Source: Streptomyces sp. 1222.5 (GTDB lineage Bacteria > Actinomycetota > Actinomycetes > Streptomycetales > Streptomycetaceae). From it: a stretch of DNA of 64,000 nt. The first letter of the stretch is position 1, and each line of letters starts with the position of its first letter. Below, one piece after another: positions 1-64,000 of this stretch. The position numbers were made by a program, and so were the translations under genes. Under the pieces are notes generated by a model. That model had not been told where the DNA came from, ran no database searches, and was given only the letters and a program-made list of their open reading frames with translations. The stretch lies in NCBI RefSeq assembly GCF_900105245.1, contig NZ_FNSZ01000001.1, forward strand, positions 2,790,001 through 2,854,000. The letters are read 5' to 3'.

Positions 1-1568
1 GCCTTCTTGGGGTCGTCCTCCTCGTCCCCGATGCGGGGGCAGACGACGTACGCCTGGTGGCCGTTCGTGACCTCCTCGCGGACCCGCTCCCAGGCGCGGG
101 CAAGGAAGTGCGGCTTGTCGGCGGCGGGCACGACGTGGCTGGCGATCGGGGACCGGCCGGCCGGGAGCTGGTCGAGGACGGAGGTCTCCAGGTCCCCGAA
201 GACCGTCATGGCGACCGTGCGCGGGATGGGCGTGGCCGTCATGACGAGCAGGTGCGGGGGCTGCTTGCCTTTGCCCCGGAGGGCGTCGCGCTGTTCGACG
301 CCGAAGCGGTGCTGTTCGTCGACGACGACCAGGCCGAGGTCGTGGAACTGGATCTTGTCCTCGATGAGGGCGTGTGTGCCGATGACCAGGCCGGCCTCGC
401 CGGTGGCCAGGTCGAGCAGGGCGCGGCGGCGGGCGGCGGCGCCCATGGAGCCGGTGAGCAGGACCACCTTGGTGGCGTGCTCGGCGCCGCCCAGCATGCC
501 TCCCTCGGCGAGCTCGCCCATCATCTCGGTGATCGAGCGGTGGTGCTGCTGGGCGAGCACCTCGGTGGGCGCGAGCATGGCCGCCTGGCCACCGGCGTCG
601 ACCACGGCGAGCATGGCCCGCAGGGCGACCATCGTTTTCCCGCTTCCCACCTCCCCCTGGAGCAGCCGGTGCATCGGGTGGTCGGTGGCCAGGTCGTCGA
701 AGATCTCCTTGGAGACCTTCCGCTGGCCCTCGGTGAGAGTGAAGGGGAGGCGGTCGTCGAAGGCCGCGAGGATGCCGTCCGGCCGGGGGGTGCGGGGTAC
801 GGCGGGGAGCTGGGTGTCGGCGTGGCGGCGGCGGGCCAGGGCGACCTGGAGGACGAAGGCCTCGTCCCACTTGAGGCGGTCGCGGGCACCGGCGATGTCC
901 GCCTTGGTGTGCGGCCGGTGGATCTTGAGCAGGGCTTCGGGCAGCGGGAGCAGGCCACGGCCCTCGCGGAGGGTGTCCGGGAGCGGGTCCAGGGCCTCCT
1001 GGGCGCTGGGCAGCACGGTCTGGACCGCCTTGCCGATCTTCCAGGACTCCAGCTTGGCGGTGGCCGGGTAGATCGGGATGAGGGCGCCGGCCCAGGTCTC
1101 GACCGTCTCCTCGCTGTCGCCGTGCAGCAACTCGTAAGCGGGATGGGCGAGTTGGAGACGGCGGTTGAAGACGGAGACCTTGCCGGCGAACATCGCGCGG
1201 GTGCCCGGCAGCAGCTCCTTGTGGGGCTTGTGCACGCCGTGGCCGAAGAACACCAACTGGAGCCGGCCGCTGCCGTCGGTGATCGTGACCTCCAGGCGCT
1301 GGCCCTTGCCCCGGGGGGCCTTGGCGGAGGCGAAGGTGTGCAGACGGGCGTCGGCGACCTGGGCGACCACCGTGACGTGCTCGTCCATCGGGAGGTCGGC
1401 GAGGTGGGTGAGCTGCCCCCGCTCCTCGTATCTGCGCGGGTAGTGGTGCAGGAGGTCGCCGACGCTGTGCAGGCCGAGGTGCTCGGCCATCACCTTCGCG
1501 GTGGCGGGGCCGAGCACTGACTTCAGGGGTTGTTTCAGTGGTTCTTCCAGTGCGGGCACGAGATCCAT
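1..1568 (-). CDS. recG: ATP-dependent DNA helicase RecG (C-terminal part outside window)
   Basis: Superfamily-2 helicase that remodels stalled replication forks and Holliday junctions. The first 522 codons are present, read on the minus strand from an ATG at 1568; the gene runs off the window's left edge. An N-terminal wedge/OB region (about residues 1-250) includes the stretch HYPRRYEERG. It is followed by the motor domain with Walker A GEVGSGKT near residue 303, a DEQH Walker B box near 416 and the motif TATPIPRT. The family is usually about 700 residues, so the second helicase lobe is missing only because of the window boundary. The gene is transcribed away from the divergent Hsp90-like gene, with about 200 bp between them that hold no recognisable ORF. 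Confidence 0.95.
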   Translation of the reverse strand, partial: MDLVPALEEPLKQPLKSVLGPATAKVMAEHLGLHSVGDLLHHYPRRYEERGQLTHLADLPMDEHVTVVAQVADARLHTFASAKAPRGKGQRLEVTITDGSGRLQLVFFGHGVHKPHKELLPGTRAMFAGKVSVFNRRLQLAHPAYELLHGDSEETVETWAGALIPIYPATAKLESWKIGKAVQTVLPSAQEALDPLPDTLREGRGLLPLPEALLKIHRPHTKADIAGARDRLKWDEAFVLQVALARRRHADTQLPAVPRTPRPDGILAAFDDRLPFTLTEGQRKVSKEIFDDLATDHPMHRLLQGEVGSGKTMVALRAMLAVVDAGGQAAMLAPTEVLAQQHHRSITEMMGELAEGGMLGGAEHATKVVLLTGSMGAAARRRALLDLATGEAGLVIGTHALIEDKIQFHDLGLVVVDEQHRFGVEQRDALRGKGKQPPHLLVMTATPIPRTVAMTVFGDLETSVLDQLPAGRSPIASHVVPAADKPHFLARAWERVREEVTNGHQAYVVCPRIGDEEDDPKK

Positions 1569-1772
1569 TGCACACCACCGCACTGACAATGCCGTAGACG
1601 CTGCCCTGCGATTTCGTCCCGCGGGGCCTCCACTTCGTCGGAGAGATCCGGGAAAGCCCTGGTCAGGGGGGCTGTTGCGGGCCTAGGATGACGTGCTCCG
1701 GCCATCCTTCGCGGTCACCGCCCACCCGGGACCGCCCGACCCCGCGCCGAACGCGCTCCCCCCTCCGGCGCA

Positions 1773-3614
1773 GTGACGATGGACTCCCAGACCTCACAGT
1801 CATCCCAGGCATCCCAGTCACCCCACCAACCTCATACGTTTCAGGTCGACCTGCGCGGCCTGGTGGACCTGCTCTCGCACCACCTCTACTCCAGCCCCAA
1901 GGTCTACCTGCGGGAGCTGCTGCAGAACGCCGTGGACGCCGTCACCGCCCGGCGGGCCGAGGAGCCGGACGCCCCGGCGCTGGTCCGGCTGCACGCGGCG
2001 GACGGCGGCCTGCGCGTGGAGGACAGCGGCGTCGGGCTCAGCGAGTCGGACGTGCACGCCCTCCTGGCGACCATCGGCCGCAGCTCCAAACGGGCCGAGG
2101 GACTGCAGGCGGCCCGGTCCGACTTCCTCGGCCAGTTCGGCATCGGGCTGCTCGCCTGCTTCGTGGTCGCCGAGCGGATCCGCGTGGTCAGCCGCAGCGC
2201 CAGGGCGCCCGAGGCGCCGCCGGTGGAGTGGACGGCCCGCGACGACGGGTCGTACACCGTGCGCACGCTGCCGCACACGGAACGGCCCGAGCCCGGCACG
2301 ACCGTGTACCTGACCCCGCGCGCGGGGGCCGCCGAGTGGCTGTCGCCCGAGCGGGTCCTCACCCTGGCCCGGGACTTCGGCGCGCTGCTGCCGTACGACG
2401 TCCGGGTGGGCGGGGAGCGGATCACCGATCTGCCCGCGCCCTGGGACCGCCCGTACCCGAGCCCCGCCGCGAGACGGGTGGCGCTGGCCCGGCACTGCCA
2501 CGAGCTGTTCGGGTTCACCCCGCTGGACTCGATCGGCCTGGACGTGCCGCTGGCCGGTGTCCGCGGGGTGGCGTACGTGCTGCCGTCGGCGGTCAGCCCG
2601 GCCCAGCGGGCGACGCACCGGGTGCACCTGAAGGGCATGCTGCTCACCGAGCGGGCCGAACAGCTGCTGCCGGACTGGGCGTTCTTCGTGCGCTGCGTGC
2701 TGGACACCGACAGCCTGCGGCCGACCGCCTCGCGCGAGTCGCTGTACGAGGACGAGACCCTCGCCGCCGTGCGGGACGCGCTCGGCGAGCGGATCCGGTC
2801 CTGGCTGACCGGGCTCGCCGCGGGTGATCCGGAGCGGCTCGCGGCCTTCCTCGCCGTGCACCACCTGGGGGTGAAGTCCCTCGCGAGGCACGACGCCGAC
2901 ATGCTGCGCACGATGCTGCCGTGGCTGCCGTTCGAGACGACCGACGGACAGCTGTCCCTGGAGGAGTTCGCGCAGCGGCACCCGGTGGTGCACTTCACGC
3001 GGACCGTCGAGGAGTACCGGCAGGTCGCGCCGATCGCCTCCGCGCAGGGCGTCGGGGTCGTCAACGGCGGCTACACCTACGACAGCGAGCTGGTCGAGGC
3101 GCTGCCGCGGGTGCGGCCGGGGACGGTCGTCGCCGAGCTGGACGCGGACACCGTGACCGCGCACCTGGACGCCGTGGACCCGGCCGGGGAACTGGCCCTG
3201 TCGGGCTTCCTGGCGGCCGCGCGCGCGAAGCTCGATCCGCTCGGCTGCGACGTGGTCCTGCGCGCCTTCCACCCGCTGTCCGTGCCCGCCCTGCACCTGG
3301 ACGACCGGGCGGCACGGCACGAGCAGGCGCGGGCGGAGGCCGAGGAGCGGGCCGACGACCTGTGGGCAGGCATCCTGGGCTCGCTGCGCGGCGGCGCCCC
3401 GCGCGCGCGTCTGGTGCTGAACCATCTCAACCCGCTGGTCCGGCGGATCAGTTCGATCAAGGACCCGGAGCTGATCGGCACCGCCACCGAGTCGCTGTAC
3501 GGGCAGGCGCTGCTGATGGCGCAGCGTCCGCTGCGGCCGGCCGACTCGGCGCTGCTCAACCGGGCGTTCATCGGCCTGCTGGAGTGGGCCACGCACGGGG
3601 AGAGCGACCGCTGA
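1773..3614 (+). CDS. Hsp90 (HtpG)-family ATPase, divergent
   Basis: 613 residues, about the length of bacterial HtpG. GHKL ATPase motifs are visible: RELLQNAVDA near residue 46 (N box), EDSGVGLSESDV, ATIGRSSK, GQFGIGLLACFVVAE and GTTVYLTPR. The middle-domain catalytic arginine motif appears as TASRESLYEDE. This points to an ATP-driven chaperone-type clamp, but the motifs are more diverged than in housekeeping HtpG, and the C-terminus ends GESDR rather than the eukaryotic MEEVD. The start could be GTG 1773 or ATG 1779. Its stop overlaps the ATG of the next gene by one base (TGATG), so the large TPR protein downstream is translationally coupled and is probably its partner. Client and physiological role are unknown. 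Confidence 0.88.
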   Translation: MTMDSQTSQSSQASQSPHQPHTFQVDLRGLVDLLSHHLYSSPKVYLRELLQNAVDAVTARRAEEPDAPALVRLHAADGGLRVEDSGVGLSESDVHALLATIGRSSKRAEGLQAARSDFLGQFGIGLLACFVVAERIRVVSRSARAPEAPPVEWTARDDGSYTVRTLPHTERPEPGTTVYLTPRAGAAEWLSPERVLTLARDFGALLPYDVRVGGERITDLPAPWDRPYPSPAARRVALARHCHELFGFTPLDSIGLDVPLAGVRGVAYVLPSAVSPAQRATHRVHLKGMLLTERAEQLLPDWAFFVRCVLDTDSLRPTASRESLYEDETLAAVRDALGERIRSWLTGLAAGDPERLAAFLAVHHLGVKSLARHDADMLRTMLPWLPFETTDGQLSLEEFAQRHPVVHFTRTVEEYRQVAPIASAQGVGVVNGGYTYDSELVEALPRVRPGTVVAELDADTVTAHLDAVDPAGELALSGFLAAARAKLDPLGCDVVLRAFHPLSVPALHLDDRAARHEQARAEAEERADDLWAGILGSLRGGAPRARLVLNHLNPLVRRISSIKDPELIGTATESLYGQALLMAQRPLRPADSALLNRAFIGLLEWATHGESDR

Positions 3615-6550
3615 TGGATGAGATCGCGGACTTCGACGCACTGCGCCGGGCACTGGCGGAGAACTCCGAGCAGCCGGAGGGTCCGGCCCGCAACGCGCGC
3701 GCGGAGCTGCTGCTGGCCGAGGCGGAGCGGCTGGAGGTGCCGCTCGCCGTGATCGAGGCGCTCGGGCACCAGCTGAAGGTCTACAACTACAGCTCCGAGA
3801 AGGACAAGATGTTCGTCCCGTTCGCGCGGCTGCTGCGGATGTGGGACGAACGGCCGGAGGACTTCGACGCGTACGAGGCGCACTCGCTGCACTGGGTGTT
3901 CAAGTGGATGTCGGCGGGCATGCTGGACCAGCCGCACGTCCCGCTCACGTCGGTCGAGAAGTGGCTCGGCGAGATGGAGCACCGCTACCGGCTCGCCGGG
4001 CACTCCGAACGGGCCGTGCGCAGCGCCGAGTTCAGCGTGGCCGCGCACGTCGGGGACCTGGCGCGGGCGGAGCGGGCGTACACCGCGTGGCTGGCCGCGG
4101 ACCGCGACGCGATGGCCGACTGCCACGCGTGCGAGCTGCACGGGCAGGGTGTCTGGCAGGCGGAGTCCGGCCGGGACGCGGAGGCCCTCGGCCTGTGGCG
4201 GCCGGTGCTGGAGGGCGAGTACAGCTGCGCGCACGAGCCGCACACGGTCCTGGCCTCGTCGCTGAAGCCGTTGCTGCGGCTCGGCCGGGTGGAGGAGGCC
4301 CGGGCGAACCATCTGCGGGGCTTCCGGCTGGTGCGCCCCATGGAGAGCATGCGCGGCGCCTACGCGGACCACGTGGAGTTCTGCGCGCTGACCGGCAACG
4401 AGGCACGCGGTCTCGAACTGCTCGCCGAGCGGCCGGCGTACTTCACGGACACCGGTCATCCGCGCAGCCGGCTCGACTTCATGGCCGTGGTGGCGCTGCT
4501 CGCGGACCGGCTGGCCGAGCTGGGGCTGGGCGGGCAGCGGGTGCCGGGGCCCGCCGGGCGGACGTGGACCGCGCGGGAGCTGGCCGTGCACGCGCGCGCG
4601 GAGGCGACGGAGCTGGCCGAGCGGTTCGATCGCAGGAACGGCACCTCGTACGTCGGCGAGCGGACACGCGCGCGCATGGCGCAGCGCCCGCTGGTGGAGC
4701 GGCTCCCGCTGGGTGTGCGTACGGTGCGCCCGGCGCCGGCGTCGGCAGCGGCGGCCCCGGTGCCCGGGAACGCCGACGGGCCGGCCGACCTGACCGTGCT
4801 GCTCGCCGAGGCGCGGCGGATGTCGGACACCCTGCGGCCGCACGCGCTGAGGGCCTGGGCGGCGGTGGCGGAAGCGGCGCGGGACGCGGAGCTGGAGCCG
4901 CGCGACCGCGCGGAGATCGCCGACCACGAGGCGATGGCGGGCGGGCCCGAGGGCGTCGAGTTGTTCGAGCGGGCGGCCTCGCTTTACGCGGAGGCGGGCG
5001 ATCCCGGCGAGGCGCTGGCGGCACGCGCGCGCGGGGCCTACGTCCGGGCGCTGCACGGCGAGGTCGACGCGGCCCTGGCCGTCGTGGCGGGCCTGTACGA
5101 CGAGGTGCTCGCGCTCTACGCCGACGGGGCCACCGGGGTGCGGCAGACGGCCGCGGTGGTGATGAGCCGGGCCCGGATCCTGATGCGGCGTATGCGCGAG
5201 GAGCCCGCCGGACCGGCCGCCGGGACGGCGCTCACGGCCGCCGAGCGGGCGGTGCGCGAGGTGCTGGCGCTCGTCGACGGGCGGGAGGGGGACGAGGTGC
5301 GGCTGGCGGCGCGGGCCGCCGAGGCCCGGGCGATGCTCGCCGAACTGGCCGGGCACGCCGGGGACGCCGGCCGGGCGGCCGAGCTGTTCCGGCGGGCCGT
5401 CGACGAGTACGTGGCCGCGGGGCTGCCCTGGTTCGCGGTCGAGTACGAGGTACAGGTCGCCGCCCTGGCCCACCAGGCCGGTGACCTGGCCGGGGCCGAG
5501 CGGGCCCTGCGCGGGGCCCTGGAGCACGGCGGGCCGTACGTGGAGGCGGTCGGGCGGGCGCAGCTGCACCTGCAGCTCGCGGAGGTGATCGGCGGCCGGG
5601 GTGAGGCCGTGGAGGCCGCGGAGCACGCCCTGGAGGCCGCGCACTGGGCCGACGAGGCGGGCGAGAGCGGAACGCTCGGCGCCTGGGCGCGGCAGCAGCT
5701 GGGCGGCTTCCTGCTGCGCCAGGGGCGGTACGCGGAGGCCGCCGAGGTGCTGGAGTCCGCGCTGGCCGACCTGGACCCGGGGACGCACGGTGACGGGGTG
5801 GTCGTGCAGGCGCGCTGGTGGCTCGGCGACTGCCTGGGCGAGCTGGGCGAGCACCGGGAGGCCGCCGAGCACCGGCTGCGGGCCGCCGACATCGCCCGGC
5901 ACTGGCCCGAGCAGCAGGACCACGCCACCCTCGCGCATCTGGCCGCCGAATCCCTGGGCAGCGCCGGTCTGCTGGACGAGGCGGACGAGGCCTACACGCG
6001 CGCGGGAGAGCTGTGGCGCGCCCTGGACAACCCGTACTTCCTGGTGCGGTCGCTGCGCGCCCGCGGCTGGCTGGCGCTGCGCGGTGCGTCCGGGGTGGAG
6101 GGCGCGCGGGATCTGATGGCGGAGGCGGTAAGGGAGTGCGAGGAGGCGCTGGCGGCCGCCGCCGACCCGGTGGCCCGGGAACAGCTGACGGACGAACTGG
6201 GCCACACCCACCGCCAGTTCGGTGACCTGCTGGCCCGCTGGGCGGCCGAGCAGGCCGAGGAGGAGGCGGCGGACGGCGTGGTCCGGGCCGCGCTGGAGGC
6301 GGCGCTGGCACGGACGGAGGAGGCGGTCGCGGTGTTCGGCACGCTCGGCGCGGGCGGGCTGCACGGCCGTACCGGGGCGGAGCTCGCCGCGGGGCGGCTG
6401 GAGGCCGACCTGGGCCGGCCCGCCGGGGCGGCGGCACGCGCGCGTGGTGTGCTCGCGGCCTACGAGGGCGCCGGTGACGAGGACGAGACGGTCCTGGCCC
6501 GGCGGGCGGAGGCGGACCGGATACTCCGGGCGGCGCGGGCCGGGGCGTGA
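3614..6550 (+). CDS. Large tetratricopeptide-repeat protein coupled to the Hsp90-like gene
   Basis: 978 residues, almost entirely alpha-helical, Ala/Glu/Arg-rich and without signal peptide or membrane segment. TPR-like helical hairpins are clearest in the C-terminal half (about residues 450-900), for example around LAELAGHAGDAGRAAELFRR, GGFLLRQGRYAEAAEVLESA and LGDCLGELGEHREAAEHR. The N-terminal 400 residues are also helical and carry Cys/His-containing stretches such as DCHACELHGQGVW. The ATG at 3614 overlaps the Hsp90-like stop codon, which indicates stoichiometric co-production. By analogy with eukaryotic TPR co-chaperones it may scaffold or regulate the Hsp90-like ATPase; that is inference. 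It converges on the fakA-like gene with 24 bp between the stops. Confidence 0.85.
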   Translation: MDEIADFDALRRALAENSEQPEGPARNARAELLLAEAERLEVPLAVIEALGHQLKVYNYSSEKDKMFVPFARLLRMWDERPEDFDAYEAHSLHWVFKWMSAGMLDQPHVPLTSVEKWLGEMEHRYRLAGHSERAVRSAEFSVAAHVGDLARAERAYTAWLAADRDAMADCHACELHGQGVWQAESGRDAEALGLWRPVLEGEYSCAHEPHTVLASSLKPLLRLGRVEEARANHLRGFRLVRPMESMRGAYADHVEFCALTGNEARGLELLAERPAYFTDTGHPRSRLDFMAVVALLADRLAELGLGGQRVPGPAGRTWTARELAVHARAEATELAERFDRRNGTSYVGERTRARMAQRPLVERLPLGVRTVRPAPASAAAAPVPGNADGPADLTVLLAEARRMSDTLRPHALRAWAAVAEAARDAELEPRDRAEIADHEAMAGGPEGVELFERAASLYAEAGDPGEALAARARGAYVRALHGEVDAALAVVAGLYDEVLALYADGATGVRQTAAVVMSRARILMRRMREEPAGPAAGTALTAAERAVREVLALVDGREGDEVRLAARAAEARAMLAELAGHAGDAGRAAELFRRAVDEYVAAGLPWFAVEYEVQVAALAHQAGDLAGAERALRGALEHGGPYVEAVGRAQLHLQLAEVIGGRGEAVEAAEHALEAAHWADEAGESGTLGAWARQQLGGFLLRQGRYAEAAEVLESALADLDPGTHGDGVVVQARWWLGDCLGELGEHREAAEHRLRAADIARHWPEQQDHATLAHLAAESLGSAGLLDEADEAYTRAGELWRALDNPYFLVRSLRARGWLALRGASGVEGARDLMAEAVRECEEALAAAADPVAREQLTDELGHTHRQFGDLLARWAAEQAEEEAADGVVRAALEAALARTEEAVAVFGTLGAGGLHGRTGAELAAGRLEADLGRPAGAAARARGVLAAYEGAGDEDETVLARRAEADRILRAARAGA

Positions 6551-6574
6551 GCGGGGCGCGGGCGGCCGGGCCGC

Positions 6575-8368
6575 TCACTCCACGCCGATGAGCAGCAGCG
6601 CGCCCTGCCGGCCGCCCGGGTACACGACGGTGTCCACGGCGAGGTAGGACTCGCGCACCCGGGTCTGGAGGCGGCCCGCGACGGTTGGCGGGGCCTCGTC
6701 GCCGACGACGAGGGTGACGAGTTCACCGCCGGCCTGGAGCATGCGGTCCAGGAGGGTCTCGGCGGTGGCGGTGACGTCCGGTCCGATCACCGCCACGTCG
6801 CCGTCGATCAGGCCGAGGACGTCTCCGGCCTGGCAGATCCCGGCCGTCGTCCAGGACTGGCGTTCGGCGACGACGACCTCGGCGTACCGGGTGGCGCCCG
6901 CCGCCGAGGTCATCTGGACGACGTCCTCGTCGAACCGACGCTCCGGCTCGTGCACGGCGAGCGCGGCGATGCCCTGGACCGCGGACCTGGTGGGGATCAG
7001 GGCCACCCGGATGCCCTCGGTGCGGGCCTGCTCGGCCGCGGCGGCGGCCGTGTGGCGCAGTTCGGCGTCGTTGGGCAGCAGGACCACCTCGCGCGCGTGG
7101 GCGCGCCGCAGGGCCTGCACCAGCTCCCCGCTGGCGGGCGGTTCCCCGGGGCGGGCGAGGACGGTGGTCGCGCCGGCCTCGGCGTACAGCCCGGCCAGGC
7201 CCTCGCCCGGTACGACGGCGACGACGGCCCGCTGGACGCGCTCGCGCGGCGGCCGTTCCCCGCCGGTGTGGACATCGCCGAGCCCGAAGTGCGTGATCCG
7301 GATCCGGTACGGCCGCCCTGCCTCGACGCCCGCCTCCACGGCGGCGCCCGCGTCGTCGACGTGCACATGGACGTTCCACAGTCCGTCGCCGCCGACGACG
7401 ACCAGGGAGTCGCCGAGGGCGTCGAGCCGCGCGCGCAGCCGGGCCACGGCCGCGTCGTCGGCCTCCAGCAGGTAGATCACCTCGAAGGCGGGACCGCCCG
7501 GCTCGGCGCCGTCGGCGCAGCCAGCGGGTCCGGAGACGGCCGCGCAGGCCCGCGTGCCCTCCCCGGGGACGGCGGAGGCGGCGTCCGCGGTTTCGGAGGC
7601 GGCCCCTTCCGCACGGGTCCACGGTCCGGCCGCGGTGCCCCCGGGCACACCCGTCACGCGCGCGTGCGCGTCCGAGGCGGCCTGGGCGGCGTGCAGGGAC
7701 TCGCGCACCGCCTCCCCGGTGAACGCCTCCACGAGCGCCCCCAGCACGGTCACCAGTCCGCGTCCGCCCGCGTCGACCACTCCGGCCCGGCGCAGCACGG
7801 CCAGCTGGCCGGGAGTGGCGGCCAGGGCCGCCCGCGCACCCTCGTACGCCGCCCGCGCGACGGTTCCGCAGTCGCCCTCGGCGCCCTCGGCGGCGTCGGC
7901 CGCGGCCGAGGCGACCGTCAGCACGGTGCCCTCGACCGGATGGGCCACGGCCTCCCGGGCGGAGTCGGCGGCCCGCCGCAGGGCCAGCCTGAGCCCCGTA
8001 CCGTCGGGGTCGGCGGATCCGGGCCGGGAGTCGTCGGCGAGCACCTGGGCCATGCCCCGCAGCAGCTGCGCGAGGATCGTCCCGGAGTTGCCGCGGGCCC
8101 CGATGAGCGCCCCGTGGGCCATCGCGCGCACCGCGTCCGCGAGGGACGGCTCCTCGGCACCCGTCCCGTGGCCGGCGAAGACGGCCTCCACGGCGGTCGT
8201 CGCGGACTCCAGGGTCAGATAGAGGTTGGTCCCGGTGTCGCCGTCCGCCACGGGATAGACGTTGATCGCGTCGATCTCCTCACGGGCCCGCCCGAGTGCC
8301 CGGAGCGCCAGACCGCACCAGGTGCGCACCGCGAGAGCATCGAAGAATGTCTGCGGCACCTGCGGCAC
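6575..8368 (-). CDS. DhaL/DAK2-domain kinase, FakA/YloV family
   Basis: 597 residues with the architecture of the fatty-acid kinase FakA (YloV). The N-terminal DhaL-type ATP-binding domain has the Mg-binding motif NVYPVADGDTGTN near residue 40, GNSGTILAQLLRG and GRGL. It is followed by an alanine-rich linker and a C-terminal domain (about 280-597) with HVHVDD, GEGL and LLPN motifs. FakA phosphorylates fatty acids presented by FakB (DegV) proteins; no fakB is visible here. I chose the GTG at 8368 because AGGGAGG lies five bases upstream; a second in-frame GTG follows three codons later. Its position between recG and rpmB recalls the yloV neighbourhood of Bacillus subtilis, which supports the family call. 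Confidence 0.85.
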   Translation of the reverse strand: MPQVPQTFFDALAVRTWCGLALRALGRAREEIDAINVYPVADGDTGTNLYLTLESATTAVEAVFAGHGTGAEEPSLADAVRAMAHGALIGARGNSGTILAQLLRGMAQVLADDSRPGSADPDGTGLRLALRRAADSAREAVAHPVEGTVLTVASAAADAAEGAEGDCGTVARAAYEGARAALAATPGQLAVLRRAGVVDAGGRGLVTVLGALVEAFTGEAVRESLHAAQAASDAHARVTGVPGGTAAGPWTRAEGAASETADAASAVPGEGTRACAAVSGPAGCADGAEPGGPAFEVIYLLEADDAAVARLRARLDALGDSLVVVGGDGLWNVHVHVDDAGAAVEAGVEAGRPYRIRITHFGLGDVHTGGERPPRERVQRAVVAVVPGEGLAGLYAEAGATTVLARPGEPPASGELVQALRRAHAREVVLLPNDAELRHTAAAAAEQARTEGIRVALIPTRSAVQGIAALAVHEPERRFDEDVVQMTSAAGATRYAEVVVAERQSWTTAGICQAGDVLGLIDGDVAVIGPDVTATAETLLDRMLQAGGELVTLVVGDEAPPTVAGRLQTRVRESYLAVDTVVYPGGRQGALLLIGVE

Positions 8369-8572
8369 CTGCGCCTCCCTGAGCCGGCCGTACGTGGGAC
8401 GCAGCGTAGACCCCGGGCCGGTCCTCACCGGAAGAGGGCCGGGGGCGGGGCCCTGAGCTGCCATGGTAGTTTCGTTGTACGGACGCAGTCGTTGTATGCT
8501 GCTCCGGTTGCCCGATCCGATCGGGCCATTCCCCCTGGCAACGCCATTCAAGGTCTCAAGTCTGATGATCTC

Positions 8573-8592
8573 GATCCCGGCATGCCGGGATC
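8573..8592. repeat. Perfect 20-bp palindrome in the rpmB leader
   Basis: GATCCCGGCATGCCGGGATC is a perfect palindrome 35 bases upstream of the rpmB start codon, inside the presumed 5' UTR. It would form a strong hairpin in RNA or a dyad operator in DNA. A possible promoter lies upstream (TTCGTT 8471-8476, TATGCT 8495-8500, 18-bp spacer). Its function is unknown; there is no U-run, so a terminator is unlikely. Confidence 0.6.
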
Positions 8593-8627
8593 AACCGTAA
8601 GTGCATCTGAAGTCTTTGGAGTGACCC

Positions 8628-8813
8628 GTGGCTGCCAACTGCGACGTCTGCGGCAAGGGGCCGGGCTTCGGCAACAACATCTCGCACTCGCACCGCCGTA
8701 CGCCCCGCCGCTGGAACCCGAACATCCAGCGTGTGCGTACCGTGGTCGGCGGGACGCCGAAGCGCGTGAACGCTTGCACCTCGTGCATCAAGGCCGGCAA
8801 GGTCTCGCGCTGA
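8628..8813 (+). CDS. rpmB: 50S ribosomal protein L28 (zinc-ribbon form)
   Basis: 61 residues, the normal length for bacterial L28. It keeps four cysteines in two CxxC pairs (C5, C8, C50, C53), the 'C+' zinc-binding form; streptomycetes usually also have a cysteine-free paralogue made under zinc starvation. The GTG start is preceded by GGAGTG. It is monocistronic, with a strong terminator 40 bases downstream and a palindromic leader upstream. It is divergent from the fakA-like gene. Confidence 0.96.
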
Positions 8814-8855
8814 CGCTACAGCTGAGCGCGCGGCCACTGCTTGGTTCGCTGCACG

Positions 8856-8889
8856 AAGCCGGTCCACCTGCGGGTGGGCCGGCTTTTTG
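8856..8889 (+). terminator. Rho-independent terminator of rpmB
   Basis: A GC-rich inverted repeat (AAGCCGGTCCACC, loop TGC, then GGGTGGGCCGGCTT with one mismatch/wobble) is followed directly by a run of Ts. Confidence 0.85.
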
Positions 8890-8973
8890 CCGTTCCCGGT
8901 GATGTCACCGGGCCCCTTCCCTTCCTCCTCGACGAACCGAGTCCCGACCCCTGCCGGGGGCCGGGAACCGTCG

Positions 8974-9762
8974 TCACGCGCGGAACCGCCAGCCGTGGTC
9001 AACCGGTCCGATGCCCGCCCCGAGGGCGAATCCGGCGGCGATCGCTCCGGTGACGTACTCCTTGGCGGCGTGGGCGGCCTCCGGGACCGGCAGTCCCTTC
9101 GCCAGTCCGGACGCGATCGCGGAGGCCAGCGTGCAGCCCGTGCCGTGCGTGTGCCGGTTGTCGTGGCGCGGGGACCGCAGCCAGTGCTCCGCCGAGCCGT
9201 CCGTCAGGAGATCCACGGCGTCCCCGGGCAGGTGCCCGCCCTTGATCAGTACCCAGCGCGGGCCGTACTCCAGGACGGCCGCCGCGGCCCGGCGCAGACC
9301 GTCCTCCGACTCGACGCGGACTCCGGTGAGTTGGATCACCTCGTCCAGGTTCGGGGTCGCCACGGTCGCCACCGGCAGCAGCTTGGTGCGCACCGAGTCC
9401 AGCGCGGAGGCGGCCAGCAGCGAATCGCCGTGCTTGGAGACGCCCACCGGGTCGACCACGGCCGGCGCGTCCGTGCCGGAGATCAACTCGGCGACCGCCT
9501 CGACCAGTTCCGCGGAGGCCAGCATGCCGGTCTTCACGGCCTGGACGCCGATGTCGTCGACGACGCTGCGGTACTGGGCCCGTACGGCGGCGACGGGCAG
9601 TTCCCAGGCGCCCTGCACGCCGACGGAGTTCTGCGCGGTCACCGCGGTGATCACGCTCATCCCGTGCACGCCGAGCGCCAGCATGGTCTTCAGGTCGGCC
9701 TGGATCCCGGCGCCGCCGCCGGAGTCCGAGCCGGCCACCGTGAGAACCCTGGGGATGCTCAT
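8974..9762 (-). CDS. thiD: Hydroxymethylpyrimidine/phosphomethylpyrimidine kinase
   Basis: Ribokinase-fold kinase of 262 residues that makes HMP-pyrophosphate for thiamine synthesis. Visible motifs are the N-terminal [17 protein letters not shown] substrate loop, [37 protein letters not shown], and the anion-hole/catalytic segment [20 protein letters not shown] near the C-terminus. The ATG at 9762 overlaps the thiL stop (ATGA), so thiL and thiD are translationally coupled. No TPP riboswitch is recognisable upstream of thiL. Confidence 0.95.
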
Positions 9763-10724
9763 GACTCCATGTCTCCGAAGTGGTCCCAGCCGCCCTTGCT
9801 GGTCCAGGGCGCCCCGTCGACCGTCACCTGGGGCAGCGCCGAGGGGTTGAGGACCTCGCCGATGACCTTCCAGCGCGCGGGCAGCTTCGCGTCCGACGGG
9901 AAGGTCGCCACGATCGCGTGGTCCTCTCCCCCGGTCAGCACCCACTGCAGCGGGTCCACGCCGACGGCCTGCCCGATGTCGTTCATCTGCGTCGGGATGT
10001 CGATCGCGCCGGACCGGATGTCGATACGGACCTTGCTGGCCTCGGCGATGTGTCCGAGGTCGGCGATGAGACCGTCGCTCACGTCGCACATCGCGGTCGC
10101 GCCGAGCGCGGCGGCGGCCGGGCCCGCGTGGTACGGCGGTTCGGGGCGCCGGTGGGCCTCCACGAAGGCGCGCGGCGAGCGGAAGCCGCGGGAGAGCACC
10201 GCGTAGCCCGCCGCGGACCAGCCCAGCCAGCCCGTGACGGCCACGAGGTCGCCGGGCTGGGCACCGGCGCGGGTCACCGGCTCCTGGTTGCGCAGATCAC
10301 CGAGCGCGGTGATCGACACCGTGATCGTGTCGCCGCGTACGACGTCCCCGCCCACCACGGAGGCGCCCGCGACCTGGCACTCGTCGCGCAGCCCGTCCAT
10401 CAGCTCGCTCGGCCAGGTGACCGGGAGTTCGGCCGGGACGACCAGGCCGAGCAGCAGCGCGGTCGGCACGGCGCCCATCGCGGCGATGTCCGCGAGGTTC
10501 TGCGCCGCCGCCTTGCGGCCGACGTCGTAGGCCGTGGACCAGTCGCGGCGGAAGTGCCGCCCCTCCAGCAGGATGTCGGTGCTCGCCACGACCCGGCGGT
10601 CGGGCGCGGCGACCACCGCGGCGTCGTCGCCGGGGCCGACCCGGACCGCCGGGGTGGTGGTGAGACGGGAGGTGAGCTCCCTGATGAGCCCGAACTCCCC
10701 GAGCTCACCAACAGTGCCCTTCAT
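9759..10724 (-). CDS. thiL: Thiamine-monophosphate kinase
   Basis: 321 residues of the ATP-dependent PurM-like family. ThiL phosphorylates thiamine monophosphate to thiamine pyrophosphate, the last step of the pathway. Family motifs visible are GDDAAVV near residue 29, [43 protein letters not shown] and TGGEDH. The ATG at 10724 follows GGGGAG/AAGGGAA and gives the usual family N-terminus GEFGLI. It lies upstream of thiD in a two-gene operon, divergent from the Lrp-domain gene. Confidence 0.95.
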
Positions 10725-10973
10725 TTCCCTTGGCTCCCCTTCTCTGCCGTGCCGTGCCCGGTCGCGCGTCACCAGTGTCCCCGATACCGTCGAGGTGACC
10801 GTCGGCGCGGTCGGAAATGGCCGTCGCCGCGGTCGAGGTGACCGTCAACTTCCGTCGTGCCTGCACCCTGGCGCGCAAGCCCGGTTCCCGCAGGTCTCCC
10901 CGCGGGGAGCGGCAACGCGATACCGTGGCGTTCCTTTTCCCCACATGATCCTCGTGGCCGCCCTGGAGGTTCC

Positions 10974-11207
10974 GTGGTACAGGCGTACATCCTGATCCAG
11001 ACGGAGGTCGGCAAGGCGTCGACCGTCGCTGAGACCATCAACAAGATCCCTGGAGTGATCCAGGCCGAGGACGTCACCGGGCCCTACGACGTCATCGTGC
11101 GCGCGCAGGCCGACACAGTCGACGACCTGGGTCGCATGGTGGTCGCGAAGGTCCAGCAAGTGGACGGCATCACCCGCACCCTGACCTGTCCGGTCGTGCA
11201 TCTGTAG
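10974..11207 (+). CDS. Stand-alone Lrp/AsnC ligand-binding (RAM) domain protein
   Basis: 77 residues corresponding only to the C-terminal alpha-beta RAM domain of Lrp/AsnC regulators: QAYILIQTEVGKASTVAE, IPGVIQAEDVTGPYDVIVRA, then DGITRTLTCPVVHL. There is no DNA-binding HTH, so it cannot act as a classical Lrp repressor by itself. Such proteins oligomerise and bind amino acids, and may form mixed oligomers with full-length Lrp. The GTG start has GGAGG four bases upstream. It is followed after 20 bases by the DUF3515 lipoprotein. Confidence 0.9.
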   Translation: MVQAYILIQTEVGKASTVAETINKIPGVIQAEDVTGPYDVIVRAQADTVDDLGRMVVAKVQQVDGITRTLTCPVVHL

Positions 11208-11227
11208 CCCCCGTCTACCCTTGGCCG

Positions 11228-11746
11228 GTGAACTTCTTCCGTCACCGGCCCCTCGGCCTGCTCGCGCCGGCTCTGCTGATCGCGGCAGCGGGCTGCTCCA
11301 CAACGGACGACAGCGCCGCGGTGGCGGTTCCCCGTCCCGACGCGAAGACGGCCGGGGTGTGCCGGGAGCTGCACCGTGTGCTGCCGCAGAAGCTCGACGG
11401 ACGGAGCCGCAACGACCCCGAGCCCCGGTCCGCCTACACAGCGGGCTGGGGAAACCCGGCGATCATACTGCGCTGCGGGGTGGTGCGGCCGCCGAAGATG
11501 ATCGATCCCAAGGTGGCCGAGGGGGGCGACCCGGACGCGGTCGCCGGCGGTGTGAACGGCGTCGACTGGCTGATGGAGAAGCAGGACGACGGCACCTGGC
11601 GGTTCACCACGGCAGGCCGGGAGGCGTATGTGCAGGTGAGCCTGGTCGACGGGATGTCCGCGCAGGACGAGGGGACGTCGGTCCTCACGGAGCTCGCCGC
11701 TCCCGTCAGGAAGGCGATCCCCGAGGGGATCGCCTCCATGCGGTGA
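11228..11746 (+). CDS. DUF3515 lipoprotein
   Basis: 172 residues. An N-terminal signal with a short basic stretch, a hydrophobic core (LGLLAPALLIAAA) and a lipobox AAGC predicts an exported lipoprotein. The rest matches the actinobacterial DUF3515 pattern: CRELHRVLPQKLDG, WGNPAIILRCGV, WLMEKQDDGTWRFTTAGREAYVQV. Function is unknown; next to ddlA it may be envelope-related. It is read from a GTG and converges on ddlA with 9 bases between the stops. Confidence 0.85.
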   Translation: MNFFRHRPLGLLAPALLIAAAGCSTTDDSAAVAVPRPDAKTAGVCRELHRVLPQKLDGRSRNDPEPRSAYTAGWGNPAIILRCGVVRPPKMIDPKVAEGGDPDAVAGGVNGVDWLMEKQDDGTWRFTTAGREAYVQVSLVDGMSAQDEGTSVLTELAAPVRKAIPEGIASMR

Positions 11747-11755
11747 GGACGCGGG

Positions 11756-12913
11756 TCAGCGCAGTCCGGTCGGGCGGTTCAGCGCCGCCTGCACCAGCCG
11801 GTCGATCAGCTCGGGGTAGCTCACGCCGGTGGCCTGCCACATCTGCGGGTACATCGAGATCGGCGTGAAGCCGGGCATGGTGTTGATCTCGTTGATGACG
11901 AACTCGCCGTCCTCGGTGAGGAAGAAGTCCGCGCGGACCAGGCCCTCGCAGGAGGCCGCGTCGAACGCCTCGACCGCGAGCCTGCGCACCTCGGCGGTCT
12001 CCTCGTCGGTGAGCGGCGCCGGGACGATGCCGGGCGTGGAGTCGATGTACTTCGCCTCGAAGTCGTAGTACGCGTGCGCGTCCGGTGCCGGGATCTCGGC
12101 GGGCACGGAGGCACGGGGGCCGTCCTCGAACTCCAGGACGCCGCACTCGATCTCGCGGCCGCGGACGGCCGCCTCGATCAGGATCTTCGGGTCGTGCGAC
12201 TGGGCCTCGGCGATCGCCTCGTCCAGGCCGGACAGGTCGTCGACCTTGGTGATGCCGATCGAGGAACCCGCGCGGGCGGGCTTCACGAACAGCGGCCAGC
12301 CGTGCTCCCCGGCGAAGTCGACGATCTTCTTGCGGGCGGCGGACTCGTCCTGGGCCCACTCGCGGGGGCGGATCACCACGTACGGGCCGACCTTGAGCCC
12401 GAAGGAGGTGAACACCCGCTTCATGTACTCCTTGTCCTGGCCGACGGCCGAGGCGAGCACACCGGCGCCCACGTAGGGCACCCCGGACAGCTCCAGGAGG
12501 CCCTGCAGGGTGCCGTCCTCGCCGTAGGGGCCGTGCAGCACCGGGAAGACCACGTCGACCTCGCCGAGCGCCTTGGGCACGGAGCCGGGCTCGCTGTAGA
12601 CGACCTCGCGGTTGCCGGGGTCGACGGGCAGCACCACGCCGCCCTCGTGCGACTCCGCCAGGTCCGCGACCTCGGGGGTGCGGCGGTCGGAGATGGCCAT
12701 GCGTTCCGGCTCGTCGGCCGTCAGCACCCAGCGGCCCTCCCGGGTGATGCCGATCGGCAGGACGTCGTACTTCGACCGGTCGATGGCGCTCAGGACGGCG
12801 CCCGCGGTGACCGCGGAGATCCCGTGTTCGGAGCTGCGACCGCCGAACACGACGGCCACGCGCGGCTTGCGCGACGGCTGCTCAGGGCTCTGGGGGAGGT
12901 TCTCGGTGCTCAT
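11756..12913 (-). CDS. ddlA: D-alanine--D-alanine ligase
   Basis: ATP-grasp enzyme of 385 residues that joins two D-alanines for peptidoglycan. Motifs visible are the N-terminal GGRSSEHGIS, FPVLHGPYGEDGTLQGLLE near residue 128, KPARAGSSIGITKV, and the C-terminal metal and substrate segment RADFFLTEDGEFVINEINTMPGF. The length fits the family. The ATG lies at the start of a single-gene unit. A few bases separate its stop from the converging DUF3515 gene. Nothing in the sequence suggests the VanA-type D-lactate variant, though that cannot be settled by eye. Confidence 0.95.
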   Translation of the reverse strand: MSTENLPQSPEQPSRKPRVAVVFGGRSSEHGISAVTAGAVLSAIDRSKYDVLPIGITREGRWVLTADEPERMAISDRRTPEVADLAESHEGGVVLPVDPGNREVVYSEPGSVPKALGEVDVVFPVLHGPYGEDGTLQGLLELSGVPYVGAGVLASAVGQDKEYMKRVFTSFGLKVGPYVVIRPREWAQDESAARKKIVDFAGEHGWPLFVKPARAGSSIGITKVDDLSGLDEAIAEAQSHDPKILIEAAVRGREIECGVLEFEDGPRASVPAEIPAPDAHAYYDFEAKYIDSTPGIVPAPLTDEETAEVRRLAVEAFDAASCEGLVRADFFLTEDGEFVINEINTMPGFTPISMYPQMWQATGVSYPELIDRLVQAALNRPTGLR

Positions 12914-12994
12914 ATCGCGTTGAGAGTACCCGTTGGTATCCCCCGAGTCAGCGCCCGCCGTGCCCCCGTGGCCCCGCGTCGCCCGGGCGGTCGC

Positions 12995-14005
12995 TCAGCG
13001 TCGCTCGGGCTTCGCGCTGCGCGACATCAGCTCCTTGAGGGCGACCACCGGAGGCTTGCCCTCGTGCACGATGTCCACGACCGTCTCCGTGATGGGCATC
13101 TCCACCCCGTGCCGGCGGGCCAGATCCGCCACCGACTCGCAGGACTTGACGCCCTCGGCGGTCTGCCTGGTGACCGCGATGGTCTCCTGCAGGGTCATGC
13201 CCTTGCCGAGGTTGGTGCCGAAGGTGTGGTTGCGGGACAGCGGCGAGGAGCAGGTGGCCACCAGGTCGCCGAGGCCCGCGAGCCCGGAGAAGGTCAGCGG
13301 GTCGGCGCCGAGGGCCATGCCGAGCCGGGTGGTTTCGGCGAGCCCGCGGGTGATGAGCGAGCCCTTGGCGTTGTCGCCAAGGCCCATGCCGTCGGCGATG
13401 CCGACCGCGAGGCCGATGACGTTCTTCACCGCGCCGCCGAGTTCGCAGCCCACCACGTCGGTGTTGGTGTAGGGCCGGAAGTACGGCGTGTGGCAGGCGG
13501 CCTGGAGGCGCTGGGCGACCGTCTCGTCGGTGCAGGCGACCACGGCGGCGGCCGGCATGCGGGCGGCGATCTCCCGGGCCAGGTTGGGGCCGGTGACCAC
13601 CGCGATGCGGTCGGCGCCGACCTTGGCGACGTCGTCGATCACCTCGCTCATCCGCATGGTGGAACCGAGTTCGACGCCCTTCATTAGGGACACGAGGACG
13701 GTGCCGGGCGCGAGCAGCGGGACCCACTCGGCGAGGTTGGCGCGCAGGGTCTGGGACGGCACGGCGAGGACGGTGAAGTCCGCGCCGCCGAGGGCCTCGG
13801 CGGCGTCCGCGGTGGCGCGCAGGTTCCGCGGGAGTTCGACACCGGGCAGGTAGTCGGGGTTGGTCCGCGTGGAGTTGACCGCCTCGGCCAGCTCGGGGCG
13901 GCGGGCCCACAGGGTGACCTCGCAGCCCGCGTCGGCGAGGACCATGCCGAAGGCGGTGCCCCATGAGCCGGTGCCCATGACGGCCGCCCGGACAGGCTTG
14001 CTCAC
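12995..14005 (-). CDS. gpsA: Glycerol-3-phosphate dehydrogenase [NAD(P)+]
   Basis: 336 residues. Makes sn-glycerol-3-phosphate from DHAP for phospholipid synthesis. Rossmann motif AAVMGTGSWGTAFG at the N-terminus, VTGPNLAREIA, the catalytic-lysine segment ELGGAVKNVIGLAVGI and GLAGLGDLVATCSSPLSRN are all present. The GTG at 14005 overlaps the stop of the upstream acyltransferase gene (GTGA), so glycerol-3-phosphate formation and its acylation are coupled in one operon. Confidence 0.96.
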   Translation of the reverse strand: MSKPVRAAVMGTGSWGTAFGMVLADAGCEVTLWARRPELAEAVNSTRTNPDYLPGVELPRNLRATADAAEALGGADFTVLAVPSQTLRANLAEWVPLLAPGTVLVSLMKGVELGSTMRMSEVIDDVAKVGADRIAVVTGPNLAREIAARMPAAAVVACTDETVAQRLQAACHTPYFRPYTNTDVVGCELGGAVKNVIGLAVGIADGMGLGDNAKGSLITRGLAETTRLGMALGADPLTFSGLAGLGDLVATCSSPLSRNHTFGTNLGKGMTLQETIAVTRQTAEGVKSCESVADLARRHGVEMPITETVVDIVHEGKPPVVALKELMSRSAKPERR

Positions 14006-14799
14006 GAACTGGTCTCCTGTTCCTCGCCGCTCTGCACCTCGGTGCGTTCCCTGCCCCTGCCGGCCTGTACCTGGGTCCGGCGCCGCTGCTCGATCCGTTC
14101 CCGGCGCGGGTCGTAGGGCGTCTCGGGGGCCTGCTCGCCGCGGATCTCCTCCAGCAGGCGGGTGACGGCCGCCATGAGGACCTCGGTCGCCTCCTTCAGC
14201 AGCTCCGGGGTCATCTCCCGGTCGTAGAAGCGCGACAGGTCGACCGGCGGGCCCGCCAGCACGCGATGGGTCTTGCGCGGGAAGAGGTGCGGCTTCTTGG
14301 CATACGGCGGCAGCAGTTCGTTGGCGCCCCACTGGGCGACGGGAACGACCGGGCACTTGGTCTGCAGCGCCACCCGGGCCGCGCCGGTCTTGCCCGTCAT
14401 GGGCCAGCCGTTCGGGTCGCGGGTGAGGGTGCCCTCGGGGTAGAAGGCGACGCACTCACCGCGCTCCACGGCGTCGATGGCGGCGCGGAACGCGCTCAGC
14501 GCGTCCGTGCTCTCGCGGTAGACGGGGATCTGCCCGGTGCCCCGCATGGCGGCACCGACGAATCCCTTCTTGAAAAGACCGCTCTTCGCGAGGAATCGCG
14601 GAACCCGTCCGGTGTTGTACTGATAGTGCGCGTACGCGAAGGGGTCCACGTGGGAATTGTGGTTCACCACGGTGATAAATCCGCCCTCGGCCGGAATGTG
14701 CTCCATTCCGCGCCAGTCCCGCTTGATCAGAACCACCAGCGGCGGTTTGCAGAGCACCGCTGCGAAGCGGTACCAGAAGCCGATTCTGCGGCGGGGCAC
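14002..14799 (-). CDS. 1-acyl-sn-glycerol-3-phosphate acyltransferase (PlsC family)
   Basis: 265 residues. The acyltransferase motif NHNSHVDP (NHxxxxD) lies near residue 65, followed by GQIPVYRES, FYPEGTLT and PVVPVAQWG. It transfers an acyl chain to lysophosphatidic acid at the membrane. The C-terminus is a charged, probably disordered tail (about residues 225-265, Arg/Glu/Gln-rich). The GTG start at 14799 has AGGAAGG seven bases upstream. It overlaps gpsA by four bases. Confidence 0.9.
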   Translation of the reverse strand: MPRRRIGFWYRFAAVLCKPPLVVLIKRDWRGMEHIPAEGGFITVVNHNSHVDPFAYAHYQYNTGRVPRFLAKSGLFKKGFVGAAMRGTGQIPVYRESTDALSAFRAAIDAVERGECVAFYPEGTLTRDPNGWPMTGKTGAARVALQTKCPVVPVAQWGANELLPPYAKKPHLFPRKTHRVLAGPPVDLSRFYDREMTPELLKEATEVLMAAVTRLLEEIRGEQAPETPYDPRRERIEQRRRTQVQAGRGRERTEVQSGEEQETSS

Positions 14800-14952
14800 A
14801 AGGACACCTTCCTCTAGGGCTGCCACCCCGGCTGGGGGCCGCACAAGTGTGGCCCCGGGGCGCCGGTCTGTCGAGAACACCGTACGCCCGACACGCTGGG
14901 CGTCCGCCGCCGCGGGTGACAATGAGCGCGACAAGAGAGGGACGGTACGCCG

Positions 14953-15591
14953 GTGCAGTGGACCTTGGTCATTCCCCTGAAGCCCCTGACGCGGGCCAAG
15001 AGCAGGCTCGCGGACACCGCGGCGGACGGGGTGCGCCCGGGACTGGCCCTCGCGTTCGCCCAGGACACCGTGGCCGCGGCGCTGGCCTGCGGGGCTGTGG
15101 CGGATGTGGCGGTCGTCACGGACGACGAACTGGCCGGGCGCGCGCTGGCGGCGCTGGGCGCGCGGATCGTCCCGGATGCCCCCGCGGACGGCCTGAACGC
15201 CGCTCTGGCGTACGGCGCGGCCGTCGTACGGGACATGCGCCCCCGCACACCGGTCGCGACCCTCAACGCCGATCTGCCGGCGCTGCGGCCGCCGGAACTG
15301 GCGCGGGTGCTCCGGGCCGCTGGGGAATTCCCGCGCGCTTTTCTCGCGGATGCAGCGGCACTCGGCACGACTTTGCTCACCGCGGCACCGGGTCTCGAAT
15401 TGCGGCCGGCGTTCGGCACGGATTCCCGTACCCGGCACCGGGCCTCGGGAGCGGCGGAACTCGACCTCGCGGACGTCGACTCGGTACGGCAGGACGTGGA
15501 CACCGGGGACGATCTGCGGGCGGCACTGGCACTGGGAGTGGGCCCGCACACGGCGGCGGTCTCGGCGGGGCTTCTCATTCCGGAAGCGTGA
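14953..15591 (+). CDS. cofC: 2-phospho-L-lactate/PEP guanylyltransferase of F420 synthesis
   Basis: 212 residues, nucleotidyltransferase fold. Motifs are IPLKPLTRAKSRLAD at the N-terminus, VAVVTDDE, GLNAALAYG, TLNADLPALRPPEL and FGTDSRTRH. CofC/FbiD activates a three-carbon phosphoacid with GTP to start assembly of the coenzyme F420 side chain. It stands alone, divergent from the plsC-gpsA operon, and has a GTG start. Other cof/fbi genes are not in the window. Confidence 0.88.
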   Translation: MQWTLVIPLKPLTRAKSRLADTAADGVRPGLALAFAQDTVAAALACGAVADVAVVTDDELAGRALAALGARIVPDAPADGLNAALAYGAAVVRDMRPRTPVATLNADLPALRPPELARVLRAAGEFPRAFLADAAALGTTLLTAAPGLELRPAFGTDSRTRHRASGAAELDLADVDSVRQDVDTGDDLRAALALGVGPHTAAVSAGLLIPEA

Positions 15592-15606
15592 CGATCATCC
15601 ACGGGT

Positions 15607-15645
15607 GCGCCCCGAAGGGGCGCGGGGAGCTGCGCGACCAGCCAC
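15607..15645 (+). repeat. Streptomyces intergenic hairpin repeat
   Basis: GCGCCCCGAAGGGGCGC forms a 7-bp hairpin with loop GAA and continues GGGGAGCTGCGCGACCAGCC. I recognise this combination as a very common intergenic element of Streptomyces genomes. Here it sits just after the cofC stop and may act as a terminator. A shorter relative lies at 59779-59808. Confidence 0.65.
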
Positions 15646-15772
15646 CGCACACCCGCACCCGACCACCCACGGCCGGGACGAACAGACCACCGGCGCCGGC
15701 GGGCAACTCACGGCGAACCGGCGACGGACACGGTCCCGGGCGGCGAACCGCCGGAGGCACTACGCTGCTGCC

Positions 15773-15976
15773 ATGCAGGCCACCGCGTACACGTACGACG
15801 TCGAGACCCGCAGCGGACAGGTGCTGCTCGACGACGGGACCCCCGTACCCTTCGACGCCCCGGCGTTCGACGCGGGCGGTCTGCGGCTGTTGCGGCCCGG
15901 CCAGCGCGTGCGGATCGAGACCGAGGGCGCCGGGGACGCCCTGCGGATCACCCTCGTGACCCTGCAGACCCTGTAA
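15773..15976 (+). CDS. Small conserved-type protein, beta-barrel-like
   Basis: 67 residues starting [20 protein letters not shown]. The alternating pattern with [25 protein letters not shown] and a final ITLVTLQTL resembles the strand order of cold-shock-type OB barrels, but the nucleic-acid-binding RNP motifs are missing. I do not recognise a defined family. The codon bias fits a real gene, and a perfect 14-bp hairpin follows the stop. It lies between cofC and hupS. Confidence 0.7.
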
Positions 15977-15994
15977 CTGCCCTTGCACACGCCG

Positions 15995-16025
15995 CGGGCC
16001 GGGCTCCCGAGGGGAGCCCGGCCCG
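15995..16025. terminator. Bidirectional hairpin between the small gene and hupS
   Basis: A perfect 14-bp stem (CGGGCCGGGCTCCC and its complement) with loop GAG lies between converging genes. There is no T-run, as is common in Streptomyces. Confidence 0.7.
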
Positions 16026-16047
16026 GCGCGTGAATGCCCAGTCGGCC

Positions 16048-16704
16048 TTACGACGTCGCCTTGCGGGCGGAGGCCTTCTTCGCAGTGGTCTTGCGGGCCG
16101 TCGACTTCTTGGCCGGGGCCTTCTTCGCGGTGACCTTCTTCGCCGGAGCCTTCTTCGCCGCGGTCTTCTTGGCGGTGGTCTTCGACGCGGTGGTCTTGGC
16201 GGTCGCCGTGGTCTTCTTGGCGGGCGCCTTCTTCGCCGTGGTCTTCTTCGCGGTGGCCGTCGTCTTCTTGGCCGTCGTCTTCTTCGCCGTCGCCTTCTTC
16301 GCCGCGGCGGCCGTGGTCTTCTTGGCGGCGGCCTTCTTGCCGGCGGCCTTGGCGATGGTGGGAGGCGGGCCGGACAGGCTGCCCTTGGGCGCCTTCTTCA
16401 CCGAGACCTCGCCACCGCGCGGCAGCTTCTTCGAGCCGCTGACCAGGTCCTTGAAGCCCTGACCGGCGCGGAAGCGCGGCACGGACGTCTTCTTGACCCG
16501 AACACGCTCGCCGGTCTGGGGGTTACGGGCGTAGCGGGCGGGACGGTCCACCTTCTCGAAGGACCCGAAGCCGGTGACCGAGACCCGCTCGCCCGCGACG
16601 ACCGCGCGGACGATGGCGTCCAGGACATGATCGACAGCCTCGGCGGCCTGCTGGCGGCCACCCACCTTGTCGGCAATCGCTTCTACGAGCTGCGCCTTGT
16701 TCAC
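16048..16704 (-). CDS. hupS: HU-family nucleoid protein with Lys/Ala-rich tail (HupS type)
   Basis: 218 residues in two parts. Residues 1-92 form the HU fold ([54 protein letters not shown]). Residues about 105-218 are a histone-H1-like tail made of KK(T/A)xAKK-type repeats. This two-domain form is the actinobacterial HupS, which compacts DNA during sporulation and stress; the tail binds DNA non-specifically. An AT-rich stretch upstream (about 16740-16800, with TATATA) probably holds its promoter. Confidence 0.95.
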
Positions 16705-16840
16705 GTCTTCCCCTTCGGAGACATCGCCAGAACGAAAGTGTTCAAGCTTTTTCGCACGTTAGGCAGATATATACCGCAAATCAAACACGAAACGGGCTTA
16801 TCACCCTTGTGCCGCAACGGATTCGGTTGTCTCGAACCGC

Positions 16841-17071
16841 TCAGCAGTCCTCGTCGGGGATCCGTCCCGCGTCGAGGTCCGCGGTGAACCGCTCGAGTCG
16901 CCTTGCCGCACCGGCGAGATCGTGCTTGGCCGCGGCCGTAATGACCAGCAGCTTCCGGGTCAGCGCCATCCGTACGCCCTCCGGGACTTGCAGTGCGCGC
17001 ACTCTTGCGTGCGCTTCCTTGAGTTGGTTCGCGACCGCCGTGTAGAGCTGGAGTTGGCCGTCGTGTTCCAT
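16841..17071 (-). CDS. Small helical protein, unknown
   Basis: 76 residues from the ATG at 17071, starting [20 protein letters not shown]. It is predicted to be entirely alpha-helical and charged, without a signal or membrane segment. A longer in-frame reading back to 17254 exists, but its N-terminus is Arg/Cys/Pro-rich and does not look coding. I recognise no family. It lies between leuD and hupS, all on the minus strand. Confidence 0.65.
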
Positions 17072-17256
17072 GCACAGATTGTGCCATCTGGGGCGAGTTG
17101 TCGCCTGCGCAGGGGGCAACTGCCGCCTCAAATGGCCTTCCAGGCACTTGCGGAGGACGCGAACACAGCACTCACCTACCCGGGCAACAGCCTTCGTAAC
17201 GTGGGAAGTTGGGCTGACCGGCGCGGACGCGCAGGGCCGTTCGGGTGCAGACATGG

Positions 17257-17289
17257 CTGTACCCCCAATCGTGGCGATCGGGGGTACAG
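17257..17289 (-). terminator. Hairpin downstream of leuD
   Basis: CTGTACCCCCAATCG and CGATCGGGGGTACAG form a 15-bp stem with one mismatch and loop TGG, 47 bases beyond the leuD stop on the minus strand. Confidence 0.65.
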
Positions 17290-17335
17290 ACGGGGTGTTG
17301 CGGTGGCCGAAACCGGCCCGTCGGGGCCGTGTGGA

Positions 17336-17929
17336 TCAGGCCTGCAGCGTCCGCGGCTTGTAGGCGGGCCGCTCGCTCTCGAAGGAGGCGATGTCGCCCT
17401 CGTTCCGGAGCGTGATGGAGATGTCGTCCAGGCCGTTCAGCAGCCGCCAGCGGGAGTTCTCGTCCAGCTCGAAGGAGGCGGTGATGCCCTCGGCGCGCAC
17501 CTCACGCGCCTCCAGGTCCACCGTGACCTCGGCGGTGGGGTCCTGCTCGGTCAGCTCCCACAGCGCGTCCACGACCTTCTGGTCCAGGACCACCGTGAGC
17601 AGGCCGTTCTTCAGCGAGTTGCCGCGGAAGATGTCGGCGAAGCGGGAGGAGATCACGGCCTTGAAGCCGTAGTTCTGCAGCGCCCAGACGGCGTGCTCGC
17701 GGGAGGAGCCGGTGCCGAAGTCGGGGCCGGCGACCAGGACCGTGCCGCCCTGCCGCTCGGGGCGGTTGAGGACGAACTCCGGGTCCTTGCGCCAGGCCTC
17801 GAACAGCCCGTCCTCGAAGCCGTCCCGGGTCACCTTCTTGAGCCAGTGAGCAGGGATGATCTGGTCGGTGTCGACGTTGCTGCGGCGCAGCGGGACGGCC
17901 CGGCCGGTGTGGGTGGTGAAGGCTTCCAT
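17336..17929 (-). CDS. leuD: 3-isopropylmalate dehydratase small subunit
   Basis: 197 residues, the normal length. Swivelling domain with [12 protein letters not shown] at the N-terminus, [17 protein letters not shown] and [19 protein letters not shown]. With LeuC it isomerises 2- to 3-isopropylmalate in leucine synthesis. Its ATG is only 6 bases after the leuC stop, so the two form one operon. Confidence 0.97.
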
Positions 17930-17935
17930 GGCTGA

Positions 17936-19354
17936 TCAGACTCCAGCGGGGACGTCGGACAGGTCGGCGGGCGAGGCGAGGTGGCCCAGGACGGCGGTGG
18001 CCGCCGCGACCTGCGGCGACACCAGGTGGGTGCGGCCGCCCTTGCCCTGCCGGCCCTCGAAGTTGCGGTTGGAGGTGGAGGCGGAGCGCTCGCCCGGGGC
18101 CAGCTGGTCGGGGTTCATGCCGAGGCACATCGAGCAACCCGCGTGCCGCCATTCGGCGCCGGCCTCCTTGAAGACCACGTCCAGGCCCTCGGAGACGGCC
18201 TGGAGACCGACCCGCGCGGAGCCCGGGACGACCAGCATCCGTACGCCGTCGGCGACTTTGCGGCCCCGCAGCAGATCCGCGGCCGCCCGCAGGTCCTCGA
18301 TGCGGCCGTTGGTGCACGAGCCTACGAAGACGGTGTCCACGTCGATGGAGCGCAGCGGCTGCCCGGCCTCCAACCCCATGTACTCCAGGGCCTTTTCGGC
18401 GGCCAGGCGCTCCGAAGCGTCTTCGTACGAAGCGGGATCGGGGACGGAGGCCGAAAGCGGCGCGCCCTGGCCGGGGTTGGTACCCCAGGTGACGAACGGC
18501 GACAGCTCGTCGGCGGCGATGACGACCTCGGCGTCGAAGACCGCGTCCTCGTCCGTGCGCAGGGTCTTCCAGTACTCGACGGCCGCGTCCCAGTCGGCGC
18601 CCTCGGGGGCGTGCGGGCGCCCCTTCAGGTAGGCGAAGGTCGTCTCGTCCGGGGCGATCATGCCCGCGCGGGCGCCGGCCTCGATCGACATGTTGCAGAT
18701 GGTCATCCGGGCCTCCATCGAGAGCTTCTCGATGGCGGAACCGCGGTACTCCAGGATGTAGCCCTGGCCGCCACCCGTACCGATCCTGGCGATGATCGCC
18801 AGGATCAGGTCCTTGGCGGTGACGCCGTCGGGCAGATCGCCCTCGACGGTGATGGCCATGGTCCTGGGGCGGGCCAGCGGCAGCGTCTGGGTGGCCAGCA
18901 CGTGCTCGACCTGGGAGGTGCCGATGCCGAACGCCAGCGCGCCGAAGGCGCCGTGCGTGGAGGTGTGCGAGTCGCCGCAGACGACGGTGGTGCCGGGCTG
19001 GGTCAGGCCCAGCTGGGGGCCGACGACGTGCACGACGCCCTGCTCGACGTCGCCCAGCGGGTGCAGGCGCACCCCGAACTCGGCGCAGTTCTTGCGCAGC
19101 GTCTCCAGCTGGGCGCGGGAGACCGGGTCGGCGATGGGCTTGTCGATGTCGAGGGTCGGGGTGTTGTGGTCCTCGGTCGCGATGGTGAGGTCGAGGCGAC
19201 GCACCTGGCGGCCGTTCTTGCGCAGTCCGTCGAAGGCCTGCGGGCTGGTCACCTCGTGCAGCAGGTGCAGATCGATGTAGAGGAGGTCGGGCTCGCCCTC
19301 GGCGCGCCGGACGACATGGTCGTCCCAGACCTTCTCCGCGAGTGTCCTACCCAT
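17936..19354 (-). CDS. leuC: 3-isopropylmalate dehydratase large subunit
   Basis: 472 residues of the aconitase family. The three [4Fe-4S] ligands are visible in [10 protein letters not shown] and [11 protein letters not shown]; substrate motifs include [19 protein letters not shown] and EDHNTPT. The ATG at 19354 was chosen because GGAGGG lies six bases upstream and the protein then begins [15 protein letters not shown] as in the family. First gene of leuCD, divergent from ndgR across 209 bp holding an operator-like dyad. Confidence 0.97.
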
Positions 19355-19530
19355 CGCTTTCCCTCCGGCCGGCGAACGTCCACCGGCCCAACTAGAGATC
19401 TTGAGGATGCGACGGCTGCCCCTCCGGGGCCCCTGAAAGTCGTGATTCCGGGCGTCCGCCGCACGGCCCTTGTGGTTCTCGGGCCGGGTGTGTGATTCCA
19501 GGGTGGCGCGTTCCACGGAAAATTGAACTT

Positions 19531-19551
19531 GCGTTTCACAGAGTGAGACGC
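19531..19551. promoter_or_regulatory. Operator-like dyad between leuC and ndgR
   Basis: Half-sites GCGTTTCAC and GTGAGACGC, separated by AGA, form a 9-bp inverted repeat with one mismatch, 13 bases before the ndgR ATG. NdgR/AreB-type IclR proteins are known to control leuCD and themselves, so this is a plausible autoregulatory site. The assignment is inferred. Confidence 0.5.
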
Positions 19552-19563
19552 GAGTATCGTTGC

Positions 19564-20280
19564 ATGGACAACAGTAGCGGCGTCGGCGTTCTGGACAAGG
19601 CGGCCCTCGTCCTGAGCGCTCTGGAGTCCGGTCCGGCGACCCTCGCGGGTCTGGTCGGAGCCACCGGACTGGCACGACCCACGGCCCACCGCCTGGCCGT
19701 GGCCCTGGAACACCACCGCATGGTGGCACGCGACATGCAGGGGCGGTTCATCCTCGGACCGCGCCTCGCCGAGCTCGCGGCGGCGGCCGGTGAGGACCGC
19801 CTGCTGGCGACGGCCGGCCCCGTGCTCACGCATCTCCGCGATGTCACCGGCGAGAGCGCGCAGCTCTACCGTCGCCAGGGTGACATGCGTATCTGCGTGG
19901 CCGCGGCGGAACGGCTGTCCGGTCTGCGGGACACGGTCCCGGTCGGCTCGACGCTGACCATGAAGGCCGGCTCCTCGGCGCAGATCCTCATGGCCTGGGA
20001 GGAGCCGGAGCGGCTGCACCGCGGCCTCCAGGGCGCCCGCTTCACGGCGACGGCGCTGTCGGGTGTACGCCGGCGCGGCTGGGCCCAGTCCATCGGCGAG
20101 CGCGAGCCGGGGGTCGCCTCGGTCTCGGCGCCCGTGCGCGGCCCGTCGAACCGCGTGGTGGCGGCCGTGTCCGTCTCCGGCCCCATCGAGCGCCTGACCC
20201 GCCACCCGGGCCGTATGCACGCCCAGGCGGTCATCGACGCCGCGGCCCGTCTCTCCGAGGCCCTGCGCCGCTCGGGCTGA
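19564..20280 (+). CDS. ndgR: IclR-family regulator NdgR (AreB type)
   Basis: 238 residues. N-terminal winged HTH (about residues 8-70, with [24 protein letters not shown]) and a C-terminal IclR effector domain (about 80-235, including [19 protein letters not shown] and VAAVSVSGP). Divergence from leuCD is diagnostic for NdgR/AreB, which controls leucine genes, other amino-acid genes and antibiotic production in Streptomyces. The ATG at 19564 comes right after an operator-like dyad with no clear ribosome-binding site, so the mRNA may be leaderless or nearly so. Confidence 0.93.
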
Positions 20281-20306
20281 GAGCCGGCCGACGGGAACAG
20301 AGAGGG

Positions 20307-20336
20307 AGGGCCTGCCTCAACGCCGCGGCAGGCCCT
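20307..20336 (+). terminator. Terminator of ndgR
   Basis: AGGGCCTGCC and GGCAGGCCCT form a perfect 10-bp stem followed by TCTC, 26 bases after the ndgR stop. Confidence 0.75.
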
Positions 20337-20386
20337 TCTCGCTCCCCCCACCCCGCGCCCGAGCCCGTTCGGCCCGCCTCTTCCGC

Positions 20387-20596
20387 TCACCGGGTCCTGC
20401 TGCGAGCGTCGCGCAGGCGTGCGACGTCCCCTCGCCCCCAGTACTGCACGAGGTAGTACATCAGCGGCGCGGCGGTCGGCAGAACCCGGCCTCGCAGCAC
20501 CCGCGCGGGCCTGCGCAGCGGCTGGTGCGACGCTTCCCACGGGGCGGAACTGCTCGCGCCGTACGCCGAGTTGATCGCGACGGTACGGCCTCGCAC
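20387..20596 (-). CDS. Possible small protein, unknown
   Basis: 69 residues from a GTG at 20596: an N-terminal stretch AINSAYGASSSAPWEASHQP, an Arg-rich middle and PLMYYLVQYWGRGD. Third codon positions are GC-rich over most of its length, which favours a real gene, but there is no convincing ribosome-binding site and I know no homologue. It sits downstream of the tRNA cluster on the same strand. Confidence 0.3.
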   Translation of the reverse strand: MRGRTVAINSAYGASSSAPWEASHQPLRRPARVLRGRVLPTAAPLMYYLVQYWGRGDVARLRDARSRTR

Positions 20597-20651
20597 AGCC
20601 GCCGCCGAGCACGACGAAGGCCCTCCGCCGAAGCGAAGGGCCTTCTTCCTG

Positions 20652-20724
20652 TACCCCCGACCGGATTCGAACCGGCGCTACCGCCTTGAGAGGGCGGCGT
20701 GCTAGGCCGCTACACAACGGGGGC
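20652..20724 (-). tRNA. tRNA-Glu (anticodon CTC)
   Basis: Read on the minus strand, a 73-nt cloverleaf begins GCCCCCG. The anticodon loop CTCTCAA is enclosed by CCGCC/GGCGG, and the T-arm GGTTCGAATCC is present. CCA is not encoded. Confidence 0.95.
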
Positions 20725-20752
20725 CTGGACTCTGCGTTTCCGCAGGTCCGAG

Positions 20753-20824
20753 CTGGTCTACCTGGACTCGAACCAAGACTAACTGAACCAGAATCAGTCG
20801 TGCTGCCAATTACACCATAGACCA
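20753..20824 (-). tRNA. tRNA-Gln (anticodon CTG)
   Basis: 72-nt cloverleaf on the minus strand with acceptor TGGTCTA/TAGACCA, anticodon loop TTCTGGT in stem ACTGA/TCAGT, T-arm with GGTTCGAGTCC and discriminator G. Confidence 0.95.
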
Positions 20825-20845
20825 ATGATGGTTTAGACCAGTCAG

Positions 20846-20918
20846 TACCCCCGACCGGATTCGAACCGGCGCTACCGCCTTGAGAGGGCGGCGTGCTAGG
20901 CCGCTACACAACGGGGGC
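20846..20918 (-). tRNA. tRNA-Glu (anticodon CTC)
   Basis: Identical over its length to the tRNA-Glu at 20652-20724 (same acceptor GCCCCCG, anticodon loop CTCTCAA). Confidence 0.95.
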
Positions 20919-20947
20919 CCTAGCGATCCCGACAAGATCAGGATCAG

Positions 20948-21020
20948 TACCCCCGACCGGATTCGAACCGGCGCTACTGCCTTGAGAGGGCAGCGTGCTA
21001 GGCCGCTACACAACGGGGGC
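20948..21020 (-). tRNA. tRNA-Glu (anticodon CTC), compensated stem variant
   Basis: Same as the other two tRNA-Glu genes except for one compensatory pair in the anticodon stem (CTGCC/GGCAG in place of CCGCC/GGCGG), which shows the fold is under selection. Confidence 0.95.
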
Positions 21021-21041
21021 TTTGCAGATGAGCTCTGCGAG

Positions 21042-21113
21042 CTGGCCTACCTGGACTCGAACCAAGACTAACTGAACCAGAATCAGTCGTGCTGCCAATT
21101 ACACCATAGGCCA
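21042..21113 (-). tRNA. tRNA-Gln (anticodon CTG)
   Basis: 72-nt cloverleaf with acceptor TGGCCTA/TAGGCCA; the rest equals the other tRNA-Gln at 20753-20824. The acceptor differs by a compensated base pair. First tRNA of the minus-strand array Gln-Glu-Glu-Gln-Glu. Confidence 0.95.
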
Positions 21114-21203
21114 CTGGAACTCAAGCCCCTGCGGGGGTCTCGTTCTAGTTTGCTCCTCGGGGCTCCGGCCTTTCGGCCCGCTCCCCTCGGCGCAGGAAGA
21201 ACA

Positions 21204-21935
21204 TTACCCGAAGGTGGACGGGGCTCCAAAACGAGTATCCGAGCGGACCAGCGCGGGGAGTTCGGAGAGGGTCGAGATCCGGTGCGCCACGACCTCCCCG
21301 GCGGCCTGCGCGTACGCCGCCCCCCGGTCGATCCACACGGAGAGCAACCCGGCCTGGGCCGCCCCGCGTCCGTCGATCTCCGGGTGGTCACCGACGTACG
21401 CCACCTCGTGCGGCGGCAGGTCCAGCGCCTCGCACGCCGCCAGGAAGGCGCCGGCCTCCGGCTTGGAGACGCCCAGCTCCGCGGCGCACAGCACGGTTTC
21501 GAAGCGGTCCAGGACACCGAGGGTGCGCAGCTTGTGCTCCTGGACGGTGAGGCTCGAGTTGGACAGCACCGCCTGGCGGTGGCTGCGGGCGAGGGCCTCC
21601 AGAACGGGCAGGACGTCCGGGAAGAGACTCCAGGCGGACTCGTAGTGCCCGAGGTAGCGCTGGAACCAGGCATCGGCCTCGGCGTCGGTCAGAGTCGTGT
21701 CGAGGAACGCACGGACCCGGTCCCTGCGCTGCCCCTCGAAGGTGTTCTCCCCGGCCGCGTAGAGGGCCCACTGCTGGGCGGTGACCCGCCGCCACCGGGC
21801 CACGGCCTCCTCCGCACCGCCGTACCGGGCGAGGAGCCCTTCGGCCGCGAGGTGCGCCCGCATGCCGCGCCGGTCCGCGGCCGTGTAGTCGAACAGGGTG
21901 TCGTCCACGTCCCAGACCACGGCTCTGATGCTCAT
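21204..21935 (-). CDS. HAD-superfamily hydrolase
   Basis: 243 residues. The nucleophile motif is WDVDDTLFDYT (DxD) near residue 9; motif II is VLSNSS; motif III lysine is in GVSKPEAGAF; the acidic motif IV is YVGDHPEIDGRGAAQAG. The cap domain lies between residues 20 and 100. This is a phosphatase of the phosphoglycolate/YjjG-like branch; the substrate cannot be read from sequence. It lies between gltX and the tRNA array on the same strand. Confidence 0.88.
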   Translation of the reverse strand: MSIRAVVWDVDDTLFDYTAADRRGMRAHLAAEGLLARYGGAEEAVARWRRVTAQQWALYAAGENTFEGQRRDRVRAFLDTTLTDAEADAWFQRYLGHYESAWSLFPDVLPVLEALARSHRQAVLSNSSLTVQEHKLRTLGVLDRFETVLCAAELGVSKPEAGAFLAACEALDLPPHEVAYVGDHPEIDGRGAAQAGLLSVWIDRGAAYAQAAGEVVAHRISTLSELPALVRSDTRFGAPSTFG

Positions 21936-22046
21936 GACCCGACGGTAGCCCTGGCGCCCGGGGGCCGTCCGGGGAACCGGGACGACGGTGCCCGTCGCGG
22001 TGCGTGAGGGTCGTCACACGGACCGTGGCCGCACAGGGGTGACAAA

Positions 22047-22078
22047 GGGGCGGCACCCGGTCGCCCGGATGCCGCCCC
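22047..22078 (-). terminator. Terminator of gltX
   Basis: GGGGCGGCA and TGCCGCCCC form a 9-bp stem, with CCCGG/CCGG pairing inside. On the minus strand the hairpin ends CCCCTTTGTC just past the gltX stop. Confidence 0.75.
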
Positions 22079-22091
22079 GGCCGTGCTCGGA

Positions 22092-23576
22092 TCAGGCGGC
22101 GAGCTTCGCCAGCGCCGCGTCGATCCTGGCCAGCGTCGTCTCCTTGCCCAGGACCTCGAGGGACTCGAAGAGGGGCAGGCCGACCGTGCGGCCGGTCACG
22201 GCGACCCGGACCGGGGCCTGGGCCTTGCCGAGCTTGAGACCGTGGGCCTCGCCGGCGGCCAGGACGGCCTCCTTGAGCGACTCGGCGGAGGTCCAGTCGG
22301 CGGCGTCGAGCTTCTCGCGGGCCGTGCGCAGGAGGGCGTCGCTGCCCTCCTTCATGGCCTTGGTCCAGGAGGCCTCGTCGAAGACCGGCTCCGCCAGGAA
22401 CAGGAAGTCGACGTTCTCCGTGATCTCGGAGAGGACCTTCAGACGGGTCTGGGCGTGCGGGGCGATCGCCTGCCACTTGGCCTCGTCGAAGTCCTCCGGC
22501 GCCCAGGGGGCGAAGGGGGCCTTCAGCCACGTCCGGCAGCGCTCGGTGAACTCCTTCACCTCCAGCATGCGGATGTGGTCGGCGTTGATCGCCTCGCACT
22601 TCTTCAGGTCGAAGCGCGCCGGGTTGGGGTTCACGTCGGCGATGTCGAAGGCGGCGACCATCTCGTCGATCGAGAAGACGTCCTGGTCGGCGGAGAGCGA
22701 CCAGCCGAGCAGTGAGAGGTAGTTGAGCAGGCCCTCGGGCAGGAAGCCCTTCTCGCGGTAGAGGTTGAGGGAGGCCTGCGGGTCGCGCTTGGACAGCTTC
22801 TTGTTGCCCTCGCCCATCACGTACGGCAGGTGGCCGAAGGCCGGGGTCTGCTTGGCGATGCCCAGCTCGGTGAGCGCCTTGTAGAGGGCGACCTGGCGCG
22901 GGGTGGAGGAGAGCAGGTCCTCGCCGCGCAGGACGTGGGTGATGTCCATCAGGGCGTCGTCGACCGGGTTGACCAGCGTGTACAGCGGGGCGCCGTTGGC
23001 TCGGACGATGCCGTAGTCCGGCACGTTCTCCGGCGTGAAGGTCAGCTCGCCGCGGACCAGGTCGTCGAACGTGATCGCCTCGTCCGGCATGCGGAAGCGG
23101 ACGATCGGGGCGCGGCCCTGGGCCTTGTACTCCTCGACCTGCTCGGCGGTCAGGTCGCGGCAGTGACCGTCGTAGCCGGAGGGCTTGCCGGCGGCGCGGG
23201 CGGCCTCGCGGCGGCTGTCCAGCTCCTCCTGGGAGCAGTAGCAGTGGTACGCGTACCCGCCGTCGAGCAGCTTCCGGGCGACGTCGGCGTAGATGTCCAT
23301 GCGCTGCGACTGGCGGTACGGCGCGTGCGGGCCGCCGACCTCGGGGCCCTCGTCCCAGTCGAAACCGAGCCAGCGCATCGCGTCGAGCAGCTGGTTGTAC
23401 GACTCCTCGGAGTCGCGGGCCGCGTCGGTGTCCTCGATGCGGAAGACCAGGGTGCCCTGGTGGTGCCGGGCGAACGCCCAGTTGAACAGGGCGGTGCGCA
23501 CCAGGCCCACGTGGGGGTTACCGGTGGGCGAGGGGCAGAAACGGACGCGTACGGGTGAGCCGGGTGCGCTAGCCAC
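22092..23576 (-). CDS. gltX: Glutamyl-tRNA synthetase
   Basis: 494 residues, class I synthetase. HIGH-like motif in [22 protein letters not shown] near residue 45, and KMSKS-like motif KLSKRD near residue 245. Most actinobacteria lack GlnRS and use a non-discriminating GluRS plus GatCAB amidotransferase; the adjacent tRNA-Glu/tRNA-Gln cluster fits this. I chose the GTG at 23576, inside the end of the upstream FAH gene; a TTG three codons earlier (23585) is possible. Confidence 0.95.
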
Positions 23577-24354
23577 GCTTGACAACCTTGTTGGTGAGAG
23601 TGCCGATGCCTTCGATGGTGACGGCGACCTCGTCGCCGACGTTGAGGGGGCCGACCCCCGCGGGGGTGCCGGTGAGGATGACGTCGCCCGGGAGCAGGGT
23701 CATGGCCTCGGAGATGTTGACGACCAGGTCCTCGATGGGGTGGGTCATCTGGCTCGTGCGGCCCAGCTGGCGTTGTTCGCCGTTGACCGTGAGCTGGACG
23801 GTGAGGTCGTTCGCGCGGTCGAGGTCCAGGTCCGTCTCCACCCAGGGGCCGAGCGGGCACGAGGTGTCGAAGCCCTTCGCCCGGGCCCACTGCTTCTCGC
23901 GCTTCTGCACGTCGCGGGCGGTGACGTCGTTGGCGCAGGTGTAGCCGAGGATCACGTCCTTGACCCGCTCGCGCGGGACCTCGCGGCACATGCGGCCGAT
24001 GACGACGGCCAGCTCGGCCTCGTGGTGCAGTTCCTCGGAGAACGGCGGGTACTGGATGTCGTCGCCGGGGCCGATCACCGAGGTGGAGGGCTTGAAGAAG
24101 GCGAACGGCGCCTCGGGCACCTCGTTGCCCAGCTCGCGCGCGTGCTCGGCGTAGTTCCGGCCGAACGCCACGACCTTGTTGGGGAGGACCGGCGGAAGCA
24201 GCCTGACCTTGCTCAGCGGCACCTTCGTGCCGGACAGCTCGTAGTCCGCGAACGGGATGCCCTTGACGATGTCGAGGACGAGTTCGTCCTCCTTGCCGCC
24301 CTCGACCGCGCCGAAGGCAACGTTCCCGTCGATGGAGAACCTGGCGATGCGCAC
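23569..24354 (-). CDS. Fumarylacetoacetate hydrolase (FAH)-family protein
   Basis: 261 residues. The C-terminal FAH fold spans about residues 55-260, with [15 protein letters not shown], the metal-binding acids in [25 protein letters not shown] and [11 protein letters not shown]. Members hydrolyse C-C bonds of acylpyruvates or tautomerise/decarboxylate oxaloacetate; which one cannot be told here. GTG start. Its last codons overlap the gltX start by eight bases, so the two genes are co-transcribed. Confidence 0.9.
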
Positions 24355-24378
24355 GGGATCCTTGCGCCCCTCAACTAG

Positions 24379-24945
24379 ACCGGCGTACTGACGCCCCAGG
24401 TTAACCGGTCGGGCGACCCGGTGTTCGGTCGGTACGGCCGCCGGTCAGGTGTTTTACGGGGTCCGTGAGCAGTGCGACGGAATTCCGAATTCCAGGGCTT
24501 TGCGGATGACCTCCGGCAGGAATGCCTGTCTACACGGCCGCGATCCGGCTTTGCGATCATCCCGGGAAGAGCTCCCGCTCCCCTCTCACTCCTCCGGCTT
24601 CCCCGTCGCGGCGTACGGCGCGACGGCGCCGCTCACGCGGTCGTCACGTGCGTGCGGCGGAATCCGGCCCGGGCAGCGCATGAGGGGTTTCGGCGCCTCT
24701 TGCCGCCCGATGCGGCCGGCCCGGGATTTCCCGTGCGGCCGGTGCGAAACGCCATGGAATTCATCCGCTGCCGGAGCCGTCCGGGGCGCAACCGTAAGCC
24801 GGCCCGGACGAGCGCGCGGTCTTCGGAAAGCCCCCCGGAAGCGACGCGGAAAAGCACGGAAAGCCGGAGTCGCGGGACGGGGCGGCGCCCGGTGGGAGTG
24901 CCTCGCACCTGGGGGCGGTGCGGCGGCTCAGGGCACGGCGTACGG
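24379..24945. other. Intergenic stretch with no recognisable gene
   Basis: About 570 bp. Open frames exist on both strands, but their translations are Arg/Gly/Pro-rich without family features, and they lack ribosome-binding sites. The upstream region of the FAH-gltX unit, at the left end, probably contains its promoter. I see no RNA gene. Confidence 0.55.
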
Positions 24946-25005
24946 AAAAACCGAGCGCGGCCCGGAGGATCGTCGCGGATGCGTGATCCTCCGGGCCGCG
25001 CTCGG
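24946..25005 (-). terminator. Very strong Rho-independent terminator of the NPRRT peptide gene
   Basis: A perfect 21-bp stem (arms 24951-24971 and 24985-25005, loop of 13) is followed on the minus strand by GGTTTTTCC. It lies 36 bases beyond the stop of the peptide gene and is one of the longest perfect stems in the window. Confidence 0.9.
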
Positions 25006-25040
25006 CGGGCCGGTGCCCGAATGGCGTAGCGTCCGGTCGG

Positions 25041-25220
25041 CTACTCGCCGGCCGCGACTCCCGCGCCGACCGGCACGTCCATCAGGACGGTGCGCCGGGG
25101 GTTGGCCGTCTGCGTGGGCAGGTCGACGGAGTGTTCCGGCAGCTCGGGCGTCTGCATGGCACCGGCGTCGTCGAGGTGCGCCAGGGTCGTGCGTCGCGGG
25201 TTGGCTATGTTGCGGAACAT
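25041..25220 (-). CDS. 59-residue peptide with duplicated ANPRRTxL motif
   Basis: The ATG at 25220 is preceded by GGTGAGGA at ribosome-binding distance; an upstream in-frame start would add five residues. The motif ANPRRT(T/V)L occurs twice, at residues 6-13 and 39-46, each followed by A/M and an acidic/hydrophobic pair, separated by a Pro/Glu/Thr-rich linker. The two DNA copies differ at silent positions (CCGCGACGCACG against CCCCGGCGCACC), so selection acts on the peptide. There is no signal peptide or cysteine. A 21-bp terminator follows. I recognise no family; a modified-peptide precursor or a docking peptide are guesses. Confidence 0.7.
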   Translation of the reverse strand: MFRNIANPRRTTLAHLDDAGAMQTPELPEHSVDLPTQTANPRRTVLMDVPVGAGVAAGE

Positions 25221-25803
25221 CGTCGTCGTCCTCACCGTTGTGGTCCTGTGCCCTCTGATCGAGTCGGTTGTCAGAGTCGTCCCTCTTGTAAAGCGTCAGG
25301 CTAAACATCGAATTCCCCGCCCGGACGGGCAACTGCCCATGATCGGCATGTGAGTTTGCTCACGACCTCACGGGCAAATCGGTCAATTCCGACCGACAAC
25401 TCGGGCCTGCGAAACGGACATTGCGCCCCTGAAGCCATCATTCCGCTCCTGATCATGTCGACTGGGACACGTGACACCGAGCGACGACTCGCAGGTGTAC
25501 GTCCGGTTCGTACCGAATCACCCTCCACGCCTCGTAGTGCGTCACTCACACGCCGTCACGGAGGTCACAGCTCGGGACACGGCTCTTGTTGGAGATCCTG
25601 CACTGTGCTGGAATTCCACGGACCGCCGCGGGATCGAGCCGGCGCACGGGGCGCGACGCAGCGCCGGGTGGCGGTGGGACAGGGGGGAACCAGCGCCGGT
25701 CACTCAAGACCACCGGAGTGCGTATTCAGGGCGCTCTCCAAACGCCGACACCGTGTCCCTCCGTTCGCGCGGAGGGGTGCCTGGTCCAGAGGTTGCGACG
25801 CTA
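25221..25803. other. Promoter region between the peptide gene and cvnA1
   Basis: About 580 bp between divergent genes. It includes an inverted repeat TCGGTC-N6-GACCGA at 25379-25396 and AT-richer patches near 25280-25310 and 25430-25460. The cvnA1 frame stays open leftward to 25471, but that part reads as non-coding (Arg/His/Trp mix, no family match). Confidence 0.5.
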
Positions 25804-28800
25804 GTGCAGGGACGTTTCAAGAGGGATGGCAGCGCTTCGGCGGAGCCGGAGCCGCGCGACGGGACTGGCCCCATGAAGGGCAGCGCCTCGCCCCAGCACG
25901 CCCAGAACCCGGGTCCGGGTCCGTCCGGCGACGGCGGTGAGCGCTCCGGGCGTCCCGGCGCGTCGACCGCGTCGGCCTCGGCCAAGCCGGCGGGTCCCGG
26001 GAACAACACGCCGAAGGCGAAGCCCGCTCAGGGCCCGACCGGCCCCGGCACGCGGGTGGCGCTGCGCAACTGGCGCATCTCGACGCGTCTGGTGTCGCTG
26101 CTCGCGCTGCCCGTGGTCGCGGCGACCTCGCTGGGCGCGCTGCGCATCAACCAGTCCATGGACGACATCCAGCAGCTCGACAACATGAAGCTGCTGACGG
26201 AGATGACCAAGCAGGCCACCGAGCTGGCCATGCAGCTCCAGGACGAGCGCGACCAGTCGGCCGGCCCCCTGGCCCACGGCGGCGCGAACGACTTCACGGT
26301 CAAGGGCCTCCAGGAGAAGACCGACCGGGCCCGCGAGAACTTCCTCAACGCTTCTGAGGAGATCGACGCGGCGAGCAAGGACGGCAACCTCCAGGGCGTC
26401 CGCGACACGCTGGTCGGTCTCGCCAACCAGCTGGACGACCTCTCCAAGATCCGCCAGCACGCCTACCAGTCGAAGGACAACGCGACCCAGACGGTCGAGT
26501 CCTACCACCGGCTCATCACCCAGCTGATCGGCCTGTCCCAGGACATGGCCGAGGCGTCCAGCAACCCCGAGATGATCTCGCGCACCCGCGCCCTGGCGGC
26601 CTTCTCGACCGCCAAGGAGTACGCCTCGATCCAGCGCGCCACGATCGCCGCGGCACTGCCCGCGACGACCGACAGCAAGGGCCACCTCTCCGAGAACGAC
26701 CGCCTCTACGGCCAGTCGGCCTACGAGAGCGAGGGCTCCGAGCTCCAGATCTTCCGCAAGATCTACTCGGACGAAAACGCCGAGGAGCTCCTCAAGCCGA
26801 TCGACGAGGGCAACCCGACGATCAAGACGGCCGACACCTACGCCAAGCGCTCCTTCGAGTCGCGCGACGGCCTGGAGTCGCTGCCCGCCCGTTCGTACCG
26901 CGACTGGGTGGACACCAGCTCGACCAAGATCGAGCAGATGAAGAAGATCGAGCACACGCTGCTCGAGGACATGGAGCAGAAGGCCCGCGAGCTGCGCAAC
27001 GCCTCCGAGCGCGAGGCGATCATCTCCGGTGCGCTGATCCTCATCGTCCTCGGCGTGTCACTCGTCGGCGCGTTCGTCGTGGCCCGCTCCATGATCCGCT
27101 CGCTGCGCCGCCTGCAGGAGACCGCCACCAAGGTCGCCCAGGACCGTCTGCCCGAGCTGGTCAAGCAGCTCTCCGAGTCCGACCCGCAGGACGTCGACAC
27201 GTCCGTGGAGTCGGTCGGTGTGCACTCCCGGGACGAGATCGGCCAGGTGGCCGCGGCCTTCGACGACGTGCACCGCGAGGCGGTCCGACTCGCCGCCGAG
27301 CAGGCCCTGCTGCGGGGCAACGTCAACGCGATGTTCACCAACCTCTCGCGCCGCTCCCAGGGCCTCATCCAGCGCCAGCTGTCGCTGATCTCCGAACTCG
27401 AGTCCCGCGAGGCCGACCCGGACCAGCTGTCCTCGCTGTTCAAGCTCGACCACCTCGCGACCCGCATGCGCCGTAACGGTGAGAACCTCCTCGTCCTCGC
27501 GGGTGAGGAGCCCGGCCGGCGCTGGACCCGCCCGGTCCCGCTGGTCGACGTGCTCCGCGCCGCCGCGTCCGAGGTGGAGCAGTACGAGCGCATCGAACTG
27601 GCCGCCGTGCCGACGACCGAGGTCGCCGGCCGCGTGGTCAACGACCTCGTGCACCTGCTCGCCGAGCTGCTGGAGAACGCCACCTCGTTCTCCTCCCCGC
27701 AGACCAAGGTCAAGGTCACCGGTCACGCGCTGCCCGACGGCCGCGTGCTGATCGAGATCCACGACACCGGTATCGGCCTCTCCCCCGAGGACCTCGCGGC
27801 GATCAACGAGCGGCTCGCCTCGCCGCCCACCGTGGACGTCTCCGTCTCCCGCCGCATGGGCCTCTTCGTGGTCGGTCGTCTGTCCCAGCGCCACGGCATC
27901 CGCATCCAGCTGCGCCCGTCCGACTCGGGTGGTACGACCGCGCTGGTCATGCTCCCCGTCGACGTCGCCCAGGGCGGCAAGAAGCCCGCGGGCGGCAAGC
28001 CCGGCGCTCCCATCGGCTCCGGTGGCCCCGCCGCCGCGCAGGCCGCCGCCGGTGTGGCCGCGGCCCGACGGCAGAACGGCGGCAACGGCGGCGGCCCGGC
28101 CGGTGGCGGTCTGCTCGGTGCCGGTTCCGGCCCGCGCGGCCAGGTCGGCGCGGGCCAGGGTCCCCGGGCCGCGCTGCCCGGCACGGGCCAGGGCGGCCGT
28201 CCCGGTGCGCCGGGCGGAGCCCGTGGTCCGCAGGGTGGCCCCGGTGGCCCGCAGCAGGGCGGCCGACCGATGCCCGCGGGTTCCGGTGCGGGCGCCTTCG
28301 GCGGCCAGGCACCCGGTGTCCCGCAGGGTCTGCAGTCCCCGAACCAGGGCGGATCGCAGCAGGACCTCTTCGGCGGCCGTGGCCAGCAGCGTCCCACCGC
28401 CTCGGACCAGGGCCGTCAGCCCCAGCTGCCGCCGCGTGGCGGCCCGCGGGCCGAACTGCCCGGCGGCGAACCGCAGTCGCGCACCCCGGACTGGGGCGGC
28501 ACCCACGCCCCGCCGTCCCGCGCCTCGCTGGACGCCCCGCGCGGCCACGACGAGCAGGACTCGGCGCAGACCTCGCGCATGCCGCGCGTGGACGACCGGC
28601 AGGGCCCCGGCTCGACCTCGGAGATGCCGCGCATCGACGCGGGGCCGGCCGCCACGGGCGAGTTCCCGCGCGCCGAGCTGAACGGCATGAACGGCATGAA
28701 CGGCCCGCAGAACACGGGGCAGTTCGCCCGTCCGGACAACCCGCAGAACACGGGCCGGTACGCGCGTCCCGACGCCGGTGGCCAGGACCCGTTCGCACCG

Positions 28801-29541
28801 CGGCCCGCCGACGGTCAGGGCTCCGGTTCGTTCGTCCGCCCCGACGTGTTCGGCACATCGGCGCCCGGGCAGCAGAACAACGGCGCTCAGAACACGGGGC
28901 AGTTCGCGGCCCCGCAGGCTTACAACGGCGGTTACGACAACGGCTCCACCGGGCAGCACGCCCTGCCGGGCCGTCAGAACCCGCAGAACACGGGTCAGTT
29001 CGAGCGTCCGCAGCCGACCGGCCGGGACGACTACGCCGCCCCGCGTCCGCCGGCCCAGCAGCGTCCGGTCCGCCACGAGCCGGAGGCCCTGCCCCCGGCC
29101 AGCGGTCCGGGTGACGGCCGTACCCCGCTGTACGACACGCTGGAGACCAACTGGTTCCACGGTCAGCAGCAGGGTGGCGCGCCGGCGCCGGCACCGCAGC
29201 AGTCGCAGGCACCCGCCCCGGCTCCGCAGCGCCCGGCTCCCAGCACCGGCTCCTGGCGCACCTCGCCGAACGACGAACTCGTCCGGCAGGCAGAGCGCGT
29301 CCGGCAGCCCGCCGCGGGCGGGATCACCACCTCCGGTCTGCCGCGCAGGGTCCCCCGGGCGAACCTGGTCCCGGGTACGGCCCAGCAGCAGCAGAACCAA
29401 ACCGGTCCGCAGGTCTCGCGTGCGCCTGACGACGTGCGCGGACGGCTGACCAATCTTCGTCGGGGCATCGCTCAGGGCCGTCAGGCCGGCAGCGGCCAGA
29501 CCGGCAGCTTCCCGAGCCCCACTCACCAGCAGGAGCGTTAG
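25804..29541 (+). CDS. cvnA1: Nitrate-sensor-type histidine kinase-like protein of conservon 1
   Basis: 1245 residues from the GTG at 25804. Order: disordered N-terminus, TM1 (about 95-112), extracytoplasmic NIT-type helical sensor (about 115-400), TM2 (about 405-425), HAMP, a DHp-like region with KLDHLATRMRRNGENLLVLAGEE, and a HATPase domain (LLENATSFSSPQTKVKV, HDTGIGLSPEDL, RRMGLFVVGRLSQRHG). Then comes a 500-residue Gly/Pro/Gln-rich tail with QNTGQF-type repeats and a conserved end SGLPRRVPRANLVPG...VSRAPDDVRGRLTNLRRG. In conservons CvnA anchors a membrane complex with CvnB, C and D. AGAGGTTG sits 11 bases before the start, as it does at cvnA2. Confidence 0.9.
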   Translation: MQGRFKRDGSASAEPEPRDGTGPMKGSASPQHAQNPGPGPSGDGGERSGRPGASTASASAKPAGPGNNTPKAKPAQGPTGPGTRVALRNWRISTRLVSLLALPVVAATSLGALRINQSMDDIQQLDNMKLLTEMTKQATELAMQLQDERDQSAGPLAHGGANDFTVKGLQEKTDRARENFLNASEEIDAASKDGNLQGVRDTLVGLANQLDDLSKIRQHAYQSKDNATQTVESYHRLITQLIGLSQDMAEASSNPEMISRTRALAAFSTAKEYASIQRATIAAALPATTDSKGHLSENDRLYGQSAYESEGSELQIFRKIYSDENAEELLKPIDEGNPTIKTADTYAKRSFESRDGLESLPARSYRDWVDTSSTKIEQMKKIEHTLLEDMEQKARELRNASEREAIISGALILIVLGVSLVGAFVVARSMIRSLRRLQETATKVAQDRLPELVKQLSESDPQDVDTSVESVGVHSRDEIGQVAAAFDDVHREAVRLAAEQALLRGNVNAMFTNLSRRSQGLIQRQLSLISELESREADPDQLSSLFKLDHLATRMRRNGENLLVLAGEEPGRRWTRPVPLVDVLRAAASEVEQYERIELAAVPTTEVAGRVVNDLVHLLAELLENATSFSSPQTKVKVTGHALPDGRVLIEIHDTGIGLSPEDLAAINERLASPPTVDVSVSRRMGLFVVGRLSQRHGIRIQLRPSDSGGTTALVMLPVDVAQGGKKPAGGKPGAPIGSGGPAAAQAAAGVAAARRQNGGNGGGPAGGGLLGAGSGPRGQVGAGQGPRAALPGTGQGGRPGAPGGARGPQGGPGGPQQGGRPMPAGSGAGAFGGQAPGVPQGLQSPNQGGSQQDLFGGRGQQRPTASDQGRQPQLPPRGGPRAELPGGEPQSRTPDWGGTHAPPSRASLDAPRGHDEQDSAQTSRMPRVDDRQGPGSTSEMPRIDAGPAATGEFPRAELNGMNGMNGPQNTGQFARPDNPQNTGRYARPDAGGQDPFAPRPADGQGSGSFVRPDVFGTSAPGQQNNGAQNTGQFAAPQAYNGGYDNGSTGQHALPGRQNPQNTGQFERPQPTGRDDYAAPRPPAQQRPVRHEPEALPPASGPGDGRTPLYDTLETNWFHGQQQGGAPAPAPQQSQAPAPAPQRPAPSTGSWRTSPNDELVRQAERVRQPAAGGITTSGLPRRVPRANLVPGTAQQQQNQTGPQVSRAPDDVRGRLTNLRRGIAQGRQAGSGQTGSFPSPTHQQER

Positions 29542-29964
29542 TTGAGTCCGATGAGCCAGGCGGCACAGAACCTGAACTGGTTGATCACCAACTTCGTGGA
29601 CAACACCCCTGGGGTGTCCCACACGGTGGTGGTCTCCGCCGACGGCCTTCTGCTGGCGATGTCCGAAGGTTTCCCGCGGGACCGCGCCGACCAGCTGGCG
29701 GCCGTCGCGTCCGGGTTGACCTCCCTGACGGCCGGGGCGTCCCGGATCTTCGAGGGCGGCGACGTGGCACAGACGGTCGTCGAGATGGAACGCGGCTTCC
29801 TCTTCCTGATGTCCATCTCGGACGGGTCGTCCCTCGCGGTCCTGGCCCATCCCGAGGCGGACATCGGCCTCGTCGGCTACGAGATGGCACTGCTCGTCGA
29901 CCGCGCGGGTGCGGTACTCACTCCGGATCTGCGCGCCGAACTTCAGGGAAGTCTGCTTCACTGA
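29542..29964 (+). CDS. cvnB1: Roadblock/LC7 protein of conservon 1
   Basis: 140 residues with a single roadblock/LC7 fold: NLNWLITNFVDNTPGVSHTVVVSADGLLLAMSEG, then FLFLMSISDGSSLAVLAHPEADIG. Roadblock proteins modulate small GTPases, here CvnD. AGGAG lies seven bases before the TTG at 29542, directly after the cvnA1 stop; an ATG three codons in (29551) is the alternative. Nearly identical to cvnB2, including at DNA level over its first 110 bases. Confidence 0.92.
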   Translation: MSPMSQAAQNLNWLITNFVDNTPGVSHTVVVSADGLLLAMSEGFPRDRADQLAAVASGLTSLTAGASRIFEGGDVAQTVVEMERGFLFLMSISDGSSLAVLAHPEADIGLVGYEMALLVDRAGAVLTPDLRAELQGSLLH

Positions 29965-30076
29965 CCTCCCGCGGCACCACCCACCTCACAAAAACACCGT
30001 CCGGCCGCCACAATCCCCCCACCGGCCCCGCTCAGACGGCTTGACTGACCGACTTGCTGTCCCGCCCGGAGGATTC

Positions 30077-30475
30077 ATGACCCCGCCCACCGCCCATCAT
30101 GATCCGTACGCGGAGTCGTACGGGGACGAGGGCGACCAGCCGCTGGTGCGGCCGTACGCGATGACGGGCGGCCGGACCCGGCCGCGCTACCAGCTCGCCA
30201 TCGAGGCACTGATCAGCACCACGGCCGACCCGGCCGCGCTCATGGGCCTGCTCCCGGAGCACCAGCGCATCTGCCACCTGTGCCGGGAGGTCAAGTCGGT
30301 CGCGGAGGTCTCCGCGCTGCTGGCCATGCCGCTCGGCGTGGCCCGGATCCTGGTGGCCGACCTCGCCGAGGCCGGCCTGGTCGCCATCCACCAGCCGGGT
30401 GGCGACGAGAACAACGGCGGCGCTCCGGATGTGACGCTGCTCGAAAGGGTGCTCAGTGGACTTCGCAAGCTCTGA
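30077..30475 (+). CDS. cvnC1: DUF742 protein of conservon 1
   Basis: 132 residues. DUF742 core VRPYAMTGGRTRPRYQLAIEALI, HQRICHLCREVKSVAEVSALLAMPLGVARILVADLAEAGLV, ending LLERVLSGLRKL. The core has winged-helix character and a C-x-x-C pair (CHLC), which could bind metal or redox-switch. The ATG has GGAGG four bases upstream. Its 3' end overlaps cvnD1 by 20 bases. Confidence 0.92.
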   Translation: MTPPTAHHDPYAESYGDEGDQPLVRPYAMTGGRTRPRYQLAIEALISTTADPAALMGLLPEHQRICHLCREVKSVAEVSALLAMPLGVARILVADLAEAGLVAIHQPGGDENNGGAPDVTLLERVLSGLRKL

Positions 30476-31031
30476 CACGGGCCGGGCCACCACCTCGGCG
30501 AAGATCGTGGTGGCGGGCGGCTTCGGCGTGGGCAAGACCACGTTCGTCGGCGCCGTCTCGGAGATCAACCCGCTGCGCACAGAGGCCGTCATGACGTCCG
30601 CGTCCGCCGGCATCGACGATCTCACCCACACCGGGGACAAGACCACCACGACGGTGGCCATGGACTTCGGCCGTATCACCCTCGACCAGGACCTGATCCT
30701 GTACCTCTTCGGTACCCCGGGCCAGGACCGCTTCTGGTTCATGTGGGACGACCTGGTCCGCGGCGCCATCGGCGCGGTGGTGCTCGTGGACACCCGGCGC
30801 CTGGCCGACTGCTTCCCCGCGGTCGACTACTTCGAGAACTCGGGTCTGCCGTTCGTCGTCGCCCTCAACGGCTTCGACGGCCAGCAGCCCTACCAGCCGG
30901 AGGAGGTGCGCGAGGCGCTGCAGATCGGGCCGGACACCCCGATCATCTCGACCGACGCCCGTCACCGCTCCGACGCGAAGAGCGCGCTGATCACGCTGGT
31001 GGAGCACGCCCTGATGGCGCGCCTGCGCTAG
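30456..31031 (+). CDS. cvnD1: Conservon 1 small GTPase (ATP/GTP-binding protein)
   Basis: 191 residues, Ras-like P-loop protein. Walker A GGFGVGKTTFVG near residue 20, switch region with DDLTHTGDKTTTTVAMDFGRI, G3-like LFGTPGQDRFWFMW and G4-like ALNGFDG in place of NKxD. These are the MglA-related GTPases of conservons; CvnB may act as GAP or scaffold. The GTG start lies inside the cvnC1 end. A 264-bp tract (30513-30776) differs at only one base from cvnD2. Confidence 0.93.
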   Translation: MDFASSDTGRATTSAKIVVAGGFGVGKTTFVGAVSEINPLRTEAVMTSASAGIDDLTHTGDKTTTTVAMDFGRITLDQDLILYLFGTPGQDRFWFMWDDLVRGAIGAVVLVDTRRLADCFPAVDYFENSGLPFVVALNGFDGQQPYQPEEVREALQIGPDTPIISTDARHRSDAKSALITLVEHALMARLR

Positions 31032-31072
31032 CACTCAAGTACGACGCGCGCTACGGCAGTTGCCGTAAGGAA

Positions 31073-31115
31073 ACCGGAGCCGGCTGTGGCCTTTGACACG
31101 GCCGGCTCCGGTGTT
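31073..31115 (+). terminator. Terminator of conservon 1
   Basis: A 16-bp stem (ACCGGAGCCGGCTGTG against its complement with one G-T pair), loop GCCTTTGA and following GTT, 41 bases after the cvnD1 stop. About 290 bp with no gene follow before cvnA2, presumably its promoter. Confidence 0.8.
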
Positions 31116-31408
31116 CATAACAGTTCGGCAGAGGAATCGCCCGGTATCGCCACGCGACGCGTTCGGGCGGTGCCGCTGCGCTCACAAACGCCCCGTCTTT
31201 TGGCGGGGCTCGTTCTTTATGACCGTTTTATCTGGGACTTACAAGAGCGTGCTCCACGGGTTTCCACTGTTTGGAAGTGCACTGGTCCACGTGCTGGAAT
31301 GCCTGAACTGCCCAATGGTCAACGACGTACTGCGTGGTCGATGACGAAACGGGCTCTGAGAGACTGCGGCACGACGAAGGTGCCGACCGCCGAGAGGTTG
31401 TTGGTCGA

Positions 31409-34400
31409 GTGAGGCGAAGCAAGAACGGTCCCGAGCCGTCGGCGCGGGGCAACTTCACCCCGCCGCCGCGCGCTGCGGCGCCCACCCCTGTGCAGGGTGC
31501 GGAGCCGGCGGCCACTCCCGCGTCGAGCGGCGGCCGCTTCTCACCGCGCAACTGGCGGGTGCCTACCCGTCTGAACGCGATTCTGCTCATACCCGTGGCG
31601 GTCGGTCTCGTCATGGGCGGCTTCCAGGTGAAGGCCTCGATCGACACCTGGCAGCAGGCCCGCGACGCCGAGAGCACCGCCCGCCTGGTGCGCGCCTCGC
31701 TCGCCTACGCCGACGCCCTCGAGAACGAGCGTGACGTCACCGCGGCTCCCCTGCTGAAGGCCAAGAAGACCGGCACCGACAAGGCGACCATCGACGCGGC
31801 CCGCAAGGCCACGGACCAGGCCGCCGACGGTTTCGACCAGGCCGCGCAGAGCATGCCCGACGACTCGGGTCTGCAGCGCCGGCTGAAGCTGTTCCGCGAG
31901 GTCGAGCCGAAACTGGCGCAGCTGCGGGCCGCCGCGTACACCTCCAAGATGATCGGTGTCGACACCGAAGAGGGTTACGTCGGGATCAGCCACCCCCTGA
32001 TGGAGTTCGCCAACGAGCTCGGTCTGGGCACCGGCAACATCACCTCCTACGGCCGTACCGTCTACGCCATCTCGCTGACCAAGGCCGCCCTGTCGCTGGA
32101 GCGGTCGATCGGTACGCACCTGCTGGTCAAGCCGGGCCCGGACGCCGGCAACCTGGCCACGCAGCGGACCTCCCTGTCCTCGTACGCCTACCTGGAGCGC
32201 ATCGCCCGGGAGGAGTACCTCGGCGGTGGTACCGAGGCCGACGCGCAGAAGCTGAGCGACGCCGAGAACAAGGTCAAGTCCGACGCCGCCGAACTGGCCA
32301 AGAAGGCCGCTACGGGCAACGACAGCTACGTTCCGCCGCCGTCCGGCGCGACCGACATGGTCGTCCGCCTCGCCTCCATGAGGGACACCACCACGCTCAC
32401 CCGTGAGGCGCTGGCGACCAAGGGCATCACCCTGGACAACTGGTGGGCGGTCAACACGCTGAAGTACAAGGCCTACCGCCAGATCGAGTCGGACATGGCC
32501 GACACCGCGGTGAACGAGGCCTCGTCCATCGCCGACGACGCCAAGACCTCGGCGTTCATCACCGGTGCCGTCGTCGTGATCGCTCTGCTGTTGGCCTTCA
32601 TCCTGGCCGGTCTGGTGGCCCGCCAGATGAGCCGCTCGATGCGCCAGCTGCGCAACGCCGCCTTCGGCATCGCCGAGCAGCGTCTGCCGATGCTCGTCGA
32701 CCAGCTCTCCCGTACCGACCCCGGCCGGGTCGACACCCGGGTCGCCCCGATCCCGATCCACACCAAGGACGAGATCGGCGAGGTCGCCCGCGCCTTCGAC
32801 CAGGTCCACCGCGAGGCGGTCCGGCTCGCCTCCGAGCAGGCCCTGCTGCGGGGCAACATCAACGCGATCTTCACCAACCTGTCGCGCCGCAACCAGTCGC
32901 TGATCGAGGGCCAGCTGACCCTGATCACCGACCTGGAGAACAACGAGGCCGACCCGGACCAGCTGGAGAACCTCTTCAAGCTGGACCACCTGGCCACCCG
33001 TATGCGCCGCAACGGCGAGAACCTCCTGGTCCTCGCCGGCGAGGAGCCCGGCCGCCGCTGGGACCAGCCGGTCCCGCTGGTCGACGTCCTGCGTGCCGCC
33101 TCCTCCGAGGTGGAGCAGTACGAGCGCATCGAGCTGTCGGGCGTGCCGGAGGCCGAGATCCACGGCCGCGCGGTCACCGACCTCGTGCACCTGCTCGCCG
33201 AGCTGCTGGAGAACGCCACCACGTTCTCCTCCCCGCAGACCAAGGTCCGCGTGACGGCGACCCGACTCCCCGACGGCCGCGTCATGATCGAGATCCACGA
33301 CAAGGGCATCGGTCTGACGGCCGAGGACTTCGCGGACATCAACCACAAGCTGGCCAACCCGCCGACCGTGGACGCCGCGATCTCCCAGCGCATGGGCCTG
33401 TTCGTGGTCGGCCGGCTGTCCGACCGGCACGGCATCCGGGTCCAGCTGCGCCCCTCGGGCGAGCAGGCCGGTACGACCTCCCTGGTCATGCTGCCGGACG
33501 CGATCACGCACGGCGGTGGCGGCGAGACCCTGGAGCGCGAGGAGTTCACGGTCTCGCAGATCATCCCGGAGCAGCAGTTCCAGGCCGAGAACTTCAGCCA
33601 GGTGCAGCCGATGCGCACCGCCGCCGAACTCGGCTTCGACGACACCCAGTACACGGACGTCCCCGACGACATCCGCGATCTGAACCCCGTCGGCCGCTCG
33701 CTGATGCGTGAGGAGCGCCGCGCGGCGCTGGAGGCGCAGACGCACGGCATGCCGGGCCAGCCGCAGCAGGAGAGCGGGGAGTCCCCCGCCGAGTACCGCG
33801 ACGGGTTCCAGGCGCAGCAGCCCTACGACGGCAGCAGCACCGGCTACCCGGAGCAGTCGTACCAGGAGCAGCAGCAGGCTTCGTACGAGGAGCAGCAGCA
33901 CACCGCGTACCAGGAGTCCTACGAGCAGCCGTACGACGAGCAGTACTACGCGCCGAACGGCGGTCTGCCGCAGGACAACGGCTACTCCGCGAACGGCGGT
34001 TACCCGGACCCGGCGTACGCCGAGCCCCCTCAGGAGGAGCAGCGGTCCGCGCGCGGCCAGGAGGCCGACGGGTTCGGCTCCTACGAGGCCCCGTCCTACC
34101 AGGACGACTGGCCGCAGCAGGACGCTTACCGCAACGGCCGGCCGGCCCAGTACGCTCCGGAGCCGGAGTCCCCGCAGGCCGGTGACGCGAGTGAGCGGAA
34201 CCGCGTAGGCTTCGACCGTCCGGGAACGGCCTCTCCCGCCTCCCACGAGCTGACCGACGCCGGGCTGCCCCGCCGCGGTTCCGCGGCGAGCGGCTCCAAC
34301 GGTGCGGCCGGTGCGAACGGCCAGGCGCAAGTGCGGCAGGAGACGCCGTCTCCCGCGCCGGGCAACGTCCCGGCGACCAACGGCGACAACGGCTGGCGTT

Positions 34401-34681
34401 CGGCGAACGACACGCGGTGGCAGCAGGCCTCGCAGCTCCGCAAGCCGAAGGCGGGCGGGGTCACCGCCTCCGGTCTGCCGCGGCGGGTGCCCAAGGCCAA
34501 TCTGGTCGAGGGCGCCGCTGAGACCACCCCCCAGGGAGGCCCTCAGGTCTCCCGCGCCCCGGAGGACGTCCGGGGCAGGCTGAGCAACCTGCGCAGGGGC
34601 GTCCAGCGCGGACGCAGCGCAGGCAGTGATACGAACGGCCAGGGCTTCGGTCCTGACAGCACCTACAACCAGGAGCGTTAG
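31409..34681 (+). CDS. cvnA2: Nitrate-sensor-type histidine kinase-like protein of conservon 2
   Basis: 1090 residues from the GTG at 31409. TM1 about 54-74, NIT-type sensor about 75-375, TM2 about 381-404, HAMP, DHp-like region and HATPase (LLENATTFSSPQTKVRV, HDKGIGLTAEDF, QRMGLFVVGRLSDRHG). The tail is Gln/Tyr/Glu-rich (SYQEQQQ, AYQESYEQPYDEQ) and ends in the same conserved segment as CvnA1, SGLPRRVPKANLVEG...VSRAPEDVRGRLSNLRRG. The kinase parts of the two CvnA proteins are similar, the sensors and tail linkers much less. The AGAGGTTG box 11 bases before the start is shared. Confidence 0.9.
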   Translation: MRRSKNGPEPSARGNFTPPPRAAAPTPVQGAEPAATPASSGGRFSPRNWRVPTRLNAILLIPVAVGLVMGGFQVKASIDTWQQARDAESTARLVRASLAYADALENERDVTAAPLLKAKKTGTDKATIDAARKATDQAADGFDQAAQSMPDDSGLQRRLKLFREVEPKLAQLRAAAYTSKMIGVDTEEGYVGISHPLMEFANELGLGTGNITSYGRTVYAISLTKAALSLERSIGTHLLVKPGPDAGNLATQRTSLSSYAYLERIAREEYLGGGTEADAQKLSDAENKVKSDAAELAKKAATGNDSYVPPPSGATDMVVRLASMRDTTTLTREALATKGITLDNWWAVNTLKYKAYRQIESDMADTAVNEASSIADDAKTSAFITGAVVVIALLLAFILAGLVARQMSRSMRQLRNAAFGIAEQRLPMLVDQLSRTDPGRVDTRVAPIPIHTKDEIGEVARAFDQVHREAVRLASEQALLRGNINAIFTNLSRRNQSLIEGQLTLITDLENNEADPDQLENLFKLDHLATRMRRNGENLLVLAGEEPGRRWDQPVPLVDVLRAASSEVEQYERIELSGVPEAEIHGRAVTDLVHLLAELLENATTFSSPQTKVRVTATRLPDGRVMIEIHDKGIGLTAEDFADINHKLANPPTVDAAISQRMGLFVVGRLSDRHGIRVQLRPSGEQAGTTSLVMLPDAITHGGGGETLEREEFTVSQIIPEQQFQAENFSQVQPMRTAAELGFDDTQYTDVPDDIRDLNPVGRSLMREERRAALEAQTHGMPGQPQQESGESPAEYRDGFQAQQPYDGSSTGYPEQSYQEQQQASYEEQQHTAYQESYEQPYDEQYYAPNGGLPQDNGYSANGGYPDPAYAEPPQEEQRSARGQEADGFGSYEAPSYQDDWPQQDAYRNGRPAQYAPEPESPQAGDASERNRVGFDRPGTASPASHELTDAGLPRRGSAASGSNGAAGANGQAQVRQETPSPAPGNVPATNGDNGWRSANDTRWQQASQLRKPKAGGVTASGLPRRVPKANLVEGAAETTPQGGPQVSRAPEDVRGRLSNLRRGVQRGRSAGSDTNGQGFGPDSTYNQER

Positions 34682-34682
34682 T

Positions 34683-35105
34683 GTGAGCCCGATGAGCCAG
34701 GCGGCACAGAACCTGAACTGGTTGATCACCAACTTCGTGGACAACACCCCGGGGGTGTCCCACACGGTGGTGGTCTCCGCCGACGGACTCCTTCTGGCGA
34801 TGTCCGAAGGCTTCCCCCGCGACCGCGCCGACCAGCTCGCCGCCGTCGCCTCCGGTCTGACCTCGCTGACCGCCGGTGCCTCGCGCATCTTCGAGGGCGG
34901 CAGCGTGAACCAGACGGTTGTGGAGATGGAGCGGGGATTCCTCTTCATCATGTCCGTTTCCGACGGGTCGTCCCTCGCGGTTCTGGCCCATCCAGAGGCG
35001 GACATCGGTCTCATCGGGTACGAGATGGCACTTCTGGTGGACCGGGCGGGCACGGTTCTCACCCCGGATCTCCGCGCGGAGCTCCAGGGAAGCCTTCTCA
35101 ACTAG
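34683..35105 (+). CDS. cvnB2: Roadblock/LC7 protein of conservon 2
   Basis: 140 residues, differing from CvnB1 at only a handful of positions (for example SVNQ against DVAQ, and FIMSVSD against FLMSISD). The GTG at 34683 follows the cvnA2 stop by one base with AGGAG upstream; ATG 34692 is the alternative. Expected to pair with CvnD2 and, given the identity, possibly with CvnD1. Confidence 0.92.
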   Translation: MSPMSQAAQNLNWLITNFVDNTPGVSHTVVVSADGLLLAMSEGFPRDRADQLAAVASGLTSLTAGASRIFEGGSVNQTVVEMERGFLFIMSVSDGSSLAVLAHPEADIGLIGYEMALLVDRAGTVLTPDLRAELQGSLLN

Positions 35106-35199
35106 TAATCGGACGGTGCGTATTCGCGTCCCGGGGCCGTAAGGTTTCGGGACGCGGCTCCACAGGTTTGGGCGCCCGGCGCAGTCGGAGGAGGAGAAA

Positions 35200-35769
35200 G
35201 TGGCAACACCCCCAGGCGGTTCGTCTTCGGGCAATTGGTCGTACGGCCCTGCCCAGGGCCAGGGCGACGGTTCGGCGAACCGGTACAACTTCCCCTCCGC
35301 ACCCAGCCACCGGCAGCCGTACGCCCCGCAGGGCCCAGGTCCGTCGCCGTACGACCAGCCGCCTACGCCGCGGATCCAGCCGGTGCAGCCGCAGCGCCGC
35401 CCCGAGCCGGCGCCGGCCTCGGCGTCCCACAATCCCCTGGTGCGTCCGTACGCCATGACCGGCGGCCGGACCCGCCCGCGCTACCAGCTCGCCATCGAGG
35501 CACTGGTGCACACCACCGCCGCTCCGCACCAGATGCAGGGCCAGCTGCCCGAGCATCAGCGGATCTGCAACCTGTGCCGGGAGATCAAGTCGGTGGCCGA
35601 GGTCTCGGCCCTCCTCACGATTCCCCTCGGCGTGGCCAGGATCCTCGTCGCCGACTTGGCGGAGGCGGGCCTGGTCGCCATCCATCAGCCCGGCGGCGAC
35701 GAGAACGCCGGTGGCCAGCCAGACGTGACACTGCTCGAAAGGGTGCTCAGTGGACTTCGCAAGCTCTAG
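35200..35769 (+). CDS. cvnC2: DUF742 protein of conservon 2 with long N-terminal extension
   Basis: 189 residues. The DUF742 core matches CvnC1 (MTGGRTRPRYQLAIEALV, HQRICNLCREIKSVAEVSALL), but it is preceded by about 80 Pro/Gln/Ser/Tyr-rich, probably disordered residues, against about 25 in CvnC1. The GTG start has a very strong GGAGGAGGAG upstream. It overlaps cvnD2 by 20 bases. Confidence 0.92.
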   Translation: MATPPGGSSSGNWSYGPAQGQGDGSANRYNFPSAPSHRQPYAPQGPGPSPYDQPPTPRIQPVQPQRRPEPAPASASHNPLVRPYAMTGGRTRPRYQLAIEALVHTTAAPHQMQGQLPEHQRICNLCREIKSVAEVSALLTIPLGVARILVADLAEAGLVAIHQPGGDENAGGQPDVTLLERVLSGLRKL

Positions 35770-36331
35770 CGGCGGTCCTTCCCGCTCCACCACCTCCGCG
35801 AAGATCGTGGTTGCGGGCGGCTTCGGCGTGGGCAAGACCACGTTCGTCGGCGCCGTCTCGGAGATCAACCCGCTGCGCACAGAGGCCGTCATGACGTCCG
35901 CGTCCGCCGGCATCGACGACCTCACCCACACCGGGGACAAGACCACCACGACGGTGGCCATGGACTTCGGCCGTATCACCCTCGACCAGGACCTGATCCT
36001 GTACCTCTTCGGTACCCCGGGCCAGGACCGCTTCTGGTTCATGTGGGACGACCTGGTCCGCGGCGCCATCGGCGCGATCGTCCTGGTCGACACCCGGCGC
36101 CTGGCCGACTGCTTCCCCGCGGTCGACTACTTCGAGAACTCGGGCCTGCCCTTCGTCATCGCCCTCAACGGCTTCGACGGCAACCAGCCCTACCAGCCGG
36201 ACGAGGTGCGCGAGGCGCTGCAGATCGGCCCCGACACCCCGATCATCACGACCGACGCCCGTCACCGCGCGGACGCCAAGTCGGCGCTGATCACGCTGGT
36301 CGAGCACGCCCTGATGGCCCGCCTGCGCTAG
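35750..36331 (+). CDS. cvnD2: Conservon 2 small GTPase
   Basis: 193 residues, same P-loop (GGFGVGKTTFVG) and switch motifs as CvnD1. The N-terminus differs (SSSGGPSRSTTS), and the rest is almost identical in protein and DNA. Last gene of conservon 2, followed by a terminator. Confidence 0.93.
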   Translation: MDFASSSGGPSRSTTSAKIVVAGGFGVGKTTFVGAVSEINPLRTEAVMTSASAGIDDLTHTGDKTTTTVAMDFGRITLDQDLILYLFGTPGQDRFWFMWDDLVRGAIGAIVLVDTRRLADCFPAVDYFENSGLPFVIALNGFDGNQPYQPDEVREALQIGPDTPIITTDARHRADAKSALITLVEHALMARLR

Positions 36332-36346
36332 GCCGCCGCGCTGTCG

Positions 36347-36377
36347 AAGGGGCCCTTCCCGATGGGAAGGGCCCCTT
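36347..36377 (+). terminator. Terminator of conservon 2
   Basis: AAGGGGCCCTTCCC, loop GAT and GGGAAGGGCCCCTT make a perfect 14-bp stem ending in TTTG. Confidence 0.88.
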
Positions 36378-36414
36378 TGTCGTACGCCGTTGGCCCATTC
36401 GGTGGACACGGCGC

Positions 36415-36445
36415 GGCCCCGCCCTCCCGAAGGAGTGGCGGGGCC
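36415..36445 (-). terminator. Hairpin downstream of accE
   Basis: GGCCCCGCC and GGCGGGGCC form a 9-bp stem 18 bases beyond the accE stop, on the minus-strand side of a converging pair of operons. Confidence 0.6.
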
Positions 36446-36462
36446 GGGTCACGCGGGAGGGG

Positions 36463-36657
36463 TCAGCGCCAGCTGTGCGGGGCGCGGAAGCCGGGCTCGC
36501 GCTCCAGGCGGCGCCAGCCGGCCTTGGGCCGGCCGCGGTGGGTCTGGGCCGAGGGCTCGGTGCGGGCGGCGGCGCGGGCCAGGAGGACGGCCGTGATGGC
36601 GGCGACTTCCTCGGGCTCGGCGTGGCCCTTCTCGACGCGGATGTCAGCAGTGCTCAT
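36463..36657 (-). CDS. accE: Acyl-CoA carboxylase epsilon subunit
   Basis: 64 residues. The conserved N-terminal segment (VEKGHAEPEEVAAITAVLLARAAA) and Trp/Arg-rich C-terminus (GWRRLEREPGFRAPHSW) match actinobacterial AccE/PccE. This small subunit stabilises the complex of the biotinylated alpha subunit with AccB and raises activity. It follows accB by 57 bases. The biotin-carboxylase subunit is encoded elsewhere. Confidence 0.9.
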   Translation of the reverse strand: MSTADIRVEKGHAEPEEVAAITAVLLARAAARTEPSAQTHRGRPKAGWRRLEREPGFRAPHSWR

Positions 36658-36714
36658 GGGTGTCAGTCTCCGTGAGAGAGAGGTCCGCGGGGTTGCCGCG
36701 GCGGGTCCGCTCGG

Positions 36715-38310
36715 TTACTGCGGGGGGTTGCCGTGCTTGCGGGAGGGCAGGTCGGCGTGCTTGGTCTGGAGCATGGCCAGGGACTTGGCCAGGACCTCAC
36801 GCGTCTCGGCGGGGTCGATGACGTCGTCGACCAGGCCGCGTTCGGCCGCGTAGTAGGGGTGCATCAGCTCGGCCTTGTACTCCTTGACCATCTTCTGACG
36901 CATGGCCTCGGGGTCCTCGGCATCGGCGATCTGCCGCCGGAAGATGACGTTGGCGGCGCCTTCCGCGCCCATCACGGCGATCTCGTTCGTCGGCCAGGCG
37001 TAGGTCAGGTCGGCGCCGATCGACTGGGAGTCCATGACGATGTAGGCACCTCCGTACGCCTTCCGCAGGATCAGCGAAATCCTCGGCACGGTCGCGTTGC
37101 AGTAGGCGTACAGCAGCTTCGCACCGTGGCGGATGATTCCGCCGTGCTCCTGGTCGACGCCGGGGAGGAACCCCGGCACGTCCAGGAAGGTGACGATCGG
37201 GATATTGAAAGCGTCACACATCTGGACAAAGCGCGCAGCTTTTTCACTCGCCTCGATGTCCAGGACACCGGCGAGGACCTGCGGCTGGTTGGCGATGATG
37301 CCCACCACCTGGCCGTCCAGCCGGGCGAGGGCGCAGATGATGTTGCGCGCCCAGCGCTCGTGGACCTCCAGGTACTCGCCGTCGTCGACGATCTCCTCGA
37401 TGACCTTGGCCATGTCGTACGGCCGGTTGCCGTCGGCCGGGACCAGGTCGAGCAGCACGTCGCCGCGGCGGTCGACGGCGTCGGACGTCTCCACCCGCGG
37501 CGGGTTCTCGCGGTTGTTCTGCGGGAGCAGCGAGAGGAGGTAGCGCACCTCGGCGATGCAGGTCTCCTCGTCGTCGTACGCGAAGTGGCAGACGCCGGAG
37601 GTCTCCGCGTGGACGTCGGCGCCGCCCAGGCCGTTCTGGGTGATCTCCTCGCCCGTGACCGCCTTGACGACGTCCGGGCCGGTGATGAACATCTGGGACG
37701 TCTCACGGACCATGAAGACGAAGTCCGTCAGGGCGGGGCTGTAGGCCGCGCCGCCCGCGCACGGACCGAGCATCACGGAGATCTGCGGGATGACACCCGA
37801 GGCCTTGGTGTTGCGCTGGAAGATGCCGCCGTAGCCGGCGAGCGCGCTGACGCCCTCCTGGATGCGGGCGCCCGCACCGTCGTTGAGGGAGACCAGGGGC
37901 GCGCCGGCCGCGATGGCCATGTCCATGATCTTGTGGATCTTGGTGGCGTGGGCCTCGCCCAGCGCGCCGCCGAAGATCCGGAAGTCGTGGGCGTAGACGA
38001 AGACCGTGCGGCCCTCGACCGTGCCCCAGCCGGTGATGACACCGTCGCTGTAGGGCTTCTTCGCCTCCAGGCCGAATCCGGTCGCCCGGTGCCGGCGCAG
38101 CTGCTCGACCTCCTGGAAGGACCCCGCGTCGAGGAGCAGCTCGATCCGCTCCCGCGCCGTCAGCTTGCCCTTGGCGTGCTGCGCCTCGGTCGCCTTCTCG
38201 CTGGGGCCCGCCACTGCGTGGGCACGAATCTCGTGCAGCTCGGCGACCCGTCCGCGCGCGTCCGTCGGCTCGCCGGTCGGCTCACCCGTCGTCTCTTCCA
38301 AAACGGTCAT
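36715..38310 (-). CDS. accB: Acyl-CoA carboxylase carboxyltransferase beta subunit (AccB type)
   Basis: 531 residues, two crotonase-like halves. Oxyanion-hole glycines are in GGIFQRN and LGPCAGGAAYSPALTD; the second half has FLDVPGFLPGVDQEHGGIIRHGAK. In S. coelicolor one residue in the GGAYxVM motif (Asp in PccB, Ile in AccB) sets acyl-CoA choice. Here it is Ile424 (GGAYIVMDSQSIGADL), so acceptance of both acetyl- and propionyl-CoA is expected. The N-terminus holds a GEPTGEPT duplication, which shifts numbering by four relative to Ile420. Supplies malonyl-/methylmalonyl-CoA. Confidence 0.95.
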   Translation of the reverse strand: MTVLEETTGEPTGEPTDARGRVAELHEIRAHAVAGPSEKATEAQHAKGKLTARERIELLLDAGSFQEVEQLRRHRATGFGLEAKKPYSDGVITGWGTVEGRTVFVYAHDFRIFGGALGEAHATKIHKIMDMAIAAGAPLVSLNDGAGARIQEGVSALAGYGGIFQRNTKASGVIPQISVMLGPCAGGAAYSPALTDFVFMVRETSQMFITGPDVVKAVTGEEITQNGLGGADVHAETSGVCHFAYDDEETCIAEVRYLLSLLPQNNRENPPRVETSDAVDRRGDVLLDLVPADGNRPYDMAKVIEEIVDDGEYLEVHERWARNIICALARLDGQVVGIIANQPQVLAGVLDIEASEKAARFVQMCDAFNIPIVTFLDVPGFLPGVDQEHGGIIRHGAKLLYAYCNATVPRISLILRKAYGGAYIVMDSQSIGADLTYAWPTNEIAVMGAEGAANVIFRRQIADAEDPEAMRQKMVKEYKAELMHPYYAAERGLVDDVIDPAETREVLAKSLAMLQTKHADLPSRKHGNPPQ

Positions 38311-38464
38311 GTAGCGACCTTACGAAGGACACCAAGGAAAGCGAGCCGTCGACTCCGTACAGTCTCCAGCCCGTTTTCCTGGTACCAGTGAACAGAACCA
38401 CAGCGCCGTGCAGCCGTTCCGACTGCTCAGAGGGCACCGGCGTTGTAGATGTGCCACAAAGTCG

Positions 38465-40768
38465 TCACCTGAGAGCCACCTCACATTCGTGGGTGGAACA
38501 TGCCATCCCCGGAGTGACACGGACCCTCAGACGGCGGTCCGCCGACAGAACCACCACGCTGTCGTCGGCGCGGACGACGGCACGCACCGGACGGTCCCAG
38601 ACGAGCTCCAGCGGTTCGCCCGTCCGGGGCGGTTCGCTCACGTGCAGGGTGGCCGTCCGGCCCCGGCGCACGACGAGCACGCCCGCTCCCGCCGAGACGG
38701 TCAGCCGCCCCACCGTACCCGCCCGCCAGAAGGTGGCCGCGGTCAGGCCCTGGCGGGGTACGGCGACGGCCTGGCAGGTGTCGTCGTCGGCAAGGACGTA
38801 CAGCCAGTGCGGATCGGCGGCCCGGGCGGCGGTCCCGGCCCGGGAGGCGCCGGGCAGCAGGACGTAGAGGTAGCCGGCGGCGGCCGGGGCGGTGCCGTGG
38901 TCGAGCCAGAGGGTCTGCCAGCGCCGGGTCCGCCGTTCGTCCGTGGCGGCGGCGTTGATGTCGCCCCAGGCGCCGGTGCGGTCCTCGCGCAGGGTGCGCA
39001 GCTCTCCCCCGCGCGGCAGGATCCAGCCGCCGTGCTCCTCCAGATGGGCCCAGTTCCGGCCGCGTACGAACGCCTGGGTGCCGTTCTCGCCGAGGTTGCG
39101 GTTGTCCACCACCGTCTCCACCGGGACACCGTCGGCGCAGCTGATCCCGGCGCCGAGGCAGACCACCGCGTCGGGGAGGAAGAACCAGGACTTGCGGGCC
39201 TCCAGGGTGGAGCCGAGCCCCTTCAGGTGCTGCCCCACGGCCGCGTACCGGCCGTCCGTGGTCCCGCCGACCCAGCGGACGTCCGGCCGGGGCGCGCCCC
39301 ACTCGCCGCCGGCGCGGTCGGCGAGCCGCTTGGTGGACACCGTGGTGCCGGGCAGCCGGTACCAGTCGACGGTCGGCCAGTACCAGTCGGTGTACTGGTC
39401 GCTGCGTCCCCGCGGCCACCAGGAGAGCATGCCGGAGCCGGTGTGCCAGCCGCGCGGGTTCTCACCGTTGCCGCACTCGTAGTGGGCGATGCGGTCGCTG
39501 GCCATGGAGAGGGCGGCGGTGAACCGGTGTCCGCGGTGGACGGCGCGGTCCATCGCCGGGAAGAGCCGGTGCCCGACGGGCTCCCGGGCCGCCGGGACGG
39601 CGGTGCGGGCGACGGCGTCCAGACGGGCGAGGTCGGCGACCCCGAGCTGCCGGGCGGCGGCGATCGGGGTCACCGTGTCCCGCTCCGTCCATCCCTTGAT
39701 CAGGCCGTGCCACCTGGTGCGTTCCGGCTCGTCCGCGACGCCCGCGAGCAGGGCGACGGAGGCGATGAGGTTCTGCCCGTGGAAGTGGTCGCCGCGCATG
39801 ACCCGCAGGTCGTCGTCGCGCAGGCAACCCCGGCTGATGGCACGGCCGTTGACGCAGTCCATGACCAGCCCGTCGTGGATCAGGGGCGCGTAGGCGTGCT
39901 CGACGCTGTCCAGGACGTTCCGCCGCAGCGGGTCGATGACCTGCCAGGGCGATCCGGCGAGCAGCGCCAACAGCCGGGCCAGGCCGTCGAGCAGGACCTG
40001 GCCGTACGTGCCCGAGTAGGCGACCCGGGTGTGCTGGACGAAGGAGCCGTCGGCGTACAGGCCGTCGCCGCCGGTGACATGTCGGAAGACCGGCGAAAGC
40101 GCGTCCCGCGACAGAAAGACGCGGCCGGCGTCCCGCCCGAGGACGCCGTGCAGGGCGGCGCAGCGGCACAGGTCGACGCGGTTGGCACCGGTGGAGACGC
40201 CGGAGTAGTCGGTGAGCAGCGCGTCCGGGACGAAGTGGCCGACGGCCGCGCAGGCCGCCGCGACCCGCGCCGCGCCGAGCTGTTCGTACAGGGCGGCCGT
40301 GATGTCCATGAGCAGGCGGGGGCTGCCGATCCGCCACTCCCACCAGTTGCCGTAGGGGACGGTCCCGGGGTGGTAGACGGTGGCCAGGAGGTGGTCGAGG
40401 CCGCGCAGTACGGCGGCGAGGAGGCCGGGGTCGCCGGTGCTGCCGGTGCCGGGCTGGACGTGGGCCTGGGCCATGGTCCACAGCCGGCCGAGGGCGAAGG
40501 TGATGCCGGCCGGCGGGTCGAAGGGGTGACCGGGCCAGAGCGAGGCGGGCGCCGGGGCCATGGTGGCGCCGAAGTCCCGTGCCAGGGAGCCGAGTCGGGC
40601 CAGCTGAGAGGCGTACGGCTCGGCGGCCGGGTCGTATCCCGTCCCCAGGGTGAGAGCCAGCCAGCGGCGGCGCAGCAGGTCGTGGGGATCGTCGGCCGCG
40701 CGGGCGCCGGGTGCGGTGACCGGGAGCAGGGCGGCGGCCAGCAGCAGCGCACGACGGGTCATGCCCAT
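38465..40768 (-). CDS. Secreted polysaccharide lyase family 8 (hyaluronate/chondroitin/xanthan lyase type)
   Basis: 767 residues. The N-terminus MGMTRRALLLAAALLPVTAPGARA is a signal peptide, possibly Tat (TRR). An alpha/alpha-toroid domain (about 30-380) is followed by beta-sandwich domains. The PL8 catalytic triad can be placed by spacing: Asn196 (TGANRVDL), His246 (GSFVQH) and Tyr255 (SGTYG), exactly 50 and 9 apart as in pneumococcal hyaluronate lyase. The aromatic patch NWWEW (141-145) is also present. It cleaves uronic-acid polysaccharides by beta-elimination; which one is open. It starts 27 bases after the stop of the secreted M15-like gene. Confidence 0.92.
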   Translation of the reverse strand: MGMTRRALLLAAALLPVTAPGARAADDPHDLLRRRWLALTLGTGYDPAAEPYASQLARLGSLARDFGATMAPAPASLWPGHPFDPPAGITFALGRLWTMAQAHVQPGTGSTGDPGLLAAVLRGLDHLLATVYHPGTVPYGNWWEWRIGSPRLLMDITAALYEQLGAARVAAACAAVGHFVPDALLTDYSGVSTGANRVDLCRCAALHGVLGRDAGRVFLSRDALSPVFRHVTGGDGLYADGSFVQHTRVAYSGTYGQVLLDGLARLLALLAGSPWQVIDPLRRNVLDSVEHAYAPLIHDGLVMDCVNGRAISRGCLRDDDLRVMRGDHFHGQNLIASVALLAGVADEPERTRWHGLIKGWTERDTVTPIAAARQLGVADLARLDAVARTAVPAAREPVGHRLFPAMDRAVHRGHRFTAALSMASDRIAHYECGNGENPRGWHTGSGMLSWWPRGRSDQYTDWYWPTVDWYRLPGTTVSTKRLADRAGGEWGAPRPDVRWVGGTTDGRYAAVGQHLKGLGSTLEARKSWFFLPDAVVCLGAGISCADGVPVETVVDNRNLGENGTQAFVRGRNWAHLEEHGGWILPRGGELRTLREDRTGAWGDINAAATDERRTRRWQTLWLDHGTAPAAAGYLYVLLPGASRAGTAARAADPHWLYVLADDDTCQAVAVPRQGLTAATFWRAGTVGRLTVSAGAGVLVVRRGRTATLHVSEPPRTGEPLELVWDRPVRAVVRADDSVVVLSADRRLRVRVTPGMACSTHECEVALR

Positions 40769-40795
40769 GGACCGGCCACCGCCCTCTCGTACGGC

Positions 40796-41302
40796 TCAGC
40801 AGCCGCCGCAGTTGTAGTAGAGGACGTCCCAGTGGTTGCCCTCGTCGGCGTAGATGTTGCCGGAACCGGACTGGTACTGCGGGGCGCCGTCGCCGCGCAG
40901 GCCGATGTAGGTGAAGTTGTTCTTGATGTACGAGGTCACGCAGGTGTTCTTGCCGTAGTCGAGCTTGTAGCCGTTCCAGTGGGAGTACGTGCCGGAGGCG
41001 TGGCCGGTCTCCGTGCCGCCGGTGATGTTCAGGGCGCAGCCGCTCGCCCGCTTGAGGGTCTGGGCGCCCTGCGCGGTGGCGAGATTGAGCTGGTCGAAGG
41101 ACGTGCAGGTGGAGTTGTTCCGGTTGGTGCAGTTGCCGGAGGACGACCAGGTGATGCCGACCTGCCGGAACATCGACTCGGCGGTGGCCTGGCTGATCTT
41201 CGTGACGGCGAAGGCGTCGGTGGCGGTGCCGACGACGGCGACGCCCGGGGCGACGACCAGGGCTAGCGTGGTCAGGAGAGAGCGGACCTTCAAGAGCTTC
41301 AT
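40796..41302 (-). CDS. Secreted protein with M15-peptidase-like zinc motif
   Basis: 168 residues with a signal peptide (about 1-31, ending TDAFA). The mature part has six cysteines, likely three disulphides. The segment SHWNGYKLD (His108, Gly111, Asp115) has the H-x-x-G-x3-D spacing of M15 D-Ala-D-Ala carboxypeptidases. NHWDV near the C-terminus (His157) could supply the third zinc ligand. So a small extracellular peptidoglycan peptidase is plausible; this rests on motif spacing only. The ATG follows AGGAAGG. It lies upstream of the PL8 lyase, probably in one transcript, and is divergent from yceI. Confidence 0.7.
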   Translation of the reverse strand: MKLLKVRSLLTTLALVVAPGVAVVGTATDAFAVTKISQATAESMFRQVGITWSSSGNCTNRNNSTCTSFDQLNLATAQGAQTLKRASGCALNITGGTETGHASGTYSHWNGYKLDYGKNTCVTSYIKNNFTYIGLRGDGAPQYQSGSGNIYADEGNHWDVLYYNCGGC

Positions 41303-41446
41303 GGAGACCTTCCTGCGGTGGGCCGTGCTTCCGGTGGGGTCGGCTGTGCAGGTGGTGCATGCAGATGGTGCCCGAGTTCTACGCGCGTCCGAAAGAGGGC
41401 GGACATCATCACTCCGTGCGACCATGAAGACACACTCCGAATGATG

Positions 41447-41475
41447 TTGAAAACTGAACAGGATGGGTCTATCGT
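41447..41475 (+). promoter_or_regulatory. Probable yceI promoter
   Basis: TTGAAA (41447-41452) and TATCGT (41470-41475) are separated by 17 bp, a good vegetative-sigma match. Expected transcription start is near 41482, 45 bases before the yceI ATG. Confidence 0.6.
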
Positions 41476-41490
41476 CGGAGACGCAAGTTA

Positions 41491-41504
41491 GTTGAACGTT
41501 AAAC
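41491..41504. promoter_or_regulatory. Palindromic operator-like site at the yceI promoter
   Basis: GTTGAACGTTAAAC matches its reverse complement at 12 of 14 positions and lies just downstream of the predicted start point, where a repressor would block transcription. The AT-rich pattern fits MarR-type sites; no regulator gene is adjacent. Confidence 0.45.
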
Positions 41505-41526
41505 AGGACTAGCGAGGAGCACCGTC

Positions 41527-42135
41527 ATGGGCATCTTCAGCCGCAAGGACAGCACCCCGGAGACGACCGTGGCCCCGGCCGCCGCGGGCCCCGACCTCAC
41601 CGCGCTCACCGGCGACTACACGATCGACCCGGCGCACACCACGATCGGTTTCGTGGCGCGCCACGCCATGGTCACCAACGTCAAGGGCGCGTTCCACGAC
41701 TTCACCGGCACGCTGCACCTGGACGGCGCCGACCCCACCCGGTCCACCGCCACGCTGGACATCAAGATGGACAGCATCGACACCGGCAACGCCGACCGTG
41801 ACGGTCACCTGAAGTCGTCCGACTTCTTCAAGATCGACGAGTACCCGGCGATGACCTTCCGCTCCACCAAGGCCGAGTCCCTGGGCGGGGACGACTACCG
41901 CATCACCGGCGACCTCTCCCTCCTCGGCGTGACCAAGTCGATCAGCATCGACCTGGAGTTCAACGGCGCCGCGACCGACCCCTTCGGCAACGAGCGCGTC
42001 GGCTTCGAGGGCAAGACCGAGATCCTGCGCTCCGAGTGGGGTCTGACCTGGAACGCGGCCCTGGAGACCGGCGGTGTCCTCGTCTCCGACAAGATCAAGC
42101 TGAACTTCGACATCTCCGCGATCAAGAACGCGTGA
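41527..42135 (+). CDS. YceI-family lipid-binding-like protein
   Basis: 202 residues. The YceI beta-barrel starts at about residue 28 with GDYTIDPAHTTIGFVARHAMVTNVKGAFHDFTG, followed by HLKSSDFFKIDEYPAMTFRST and GDLSLLGVTKSI. YceI proteins bind long isoprenoid or lipid chains. Unlike the E. coli protein there is no signal peptide, so it is probably cytoplasmic. RBS GAGGAG lies upstream of the ATG. Single-gene unit with its own promoter and operator-like site. Confidence 0.92.
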   Translation: MGIFSRKDSTPETTVAPAAAGPDLTALTGDYTIDPAHTTIGFVARHAMVTNVKGAFHDFTGTLHLDGADPTRSTATLDIKMDSIDTGNADRDGHLKSSDFFKIDEYPAMTFRSTKAESLGGDDYRITGDLSLLGVTKSISIDLEFNGAATDPFGNERVGFEGKTEILRSEWGLTWNAALETGGVLVSDKIKLNFDISAIKNA

Positions 42136-42168
42136 CCCCTCCGGCGCCCCGCCGGACGCACCACGAGC

Positions 42169-42201
42169 GCGCCCGCCCCCCGGAACCGGGGAGGCGGGCG
42201 C
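42169..42201. terminator. Hairpin between converging yceI and Gly-rich membrane protein genes
   Basis: GCGCCCGCCCCCCGG against CCGGGGAGGCGGGCGC makes a stem of 15 bp with one bulged base, 30 bases after the yceI stop. Confidence 0.65.
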
Positions 42202-42220
42202 TCGGCTTCCGGCCCTCCGG

Positions 42221-43612
42221 TCAGAAGCCGCCGCCGAAGTCGCCGCCGCCTCCGCCGCCCCCGAAGTCGCCGCCTCCCCCGCCGTCGCCGAAGCCGCCGC
42301 CGAAGTCACCGGGGTCGAAATCGGTGCCGGACACGTCACCGCCCTCGTAGCCGCCGCCGAAGTCCCCGCCGTAGTCGCCGCCGCCGAAGTCCCCGTACCC
42401 GGTGCCGTAGCCGGCCCCGTAGGACGGCGCGGCCATGACGCTGCCGAGCAGGGTGCCGACGAGGAGGCCGGGAAGGATGCCGCCGCCGAAGTAGCCGCCC
42501 GCCCAGGGGCCGTAGGCCGGTCCGGCGTCCCAGTAGGGCCGGCGGCCGTAGTCCGTGTCGACCTCGCGGATCACCGGGTCACGGCCGTCGGCCAGCCGGG
42601 TCGCGTCGGCCGCGCAGACCGGGACCCGCCGTTCGGCCCCGCCGGGCGGGGTCCAGGTGGCGTCGGCGACCGAGGGCCCGTGCCGGGGGTCGAAGAAGCA
42701 GGGCGGCCGGCGCTCCGGAAGCTCGCGGCCCTCGCGGCGGGCGGCCAGCCGGGCCAACGAGAAGCGGCCGTCCTCCAGCGCCTCGGTGACCGTGCGCACG
42801 TCCTCCGGCTTGTGCGCCTCGGCCATGCGCTGCTTCGCCGTCTCGTAGGCGTCCAGGGCCCGCGCGTAGTCGTCGCGCATCGCGTCGTCGGCGCCCGGCT
42901 CCGAGGGGCTGAAGTCCAGCCGGTCGAGCTCCTCGCCGAAGGCGGTGATGTCCTCGTCCACGACGACCCGCAGACGGTCGAGGGCGGCCTGCTGCTCCTC
43001 CTCGCGCCGCCGGCGGTTGCGGCGGACCAGCGCGTACGCGCCCACACCGCCCGCCACCAGCACCGCGCCCGCCGTGATCAGCGCAGCACCGGACGCACCG
43101 CCGCCGTCCGAGCCGGACGAGGTGCCCCAGCTCTTCGGAGCGTGGCCGCCCATGTTGGCCAGGGCGCGACCGGTGAAGTCGGCGAGCTGGGCCTTGGCGT
43201 CCTCGCCCCGGACACTGGCCACCAGGTTCCGCCGGGCCGTCGCCGACATCACGGAGGAGTCGGCGCGGGCGTCGAAGCGGTCGCCGAGGCGAACGCCGTA
43301 GAGGCCGGTGACGCCGGTCGCGGCCCGCAGGTCGGTGAAGAGGTCCGCCGTGGGGTAGCCGGCCGGCAGGACCGCGAGGAACAGGGGTTTGTCCGCGCCC
43401 TTGATCTGCTTCGCCAGCGCGTCGGCGTCCGCCTTCGGCAACTGGGCCGACGCCGCCGGGTCCACGTAGACCGGACTCTGGCGCAGCGCCCGGGCGATCG
43501 CCGAGACGCTGGTATCCGCGCTCGCGCGGGGCGCGAACGTGCTCGCCAGCAGCAGGACGAGGGCGGCGAGGAGCAGGGCCGGGAGGCTTCGGGTCCGCGG
43601 GACGGCCTTCAT
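42221..43612 (-). CDS. Membrane protein with Gly/Asp/Tyr-rich tail
   Basis: 463 residues. Signal peptide or TM1 (about 8-33, ending PRASA), an extracellular domain (about 34-165, SAIARALRQSPVYVDPAA...LFLAVLPAG), TM2 (about 173-194, AALITAGAVLVAGGVGAYALV), then an intracellular helical region rich in Glu/Arg (about 195-300). The C-terminal 100 residues are almost only Gly, Asp, Phe and Tyr (GDFGGGDYGGDFGGGY). The pattern resembles TPM-domain-type membrane proteins, but I cannot assign a function. Single gene between yceI and the GH3 gene. Confidence 0.8.
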   Translation of the reverse strand: MKAVPRTRSLPALLLAALVLLLASTFAPRASADTSVSAIARALRQSPVYVDPAASAQLPKADADALAKQIKGADKPLFLAVLPAGYPTADLFTDLRAATGVTGLYGVRLGDRFDARADSSVMSATARRNLVASVRGEDAKAQLADFTGRALANMGGHAPKSWGTSSGSDGGGASGAALITAGAVLVAGGVGAYALVRRNRRRREEEQQAALDRLRVVVDEDITAFGEELDRLDFSPSEPGADDAMRDDYARALDAYETAKQRMAEAHKPEDVRTVTEALEDGRFSLARLAARREGRELPERRPPCFFDPRHGPSVADATWTPPGGAERRVPVCAADATRLADGRDPVIREVDTDYGRRPYWDAGPAYGPWAGGYFGGGILPGLLVGTLLGSVMAAPSYGAGYGTGYGDFGGGDYGGDFGGGYEGGDVSGTDFDPGDFGGGFGDGGGGGDFGGGGGGGDFGGGF

Positions 43613-43671
43613 GCTTCGAACTTACCCGAAGCCTCCCAGAACTGGTCATACAAGCGGAACGGCCGAGCGGG

Positions 43672-46600
43672 CTATGCGGCCCGGTAGGCCTCCGCCAGCT
43701 TCTCCACCGCCTTTCCGTACCGGCCGGTCAGCAGCAGGTGGTCGGCGTCGGCGAACGGCTTCGCCACCGCCTCGGTCAGCTGGCCGTCCGCCTTCTCCTG
43801 GACGAGCAGCCGTGCCCTGGTCACCAGCTCGCGTCCGGTCCGGCCGGCGTGCGCCCGCTCGGCCGTCGCCGCCGCGGCGGCGAGCACCCGGAGCGTCGCC
43901 GCACCGCCCTTCGGGACCGAAGTGCGGGTGGTCAGACCCCAGCCGTAGGGGAACTGCGGGTCGTACGAGGCGTCGCCGACGTTGATCGGGAGCTGCGCCC
44001 CGGACCGGGGCCAGGTGACGGGGAGCTGTCCGGTGAAGGGGCGCGCGCCGTAGAGGACGTCGGCGACGCCGTCGCCCTCGGTACCGGGCAGCCAGGAGGC
44101 CACCAGTGCGTCGACGCCGGCCAGCCGGTCGCCGACGAGCTGCGGGCGGCCGGAGACGATGAGCACCGCGCACTTCATGGCCGCGCACACCGTGTCCACG
44201 GCGGCCTTGTCGGCCGCGGACAGCTCCAGGTCGTGGCCGTTGCCGACGTCTCCGACGCCCTCGGCGTACGGGGTCTCGCCGACGACGACCACACCGACGT
44301 CGTAGCCGCCGGTCGGGGCCGAGGCGTCCCTGGAGTAGGTGACGTCGCCGCCGGCCCGGCGCAGGCCCTGGAGGATGGTGGTGCCGGAGGTGCCGTTCCC
44401 GGAGGAGCCCTGCCAGGTGAGCGTCCAGCCGCCGGTCTGGTTGCCGAGGTCGTCGGCGTTGGAGCCGGCGACGTAGACCTTCTGGCTCTTCCTCAACGGC
44501 AGGACGTTCCCGTCGTTCTTCAGCAGCACCTGCGACTCGGCGGCGGCCTTGCGGGCGACCGCCCGGTGGGCCGGGGAGCCGATGGCGGCGGCACCGGAGG
44601 TGTCGGCGTAGGGGTGCTCGAAGAGGCCCAGCGCGAACTTCTCGGTGAGGATGCGGGAGACGGCGTCGTCGATCCGCCGCTCGCTCACCCGGCCCGCCTC
44701 CACCTCGTCGACGAGCGCGCCGGCGAAGTCCTTGTAGCCGTAGGGCACCATCATCATGTCGACGCCCGCGTTCACGGCCGTGCGCACGTGGGCGGCGTAG
44801 TCGCCGGGGAGCTGGTCGATGGCGTTCCAGTCGCTGATGACGAAGCCGTCGAAGCCCATCCGGCCCTTCAGCTCGCCGTTGATCATGTCGCCGCGGGCGT
44901 GCATCTTCACCGCGCCTCTGCCGTCGCCGGTGATGTCGAGGGAGGAGTACGACGGCATGACCGTGCCGATCCCGCGCCGGACGGCGGTCCGGTACGGCGC
45001 CAGGTGGATGTCCGCCAGCTGCTGCCGGGTGACCGTGGTGACGCCCTGGTCGATGGTGTAGGTGCCGGTGGTGGAGGAGCCGTAGGCGGTGCCGCCGTCG
45101 CCGACGAAGTGCTTGGCGGTGGCGAGCACCTTGTCGTCGCGATTCAGGTCCCGGCCGTCGGCCCGGCCCTGGAGGCCCTGGATCATGGTCTCCATGGACT
45201 CCACGAGGGCGGGATCCTCGCCGAAGGACTCGTAGGAACGGCCCCAGCGTTCGTCGCGGGTGACGCACAGACAGGGTGCGAAGTCCCAGGGGATACCGGT
45301 GGCGCGGACCTCGGCCGCCGTCACCGACCCGGTGTCCTCGGCGAGTTGTGGGTCGCGGCTCGCACCGATGCCGATGTTGTGCGGCATGATCGTGGCGCCG
45401 GCCAGGTTGTTGTGGCCGTGGACCGCGTCGACGCCGTAGACCAGCGGGATCTGGAAGCGGGTCGCCTGCGCGCGGAGCTGGAAGCCGTCGATCATCTTCG
45501 CCCAGGCCGCCGGGGTGTTGGGCGTGGGGGTGGAGCCGCCGCCGGAGAGCAGCGAGCCCAGGCCGTAGACGGCGATGTCACTCCCGGCGCCCACCGCGCC
45601 CCGCTCGGCCTGGGTCATCTGCCCGGCCTTCTCCGCCAGGTTCATGCGTGAGAGCAGGTCCGCGACGCGCTTGCGCACCGGCAACTTCGTGTCCAGGTAC
45701 GGCAGTCCGTGCGCGTCGATGACGACCTGCGGGGTCTCGGCGGGGGCCTTGGCGCCGGTCACCGTCAGCTTCAGCGGTACCGTCTCGGCGGGTTCGGCGG
45801 CCTTGTCCCGGCGGGTGGGAACCGCGACGGTCCGCGCGGTACCGGAGGCCGAGCCGGCCGGGAAGGTCAGGGTGCCGGAGACGGGCGTGTAGTCCGTACC
45901 GGGCTCGGCGGTGCCGTCGCCCGTCTCGTAGTGCACGGTCACCGGCTCCTCGACGGGTGCGGAGCCGGTGGTGGCCAGGACGACCTTCACCTGTGCCGTG
46001 GCGCCCTCCCGGACCGGGTGGACGGCCGCGTCGGTGGTGACGGAGGCGCGCAGCGACTGGTCGGCCCGGCCGTACAGCTCCACGCCGTCCATGGCGAAGT
46101 CGCCCTTGACCCCGACCGGGAGCGTGACGGCGTAACCCCACATCTCCTTGAGGCCGAGGACGTGGTCGATGCCGCCGACGGGCTGGTAGTCGGTGCGGTA
46201 GGCGAAGTCGGCGAACGGGATCCGGATCTGCTTCCAGCCGGTGAAGTCGTCGGTGAAGGCGGCCGTCCAGAGTTCGGAGGCCTCGCCGTTCGCGCCGCCG
46301 TCCTTGATCTCGAAGGCGATCTTCCTGCCGCTGTCGTGGCCGTCCCACCAGAAGCGGACGCCCTCGTGGACCGACCAGTCGTGGGCGGGTTCGCCGGCGG
46401 CGAAGTCGTGGGTGAAGCCGCCGTAGCCGCTGATGTCGTAGGTGCCGCCGAGGACCTTGCCGCCCTCGGGGGCGTCGGCGCGGGCGGCGAACCGCAGGGC
46501 CGGCGGGTCGTCGGCGTCGCTCCCCCAGGTGAAGATGCCCTCGGCGGGCTGGGAGGCGAAGGGGACCTCTCCCTCGAAGCGGTCGACGGGCGTGGGTGGG

Positions 46601-46683
46601 GGGTCGTCCGCGGCTCGCGCGGTCGCCCAGGGGAGCAGACCGGTGAGGAGTGCGGCGGAGGCGAGCAGGGCGGTTCTTCGCAT
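43672..46683 (-). CDS. Secreted glycoside hydrolase family 3 with CBM11-like and Calx-beta modules
   Basis: 1003 residues. Signal peptide (1-24, ATARA), a CBM11/CIA30-like carbohydrate-binding module (about 30-210), a Calx-beta-like module (about 215-325, with VHYETGDGTAEPGTDYTPVSGTLTF), then the GH3 TIM barrel. KHFVGDGGT is visible, and the nucleophile Asp is in GFVISDWNAID. It is followed by the GH3 C-domain (NDGNVLPL, SWLPGTEGDGVADVL) and a short helical tail. A beta-glucan exo-hydrolase or beta-glucosidase acting outside the cell is likely. Divergent from the GH30 gene. Confidence 0.93.
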   Translation of the reverse strand: MRRTALLASAALLTGLLPWATARAADDPPPTPVDRFEGEVPFASQPAEGIFTWGSDADDPPALRFAARADAPEGGKVLGGTYDISGYGGFTHDFAAGEPAHDWSVHEGVRFWWDGHDSGRKIAFEIKDGGANGEASELWTAAFTDDFTGWKQIRIPFADFAYRTDYQPVGGIDHVLGLKEMWGYAVTLPVGVKGDFAMDGVELYGRADQSLRASVTTDAAVHPVREGATAQVKVVLATTGSAPVEEPVTVHYETGDGTAEPGTDYTPVSGTLTFPAGSASGTARTVAVPTRRDKAAEPAETVPLKLTVTGAKAPAETPQVVIDAHGLPYLDTKLPVRKRVADLLSRMNLAEKAGQMTQAERGAVGAGSDIAVYGLGSLLSGGGSTPTPNTPAAWAKMIDGFQLRAQATRFQIPLVYGVDAVHGHNNLAGATIMPHNIGIGASRDPQLAEDTGSVTAAEVRATGIPWDFAPCLCVTRDERWGRSYESFGEDPALVESMETMIQGLQGRADGRDLNRDDKVLATAKHFVGDGGTAYGSSTTGTYTIDQGVTTVTRQQLADIHLAPYRTAVRRGIGTVMPSYSSLDITGDGRGAVKMHARGDMINGELKGRMGFDGFVISDWNAIDQLPGDYAAHVRTAVNAGVDMMMVPYGYKDFAGALVDEVEAGRVSERRIDDAVSRILTEKFALGLFEHPYADTSGAAAIGSPAHRAVARKAAAESQVLLKNDGNVLPLRKSQKVYVAGSNADDLGNQTGGWTLTWQGSSGNGTSGTTILQGLRRAGGDVTYSRDASAPTGGYDVGVVVVGETPYAEGVGDVGNGHDLELSAADKAAVDTVCAAMKCAVLIVSGRPQLVGDRLAGVDALVASWLPGTEGDGVADVLYGARPFTGQLPVTWPRSGAQLPINVGDASYDPQFPYGWGLTTRTSVPKGGAATLRVLAAAAATAERAHAGRTGRELVTRARLLVQEKADGQLTEAVAKPFADADHLLLTGRYGKAVEKLAEAYRAA

Positions 46684-46709
46684 GGACCTTCCCTCGGCTC
46701 TCGTGGTTC

Positions 46710-46736
46710 ACTCATGACTTAGCTCACGTCATGAGT
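46710..46736. promoter_or_regulatory. Operator-like inverted repeat between GH3 and GH30 genes
   Basis: ACTCATGAC, nine bases, GTCATGAGT: a perfect 9-bp dyad with 18-bp half-site spacing (nearly two DNA turns), 27 bases upstream of the GH3 start codon. A shared sugar-responsive repressor is an inference. Confidence 0.55.
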
Positions 46737-46841
46737 TAACTGGGGGCCCACAGGCCCGTCAAGACGGCACGTCAGGACGCCTGGGGCACGAACTCTCTGC
46801 CACACCAGGCACGTTGGCTCTCCCCAGAAGGGCGACGCACC

Positions 46842-48710
46842 ATGAGAAGACGCTTGCGCACGGCCCGGCTGCTCCTCGCCGGCCTGCTGACCACCGCCGG
46901 GCTCACGACCCTCGGCACCGGCTCCGCGCACGCCGCCGACGAGCAGGTCACGGCCTGGCTCACCACGACCGACGACTCCGCGGGCCGGCACGTGGTCCGC
47001 GGGCTCCAGGCGCAGACGCCGTTCGCCTTCCAGTCCGGGACGGGTGGCGGCGGCGAGAACATCACCGTCGACGAGAACACCCGCTACCAGACCTTCACCG
47101 GCGGCGGCGCCTCCTTCACGGACACCGCGGCCTGGCTGATGAACGGCAGCGGGGCGCTGTCCCCGGCGACGCGGGACGCGACCATGCGCAAGCTGTTCTC
47201 GCCGACCGACGGGATCGGGCTGTCGTTCCTGCGCAACCCCATGGGTGCCTCGGACCTGGCCCGGTACGGCTACACGTACGACGACGTGCCGGCCGGACAG
47301 ACGGATCCGGGCCTGGCGAAGTTCTCGATCACCCACGACCTGGCGGACGTCGTGCCGCTGACCCGGCAGGCGCTCCAGCTGAATCCGTCCCTCACCGTGA
47401 TGGCCTCGCCGTGGACGGCACCGGCCTGGATGAAGGACAGCGGCTCGCTCAACGGCGGCTGGCTGAAGGCGGAGGACTACGGGGCGTACGCCGCCTACTT
47501 CGTGAAGTACCTCCAGGCCTACAAGGCCCAGGGGATCGGCGTCTCCTACGTGACCGCGCAGAACGAGCCGACCTGCTGTTCCGGGTACCCGTCCATGAGC
47601 TGGAACGCGAGCGGCCTCGCGTACTTCACCAAGAGCGAGCTGCTGCCCAGGCTCCAGGCGGCCGGCCTGACGACGAAGGTGCTGGCGCACGACTGGAACT
47701 GGGACGTCTACGACTCCTACGCCGCCCCGACCGTGGACGACGCGGCCGTGCGCGACCACCCGAACTTCGGCGGGATCGCCTGGCACGGGTACGGCGGCGA
47801 CATCGGCAAGCAGACCTCGGTGCACAACCAGTACCCCACACTGGACGCCTTCGGCACCGAGCACTCCGGCGGCACCTGGATCGCCAACCAGCAGCGCGAG
47901 GACATGGCCGACATCATCGACTACACCCGCAACTGGGCGAAGTCGGTGACCAAGTGGTCGCTCGCGGTGGACCAGAACATGGGCCCGCACAACGGAGGCT
48001 GCGGCACCTGCACCGGCCTGATCACCGTGCACAACGGGGACGGGGCGAGCGGGACGGTCGACTACACGGTCGAGTACTACACCATGGGCCACCTGACGAA
48101 GTTCGTCCGGCCGGGCGCCCAGCGGATCGCCTCGACGGCGTCCACGGCGGTGCCGAACGTGGCGTGGCGCAACCCGGACGGCAGCAAGGCGCTGATCGCC
48201 TACAACGACGCCTCGACGGCGCGGACGGTCACCGTCAACTGGGGCGGCCGGCACGCCACCTACTCCCTGCCGGGCAGGACCTCGGCCACGTTCACCTGGT
48301 CCGGGACGCAGTCCGGCGGGGGCGGCCGCAGCGGCTCGTTCACCGGACTCGCGGGCAAGTGCCTGGACGTGGCGGGCGGTTCGGACGCCAACGGCACGGC
48401 CGTGCAGCTCTACGACTGCAACGGGAGCGCGGCCCAGAAGTGGACGGTGCAGGCCGACGGTTCGGTCCAGGCGCTCGGCAAGTGCCTGGACGTGGCGTCC
48501 GGTTCGACTGCGAACGGGGCCAGGACACAGTTGTACGACTGCAACGGAACCGGTGCGCAACGGTGGTCGTACGACTCCGCCACGGGTGATGTGGTGAACA
48601 CGGCGGCCGGCAAGTGCCTCGACGTCACGGACAACTCGTCGGCGAACGGTGCCCGGGCACAGATCTGGTCCTGCACCGGGGCGGCCAACCAGAAGTGGCA
48701 TCTGCAGTAG
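46842..48710 (+). CDS. Secreted glycoside hydrolase family 30 with ricin-type CBM13
   Basis: 622 residues. Signal peptide (about 1-31, HAA). GH30 barrel (about 60-410) with GGGASFTDTAAWL, the acid/base Glu in TAQNEPT and the nucleophile Glu in GTEHSGG, then a beta domain to about 490. C-terminal beta-trefoil with three repeats each holding a GKCLDV motif and a paired QLYDCNG or QIWSCTG half. This is the glucosylceramidase/endo-beta-1,6-glucanase type; the lectin domain would target it to polysaccharide. Divergent from the GH3 gene, suggesting joint beta-glucan breakdown. Confidence 0.94.
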   Translation: MRRRLRTARLLLAGLLTTAGLTTLGTGSAHAADEQVTAWLTTTDDSAGRHVVRGLQAQTPFAFQSGTGGGGENITVDENTRYQTFTGGGASFTDTAAWLMNGSGALSPATRDATMRKLFSPTDGIGLSFLRNPMGASDLARYGYTYDDVPAGQTDPGLAKFSITHDLADVVPLTRQALQLNPSLTVMASPWTAPAWMKDSGSLNGGWLKAEDYGAYAAYFVKYLQAYKAQGIGVSYVTAQNEPTCCSGYPSMSWNASGLAYFTKSELLPRLQAAGLTTKVLAHDWNWDVYDSYAAPTVDDAAVRDHPNFGGIAWHGYGGDIGKQTSVHNQYPTLDAFGTEHSGGTWIANQQREDMADIIDYTRNWAKSVTKWSLAVDQNMGPHNGGCGTCTGLITVHNGDGASGTVDYTVEYYTMGHLTKFVRPGAQRIASTASTAVPNVAWRNPDGSKALIAYNDASTARTVTVNWGGRHATYSLPGRTSATFTWSGTQSGGGGRSGSFTGLAGKCLDVAGGSDANGTAVQLYDCNGSAAQKWTVQADGSVQALGKCLDVASGSTANGARTQLYDCNGTGAQRWSYDSATGDVVNTAAGKCLDVTDNSSANGARAQIWSCTGAANQKWHLQ

Positions 48711-48717
48711 GGCGGGC

Positions 48718-48746
48718 ACGTCCCGCCCTCCAGGGGGGCGGGACGT
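48718..48746 (+). terminator. Hairpin between the GH30 and lipoprotein genes
   Basis: ACGTCCCGCCC and GGGCGGGACGT form a perfect 11-bp stem with loop TCCAGGG, 8 bases after the GH30 stop. The right arm contains the G-rich ribosome-binding site and the first two bases of the downstream GTG, so the hairpin may also limit translation. Confidence 0.65.
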
Positions 48747-49281
48747 GATCGGTCGTACGAGCGCGGGGGCGGGTGGACCGCGCCGCGCCGCCGCGCGACG
48801 GCGGGCGGCGGGGCTGCTCGGTGGCGTTTGCGGGCTGTTGCTGCTCAGCGGCTGCGCGGCCGTCGATCTGCCGCTCGCCGGGGTCGGGCTCGGGTCGGAC
48901 GGGGTGCCGTACGCCCTGGTCCGGCCCTGCGGCGACGACGGGTACCAGGGGCCGCACCTCGACGGGCGAGCGCGCGGGGCCGGTGACGGCCCCGCCACCA
49001 CCGGCTGGGACGCGCGGGCGGAGGGACTGCACGGGGACGCCCGCTTCCCGCTCTTCACCCCGCCCGGCAGCTGGCACGCCCGGCACCGGGGGAAGCAGGA
49101 GCTGCTGCCCCGGCACACGTACGTCCTCGGGTTCGGGCACTACGTCACCGGCGACTCCTACAACGGCATCGTGGAGTTCACCGCCGAACGGATCGGGCGG
49201 CTGCGGCCGGGCCAGGTCTGGGCGGACGGCCGGCCGATGAGCCGCGACGCGTTCGAGAGGCTCGCCGAGGACTCCTGCTGA
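48745..49281 (+). CDS. Small lipoprotein, unknown
   Basis: 178 residues from the GTG at 48745 (GGGGGGCGGG upstream). Arg-rich N-terminus, hydrophobic core GLLGGVCGLLLLSGC with a lipobox (LSGC). The mature part contains PYALVRPCGDDGYQG, FPLFTPPGSWHARH and TYVLGFGHYVTGDSYNGIVEFTAE, recalling a family of small actinobacterial lipoproteins of unknown role. An upstream in-frame start is possible but would spoil the signal sequence. Confidence 0.75.
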   Translation: MIGRTSAGAGGPRRAAARRRAAGLLGGVCGLLLLSGCAAVDLPLAGVGLGSDGVPYALVRPCGDDGYQGPHLDGRARGAGDGPATTGWDARAEGLHGDARFPLFTPPGSWHARHRGKQELLPRHTYVLGFGHYVTGDSYNGIVEFTAERIGRLRPGQVWADGRPMSRDAFERLAEDSC

Positions 49282-49360
49282 GCGGCGTCCGCCCGATCAC
49301 TGGGGGACGATTGGGGGAGACCGGCGGCCCCGCCGGACGTCTCACCGAGGGAGCGGGACC

Positions 49361-49651
49361 ATGCGCGAGTTCCTGGTCGAGATCACCACGTCGGTACCCG
49401 AGGGCACCAGTGAGGAAGAGGTCGCCCAGCGGCGCGCCGCCGAAGCCGTCCGGGCCCGGGAACTGGCCGCCGCCGGTCATCTGGCGCGGCTGTGGCGCCC
49501 GGTCGGCGAGGCACGCAGCATCGGCATCTGGCGCGCCGAGGACGGCGAGGAACTCGAGTCGAAGGTCCTGGGCACCCTTCCGCTGCGCCCCTGGATGACG
49601 TTCCGGGTCACCCCGCTGGAACCCCACCCGAACGACCCCGGCCCGTCCTGA
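49361..49651 (+). CDS. Muconolactone-isomerase-like small protein
   Basis: 96 residues, ferredoxin-like fold of the muconolactone delta-isomerase family: MREFLVEITTSVPEG, RRAAEAVRARELAAAGHLARLWRP, GIWRAEDGEELESKVLGTLPLRPWMTFRVTPL. No other catechol-pathway gene is near, so the function may differ from muconolactone isomerisation. RBS GAGGGAG lies upstream of the ATG. Followed by the GPP34 gene. Confidence 0.85.
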   Translation: MREFLVEITTSVPEGTSEEEVAQRRAAEAVRARELAAAGHLARLWRPVGEARSIGIWRAEDGEELESKVLGTLPLRPWMTFRVTPLEPHPNDPGPS

Positions 49652-49685
49652 CCCGTCCGTGTGCCCGTCCGTCCTGGAGTCCCGT

Positions 49686-50288
49686 ATGACCACACCGCAG
49701 GATCTGTTCCTCGTCAGCCTGGACGTCCCGGGCGAGCGTCCCGTCGAGCAGGGCGACCTGTCGCTGGCGCTCGCGGGCGCCGAGCTGATCGACCTGCTCG
49801 GCACCCGCGCGCTGACCCTGGACGGCGAGCGCATCGTGCCCGGCGCGCCGCTGGCCACCGGCGAGCGGCTGCTGGACGAGGCGCAGTCGGCGCTCGTCCG
49901 GCAGGAGCCGTACGAAAAGGTCGAGGACTGGCTGTGGCGGCGCGGCGAGGGACTGGCCGTGGCCTACGGCGACGCTCTGGAGTCCGCGGGGCAGCTGTCC
50001 GGGAAGCGCCGGCACTGGCTGTCGTTGCGGAGCGCGGACGAGCTGCACGCCGACACCCCGGCGCGGCGGCATGCGGCCGACCGCTGGTGGTCCCACGAAC
50101 CCGTCCTGACCGGCCTCGCCGCCACCCTGCGCATCCAGACCGACCGGCCCGCCGAGGAGGAGCCGGACGACGAGTCGGTCGTCACCGTGCTGCTGGCGGT
50201 CGGCGACGCGGTGACCGAGCTGGAGGCCGTGCGCGAGCGGCGGCGCATCGAGAACGTGGCCTTCGACAACATCTGGCGGGCGCCCTGA
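49686..50288 (+). CDS. GPP34 (GOLPH3/Vps74)-family protein
   Basis: 200 residues. GPP34 features: TTPQDLFLVSLD at the N-terminus, LALAGAELIDLLGTRALTLDGERIVP, YEKVEDWLWRRGEGLA and ADRWW. In eukaryotes the family binds phosphatidylinositol 4-phosphate and sorts Golgi enzymes; the role of the many Streptomyces copies is unknown, presumably at the membrane. The ATG at 49686 has GGAG upstream. It abuts the converging VOC gene with no gap. Confidence 0.85.
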   Translation: MTTPQDLFLVSLDVPGERPVEQGDLSLALAGAELIDLLGTRALTLDGERIVPGAPLATGERLLDEAQSALVRQEPYEKVEDWLWRRGEGLAVAYGDALESAGQLSGKRRHWLSLRSADELHADTPARRHAADRWWSHEPVLTGLAATLRIQTDRPAEEEPDDESVVTVLLAVGDAVTELEAVRERRRIENVAFDNIWRAP

Positions 50289-50717
50289 TCACCGCGTGGG
50301 CCGGCCGATGCCCAGCAGATTGCCCTCGCTGTCGCGGAACCAGGCCGCCCGCTCCCCGCGCGCGCCCTTGCTCGGGTAGTTGCCCTCGATCTCGGCGATG
50401 CCGTCCCGGGTGCTGAACCCGGGCACGTCCACGTCCTCGAACACCACGCCGCGCCGCCGGAGTTCCGCGACGGCCGACTCGATGTCCTCGTCGATCTCGA
50501 ACCCCATCTGGGTGAACGTGCCGGGCGAGGCCCCGGTGGAGCGGAACACCACGAAGTCCGTCCCGCCGCAGCGGTACAGCAGCCCGCCGGGGCGCTCGTC
50601 CACGGGGTGCAGGCCCAGTTTCTCGGCGTAGAAGCGCCGGGCCCGCTCCAGGTCCCCGGCCGGGAGCCGGGTCGCCACGCGGGCCCGGGACAGCACGCCA
50701 TCGTCGTCTGTGGTCAT
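50289..50717 (-). CDS. VOC (glyoxalase/bleomycin-resistance-like) family protein
   Basis: 142 residues with paired beta-alpha-beta-beta-beta units: ARRFYAEKLGLHPVDERPGGLLYRCGG, TQMGFEIDEDIESAVAELRRRGVVFEDVD, and AAWFRDSEGNLLGIGRP, a typical C-terminal signature with the metal-site Glu position. Substrate unknown. It is read towards the GPP34 gene and upstream of the cimA stop on the same strand. Confidence 0.88.
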   Translation of the reverse strand: MTTDDDGVLSRARVATRLPAGDLERARRFYAEKLGLHPVDERPGGLLYRCGGTDFVVFRSTGASPGTFTQMGFEIDEDIESAVAELRRRGVVFEDVDVPGFSTRDGIAEIEGNYPSKGARGERAAWFRDSEGNLLGIGRPTR

Positions 50718-50760
50718 GCCTCCACTGTGCGGCGGGAGGGGGGTACGGCGCCTCGTCCGG

Positions 50761-52371
50761 TTACTCCGCCGGCTCCACGCCGGCCCGCAGCAGGCCGTAG
50801 GTGTACGCGTCCTCCAGCGCCTGCCAGGAGGCGGCGATGACGTTCTCCGCCACGCCGACCGTGGACCACTCGCCCGTGCCGTCGGAGGTGGAGATCAGGA
50901 CCCGGGTGGTGGAGGAGGTGCCGTGCACGCCCTCCAGGATGCGGACCTTGTAGTCCACCAGGTCGAGCTTGGCGAGCTGCGGGTAGATCTTCTCCAGCGC
51001 CACGCGCAGGGCCCGGTCCAGGGCGTTGACCGGGCCGTTGCCTTCGGCGGTGGCGACGATGCGCTCGCTCTTGGCCCACAGCTTGACCGTGGCCTCGTTG
51101 GCGTGGCTGCCGTCGGGGCGGTCCTCGACGATGGCCCGCCAGGACTCGACCTCGAAGTACTTCAGGGGCCTGCCCTCGACCTCGGCGCGCAGCAGCAGCT
51201 CGAAGGAGGCGTCGGCGGCCTCGTAGGTGTAGCCCTTGAGCTCCCGCTCCTTCACCCGCTCGACGACCCGGCCGACCAGCTCGCGGTCGCCGCCGAGGTC
51301 GACGCCGAGTTCCTTGCCCTTGAGCTCGATCGAGGCGCGGCCGGCCATGTCGGAGACCAGCATGCGCATGGTGTTGCCGACCAGCTCGGGGTCGATGTGC
51401 TGGTACAGGTCCGGGTCGACCTTGATCGCGGAGGCGTGCAGGCCGGCCTTGTGCGCGAAGGCGGAGACCCCGACATAGGGCTGGTGGGTGGAGGGGGTGA
51501 GGTTCACGACCTCGGCGACGGCGTGCGAGATGCGGGTCGTCTCCCGCAGCCGGCCCTCGGGCAGGACCTGCTTGCCGTACTTCAGTTCCAGGGCGGCGAC
51601 GACCGGGAAGAGGTTGGCGTTGCCGACGCGCTCGCCGTAGCCGTTGGCCGTGCACTGGACGTGGGTGGCTCCCGCGTCGACGGCCGCGAGGCTGTTGGCG
51701 ACGGCGCAGCCGGTGTCGTCCTGCGCGTGGATGCCGAGCCGGGCTCCGGTGTCGGCGAGGACGGTGGAGACGACCGCGTGGACCTGGGCGGGCAGCATGC
51801 CGCCGTTGGTGTCGCAGAGGATGACGACGTCCGCTCCCGCCTCCGAGGCCGTGCGCACGACGTTCTTCGCGTACTCGGGATTCGCCCGGTAGCCGTCGAA
51901 GAAGTGCTCGCAGTCGACGAACACCCGGCGGCCCTGCTCGCGCAGGTAGGAGACGGTGTCGCGGACCATCTCCAGGTTCTCGTCGAGGGTGGTGCGCAGC
52001 GCGAGTTCCACGTGCCGGTCGTGCGACTTGGCGACCAGGGTGATCACCGGGGCGCCGGACGCCAGCAGGGCCTTGACCTGCGGGTCGTCGGCGGCCCTGG
52101 CGCCCGCGCGGCGGGTGGCGCCGAAGGCGACCAGCTGCGCGTGCTTGAACGCGATCTCCTGCTGGGCGCGGGCGAAGAACTCGGTGTCCCGCGGGTTCGC
52201 GCCGGGCCAGCCGCCCTCGATGAAGCCGACGCCGAAGTCGTCCAGGTGCCGGGCGATGGCGAGCTTGTCCGCGACGGTGAGGTTGATGCCCTCGCGCTGC
52301 GCGCCGTCGCGGAGCGTGGTGTCGAAGACGTGGAACGAGTCGTCGAGCTCGCTGGTTGCCGTCTCGGTCAT
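50761..52371 (-). CDS. cimA: (R)-citramalate synthase
   Basis: 536 residues. HMG-CoA-lyase-like barrel (about 10-280) with FDTTLRDGAQREGINLTVADK, VHAVVSTVLADTGARLGIHAQDDTGCAVANSLAA, QCTANGYGERVGNANL, and a C-terminal LeuA-type allosteric domain (about 400-530). The architecture is that of CimA, which condenses acetyl-CoA and pyruvate for isoleucine synthesis without threonine, rather than the shorter or longer LeuA forms. The ATG at 52371 follows AGGAGCC. A leader with a terminator lies upstream. Confidence 0.9.
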   Translation of the reverse strand: MTETATSELDDSFHVFDTTLRDGAQREGINLTVADKLAIARHLDDFGVGFIEGGWPGANPRDTEFFARAQQEIAFKHAQLVAFGATRRAGARAADDPQVKALLASGAPVITLVAKSHDRHVELALRTTLDENLEMVRDTVSYLREQGRRVFVDCEHFFDGYRANPEYAKNVVRTASEAGADVVILCDTNGGMLPAQVHAVVSTVLADTGARLGIHAQDDTGCAVANSLAAVDAGATHVQCTANGYGERVGNANLFPVVAALELKYGKQVLPEGRLRETTRISHAVAEVVNLTPSTHQPYVGVSAFAHKAGLHASAIKVDPDLYQHIDPELVGNTMRMLVSDMAGRASIELKGKELGVDLGGDRELVGRVVERVKERELKGYTYEAADASFELLLRAEVEGRPLKYFEVESWRAIVEDRPDGSHANEATVKLWAKSERIVATAEGNGPVNALDRALRVALEKIYPQLAKLDLVDYKVRILEGVHGTSSTTRVLISTSDGTGEWSTVGVAENVIAASWQALEDAYTYGLLRAGVEPAE

Positions 52372-52482
52372 GGTCTCAAGGCTCCTGATTGTGAATCTTC
52401 GGTCGTACCGGAATGACCGGCTCCACCGTCCCCGCAATACTCCCTCGCGCTCCGCTCCCGGCCGTGGGTGGGCCGGAAAACG

Positions 52483-52508
52483 AAAAAACCCCTCGCGGGT
52501 GCGAGAGG
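52483..52508 (-). terminator. Leader terminator upstream of cimA (probable attenuator)
   Basis: On the minus strand CCTCTCGC, loop ACCC, GCGAGGGG, then six Ts: a textbook terminator located before the gene it would control, 112 bases upstream of the cimA ATG. An upstream TGCGGGTG (52538-52545) can pair with CACCCGCG (52494-52501) and would break the terminator. Confidence 0.65.
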
Positions 52509-52563
52509 TCTGCGCGCGGGTCGAGAACGACGGTGGCCACCCGCACCTGGTCGTACGAGGTGG

Positions 52564-52599
52564 TCACTGCGGACCGGCGCGCCTGCTGCCAATAATCAT
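52564..52599 (-). CDS. Possible cimA leader peptide (11 codons)
   Basis: MIIGSRRAGPQ, with two consecutive ATT codons (rare in this genome) for isoleucine. Its stop TGA overlaps a GTG that opens another frame reading VTTSYDQVRVATVVLDPR through the terminator. Either could be a branched-chain-amino-acid sensing leader; no clear ribosome-binding site supports one over the other. Confidence 0.35.
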   Translation of the reverse strand: MIIGSRRAGPQ

Positions 52600-52657
52600 G
52601 GCGAACGAGAGCACGGGGGAAGTCTGGCACAGCACCGCCCCCGGCTCACCGGTCGTC

Positions 52658-53968
52658 TCAGGATGCGGGCGTCAAACTGGACTCCCCCGACCCCTCGGCG
52701 GCCCGCACCCTGGCCAGATCCAGATCCTTGGTCTCCCGCATGGTGACGTACACCACGAGGGATACGGCGGCACAGCCCGCCACGTACCAGGAGAAGCCGG
52801 ACTCGATGCCGGCGTTCTTGAACCACAGGGCGACGTATTCCGCCGTGCCGCCGAACAGGGCGTTGGCCACGGCGTACGGCAGGGCCACGCCCAGCGCGCG
52901 GACGCCGGTCGGGAACAGTTCGGCCTTCACGCAGGCGTTGATCGAGGTGTAGCCGGTGACCACGGTCAGCGCGAGCAGGGCGAGGCCGAGGGCGGGCCAG
53001 TAGCCGTCCGCGTGCCGGAGCAGCGTCATGATCGGGACCGTGAGGACGGTGGAGCCGACGGCGAAGGTGATCAGCAGCGGACGCCGGCCGACGCGGTCGG
53101 AGAGGCGCCCGGCGAGCGGCTGGAGACACGCGAAGACGATCAGCGCGGTGAAGGAGACGAGGGTCGCGGTCTCCTTGGACAGGCCCGCCGAGTTGGACAG
53201 GTACTTCGTCAGGTAGGTGGTGTACGTGTAGTAGGCCACCGTGCCGCCCATGGTGAGGGCGACGACCAGCAGCGCCTCCCGCTTGTGCCGCCACAGGGCG
53301 CGCAGGGTGCCGCGCTCTGCGGTGCGCGAGGTGTCCTCCGCGTAGACCTCGGTCTCCAGCATGCTGCGGCGCAGGTAGAAGACGACGGCCGCGCCCGCCG
53401 CGCCGACCACGAAGGGGATGCGCCAGCCGTAGCTGTGCAGGGCGGCGTCGGACAGGGTGCGCTGCAGGACGATCTGGAGTCCGAGGCCGGCGATCTGGCC
53501 GGCGGTCATGGACACGTACTGGAAGCTGGAGGCGAAACCGCGGCTGCCGGGGTCGGACGCCTCCGTCAGATAGGTGGCGCTGGCCGCGTACTCGCCGCCG
53601 ACCGACAGGCCCTGCAGCAGGCGGGCGACGAGCAGCACGAGCGCGCCGCCGTAGCCGGCGGCCGTGTAGGTCGGCGCGACCGCGATCAGGACCGCCGACG
53701 CCGACATGAGGCTGACGGTGAGGGTCAGTGCCGCCTTGCGGCCTCTGCGGTCGGCGACCCGGCCCAGCAGCCAGCCGCCGACGGGGCGCATGAAGAAGCC
53801 GACGGCGAAGATGCCGGCGGTGTTCATCAGCTGGGCCGTCGGGTTGCCGCTCGGGAAGAACGCGCCCGCGAAGTAGGTGGCGAAGCTGGCGTACACGAAC
53901 CAGTCGAACCACTCGACCATGTTGCCCGCCGAGCCGACCCAGATGCGCTTCCAGTGTTGTCGTCCCAT
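52658..53968 (-). CDS. MFS transporter, metabolite:H+ symporter (KgtP/ProP-like)
   Basis: 436 residues with 12 predicted membrane segments. The N-terminal GNMVEWFDWFVYASFATYFA, the loop GRVADRRGRKAAL between TM2 and TM3 and RLSDRVGRRPLL between TM8 and TM9 are typical for the MHS group. These carry dicarboxylates, alpha-ketoglutarate or betaines; the cargo is not readable. It is the last gene of a probable five-gene operon with the TetR, agmatine deiminase and urease-like genes (38 bases after tetR). Confidence 0.88.
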   Translation of the reverse strand: MGRQHWKRIWVGSAGNMVEWFDWFVYASFATYFAGAFFPSGNPTAQLMNTAGIFAVGFFMRPVGGWLLGRVADRRGRKAALTLTVSLMSASAVLIAVAPTYTAAGYGGALVLLVARLLQGLSVGGEYAASATYLTEASDPGSRGFASSFQYVSMTAGQIAGLGLQIVLQRTLSDAALHSYGWRIPFVVGAAGAAVVFYLRRSMLETEVYAEDTSRTAERGTLRALWRHKREALLVVALTMGGTVAYYTYTTYLTKYLSNSAGLSKETATLVSFTALIVFACLQPLAGRLSDRVGRRPLLITFAVGSTVLTVPIMTLLRHADGYWPALGLALLALTVVTGYTSINACVKAELFPTGVRALGVALPYAVANALFGGTAEYVALWFKNAGIESGFSWYVAGCAAVSLVVYVTMRETKDLDLARVRAAEGSGESSLTPAS

Positions 53969-54006
53969 GCGCCGTTACCTGCCCGGCGGCGGAGCGAAGG
54001 ATTCCT

Positions 54007-54645
54007 CTACCGCGGCAGGGGGTCCCGGCCGCGCGCCTCGGGATCCGCCAGGAGCGCGTCGGCGATGAACTCCCGCACGTGCGCCAGCACTTGCGCCCGG
54101 TCGGTGCCGCGCAGCCCGATGGCGACGTGGATGGAGAACCCGTCGAGCAGCGCGCGCAGCCGCGCCGCGAAGCGGTCCGCGTCCACCGGCCGGAACTCCC
54201 CGCGCGAGATGCCTTCGGCGAGCAGTGCCACCAGGTCGCGGTGCCAGGCGCCCTCGATGGCCGCCTGCCGGACGCGGGCCTCGTCGTCGGCGTTCTGCGA
54301 CCGGTTCCAGACCTCCAGCCAGAGCGTCCAGTGCGGGTCGCGGTGGCCGTCGGGCACGTACAGGTCGACGTAGGCGGCCAGCCGCTCGCGGGCGGTTCCG
54401 CCGCCGGTGAGCAGCCGGCCCCGCTCCGCGCCGAGGCGGCCCTCGCTCCACTCCAGGGCCTGCAGCAGCAGTTCGTCCTTGGAGCGGAAGTAGTAGAGCA
54501 GATGGCCGCTGCTCATCCCGACCTCGCGGCCGAGCCCCGCCATGGTCAGCTTCTCCAGACCGCGCTCGGCGATCATGTCCATGGCCGCGGCGAGGACGGT
54601 CTCGCGGGGGGGCGCGTTCCTCCGCGCCCGGGGCTCACCGGCCAT
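54007..54645 (-). CDS. TetR-family regulator
   Basis: 212 residues. N-terminal HTH (about 15-60): RETVLAAAMDMIAERGLEKLTMAGLGREVG followed by HLLYYFRSKDELL. The helical C-terminal ligand domain has VDLYVPDGHRDPHWTLWLEVW. The ATG at 54645 gives the normal N-terminus. Only 16 bases after the agmatine deiminase stop; it probably controls this operon and the divergent permease through the paired sites at 58204-58288. Confidence 0.9.
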   Translation of the reverse strand: MAGEPRARRNAPPRETVLAAAMDMIAERGLEKLTMAGLGREVGMSSGHLLYYFRSKDELLLQALEWSEGRLGAERGRLLTGGGTARERLAAYVDLYVPDGHRDPHWTLWLEVWNRSQNADDEARVRQAAIEGAWHRDLVALLAEGISRGEFRPVDADRFAARLRALLDGFSIHVAIGLRGTDRAQVLAHVREFIADALLADPEARGRDPLPR

Positions 54646-54661
54646 CCCGACTCCTACCCGC

Positions 54662-55702
54662 TCATGCCTTCGGCTGCTGCTGGGTGATGCAGTGGATGCC
54701 GCCCCCACCCGCGAAGATCGTACGTGCATCCACCAGGGTCACCGTCCGCTCCGGGAAGAGCCTGCGGAAGATGCCCGCCGCGATCTCGTCGCGGGGGTCG
54801 TCGAAGCCGCACAGCACGACGCCGCCGTTGCAGAGGTAGTGGTTGATGTAGGAGTAGTCGGCCCAGTGGCCGTCGGCCTCCAGCACGGTCGGGGCGGGCA
54901 CCTCGACGACCTCCAGGGGCCGGCCGCGCGCGTCGGTCGCCGACCGGAGGATGCCGATGACCTCCTTGCTGACCTCGTGGTCGGGGTGGGCGGGGTCCGG
55001 CTGGTGGTGCGCGACCACGACGCCGGGACGGGCGAAGGCGGCGACGATGTCGACGTGGCCGAGGGTGCCGAAGCCGTAGGGCGGGTAGTCGCCGGTCAGG
55101 CCGCGCGGCAGCCAGATCGCCTTGCTGGTGCCGAGGTGGGCGTGGATCTCCGCCTCGACCTCCTCCCGGGACCAGTGCGGGTTGCGCTCGGGGCCGAGCT
55201 GCACGGTCTCGGTGAGCAGGACCGTGCCCTCGCCGTCGACGTGGATCGCGCCGCCCTCGTTGACCAGCTTCGAGGCGTACGTCTTCGCGCCCGCGAGGTC
55301 GGAGACGTGCGCGGCGACCTTGGAATCGTGCTCCCAGCGGGCCCAGTCCTGGGCGCCCCAGCCGTTGAACGTCCAGTCCACGGCGGCGAGGGAGCCCTTG
55401 CCGTCGGTGAGGAAGGTGGGGCCTATGTCGCGCATCCAGGCGTCGTCGAGGTCCCGCTCGACGGTGTCGATGCCCGGGCCGAGCAGCGTCCGGGCGTGCG
55501 CCGACTGGCCGGGTCCGCACACGACCGTCACCGGCTCGAAGCGCAGGACGGCACGGGCCACCGACGCCCAGGCCGTACGGGAGAGGCGCAGGTCGTCCGG
55601 ATCGTCGAAGGTGGGGTTGGGGCCCGGCCACGCCATCCAGGTGCGCTCGTGCGGGGTCCACTCGGCGGGCATGCGGAAGCCGTCGGCGGCGGGAGTGGTC
55701 AT
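54662..55702 (-). CDS. aguA: Agmatine deiminase / peptidyl-arginine deiminase family
   Basis: 346 residues. Pentein fold: RMPAEWTPHERTWMAWP at the N-terminus, DDAWMRDIGPTF, VNEGGAIHVDGEG, GHVDI with the catalytic His, and the nucleophile Cys338 in GGGGIHCITQQQP. Converts agmatine to N-carbamoylputrescine and ammonia. No N-carbamoylputrescine amidohydrolase (aguB) is adjacent; instead urease-like genes lie directly upstream, 26 bases away. Confidence 0.9.
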   Translation of the reverse strand: MTTPAADGFRMPAEWTPHERTWMAWPGPNPTFDDPDDLRLSRTAWASVARAVLRFEPVTVVCGPGQSAHARTLLGPGIDTVERDLDDAWMRDIGPTFLTDGKGSLAAVDWTFNGWGAQDWARWEHDSKVAAHVSDLAGAKTYASKLVNEGGAIHVDGEGTVLLTETVQLGPERNPHWSREEVEAEIHAHLGTSKAIWLPRGLTGDYPPYGFGTLGHVDIVAAFARPGVVVAHHQPDPAHPDHEVSKEVIGILRSATDARGRPLEVVEVPAPTVLEADGHWADYSYINHYLCNGGVVLCGFDDPRDEIAAGIFRRLFPERTVTLVDARTIFAGGGGIHCITQQQPKA

Positions 55703-55728
55703 GTGTCGGGTTCCTTGCGTCCGGTGCA

Positions 55729-57453
55729 TCAGAGGAAGTAGAGGCGGTTGAGGGAGACGGAGTCGGCGGGCGCGGAGCGCAGCGGGTCGCCGTCGAGGCT
55801 GACGAGGCCGGTGCGCCGGTCGACGTCGACCGCTCCGATGCGGGCGTTCAGCCGCAGGTCGGCGGGCCCGATGCCACGGGTGCCCCGCACGGCGACCCGG
55901 CGGCGCCGGGTCGGCATCGTGTCGTTGCCCTGGTCGACGGCGGCCCGGGCGACGAAGGCGACGGAGATGTCCGCGGCCGTGGCGCCGTAGGAGCCGAACT
56001 GCGGCCCGAGCACCAGGGGTTCACAGGTGTCGGTGGCCGCGTTGGGGTCGCCGACCACGCCGTACGCCGGGAAGCCGGCCTTGAGGACGAGCTGCGGTTT
56101 GGCGCCGAAGTACTCCGGGCGCCACAGCACGATGTCGGCGAGCTTGCCGGTCTCGATCGAGCCGATCTCGTGGGAGAGGCCGTGCGCGATGGCCGGGTTG
56201 ATGGTCAGCTTGGCCATGTAGCGCAGGACGCGGGCGTTGTCGTCGCCCTCGCCGTCGCCCTCCATCGGGCCCAGCTCGGCCTTCATCTTGCCGGCCATGG
56301 CGAAGGTGCGGCGGACGGTCTCCCCGGCTCGGCCCATGCCCTGGGCGTCGGAGGAGGTGATGCCGATCGCGCCCAGGTCGTGCAGTACGTCCTCGGCGCC
56401 CATCGTCCCGGCGCGGATCCGGTCGCGGGCCATGGCGGCGTCGCCGGGCAGGTCGGGCTTGAGGTCGTGGACGGAGACGATCATGCCGTAGTGCTCGGCG
56501 ACCGCGTCCCGGCCGAAGGGCAGGGTGGGGTTGGTGGAGGAACCGATGACGTTCGGCACGCCGGCCATCTTCAGCACGTTGGGCACGTGCCCGCCGCCGC
56601 AGCCCTCGATGTGGAAGGCGTGGATCGTCCGCCCCTCCAGCACCTTCAGGGTGTCCTCCACCGACAGGCACTCGTTCAGCCCGTCGCTGTGCAGGGCGAC
56701 CTGGACGTCGTGTTCCTCGGCCACTCGCAGTGCCGTGTCCAGCGCACGGGTGTGCGCGCCCATGTCCTCGTGCACCTTGAAGCCGGACGCACCACCCTCG
56801 GCCAGCGCCTCGATCAACGGCGCGTCGTGCGAGGACGAGCCCCGGCCCAGAAAGCCGATGTTGACCGGCCAGGCGTCGAACGCGTTGAAGGCGTGCCGCA
56901 GCGCCCACGGCGAGTTGACGCCGACGCCCCACACCGGGCCGAACTCCTGCCCGATGATCGTGGTCACGCCGGAGGCGAGGGAGGCCTCCATGATGCGCGG
57001 CGACAGCAGGTGGACGTGGGTGTCGACGGCACCGGCGGTGGCGATGAGCCCCTCGCCGGAGACGATCGAGGTGCCCGTGCCGACCACGACGTCGACACCG
57101 TCGAGGGTGTCGGGGTTGCCGGCCCGCCCGACGGCGCAGATGCGGCCTTCCCGGATGCCGATGGAGACCTTCCGGATGCCCTGCACCGCGTCGATCACGA
57201 GGACGTTGCTGATGACGACGTCGCAGGTGTCGCGGACGGCGGCGGCCTTCAGGTGCAGTCCGTCGCGGGCGGTCTTGCCGAAGCCGGCGAGGAACTCGTC
57301 GCCGTACCGCTGGGAGTCGGACTCGACGCGGACGGTGAGTCCCGAGTCGCCGAGGCGGACGCGGTCGCCGGCGCGTGGGCCGTGGGTGGCGGCGTAGGCC
57401 CGCGGGTCGACATGGATCGCCCGGCTGACCTCGCGTCCCTTGGAGCGGCTCAT
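55729..57453 (-). CDS. Urease alpha-subunit-like amidohydrolase with altered active site
   Basis: 574 residues, aligned over its whole length with urease alpha (UreC). Metal-site residues are kept: His146/His148 (THVH), Lys226 (FKVHED), His255, His289 (GGGH) and Asp369 (SSDAQ). But the flap motif MVCHHLD reads VSVHDLK (Cys to Val328, second His to Asp330). The canonical pocket GGGTGPAxGTxATTCTPG is replaced by a four-residue-shorter GQEFGPVWGVGVNSP, and THIHWICPQQ is THVHLLSPRI. No ureE/F/G/D genes are near. The ATG overlaps the gamma/beta gene (ATGA). Probably not an ordinary urease; a substituted-urea hydrolase is my hypothesis. Confidence 0.85.
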   Translation of the reverse strand: MSRSKGREVSRAIHVDPRAYAATHGPRAGDRVRLGDSGLTVRVESDSQRYGDEFLAGFGKTARDGLHLKAAAVRDTCDVVISNVLVIDAVQGIRKVSIGIREGRICAVGRAGNPDTLDGVDVVVGTGTSIVSGEGLIATAGAVDTHVHLLSPRIMEASLASGVTTIIGQEFGPVWGVGVNSPWALRHAFNAFDAWPVNIGFLGRGSSSHDAPLIEALAEGGASGFKVHEDMGAHTRALDTALRVAEEHDVQVALHSDGLNECLSVEDTLKVLEGRTIHAFHIEGCGGGHVPNVLKMAGVPNVIGSSTNPTLPFGRDAVAEHYGMIVSVHDLKPDLPGDAAMARDRIRAGTMGAEDVLHDLGAIGITSSDAQGMGRAGETVRRTFAMAGKMKAELGPMEGDGEGDDNARVLRYMAKLTINPAIAHGLSHEIGSIETGKLADIVLWRPEYFGAKPQLVLKAGFPAYGVVGDPNAATDTCEPLVLGPQFGSYGATAADISVAFVARAAVDQGNDTMPTRRRRVAVRGTRGIGPADLRLNARIGAVDVDRRTGLVSLDGDPLRSAPADSVSLNRLYFL

Positions 57454-58175
57454 CGCGTCTCGCCTCCTTCGCCCGTGGCTTCCGTGCCGTCCGTGGCCTC
57501 GGTGATTCCCAGGTATCCGCAGGCGGCAGCCCTGCGGAGGGCCTCCTGCCGCGCTCCGGGCGCGTCCAGCGGCCCGTCGACCAGCCCGGCGAAGCCGATC
57601 GCGATCCGCTCTCCGCCGATCGGGACGAGCCCGACCTCCTCGCTCTCCCCCGGGCCGAAGCGGACCGAGGACCCGGCGGGTACGGCGAGCCGCATGCCGT
57701 AGGCGGCGGCGCGCTCGAAGTCGAGGCGCGGGTTGGCCTCGAAGAAGTGGAAGTGGGAGGTGACGGAGACCGGCACGGTCGCGGTGTTGGTGACGCCGAG
57801 CCGGATCACCGGCTCGGGGTCGGCGTGCTGGGGGCCGGGCAGCAGGGCACCCGGCGCGTCCTCGCCGAGGCCGCCGCCGATGGGGTCCGAGACCACCGCG
57901 AGGCGGGAGCCGTCGTCGAAGACGGCCTCGACCATCACCTCGGTGACGACGTCGGCGACACCCGGCAGCACGTCCTCGGGGCCGAGCACGGACCGGGCCG
58001 CATCGATCGCCTCCGCGAGCCGCCGGCCGTCCCGGGCCGCCTCGCAGACGGTGTCCGCGATCAGCGCGGTCGCCTCCGGCACGTTCAGCCTCAGGCCGCG
58101 TGCGCGGCGGGCCCGGGCCAGCTCGGCGGCTCCGAAGAGCAGCAGCCGGTCACGTTCCGTCGGGGTCAGTCTCAC
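57450..58175 (-). CDS. Urease gamma-beta fusion-like subunit
   Basis: 241 residues. Residues 1-100 match urease gamma (MRLTPTERDRLLLFGAAELARARRARGLRLNVPEA, GVADVVTEVMVEAVFDDGSRL). Residues 110-215 match urease beta (VIRLGVTNTATVPVSVTSHFHFFEANPRLDFERAAAYGMRLAVPAG). The C-terminal 25 residues are a low-complexity tail. Gamma-beta fusions occur in several bacteria. First gene of the operon; coupled to the alpha-like gene by a 4-base overlap. Confidence 0.88.
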   Translation of the reverse strand: MRLTPTERDRLLLFGAAELARARRARGLRLNVPEATALIADTVCEAARDGRRLAEAIDAARSVLGPEDVLPGVADVVTEVMVEAVFDDGSRLAVVSDPIGGGLGEDAPGALLPGPQHADPEPVIRLGVTNTATVPVSVTSHFHFFEANPRLDFERAAAYGMRLAVPAGSSVRFGPGESEEVGLVPIGGERIAIGFAGLVDGPLDAPGARQEALRRAAACGYLGITEATDGTEATGEGGETR

Positions 58176-58203
58176 GACGCGGCACCTCCTTGCCTTCCGT
58201 AGG

Positions 58204-58220
58204 TTAGAACATCACTCTAA
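58204..58220. promoter_or_regulatory. Operator-like dyad 1 in the urease-like/NCS1 intergenic region
   Basis: TTAGAACATCACTCTAA: 5-bp inverted arms TTAGA/TCTAA, sharing the core GAAC(A/G)TC(A/G)CTC with the second site 69 bp away. It sits in an AT-richer divergent promoter region. Confidence 0.5.
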
Positions 58221-58273
58221 ACACAGAATTCATGAAACAGAAGCATTGACCGGCGACCGCAGTTCACGCCACA

Positions 58274-58288
58274 TTGAACGTCGCTCAA
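58274..58288. promoter_or_regulatory. Operator-like dyad 2 in the urease-like/NCS1 intergenic region
   Basis: TTGAACGTCGCTCAA has dyad symmetry TTGAnCGnCGnTCAA, typical of TetR-type operators, and repeats the core of site 1. The operon's TetR protein is the obvious candidate ligand. Confidence 0.5.
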
Positions 58289-58341
58289 ACCACCGCCCAG
58301 CGAGCCCGGACCATCAGGCGGCCGTCGAAGGAGATGCAGCC

Positions 58342-59775
58342 ATGCCGATCGAACAGCGCGGAGTCGACACCATCCCGGACGAGGAGCGGACCAGCGGTCC
58401 GCGCGACCTCGTCTCGATCCTGCTCGGCTCCAACCTCTGCCTCGGGGTGATCATCTTCGGCTGGCTGCCCCCGTCCTTCGGGCTGGGCTGGTGGGCGTCG
58501 GTCGGGGCCATCGTCGCGGGCACGGTGGTCGGCACGCTGTTCACCGCACCGCTGGCGCTCGTCTCGCTGCGCACCGCGACCAACCTCTCCACCTCCTCCG
58601 GCGCCCAGTTCGGTGTGCGGGGCCGGCTGGTCGGCTCGGTGGTCGGTCTGCTGCTGGCCCTCGGCTACACCGCCCTGACGGTGTGGATCGGCGGCGACGT
58701 GATGCTCGGCGTGCTCGGCCGGCTGTTCGGAGTACCGGCGGACGGGCTGTCCTACGCCCTGGTGTACGCGGTGCTCGCGGGGGCCACCGTCGCGGGTGCC
58801 GTCTACGGCTACCGGGTGCTGCTGGCCATGTCCCGGGTGCTGGCCGTCGGCATGACCGCCCTGCTGGTCCTCGGAGTCCTCGCCTACGCCCCGCACTTCA
58901 CGACGTCGGCGCTGCCGGACGCCGGCGGCTATCTGCTGGGCTCGTTCTGGCCGACCTGGCTCCTGGCCACGGTGGCGGCGGGCCTGTCCGGACCGATCGC
59001 CTTCATCACGCTGCTCGGCGACTACACCCGCTACATCTCCCCCGCCCGCCACTCCGGCCGCACGGTGCTGCGCTCCACCTGGCTCGGCCTGATCCTCGGG
59101 CTGCTGGTGCCGCAGCTGTTCGGCACCTTCACGGCGTACGCGGCGCACGCGGCCACCGACTACGCGGGCCCGCTGGTCGCCGCCTCCCCCGCCTGGTACC
59201 TGGTGCCGCTGCTGCTGTCCGCCTCGGCGGGCTCGGTCGGCAACGCGGGCCTGATGCTGTACTCCATGGGCCTGGACCTGGACGCCATCCTGCCGCGCGC
59301 CTCCCGGGCCCGCGCCACCTGCACGGTCGCCGTCGTCGCCACGGCATGCGTCTTCGCCGGCCACTACGCCTGGGACGCGCAGTCGGCGATGACCTCCTTC
59401 GTGCTCCTGCTCACCGCCGTCGGCACGCCCTGGGCGGTCATCACCCTCATCGGCTTCGTCCGCTGCCGCGGCGTGTACGACGCCGACGCCCTCCAGGTCT
59501 TCAACCGCCGCGCCCGGGGCGGGATCTACTGGTACCGGGCGGGCTGGAACGTCCGGGCCACCGTCTCCTGGGCGGCCGGCGCGCTGGTCGGCCTGCTGGC
59601 GGTCTCCCTGCCGTCGTACGAGGGCCCGCTGCTGGCGCTGACCGGCGGGGTGGACTGCAGTTTCCTGCTGTCGGGGGCGGTCGGCGGGCTGGCGTACCTG
59701 CTGCTGGGATCCGGCCCGGAGCGGCCGAGGGCCGCCGCGGACGTCGAGGAGTCCGAGGCGGCCCTGAGCCGCTAG
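58342..59775 (+). CDS. NCS1-family nucleobase/allantoin-type permease
   Basis: 477 residues with 12 predicted membrane segments. Cytosine/purine/allantoin permease features: PRDLVSILLGSNLCLGVIIFGW, SLRTATNLSTSSGAQFGVRG, GPIAFITLLGDYTRYISP. Imports a small nitrogenous ring compound or related ureide with a cation. The ATG at 58342 has AAGGAG upstream. Divergent from the urease-like operon and sharing its operator-like sites, so it may import that pathway's substrate. Confidence 0.88.
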   Translation: MPIEQRGVDTIPDEERTSGPRDLVSILLGSNLCLGVIIFGWLPPSFGLGWWASVGAIVAGTVVGTLFTAPLALVSLRTATNLSTSSGAQFGVRGRLVGSVVGLLLALGYTALTVWIGGDVMLGVLGRLFGVPADGLSYALVYAVLAGATVAGAVYGYRVLLAMSRVLAVGMTALLVLGVLAYAPHFTTSALPDAGGYLLGSFWPTWLLATVAAGLSGPIAFITLLGDYTRYISPARHSGRTVLRSTWLGLILGLLVPQLFGTFTAYAAHAATDYAGPLVAASPAWYLVPLLLSASAGSVGNAGLMLYSMGLDLDAILPRASRARATCTVAVVATACVFAGHYAWDAQSAMTSFVLLLTAVGTPWAVITLIGFVRCRGVYDADALQVFNRRARGGIYWYRAGWNVRATVSWAAGALVGLLAVSLPSYEGPLLALTGGVDCSFLLSGAVGGLAYLLLGSGPERPRAAADVEESEAALSR

Positions 59776-59778
59776 GCC

Positions 59779-59808
59779 CTGGCGCCCACGAGGGGGCGCG
59801 GGGAGCGG
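59779..59808 (+). repeat. Short relative of the Streptomyces intergenic hairpin repeat
   Basis: GGCGCCCACGAGGGGGCGCGGGGAGC (split as hairpin GCGCCC/GGGCGC plus GGGGAGC) resembles the element at 15607-15645 and lies between converging NCS1 permease and ilvE genes, where it may end transcription. Confidence 0.5.
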
Positions 59809-60897
59809 TCAGCCGATGCGGTGCATCCAGCCGTGCTTGTCCTCCGTCATGCCGCGCTGGACGCCGAGCAGCGCCTCGCGAAGACGGAGGGTGACCGGGC
59901 CGGGGTTGCCGTCGCCGTGGGTCCAGGCGTCCGTCCGGGTCTTGACGTGGCCGATCGGGGTGACCACGGCCGCGGTGCCGCAGGCGAAGACCTCGGTGAG
60001 GGCGCCGGACGCGGCGTCCGCCCGCCACTGCTCCAGGGTGACGACGCCCTCCTCGGCGGTGTAGCCGAGGTCGCGGGCGACCTGGAGCAGCGAGTCGCGG
60101 GTGATGCCCTCCAGGATCGAGCCGGTCAGGGACGGGGTGACGATCCGGTCGCCGTAGACGAAGGCGACGTTCATGCTGCCGCTCTCCTCGACCTTGGTGC
60201 GGGTGACCGCGTCGAGGTAGACGACCTGGTCGCAGCCGTTCGCCGCGGCCTCGGCCTGCGGGAGGAGGGAGGCCGCGTAGTTGCCGCCCGTCTTCGCGTC
60301 GCCGGTGCCGCCCGGGACCGCGCGGACGTGGTCCTCGGAGACCCAGATGGTGACCGGCTTGACGCCACCGGCGAAGTAGGCGCCGGACGGGGAGGCGATC
60401 AGCATGAACAGGTACTCGTTGGCCGGGTGCACGCCGAGCGCGGCCTCGGTGGCGAACATGAACGGACGCAGGTACAGCGACGCCTCGCCGCCGTGCGCCG
60501 GGACCCAGTCCGCGTCCTGGCCGAGCAGCGCGTCGAGCGCCGCGATGAACAGCTCCTCGGGCAGCTCCGCCATGGCCATGCGGCGGGCGGAGTTGCGGAA
60601 GCGGCGGGCGTTGGCCTCGGGACGGAACAGCGCGATCGAGCCGTCGGGCTGCCGGTACGCCTTCAGCCCCTCGAAGATCTCCTGGCCGTAGTGCAGGACG
60701 TGGGTCGAGGGGTCGATCGAGATGGGGCCGTACGGAACGAGCTGGGCGTCGTGCCAGCCGCGGCCCTCGGTCCACTTGATCGTCACCATGTGGTCGGTGA
60801 AGTGGCGGCCGAATCCCGGGCTGGCCAGGATCGCCTCGCGCTCCGCGGCGGCCAGGGGGTGGGCGGACGGCTTGAGCTCGATCGTGGGCGTCGTCAT
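59809..60897 (-). CDS. ilvE: Branched-chain amino-acid aminotransferase
   Basis: 362 residues, fold-type IV PLP enzyme. [18 protein letters not shown] near residue 69, [16 protein letters not shown], the PLP lysine Lys202 in [34 protein letters not shown] and [15 protein letters not shown]. Catalyses the last step of Leu, Ile and Val synthesis and the first of their breakdown. ATG start; downstream of leuB but separated by a terminator, so it has its own promoter. Confidence 0.97.
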
Positions 60898-61089
60898 GAG
60901 TGGTTGTCCTTCACCGGTCGTAGTGACGGGCCGCGCTCACGCCCATACTGCCAGTCGTCAGTGCTAGGACGTCCGAGCTTTCCCTCATACCGCGGCTCCG
61001 CGTTCGATTATCGCGCGGGGCACCACGGCCGACGGAGTCGGGGTGAGAGCGGCCCAGGGGTCGATGGTGGCACCCGGCGGGGACACGTG

Positions 61090-61121
61090 GAAGCCGCCGG
61101 GTGTGGTGACCCGGCGGCTTC
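61090..61121 (-). terminator. Terminator of leuB
   Basis: GAAGCCGCCGGGT, loop GTGGTG, ACCCGGCGGCTTC: a perfect 13-bp stem 18 bases beyond the leuB stop on the minus strand. Confidence 0.85.
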
Positions 61122-61139
61122 TGATGGTCGAGCGCCGGG

Positions 61140-62183
61140 TCAGCCGGCTACTCGGGCGGCGAGCGCGTCACCGATCTGCGCGGTGCTGCGGGCACCGAGC
61201 GCGGCACGCTCGGTCAGGTCGGCGGTGACGGCCGCGTCGATGCGGTCCGCCTCGCCGTCGTGACCCAGGTGGCGCAGCAGCAGGGCGACGGACAGGACCG
61301 TGGCGGTCGGGTCGGCCTTGCCCTGGCCGGCGATGTCCGGGGCCGAGCCGTGGACCGGCTCGAACATGGAGGGGAACTCACGGCCGGGGTTGATGTTGCC
61401 GGAGGCGGCCACGCCGATGCCGCCGGAGACGGCCGCGGCGAGGTCGGTGATGATGTCGCCGAAGAGGTTGTCGGTGACGATCACGTCGAACCGCTCGGGC
61501 TGCGTGACCAGGTAGATGGTCGCCGCGTCGACGTGCATGTACTCGGTGGTGACGTCGGGGAACTCCGCGGCCACCTTGTTGAAGACGTTCGTCCACAGGT
61601 GACCCGCGAAGGTCAGCACGTTGTTCTTGTGGATCAGCGCGAGCTTCTTGCGCGGGCGGGCCTGGGCGCGGGCGAACGCGTCGCGGACGACACGCTCGAC
61701 GCCGTACGCCGTGTTGACGGAGACCTCGGTGGCGACCTCGTGCTCGGTGCCGCGGCGGATGGTGCCGCCGTTGCCCGTGTACGGGCCCTCGGTGCCCTCG
61801 CGGACCACGACGAAGTCGATCTGCGGCTGGCCGGCGAGCGGGGTGGCGACACCCGGGAGGAGCTTCGACGGACGCAGGTTGACGTGGTGGTCGAAGGCGA
61901 AGCGGAGCTTGAGCAGGAAGCCGCGCTCCAGGACGCCGGACGGCACCGACGGGTCGCCGATGGCGCCGAGCAGGATCGCGTCGTGCTGCTTGAGGGCGGC
62001 GAGGTCGGCGTCGGTGAGCGTCTCACCGGTGGCGTGGTACCGCTTGGCGCCGAAGTCGTACTCCTTGGTCTCCAGCTTCACATCCTGCGGCAGGACGGCG
62101 GAGAGGACCTTCAGACCCTCGGCCACGACCTCCTGGCCGATGCCGTCACCGGGGATCACTGCGAGATTGATGCTGCGAGACAT
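61140..62183 (-). CDS. leuB: 3-isopropylmalate dehydrogenase
   Basis: 347 residues. [21 protein letters not shown] at the N-terminus, the substrate arginine region [30 protein letters not shown] with the catalytic Lys, [20 protein letters not shown] with metal-binding Asps and the NAD-binding [17 protein letters not shown]. Oxidative decarboxylation step of leucine synthesis, downstream of LeuCD. ATG start. Confidence 0.97.
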
Positions 62184-62324
62184 GCGGGCACCCTACTCCT
62201 CGTCCCAGGGGATGACACGCCTTGTCCGCCATGCGGACAGGCGCCGTGTCCCGGTGTCGGCCGGTCGACTGCTGTTCACCCCCGCGTGGGACGGGTGTCG
62301 CGAGCCGGTGGAAGGTTCACCCGC

Positions 62325-63878
62325 ATGGAGACCCCCGACGTCGGCATCCCGCACCGCCTCGCCGAGCGGATGAGCATGGCCGAGCAGTACGAGTACCTGC
62401 GCGCCCGCGTGGTGGGCCGCCGCACGCTGGTGACGGCCGGGGCGGTGGCGGGCGGCCTGCTGACCGGCTGCTCCTCCCCGACCGCCGCCGACGCCAGGCC
62501 CGCCGCGGCGACCTCGCGGGCACCCGGCTCGGCGGTCGTGCCGTTCGGCCGTCATCTGGCCTTCGGCGCCGACCCGCGGACGCGGATGCGGATCTCCTGG
62601 CAGGTGCCGTCCGCGGTACGGCGGCCGTACGTGCGGGTCGGGCTCCGGCCCGACGACCTGGGCCGGCGGATCGATGCCGAGGTGCGCGCGCTGCACACAC
62701 CCGGGGTGCCGGGGGTGCGGCTCGCCCTGGAGCAGTACTACGTGCACGCGGCCCTGGACGGACTCACGCCCGGCACGACGTACTACTACGGGGTCGGCCA
62801 CGACGGCTGGGACCCCGCGGCGCCCGGCCACCGCGCGGCCCTGGCCTCCTTCCGCACGGCGCCCGCGAGCCCGGAGCGGTTCGTGTTCACGGCCTTCGGC
62901 GACCAGGGGGTGGGCCGGGCCGCGGACGCCAACGACGACCTGGTGCTGCGCCAGAAGCCCGCGTTCCACCTGCACGCCGGCGACATCTGCTACGCGAACG
63001 TCAACGGGAGCGGCCGGCAGCAGGACGGGTACGACCCGGGCTTCTGGGACCTCTTCCTGAAGCAGAACGAGCCCGTCGCCAGATCCGTGCCGTGGATGGT
63101 GACGACCGGCAACCACGACATGGAGGCCTGGTACTCGCCCGACGGCTACGGCGGCCAGCTGGCCCGCTTCTCCCTGCCGGACAACGGCTTCGACCCGCAC
63201 GGCACGCCCGGCGCGTACAGCTTCCGGTACGGGAACGTCGGCTTCGTGGCCCTGGACGCCAACGACGTGTCGTACGAGATCCCCGCCAACCTCGGGCACA
63301 GCGGCGGCCGGCAGACGGCCTGGCTGGACCGGACGCTGGGCGGGCTGCGCGCCGCCGACGGCGTCGACTTCGTGGTCGTCTTCTTCCACCACTGCGCCTA
63401 CTCGACCTCGCAGCACGCCTCCGACGGCGGGGTGCGCGCGCAGTGGCTGCCGCTGTTCGAGAGGCACCGGGTGGACCTCGTGATCAACGGACACAACCAC
63501 GTGTACGAGCGCACCGACGCGATCAGGGGCGGGAAGGTCGGCCGGACGGTGCCGGCCGGCGGCTCCACCGACCCGGCCCGCGACGGCATCGTGTACGTCA
63601 CCGCGGGCGGCGGCGGCCGGGACCTGTACGCCTTCCCGTCCGGCGTCGAGGACAGCTACGAGGGGCACGTCACCCGGCACGAGGCGGTCGAGACCTTCCA
63701 CTGGGCGAAGGGCAGAGGCCGCGCGGCGGAGACGGTGGAGTGGTCGCGGGTCAGGTACACCGGCTTCTCGCTCCTCGCGGTGGAGGCCCGGGCGGGCACC
63801 TCGCCGCGGCTCGCCGTGTCGGCGCTGGCGCAGGACGGCCGGCGGATCGACCACTTCGAGGTGCGGCACGGCGGATGA
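62325..63878 (+). CDS. Tat-type lipoprotein metallophosphoesterase (purple acid phosphatase family)
   Basis: 517 residues. Arg32-Arg33 followed by TLVTAGAVAGGLLTGC gives a Tat-like signal with lipobox Cys49, preceded by an unusual 30-residue N-terminus. A fibronectin-like purple-acid-phosphatase N-domain (about 75-185, MRISWQVPSAVRRPYVRVG, LTPGTTYYYGVGHDG) comes before the catalytic domain. Its metal motifs are FGDQGVG, HAGDICYANV, TTGNHDMEAW, FFHHCAY and NGHNHVYERT. A cell-surface phosphatase, probably useful under phosphate limitation. No Pho box is recognised upstream. Divergent from leuB. Confidence 0.92.
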   Translation: METPDVGIPHRLAERMSMAEQYEYLRARVVGRRTLVTAGAVAGGLLTGCSSPTAADARPAAATSRAPGSAVVPFGRHLAFGADPRTRMRISWQVPSAVRRPYVRVGLRPDDLGRRIDAEVRALHTPGVPGVRLALEQYYVHAALDGLTPGTTYYYGVGHDGWDPAAPGHRAALASFRTAPASPERFVFTAFGDQGVGRAADANDDLVLRQKPAFHLHAGDICYANVNGSGRQQDGYDPGFWDLFLKQNEPVARSVPWMVTTGNHDMEAWYSPDGYGGQLARFSLPDNGFDPHGTPGAYSFRYGNVGFVALDANDVSYEIPANLGHSGGRQTAWLDRTLGGLRAADGVDFVVVFFHHCAYSTSQHASDGGVRAQWLPLFERHRVDLVINGHNHVYERTDAIRGGKVGRTVPAGGSTDPARDGIVYVTAGGGGRDLYAFPSGVEDSYEGHVTRHEAVETFHWAKGRGRAAETVEWSRVRYTGFSLLAVEARAGTSPRLAVSALAQDGRRIDHFEVRHGG

Positions 63879-63885
63879 GGGCCGC

Positions 63886-63908
63886 GCCGCACCTCGAACC
63901 GGTGCGGC
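63886..63908. terminator. Hairpin between the phosphatase and the next gene
   Basis: GCCGCACC, loop TCGAACC, GGTGCGGC: a perfect 8-bp stem just after the phosphatase stop, between converging genes. Confidence 0.6.
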
Positions 63909-63966
63909 TCCCGGGATCGGTGCGCCGGCGGGCGCTGCGCGGCAGCGTGGCTCGCGGGCCCGGTGC

Positions 63967-64000
63967 TCAGTGGCCGGTCTCGCCGCCGTTGTCGCGGCGG
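63967..64000 (-). CDS. C-terminal end of a gene running out of the window
   Basis: On the minus strand the last codons read RRDNGGETGH followed by TGA. Too short to identify; its converging orientation and the preceding hairpin support a real gene end. Confidence 0.35.
   Translation of the reverse strand, partial: RRDNGGETGH

Follow-up and report, generated by a model that had tools for sequence, protein, structure and literature searches.

Peptides and docking adaptors that act through bivalent short linear motifs carry two identical short motifs on a disordered linker. Among the proteins associated with conservons, the accessories CvnE and CvnF contain a GAF or P450 domain and are paired with CvnA proteins in which a sensory domain is missing, and CvnF8 binds and stimulates CvnA8, according to the accessible part of PMC13343842. 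In this work we analyzed a small gene located next to conservon 1 of Streptomyces sp. 1222.5, in a window of 64,000 nucleotides (the whole stretch of DNA analyzed, to which all coordinates refer). Its product contains one short motif twice and is called here the two-hook protein. Like the CvnE and CvnF accessories, it is encoded next to a conservon; unlike them, as described in the same accessible part of PMC13343842, it is 64 residues long, has no matched domain and is encoded on the opposite strand. In particular, Pfam revealed neither a GAF nor a P450 domain in it, and CvnA1 has a NIT domain, in contrast to the CvnA proteins without an extracytoplasmic sensory domain treated in that text. 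With the bivalent short-linear-motif peptides it shares two copies of one short motif, joined by a linker for which disorder is predicted; it differs from them in that its family is found in no library searched and its partner is only a candidate. In our estimation the chances are about even that the two-hook protein is a disordered bivalent docking peptide that grips a slowly evolving partner.

Structure and distribution of the two-hook gene

The two-hook gene is real and conserved beyond chance, as confirmed by its distribution, by codon evidence and by tallies of its motifs. The following features were located in and around it:

25244–25247, minus strand: AGGA, probable ribosome-binding site of the GTG start (upstream strings compared by eye)
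25041–25235, minus strand: coding sequence of the two-hook protein, 64 residues (probable start GTG 25235–25233, stop 25043–25041)
25182–25205, minus strand: motif 1, ANPRRTTL, residues 11–18 (from the translation)
25110–25181, minus strand: linker between the motifs, residues 19–42, whose length and sequence differ among family members
25083–25109, minus strand: motif 2, TANPRRTVL, residues 43–51 (from the translation)
24951–25005, minus strand: intrinsic terminator with a perfect 21-bp stem and a 13-nt loop, then a T-run (inverted-repeat search and RNA fold)

The original prediction started the protein at ATG 25220, five codons downstream of GTG 25235, and gave it 59 residues. An ATG or GTG exactly 10 codons ahead of motif 1 and followed by a basic codon was found in 140 of 164 distinct sequences and at 180 of 216 loci (with genomes repeated among the loci), while the remaining 24 sequences include members from divergent genera with different N-termini. 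Since the start position is kept so widely, the 64-codon form is preferred over the shorter one and GTG 25235 is most likely the start of the gene. The AGGA lies at a spacing from this GTG that is usual for a ribosome-binding site. The protein has a pI of about 6.0, many family members keep an MKTT-like N-terminal segment, and inspection by eye revealed no hydrophobic signal segment in its sequence; we infer that it is cytosolic.

The terminator proved to be exactly as predicted in this strain, with stem arms at 24951–24971 and 24985–25005 followed by TTTTT on the minus strand, and its RNA folds at -56.5 kcal/mol (z -9.8 against 200 shuffles). As a family trait it was rejected, since a hairpin of at least 8 pairs with a T-run was detected at 16 of 101 loci versus 10 of 101 mononucleotide shuffles. 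Stems of at least 15 pairs, with the T-run not required, occurred at 14 of 60 and 9 of 41 loci versus 3 and 2 block-shuffled ones (two-base blocks, which only approximate a dinucleotide shuffle). The 21-bp terminator is thus a local feature of this strain, and because it is not conserved, the step from a strong terminator to abundant expression does not generalize.

Homologues of the two-hook protein were found throughout the Streptomycetaceae. A single-sequence search within the genus Streptomyces revealed them in 197 of 199 genomes, the misses being G001 (79% complete) and G010 (93% complete). A profile search of the family at E≤1 matched 149 of 150 genomes, missing G326 (71% complete) and reaching G212 only at E 0.05. 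With a broad profile at E≤1e-4, a homologue was present in 393 of 394 family genomes that were at least 95% complete, belonging to 15 of 16 genera; 392 of these genomes contained a single match and one, G867, contained two. The only miss here was G212, the sole sampled member of its genus, which gave no match in a further family search as well. In a scan of named genomes, the best 80 of 576 loci all belonged to Streptomyces, and on this ground the genus and family searched are taken to be Streptomyces and Streptomycetaceae. In the genome of strain 1222.5 itself the next match had an E-value of only 0.6 and contained one stop.

Outside the family, 268 genomes gave no match better than E 0.0048, and about 354 genomes of the class (394 minus 40 family members, repeating the genomes of the previous search) gave ten matches with E-values of 0.0014–0.01, none of them credible. 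Seven of the twelve weak outside matches (ten plus two) contained one ANPR- or NPRRT-like string and none contained two, and they were taken as chance; the large outside searches scored 15–21 first-look candidates per genome, so that a divergent relative could escape them. No match to the two-hook protein was found in the plasmid and phage collections. The original prediction was to be given up if homologues with the motif were lacking, and the search came out decisively the other way. Given its presence in all but one of the 394 family genomes and the lack of credible matches outside, the two-hook gene is a lineage-defining part of Streptomycetaceae. As a small ORF it is ordinary; as an uncharacterized lineage-defining gene it is unusual.

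The protein had been predicted to belong to no known family, which was borne out by the libraries. No model for it was found in Pfam (at E≤10 for the 59-residue form), NCBIfam or PHROGs, and no match among PDB sequences at E≤10. When 56 family members were scanned at E≤1, Pfam returned nine families, all weak and in one or two members each, with no GAF or P450 among them, and NCBIfam likewise returned scattered weak matches. None of the libraries searched thus contains a relative of this protein family, while the principle by which it is proposed to work, bivalency of a short motif, is familiar. The literature searched, mostly open-access texts without supplements, yielded no function for the protein; SCO5545, vnz_25885 and guessed locus tags gave no text matches, and the matches to NPRRT were irrelevant by title. 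Judging from locus numbering and gene order, the gene probably corresponds in S. coelicolor to SCO5545, a "putative uncharacterized protein": its number falls between SCO5544, which is cvnA1, and SCO5546, a protein of wide conservation (PMC3224560, accessible part) and presumably the FAA hydrolase. SVEN_5239 of S. venezuelae is possibly this gene too; should the small ORF lack an annotation in that genome, the tag could instead belong to the FAA hydrolase.

Two conserved motifs on a variable linker

In the 64-residue form ANPRRT begins at residues 11 and 44, which agrees with the predicted distance of 33 residues. It had also been stated that the two copies use different silent codons; this is true of P, the first R and T, three of the seven shared residues, and not of the other four. 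The broader claim that the repeat is kept at the protein level is strongly backed by the codon comparison and the motif tallies given below. The core of the family is A-N-P-x-R-T-x-L, present twice at a distance of 30–51 residues.

In an alignment of 56 members A-N-P-x-R-T in motif 1 and T-A-N-P-x-R-T in motif 2 were invariant. A larger set of 162 distinct proteins was collected with a pre-filter, a DNA pattern for A-N-P-x-R/S-T at both motifs plus an in-frame distance, so that the filter itself accounts for part of the invariance in this set; it puts no constraint on position x, on the residues flanking the motifs or on the linker. Position x was occupied by R in 161 proteins and K in one in motif 1, and by R in 150, K in 10, E in one and N in one in motif 2. 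The L position was L in 158 and V in four proteins in motif 1 and L in 160 of 162 in motif 2, a count favored by the pairing rule, which required L or V after the motif. The T directly before motif 2 was present in all 162 proteins and the P at +11 of motif 2 in 158. The spacing was 33 in 118 of the 162, with a range of 30–51, and the linker was net negative in 154 (median charge -5, range -9 to 0).

Both motifs were matched by the pattern at 106 of 111 family loci chosen without the pre-filter, a set in which several genomes are present more than once and the best-scoring loci are over-represented. By subset, the pattern matched 30 of 30 loci from the genus single-sequence search and 30 of 30 from the family profile search (the best-scoring ones in both, with overlapping genomes), four of five family loci from the 268-genome search, 34 of 38 loci mostly picked for divergence and 8 of 8 in a further set. 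Two of the five failures (L066 and L090) represent one genome, G298, which reads ANPQRT and ANVRRT. The third (L086) reads HRQPRRT in a genome that is 76% complete, the fourth (L098) has ANPRRI as motif 2, and the fifth (L095; G196:C12:58267-66419) is a second, frame-broken copy with an intact copy on the same contig.

Several single loci deserve mention. G298 is the most divergent genus member among those examined and indicates which motif positions can change, and the second copy in G196 may be an assembly artefact. One family member (L097) terminates at TANPRRTVR. At another locus (L072; G203:C2:4691189-4699368) a third in-frame ANPRRT is located 27 codons upstream of motif 1, ahead of the probable start.

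The genome of strain 1222.5 contains 35 sites that fit a degenerate NPRRT DNA pattern, which also admits NPSST, NPSRT and similar strings, versus five for the reversed control pattern. No second two-motif protein was found among the 30 of these 35 sites that were examined. NPRRT strings in a permease-like and a Ku-like frame were considered as a clue to the partner and were judged by eye to be chance.

Codon comparison of 600 random pairs of 110 distinct coding sequences, all with motifs 33 residues apart and a start codon 10 codons ahead of motif 1, gave a pooled pS of 0.292 and pN of 0.099 over the whole coding sequence. In the same pairs pN was 0.141 in the linker, 0.0002 in motif 1 (partly by construction) and 0.043 in motif 2, and the median dN/dS was 0.28 in the 594 pairs where it was computable. 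Purifying selection therefore acts on the two-hook protein, the core of which is formed by the motifs.

AlphaFold2 returned a model with a mean pLDDT of 65, a pTM of 0.24 and one 4-residue helix; such low confidence is often scored by 64-residue chains. The highest pLDDT, 83, was found at residues 41–50, around motif 2. From this model the protein is predicted to be largely disordered.

The divergent cvnA1 gene and the common control region

Four further features belong to the neighborhood of the two-hook gene:

23569–24354, minus strand: FAA-hydrolase gene, the conserved neighbor on the other side (Pfam and synteny)
25350–25363, no strand assigned: inverted repeat GTGAGCAAACTCAC of the form GTGA-N3-9-TCAC, in the divergent control region
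25421–25444, minus strand: counterpart of the S. coelicolor ScbR2 site, with three mismatches in 24 positions to the published sco5544-5545 site (PMC4595836, accessible part)
25873–29541, plus strand: cvnA1, the divergent neighbor, with NIT, HAMP and HATPase domains (start from an inferred ATG)

The cvnA1 product is histidine-kinase-like, and its NIT domain was matched in Pfam at E 8.5e-46. The start of cvnA1 may be GTG 25804 rather than ATG 25873, as the stretch VQGRFKRDG is located upstream of the ATG in a block that is highly conserved among 57 Streptomyces sequences; it can also be read in G010. The tandem conservons cvn1 and cvn2 occupy 25873–36331 of the window. The C-terminal tail of CvnA1 recurs in CvnA2 (GLPRRVPxANLV and VRGRLxNLRRG) and might serve for docking; by eye, a likeness of GLPRRVPxANLV to the peptide motif is possible. 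Five clustered tRNA genes, Glu(ctc) and Gln(ctg), were found at 20651–21113 on the minus strand.

The neighborhood was followed for three genes in 46 loci, consisting of divergent genera and outliers with a few genomes taken twice. Within the stretches examined, a CvnA1 match was detected in all 46, the FAA hydrolase in 42 and gltX in 32. As predicted, the two-hook gene is divergent to conservon 1, and this holds in all 42 loci carrying the peptide pattern; the FAA-hydrolase gene lies on the strand of the peptide, on its other side, in 38 of them and was not detected in four. This synteny may be passive, since gltX and the FAA-hydrolase gene are retained there too.

Several conserved blocks lie between the two-hook gene and cvnA1 in an alignment of 57 Streptomyces sequences. 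One very conserved block, GGAGATCCTGCACTGTGCTGGAATTCC on the plus strand at 25585–25614 of the window, is perhaps the cvnA1 promoter. The repeat GTGAGCAAACTCAC resembles the BldD operator. A repeat of this form was present upstream of the peptide in 100 of 102 loci (absent in L077 and L145; four of the five loci named above as pattern failures, L086, L090, L095 and L098, were left out, a few genomes counted twice), against an expectation of about 0.04 per locus obtained by arithmetic, without a shuffled control. It is also kept in the peptide-less G010 and G212, and thus serves cvnA1 at least. The ScbR2 site is more loosely kept, its best match over 60 loci having 2–11 mismatches, in most cases 4–7.

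The accessible parts of the published studies describe several regulators at this region. The sco5544-5545 pair is an EMSA-confirmed target of ScbR2 (PMC4595836, Table 2), with ScbR2-linked fold changes of 1.024 and 0.952, practically none under the condition of that study (PMC4595836). In the accessible text cvnA1 is a target of BldC, in common with BldD, and WhiAB bind the cvn1 promoter (PMC6428758); BldC and BldD are likewise placed at cvnA1 in PMC5859096, and cvnA1/sven5239 is listed among the WhiB target genes (PMC4850268). The binding of BldC, BldD, WhiB and ScbR2 assigned to cvnA1 in these publications concerns a region common to the two-hook gene, and some of it may concern the latter.

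These data bear on the idea that the peptide is dedicated to the divergent Cvn1 system, as an accessory or regulator whose hooks tune a Cvn1 component in development; this would be a special case of docking. The constant divergent arrangement, the common control region with its repeat and the confirmed binding of ScbR2 to the gene pair (accessible part of PMC4595836) speak for it, together with a role of cvn1 in aerial growth reported in the literature accessible to us. However, G010 and G212 keep gltX, the FAA-hydrolase gene, cvnA1 and the repeat without the peptide, so that Cvn1 can persist where the peptide is missing. Loss of the peptide was not seen to be linked to a loss of development, as the chaplin and SsgA families are kept in both these genomes (and in all 12 of the 12 genomes searched). 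In the outgroup, 12 of 15 genomes contained a CvnA1-like match at E≤1e-60, and the 15 CvnA1-like loci found there had, within about 1.5 kb on each side, no AN[PV]xRT string and no match of more than 60 residues to the FAA hydrolase or gltX at E≤1e-3. Furthermore, the peptide differs from the Cvn accessories known from the accessible part of PMC13343842, which are GAF or P450 proteins paired with a sensor-less CvnA, while CvnA1 bears the NIT domain. Taken together, we regard a dedicated role in Cvn1 as possible though rather unlikely.

Proposed bivalent docking and the remaining alternatives

A bivalent docking peptide had been one of the ideas of the original prediction. It gives the best fit to the two near-invariant motifs, the variable linker and the predicted disorder, while the partner remains a candidate only. 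Two copies of one conserved motif are present, and the linker between them varies in length and sequence, its disorder being predicted from the low-confidence AlphaFold2 model only. We infer docking and bivalency from these features. According to this hypothesis, a small, largely disordered cytosolic protein would present one docking motif twice on a flexible, mostly acidic linker. Each A-N-P-x-R-T-x-L would probably make a turn at Asn-Pro and then a contact through R-T-x-L, and both hooks would fit the same type of pocket, provided by a partner that evolves slowly. The outcome would be the clamping of two subunits of a dimer or the bridging of two partner molecules. The nearest candidate for the partner would be a component of the Cvn1 G-protein system, for example the roadblock protein CvnB1 (proteins of this type are presumably dimers), and the next one a core growth or sporulation protein. 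A partner in Cvn1 is weakened by the persistence of cvnA1 in G010 and G212 and by the fact that the motif is unchanged in a genus (L143–L145) whose CvnA1 shows only 29–33% identity over the matched stretches.

It is improbable that the hooks bind nucleic acid, with NPRR turns contacting DNA or RNA at two sites. NPRR turns resemble the SPKK-type motifs, which are minor-groove binders, and each molecule has two basic Asn-Pro turns; however, the protein has a pI of about 6.0 and a linker that is almost always net negative. In addition, K, E, N or Q can take the place of the first R. This tolerance speaks against binding through mere charge or to nucleic acid and favors a specific turn in which the R-T-x-L contact is fixed.

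The original prediction also proposed a precursor with core repeats, i.e., a RiPP or pheromone precursor in which the repeats would serve as core or recognition segments and undergo modification, cleavage and export. The small size, the repeated motif and the MKTT-like segment of many members would suit such a precursor, but no maturase, protease or transporter was recognized among the window ORFs around the gene, whose neighbors are the FAA-hydrolase gene, gltX and cvn1, and no RiPP precursor model was among the NCBIfam or Pfam matches. The protein also has no hydrophobic segment by eye, and the motif is near-invariant across the family, while RiPP cores usually diversify. We therefore consider a precursor very improbable.

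That the locus encodes a conserved sRNA or leader, in which the ORF arose by chance, is most improbable: the hairpin of this strain is strong and the upstream DNA is conserved, but pS is about three times pN over the coding sequence, the start position is kept, the frame is held despite changes in linker length (the pattern itself required an in-frame distance), the three Rfam matches were all below the gathering score and other family members do not keep the hairpin. A leader peptide for a downstream gene was rejected as well, since here the terminator (25005–24951) intervenes before the next same-strand gene, which starts at 24354; this exclusion rests on this strain, the terminator not being conserved elsewhere.

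Within the bivalent docking hypothesis, a more specific version would make the peptide a dedicated bivalent clamp or decoy on both faces of a dimeric Cvn1 component such as CvnB1, setting when Cvn1 signals and co-controlled with cvnA1 by BldC, BldD, WhiAB and ScbR2. We know of no earlier small-peptide regulator of a conservon and consider this version quite unlikely. If it is true, each developmental switch would adjust receptor and clamp together, and the clamp would be a lineage-defining invention of Streptomycetaceae.
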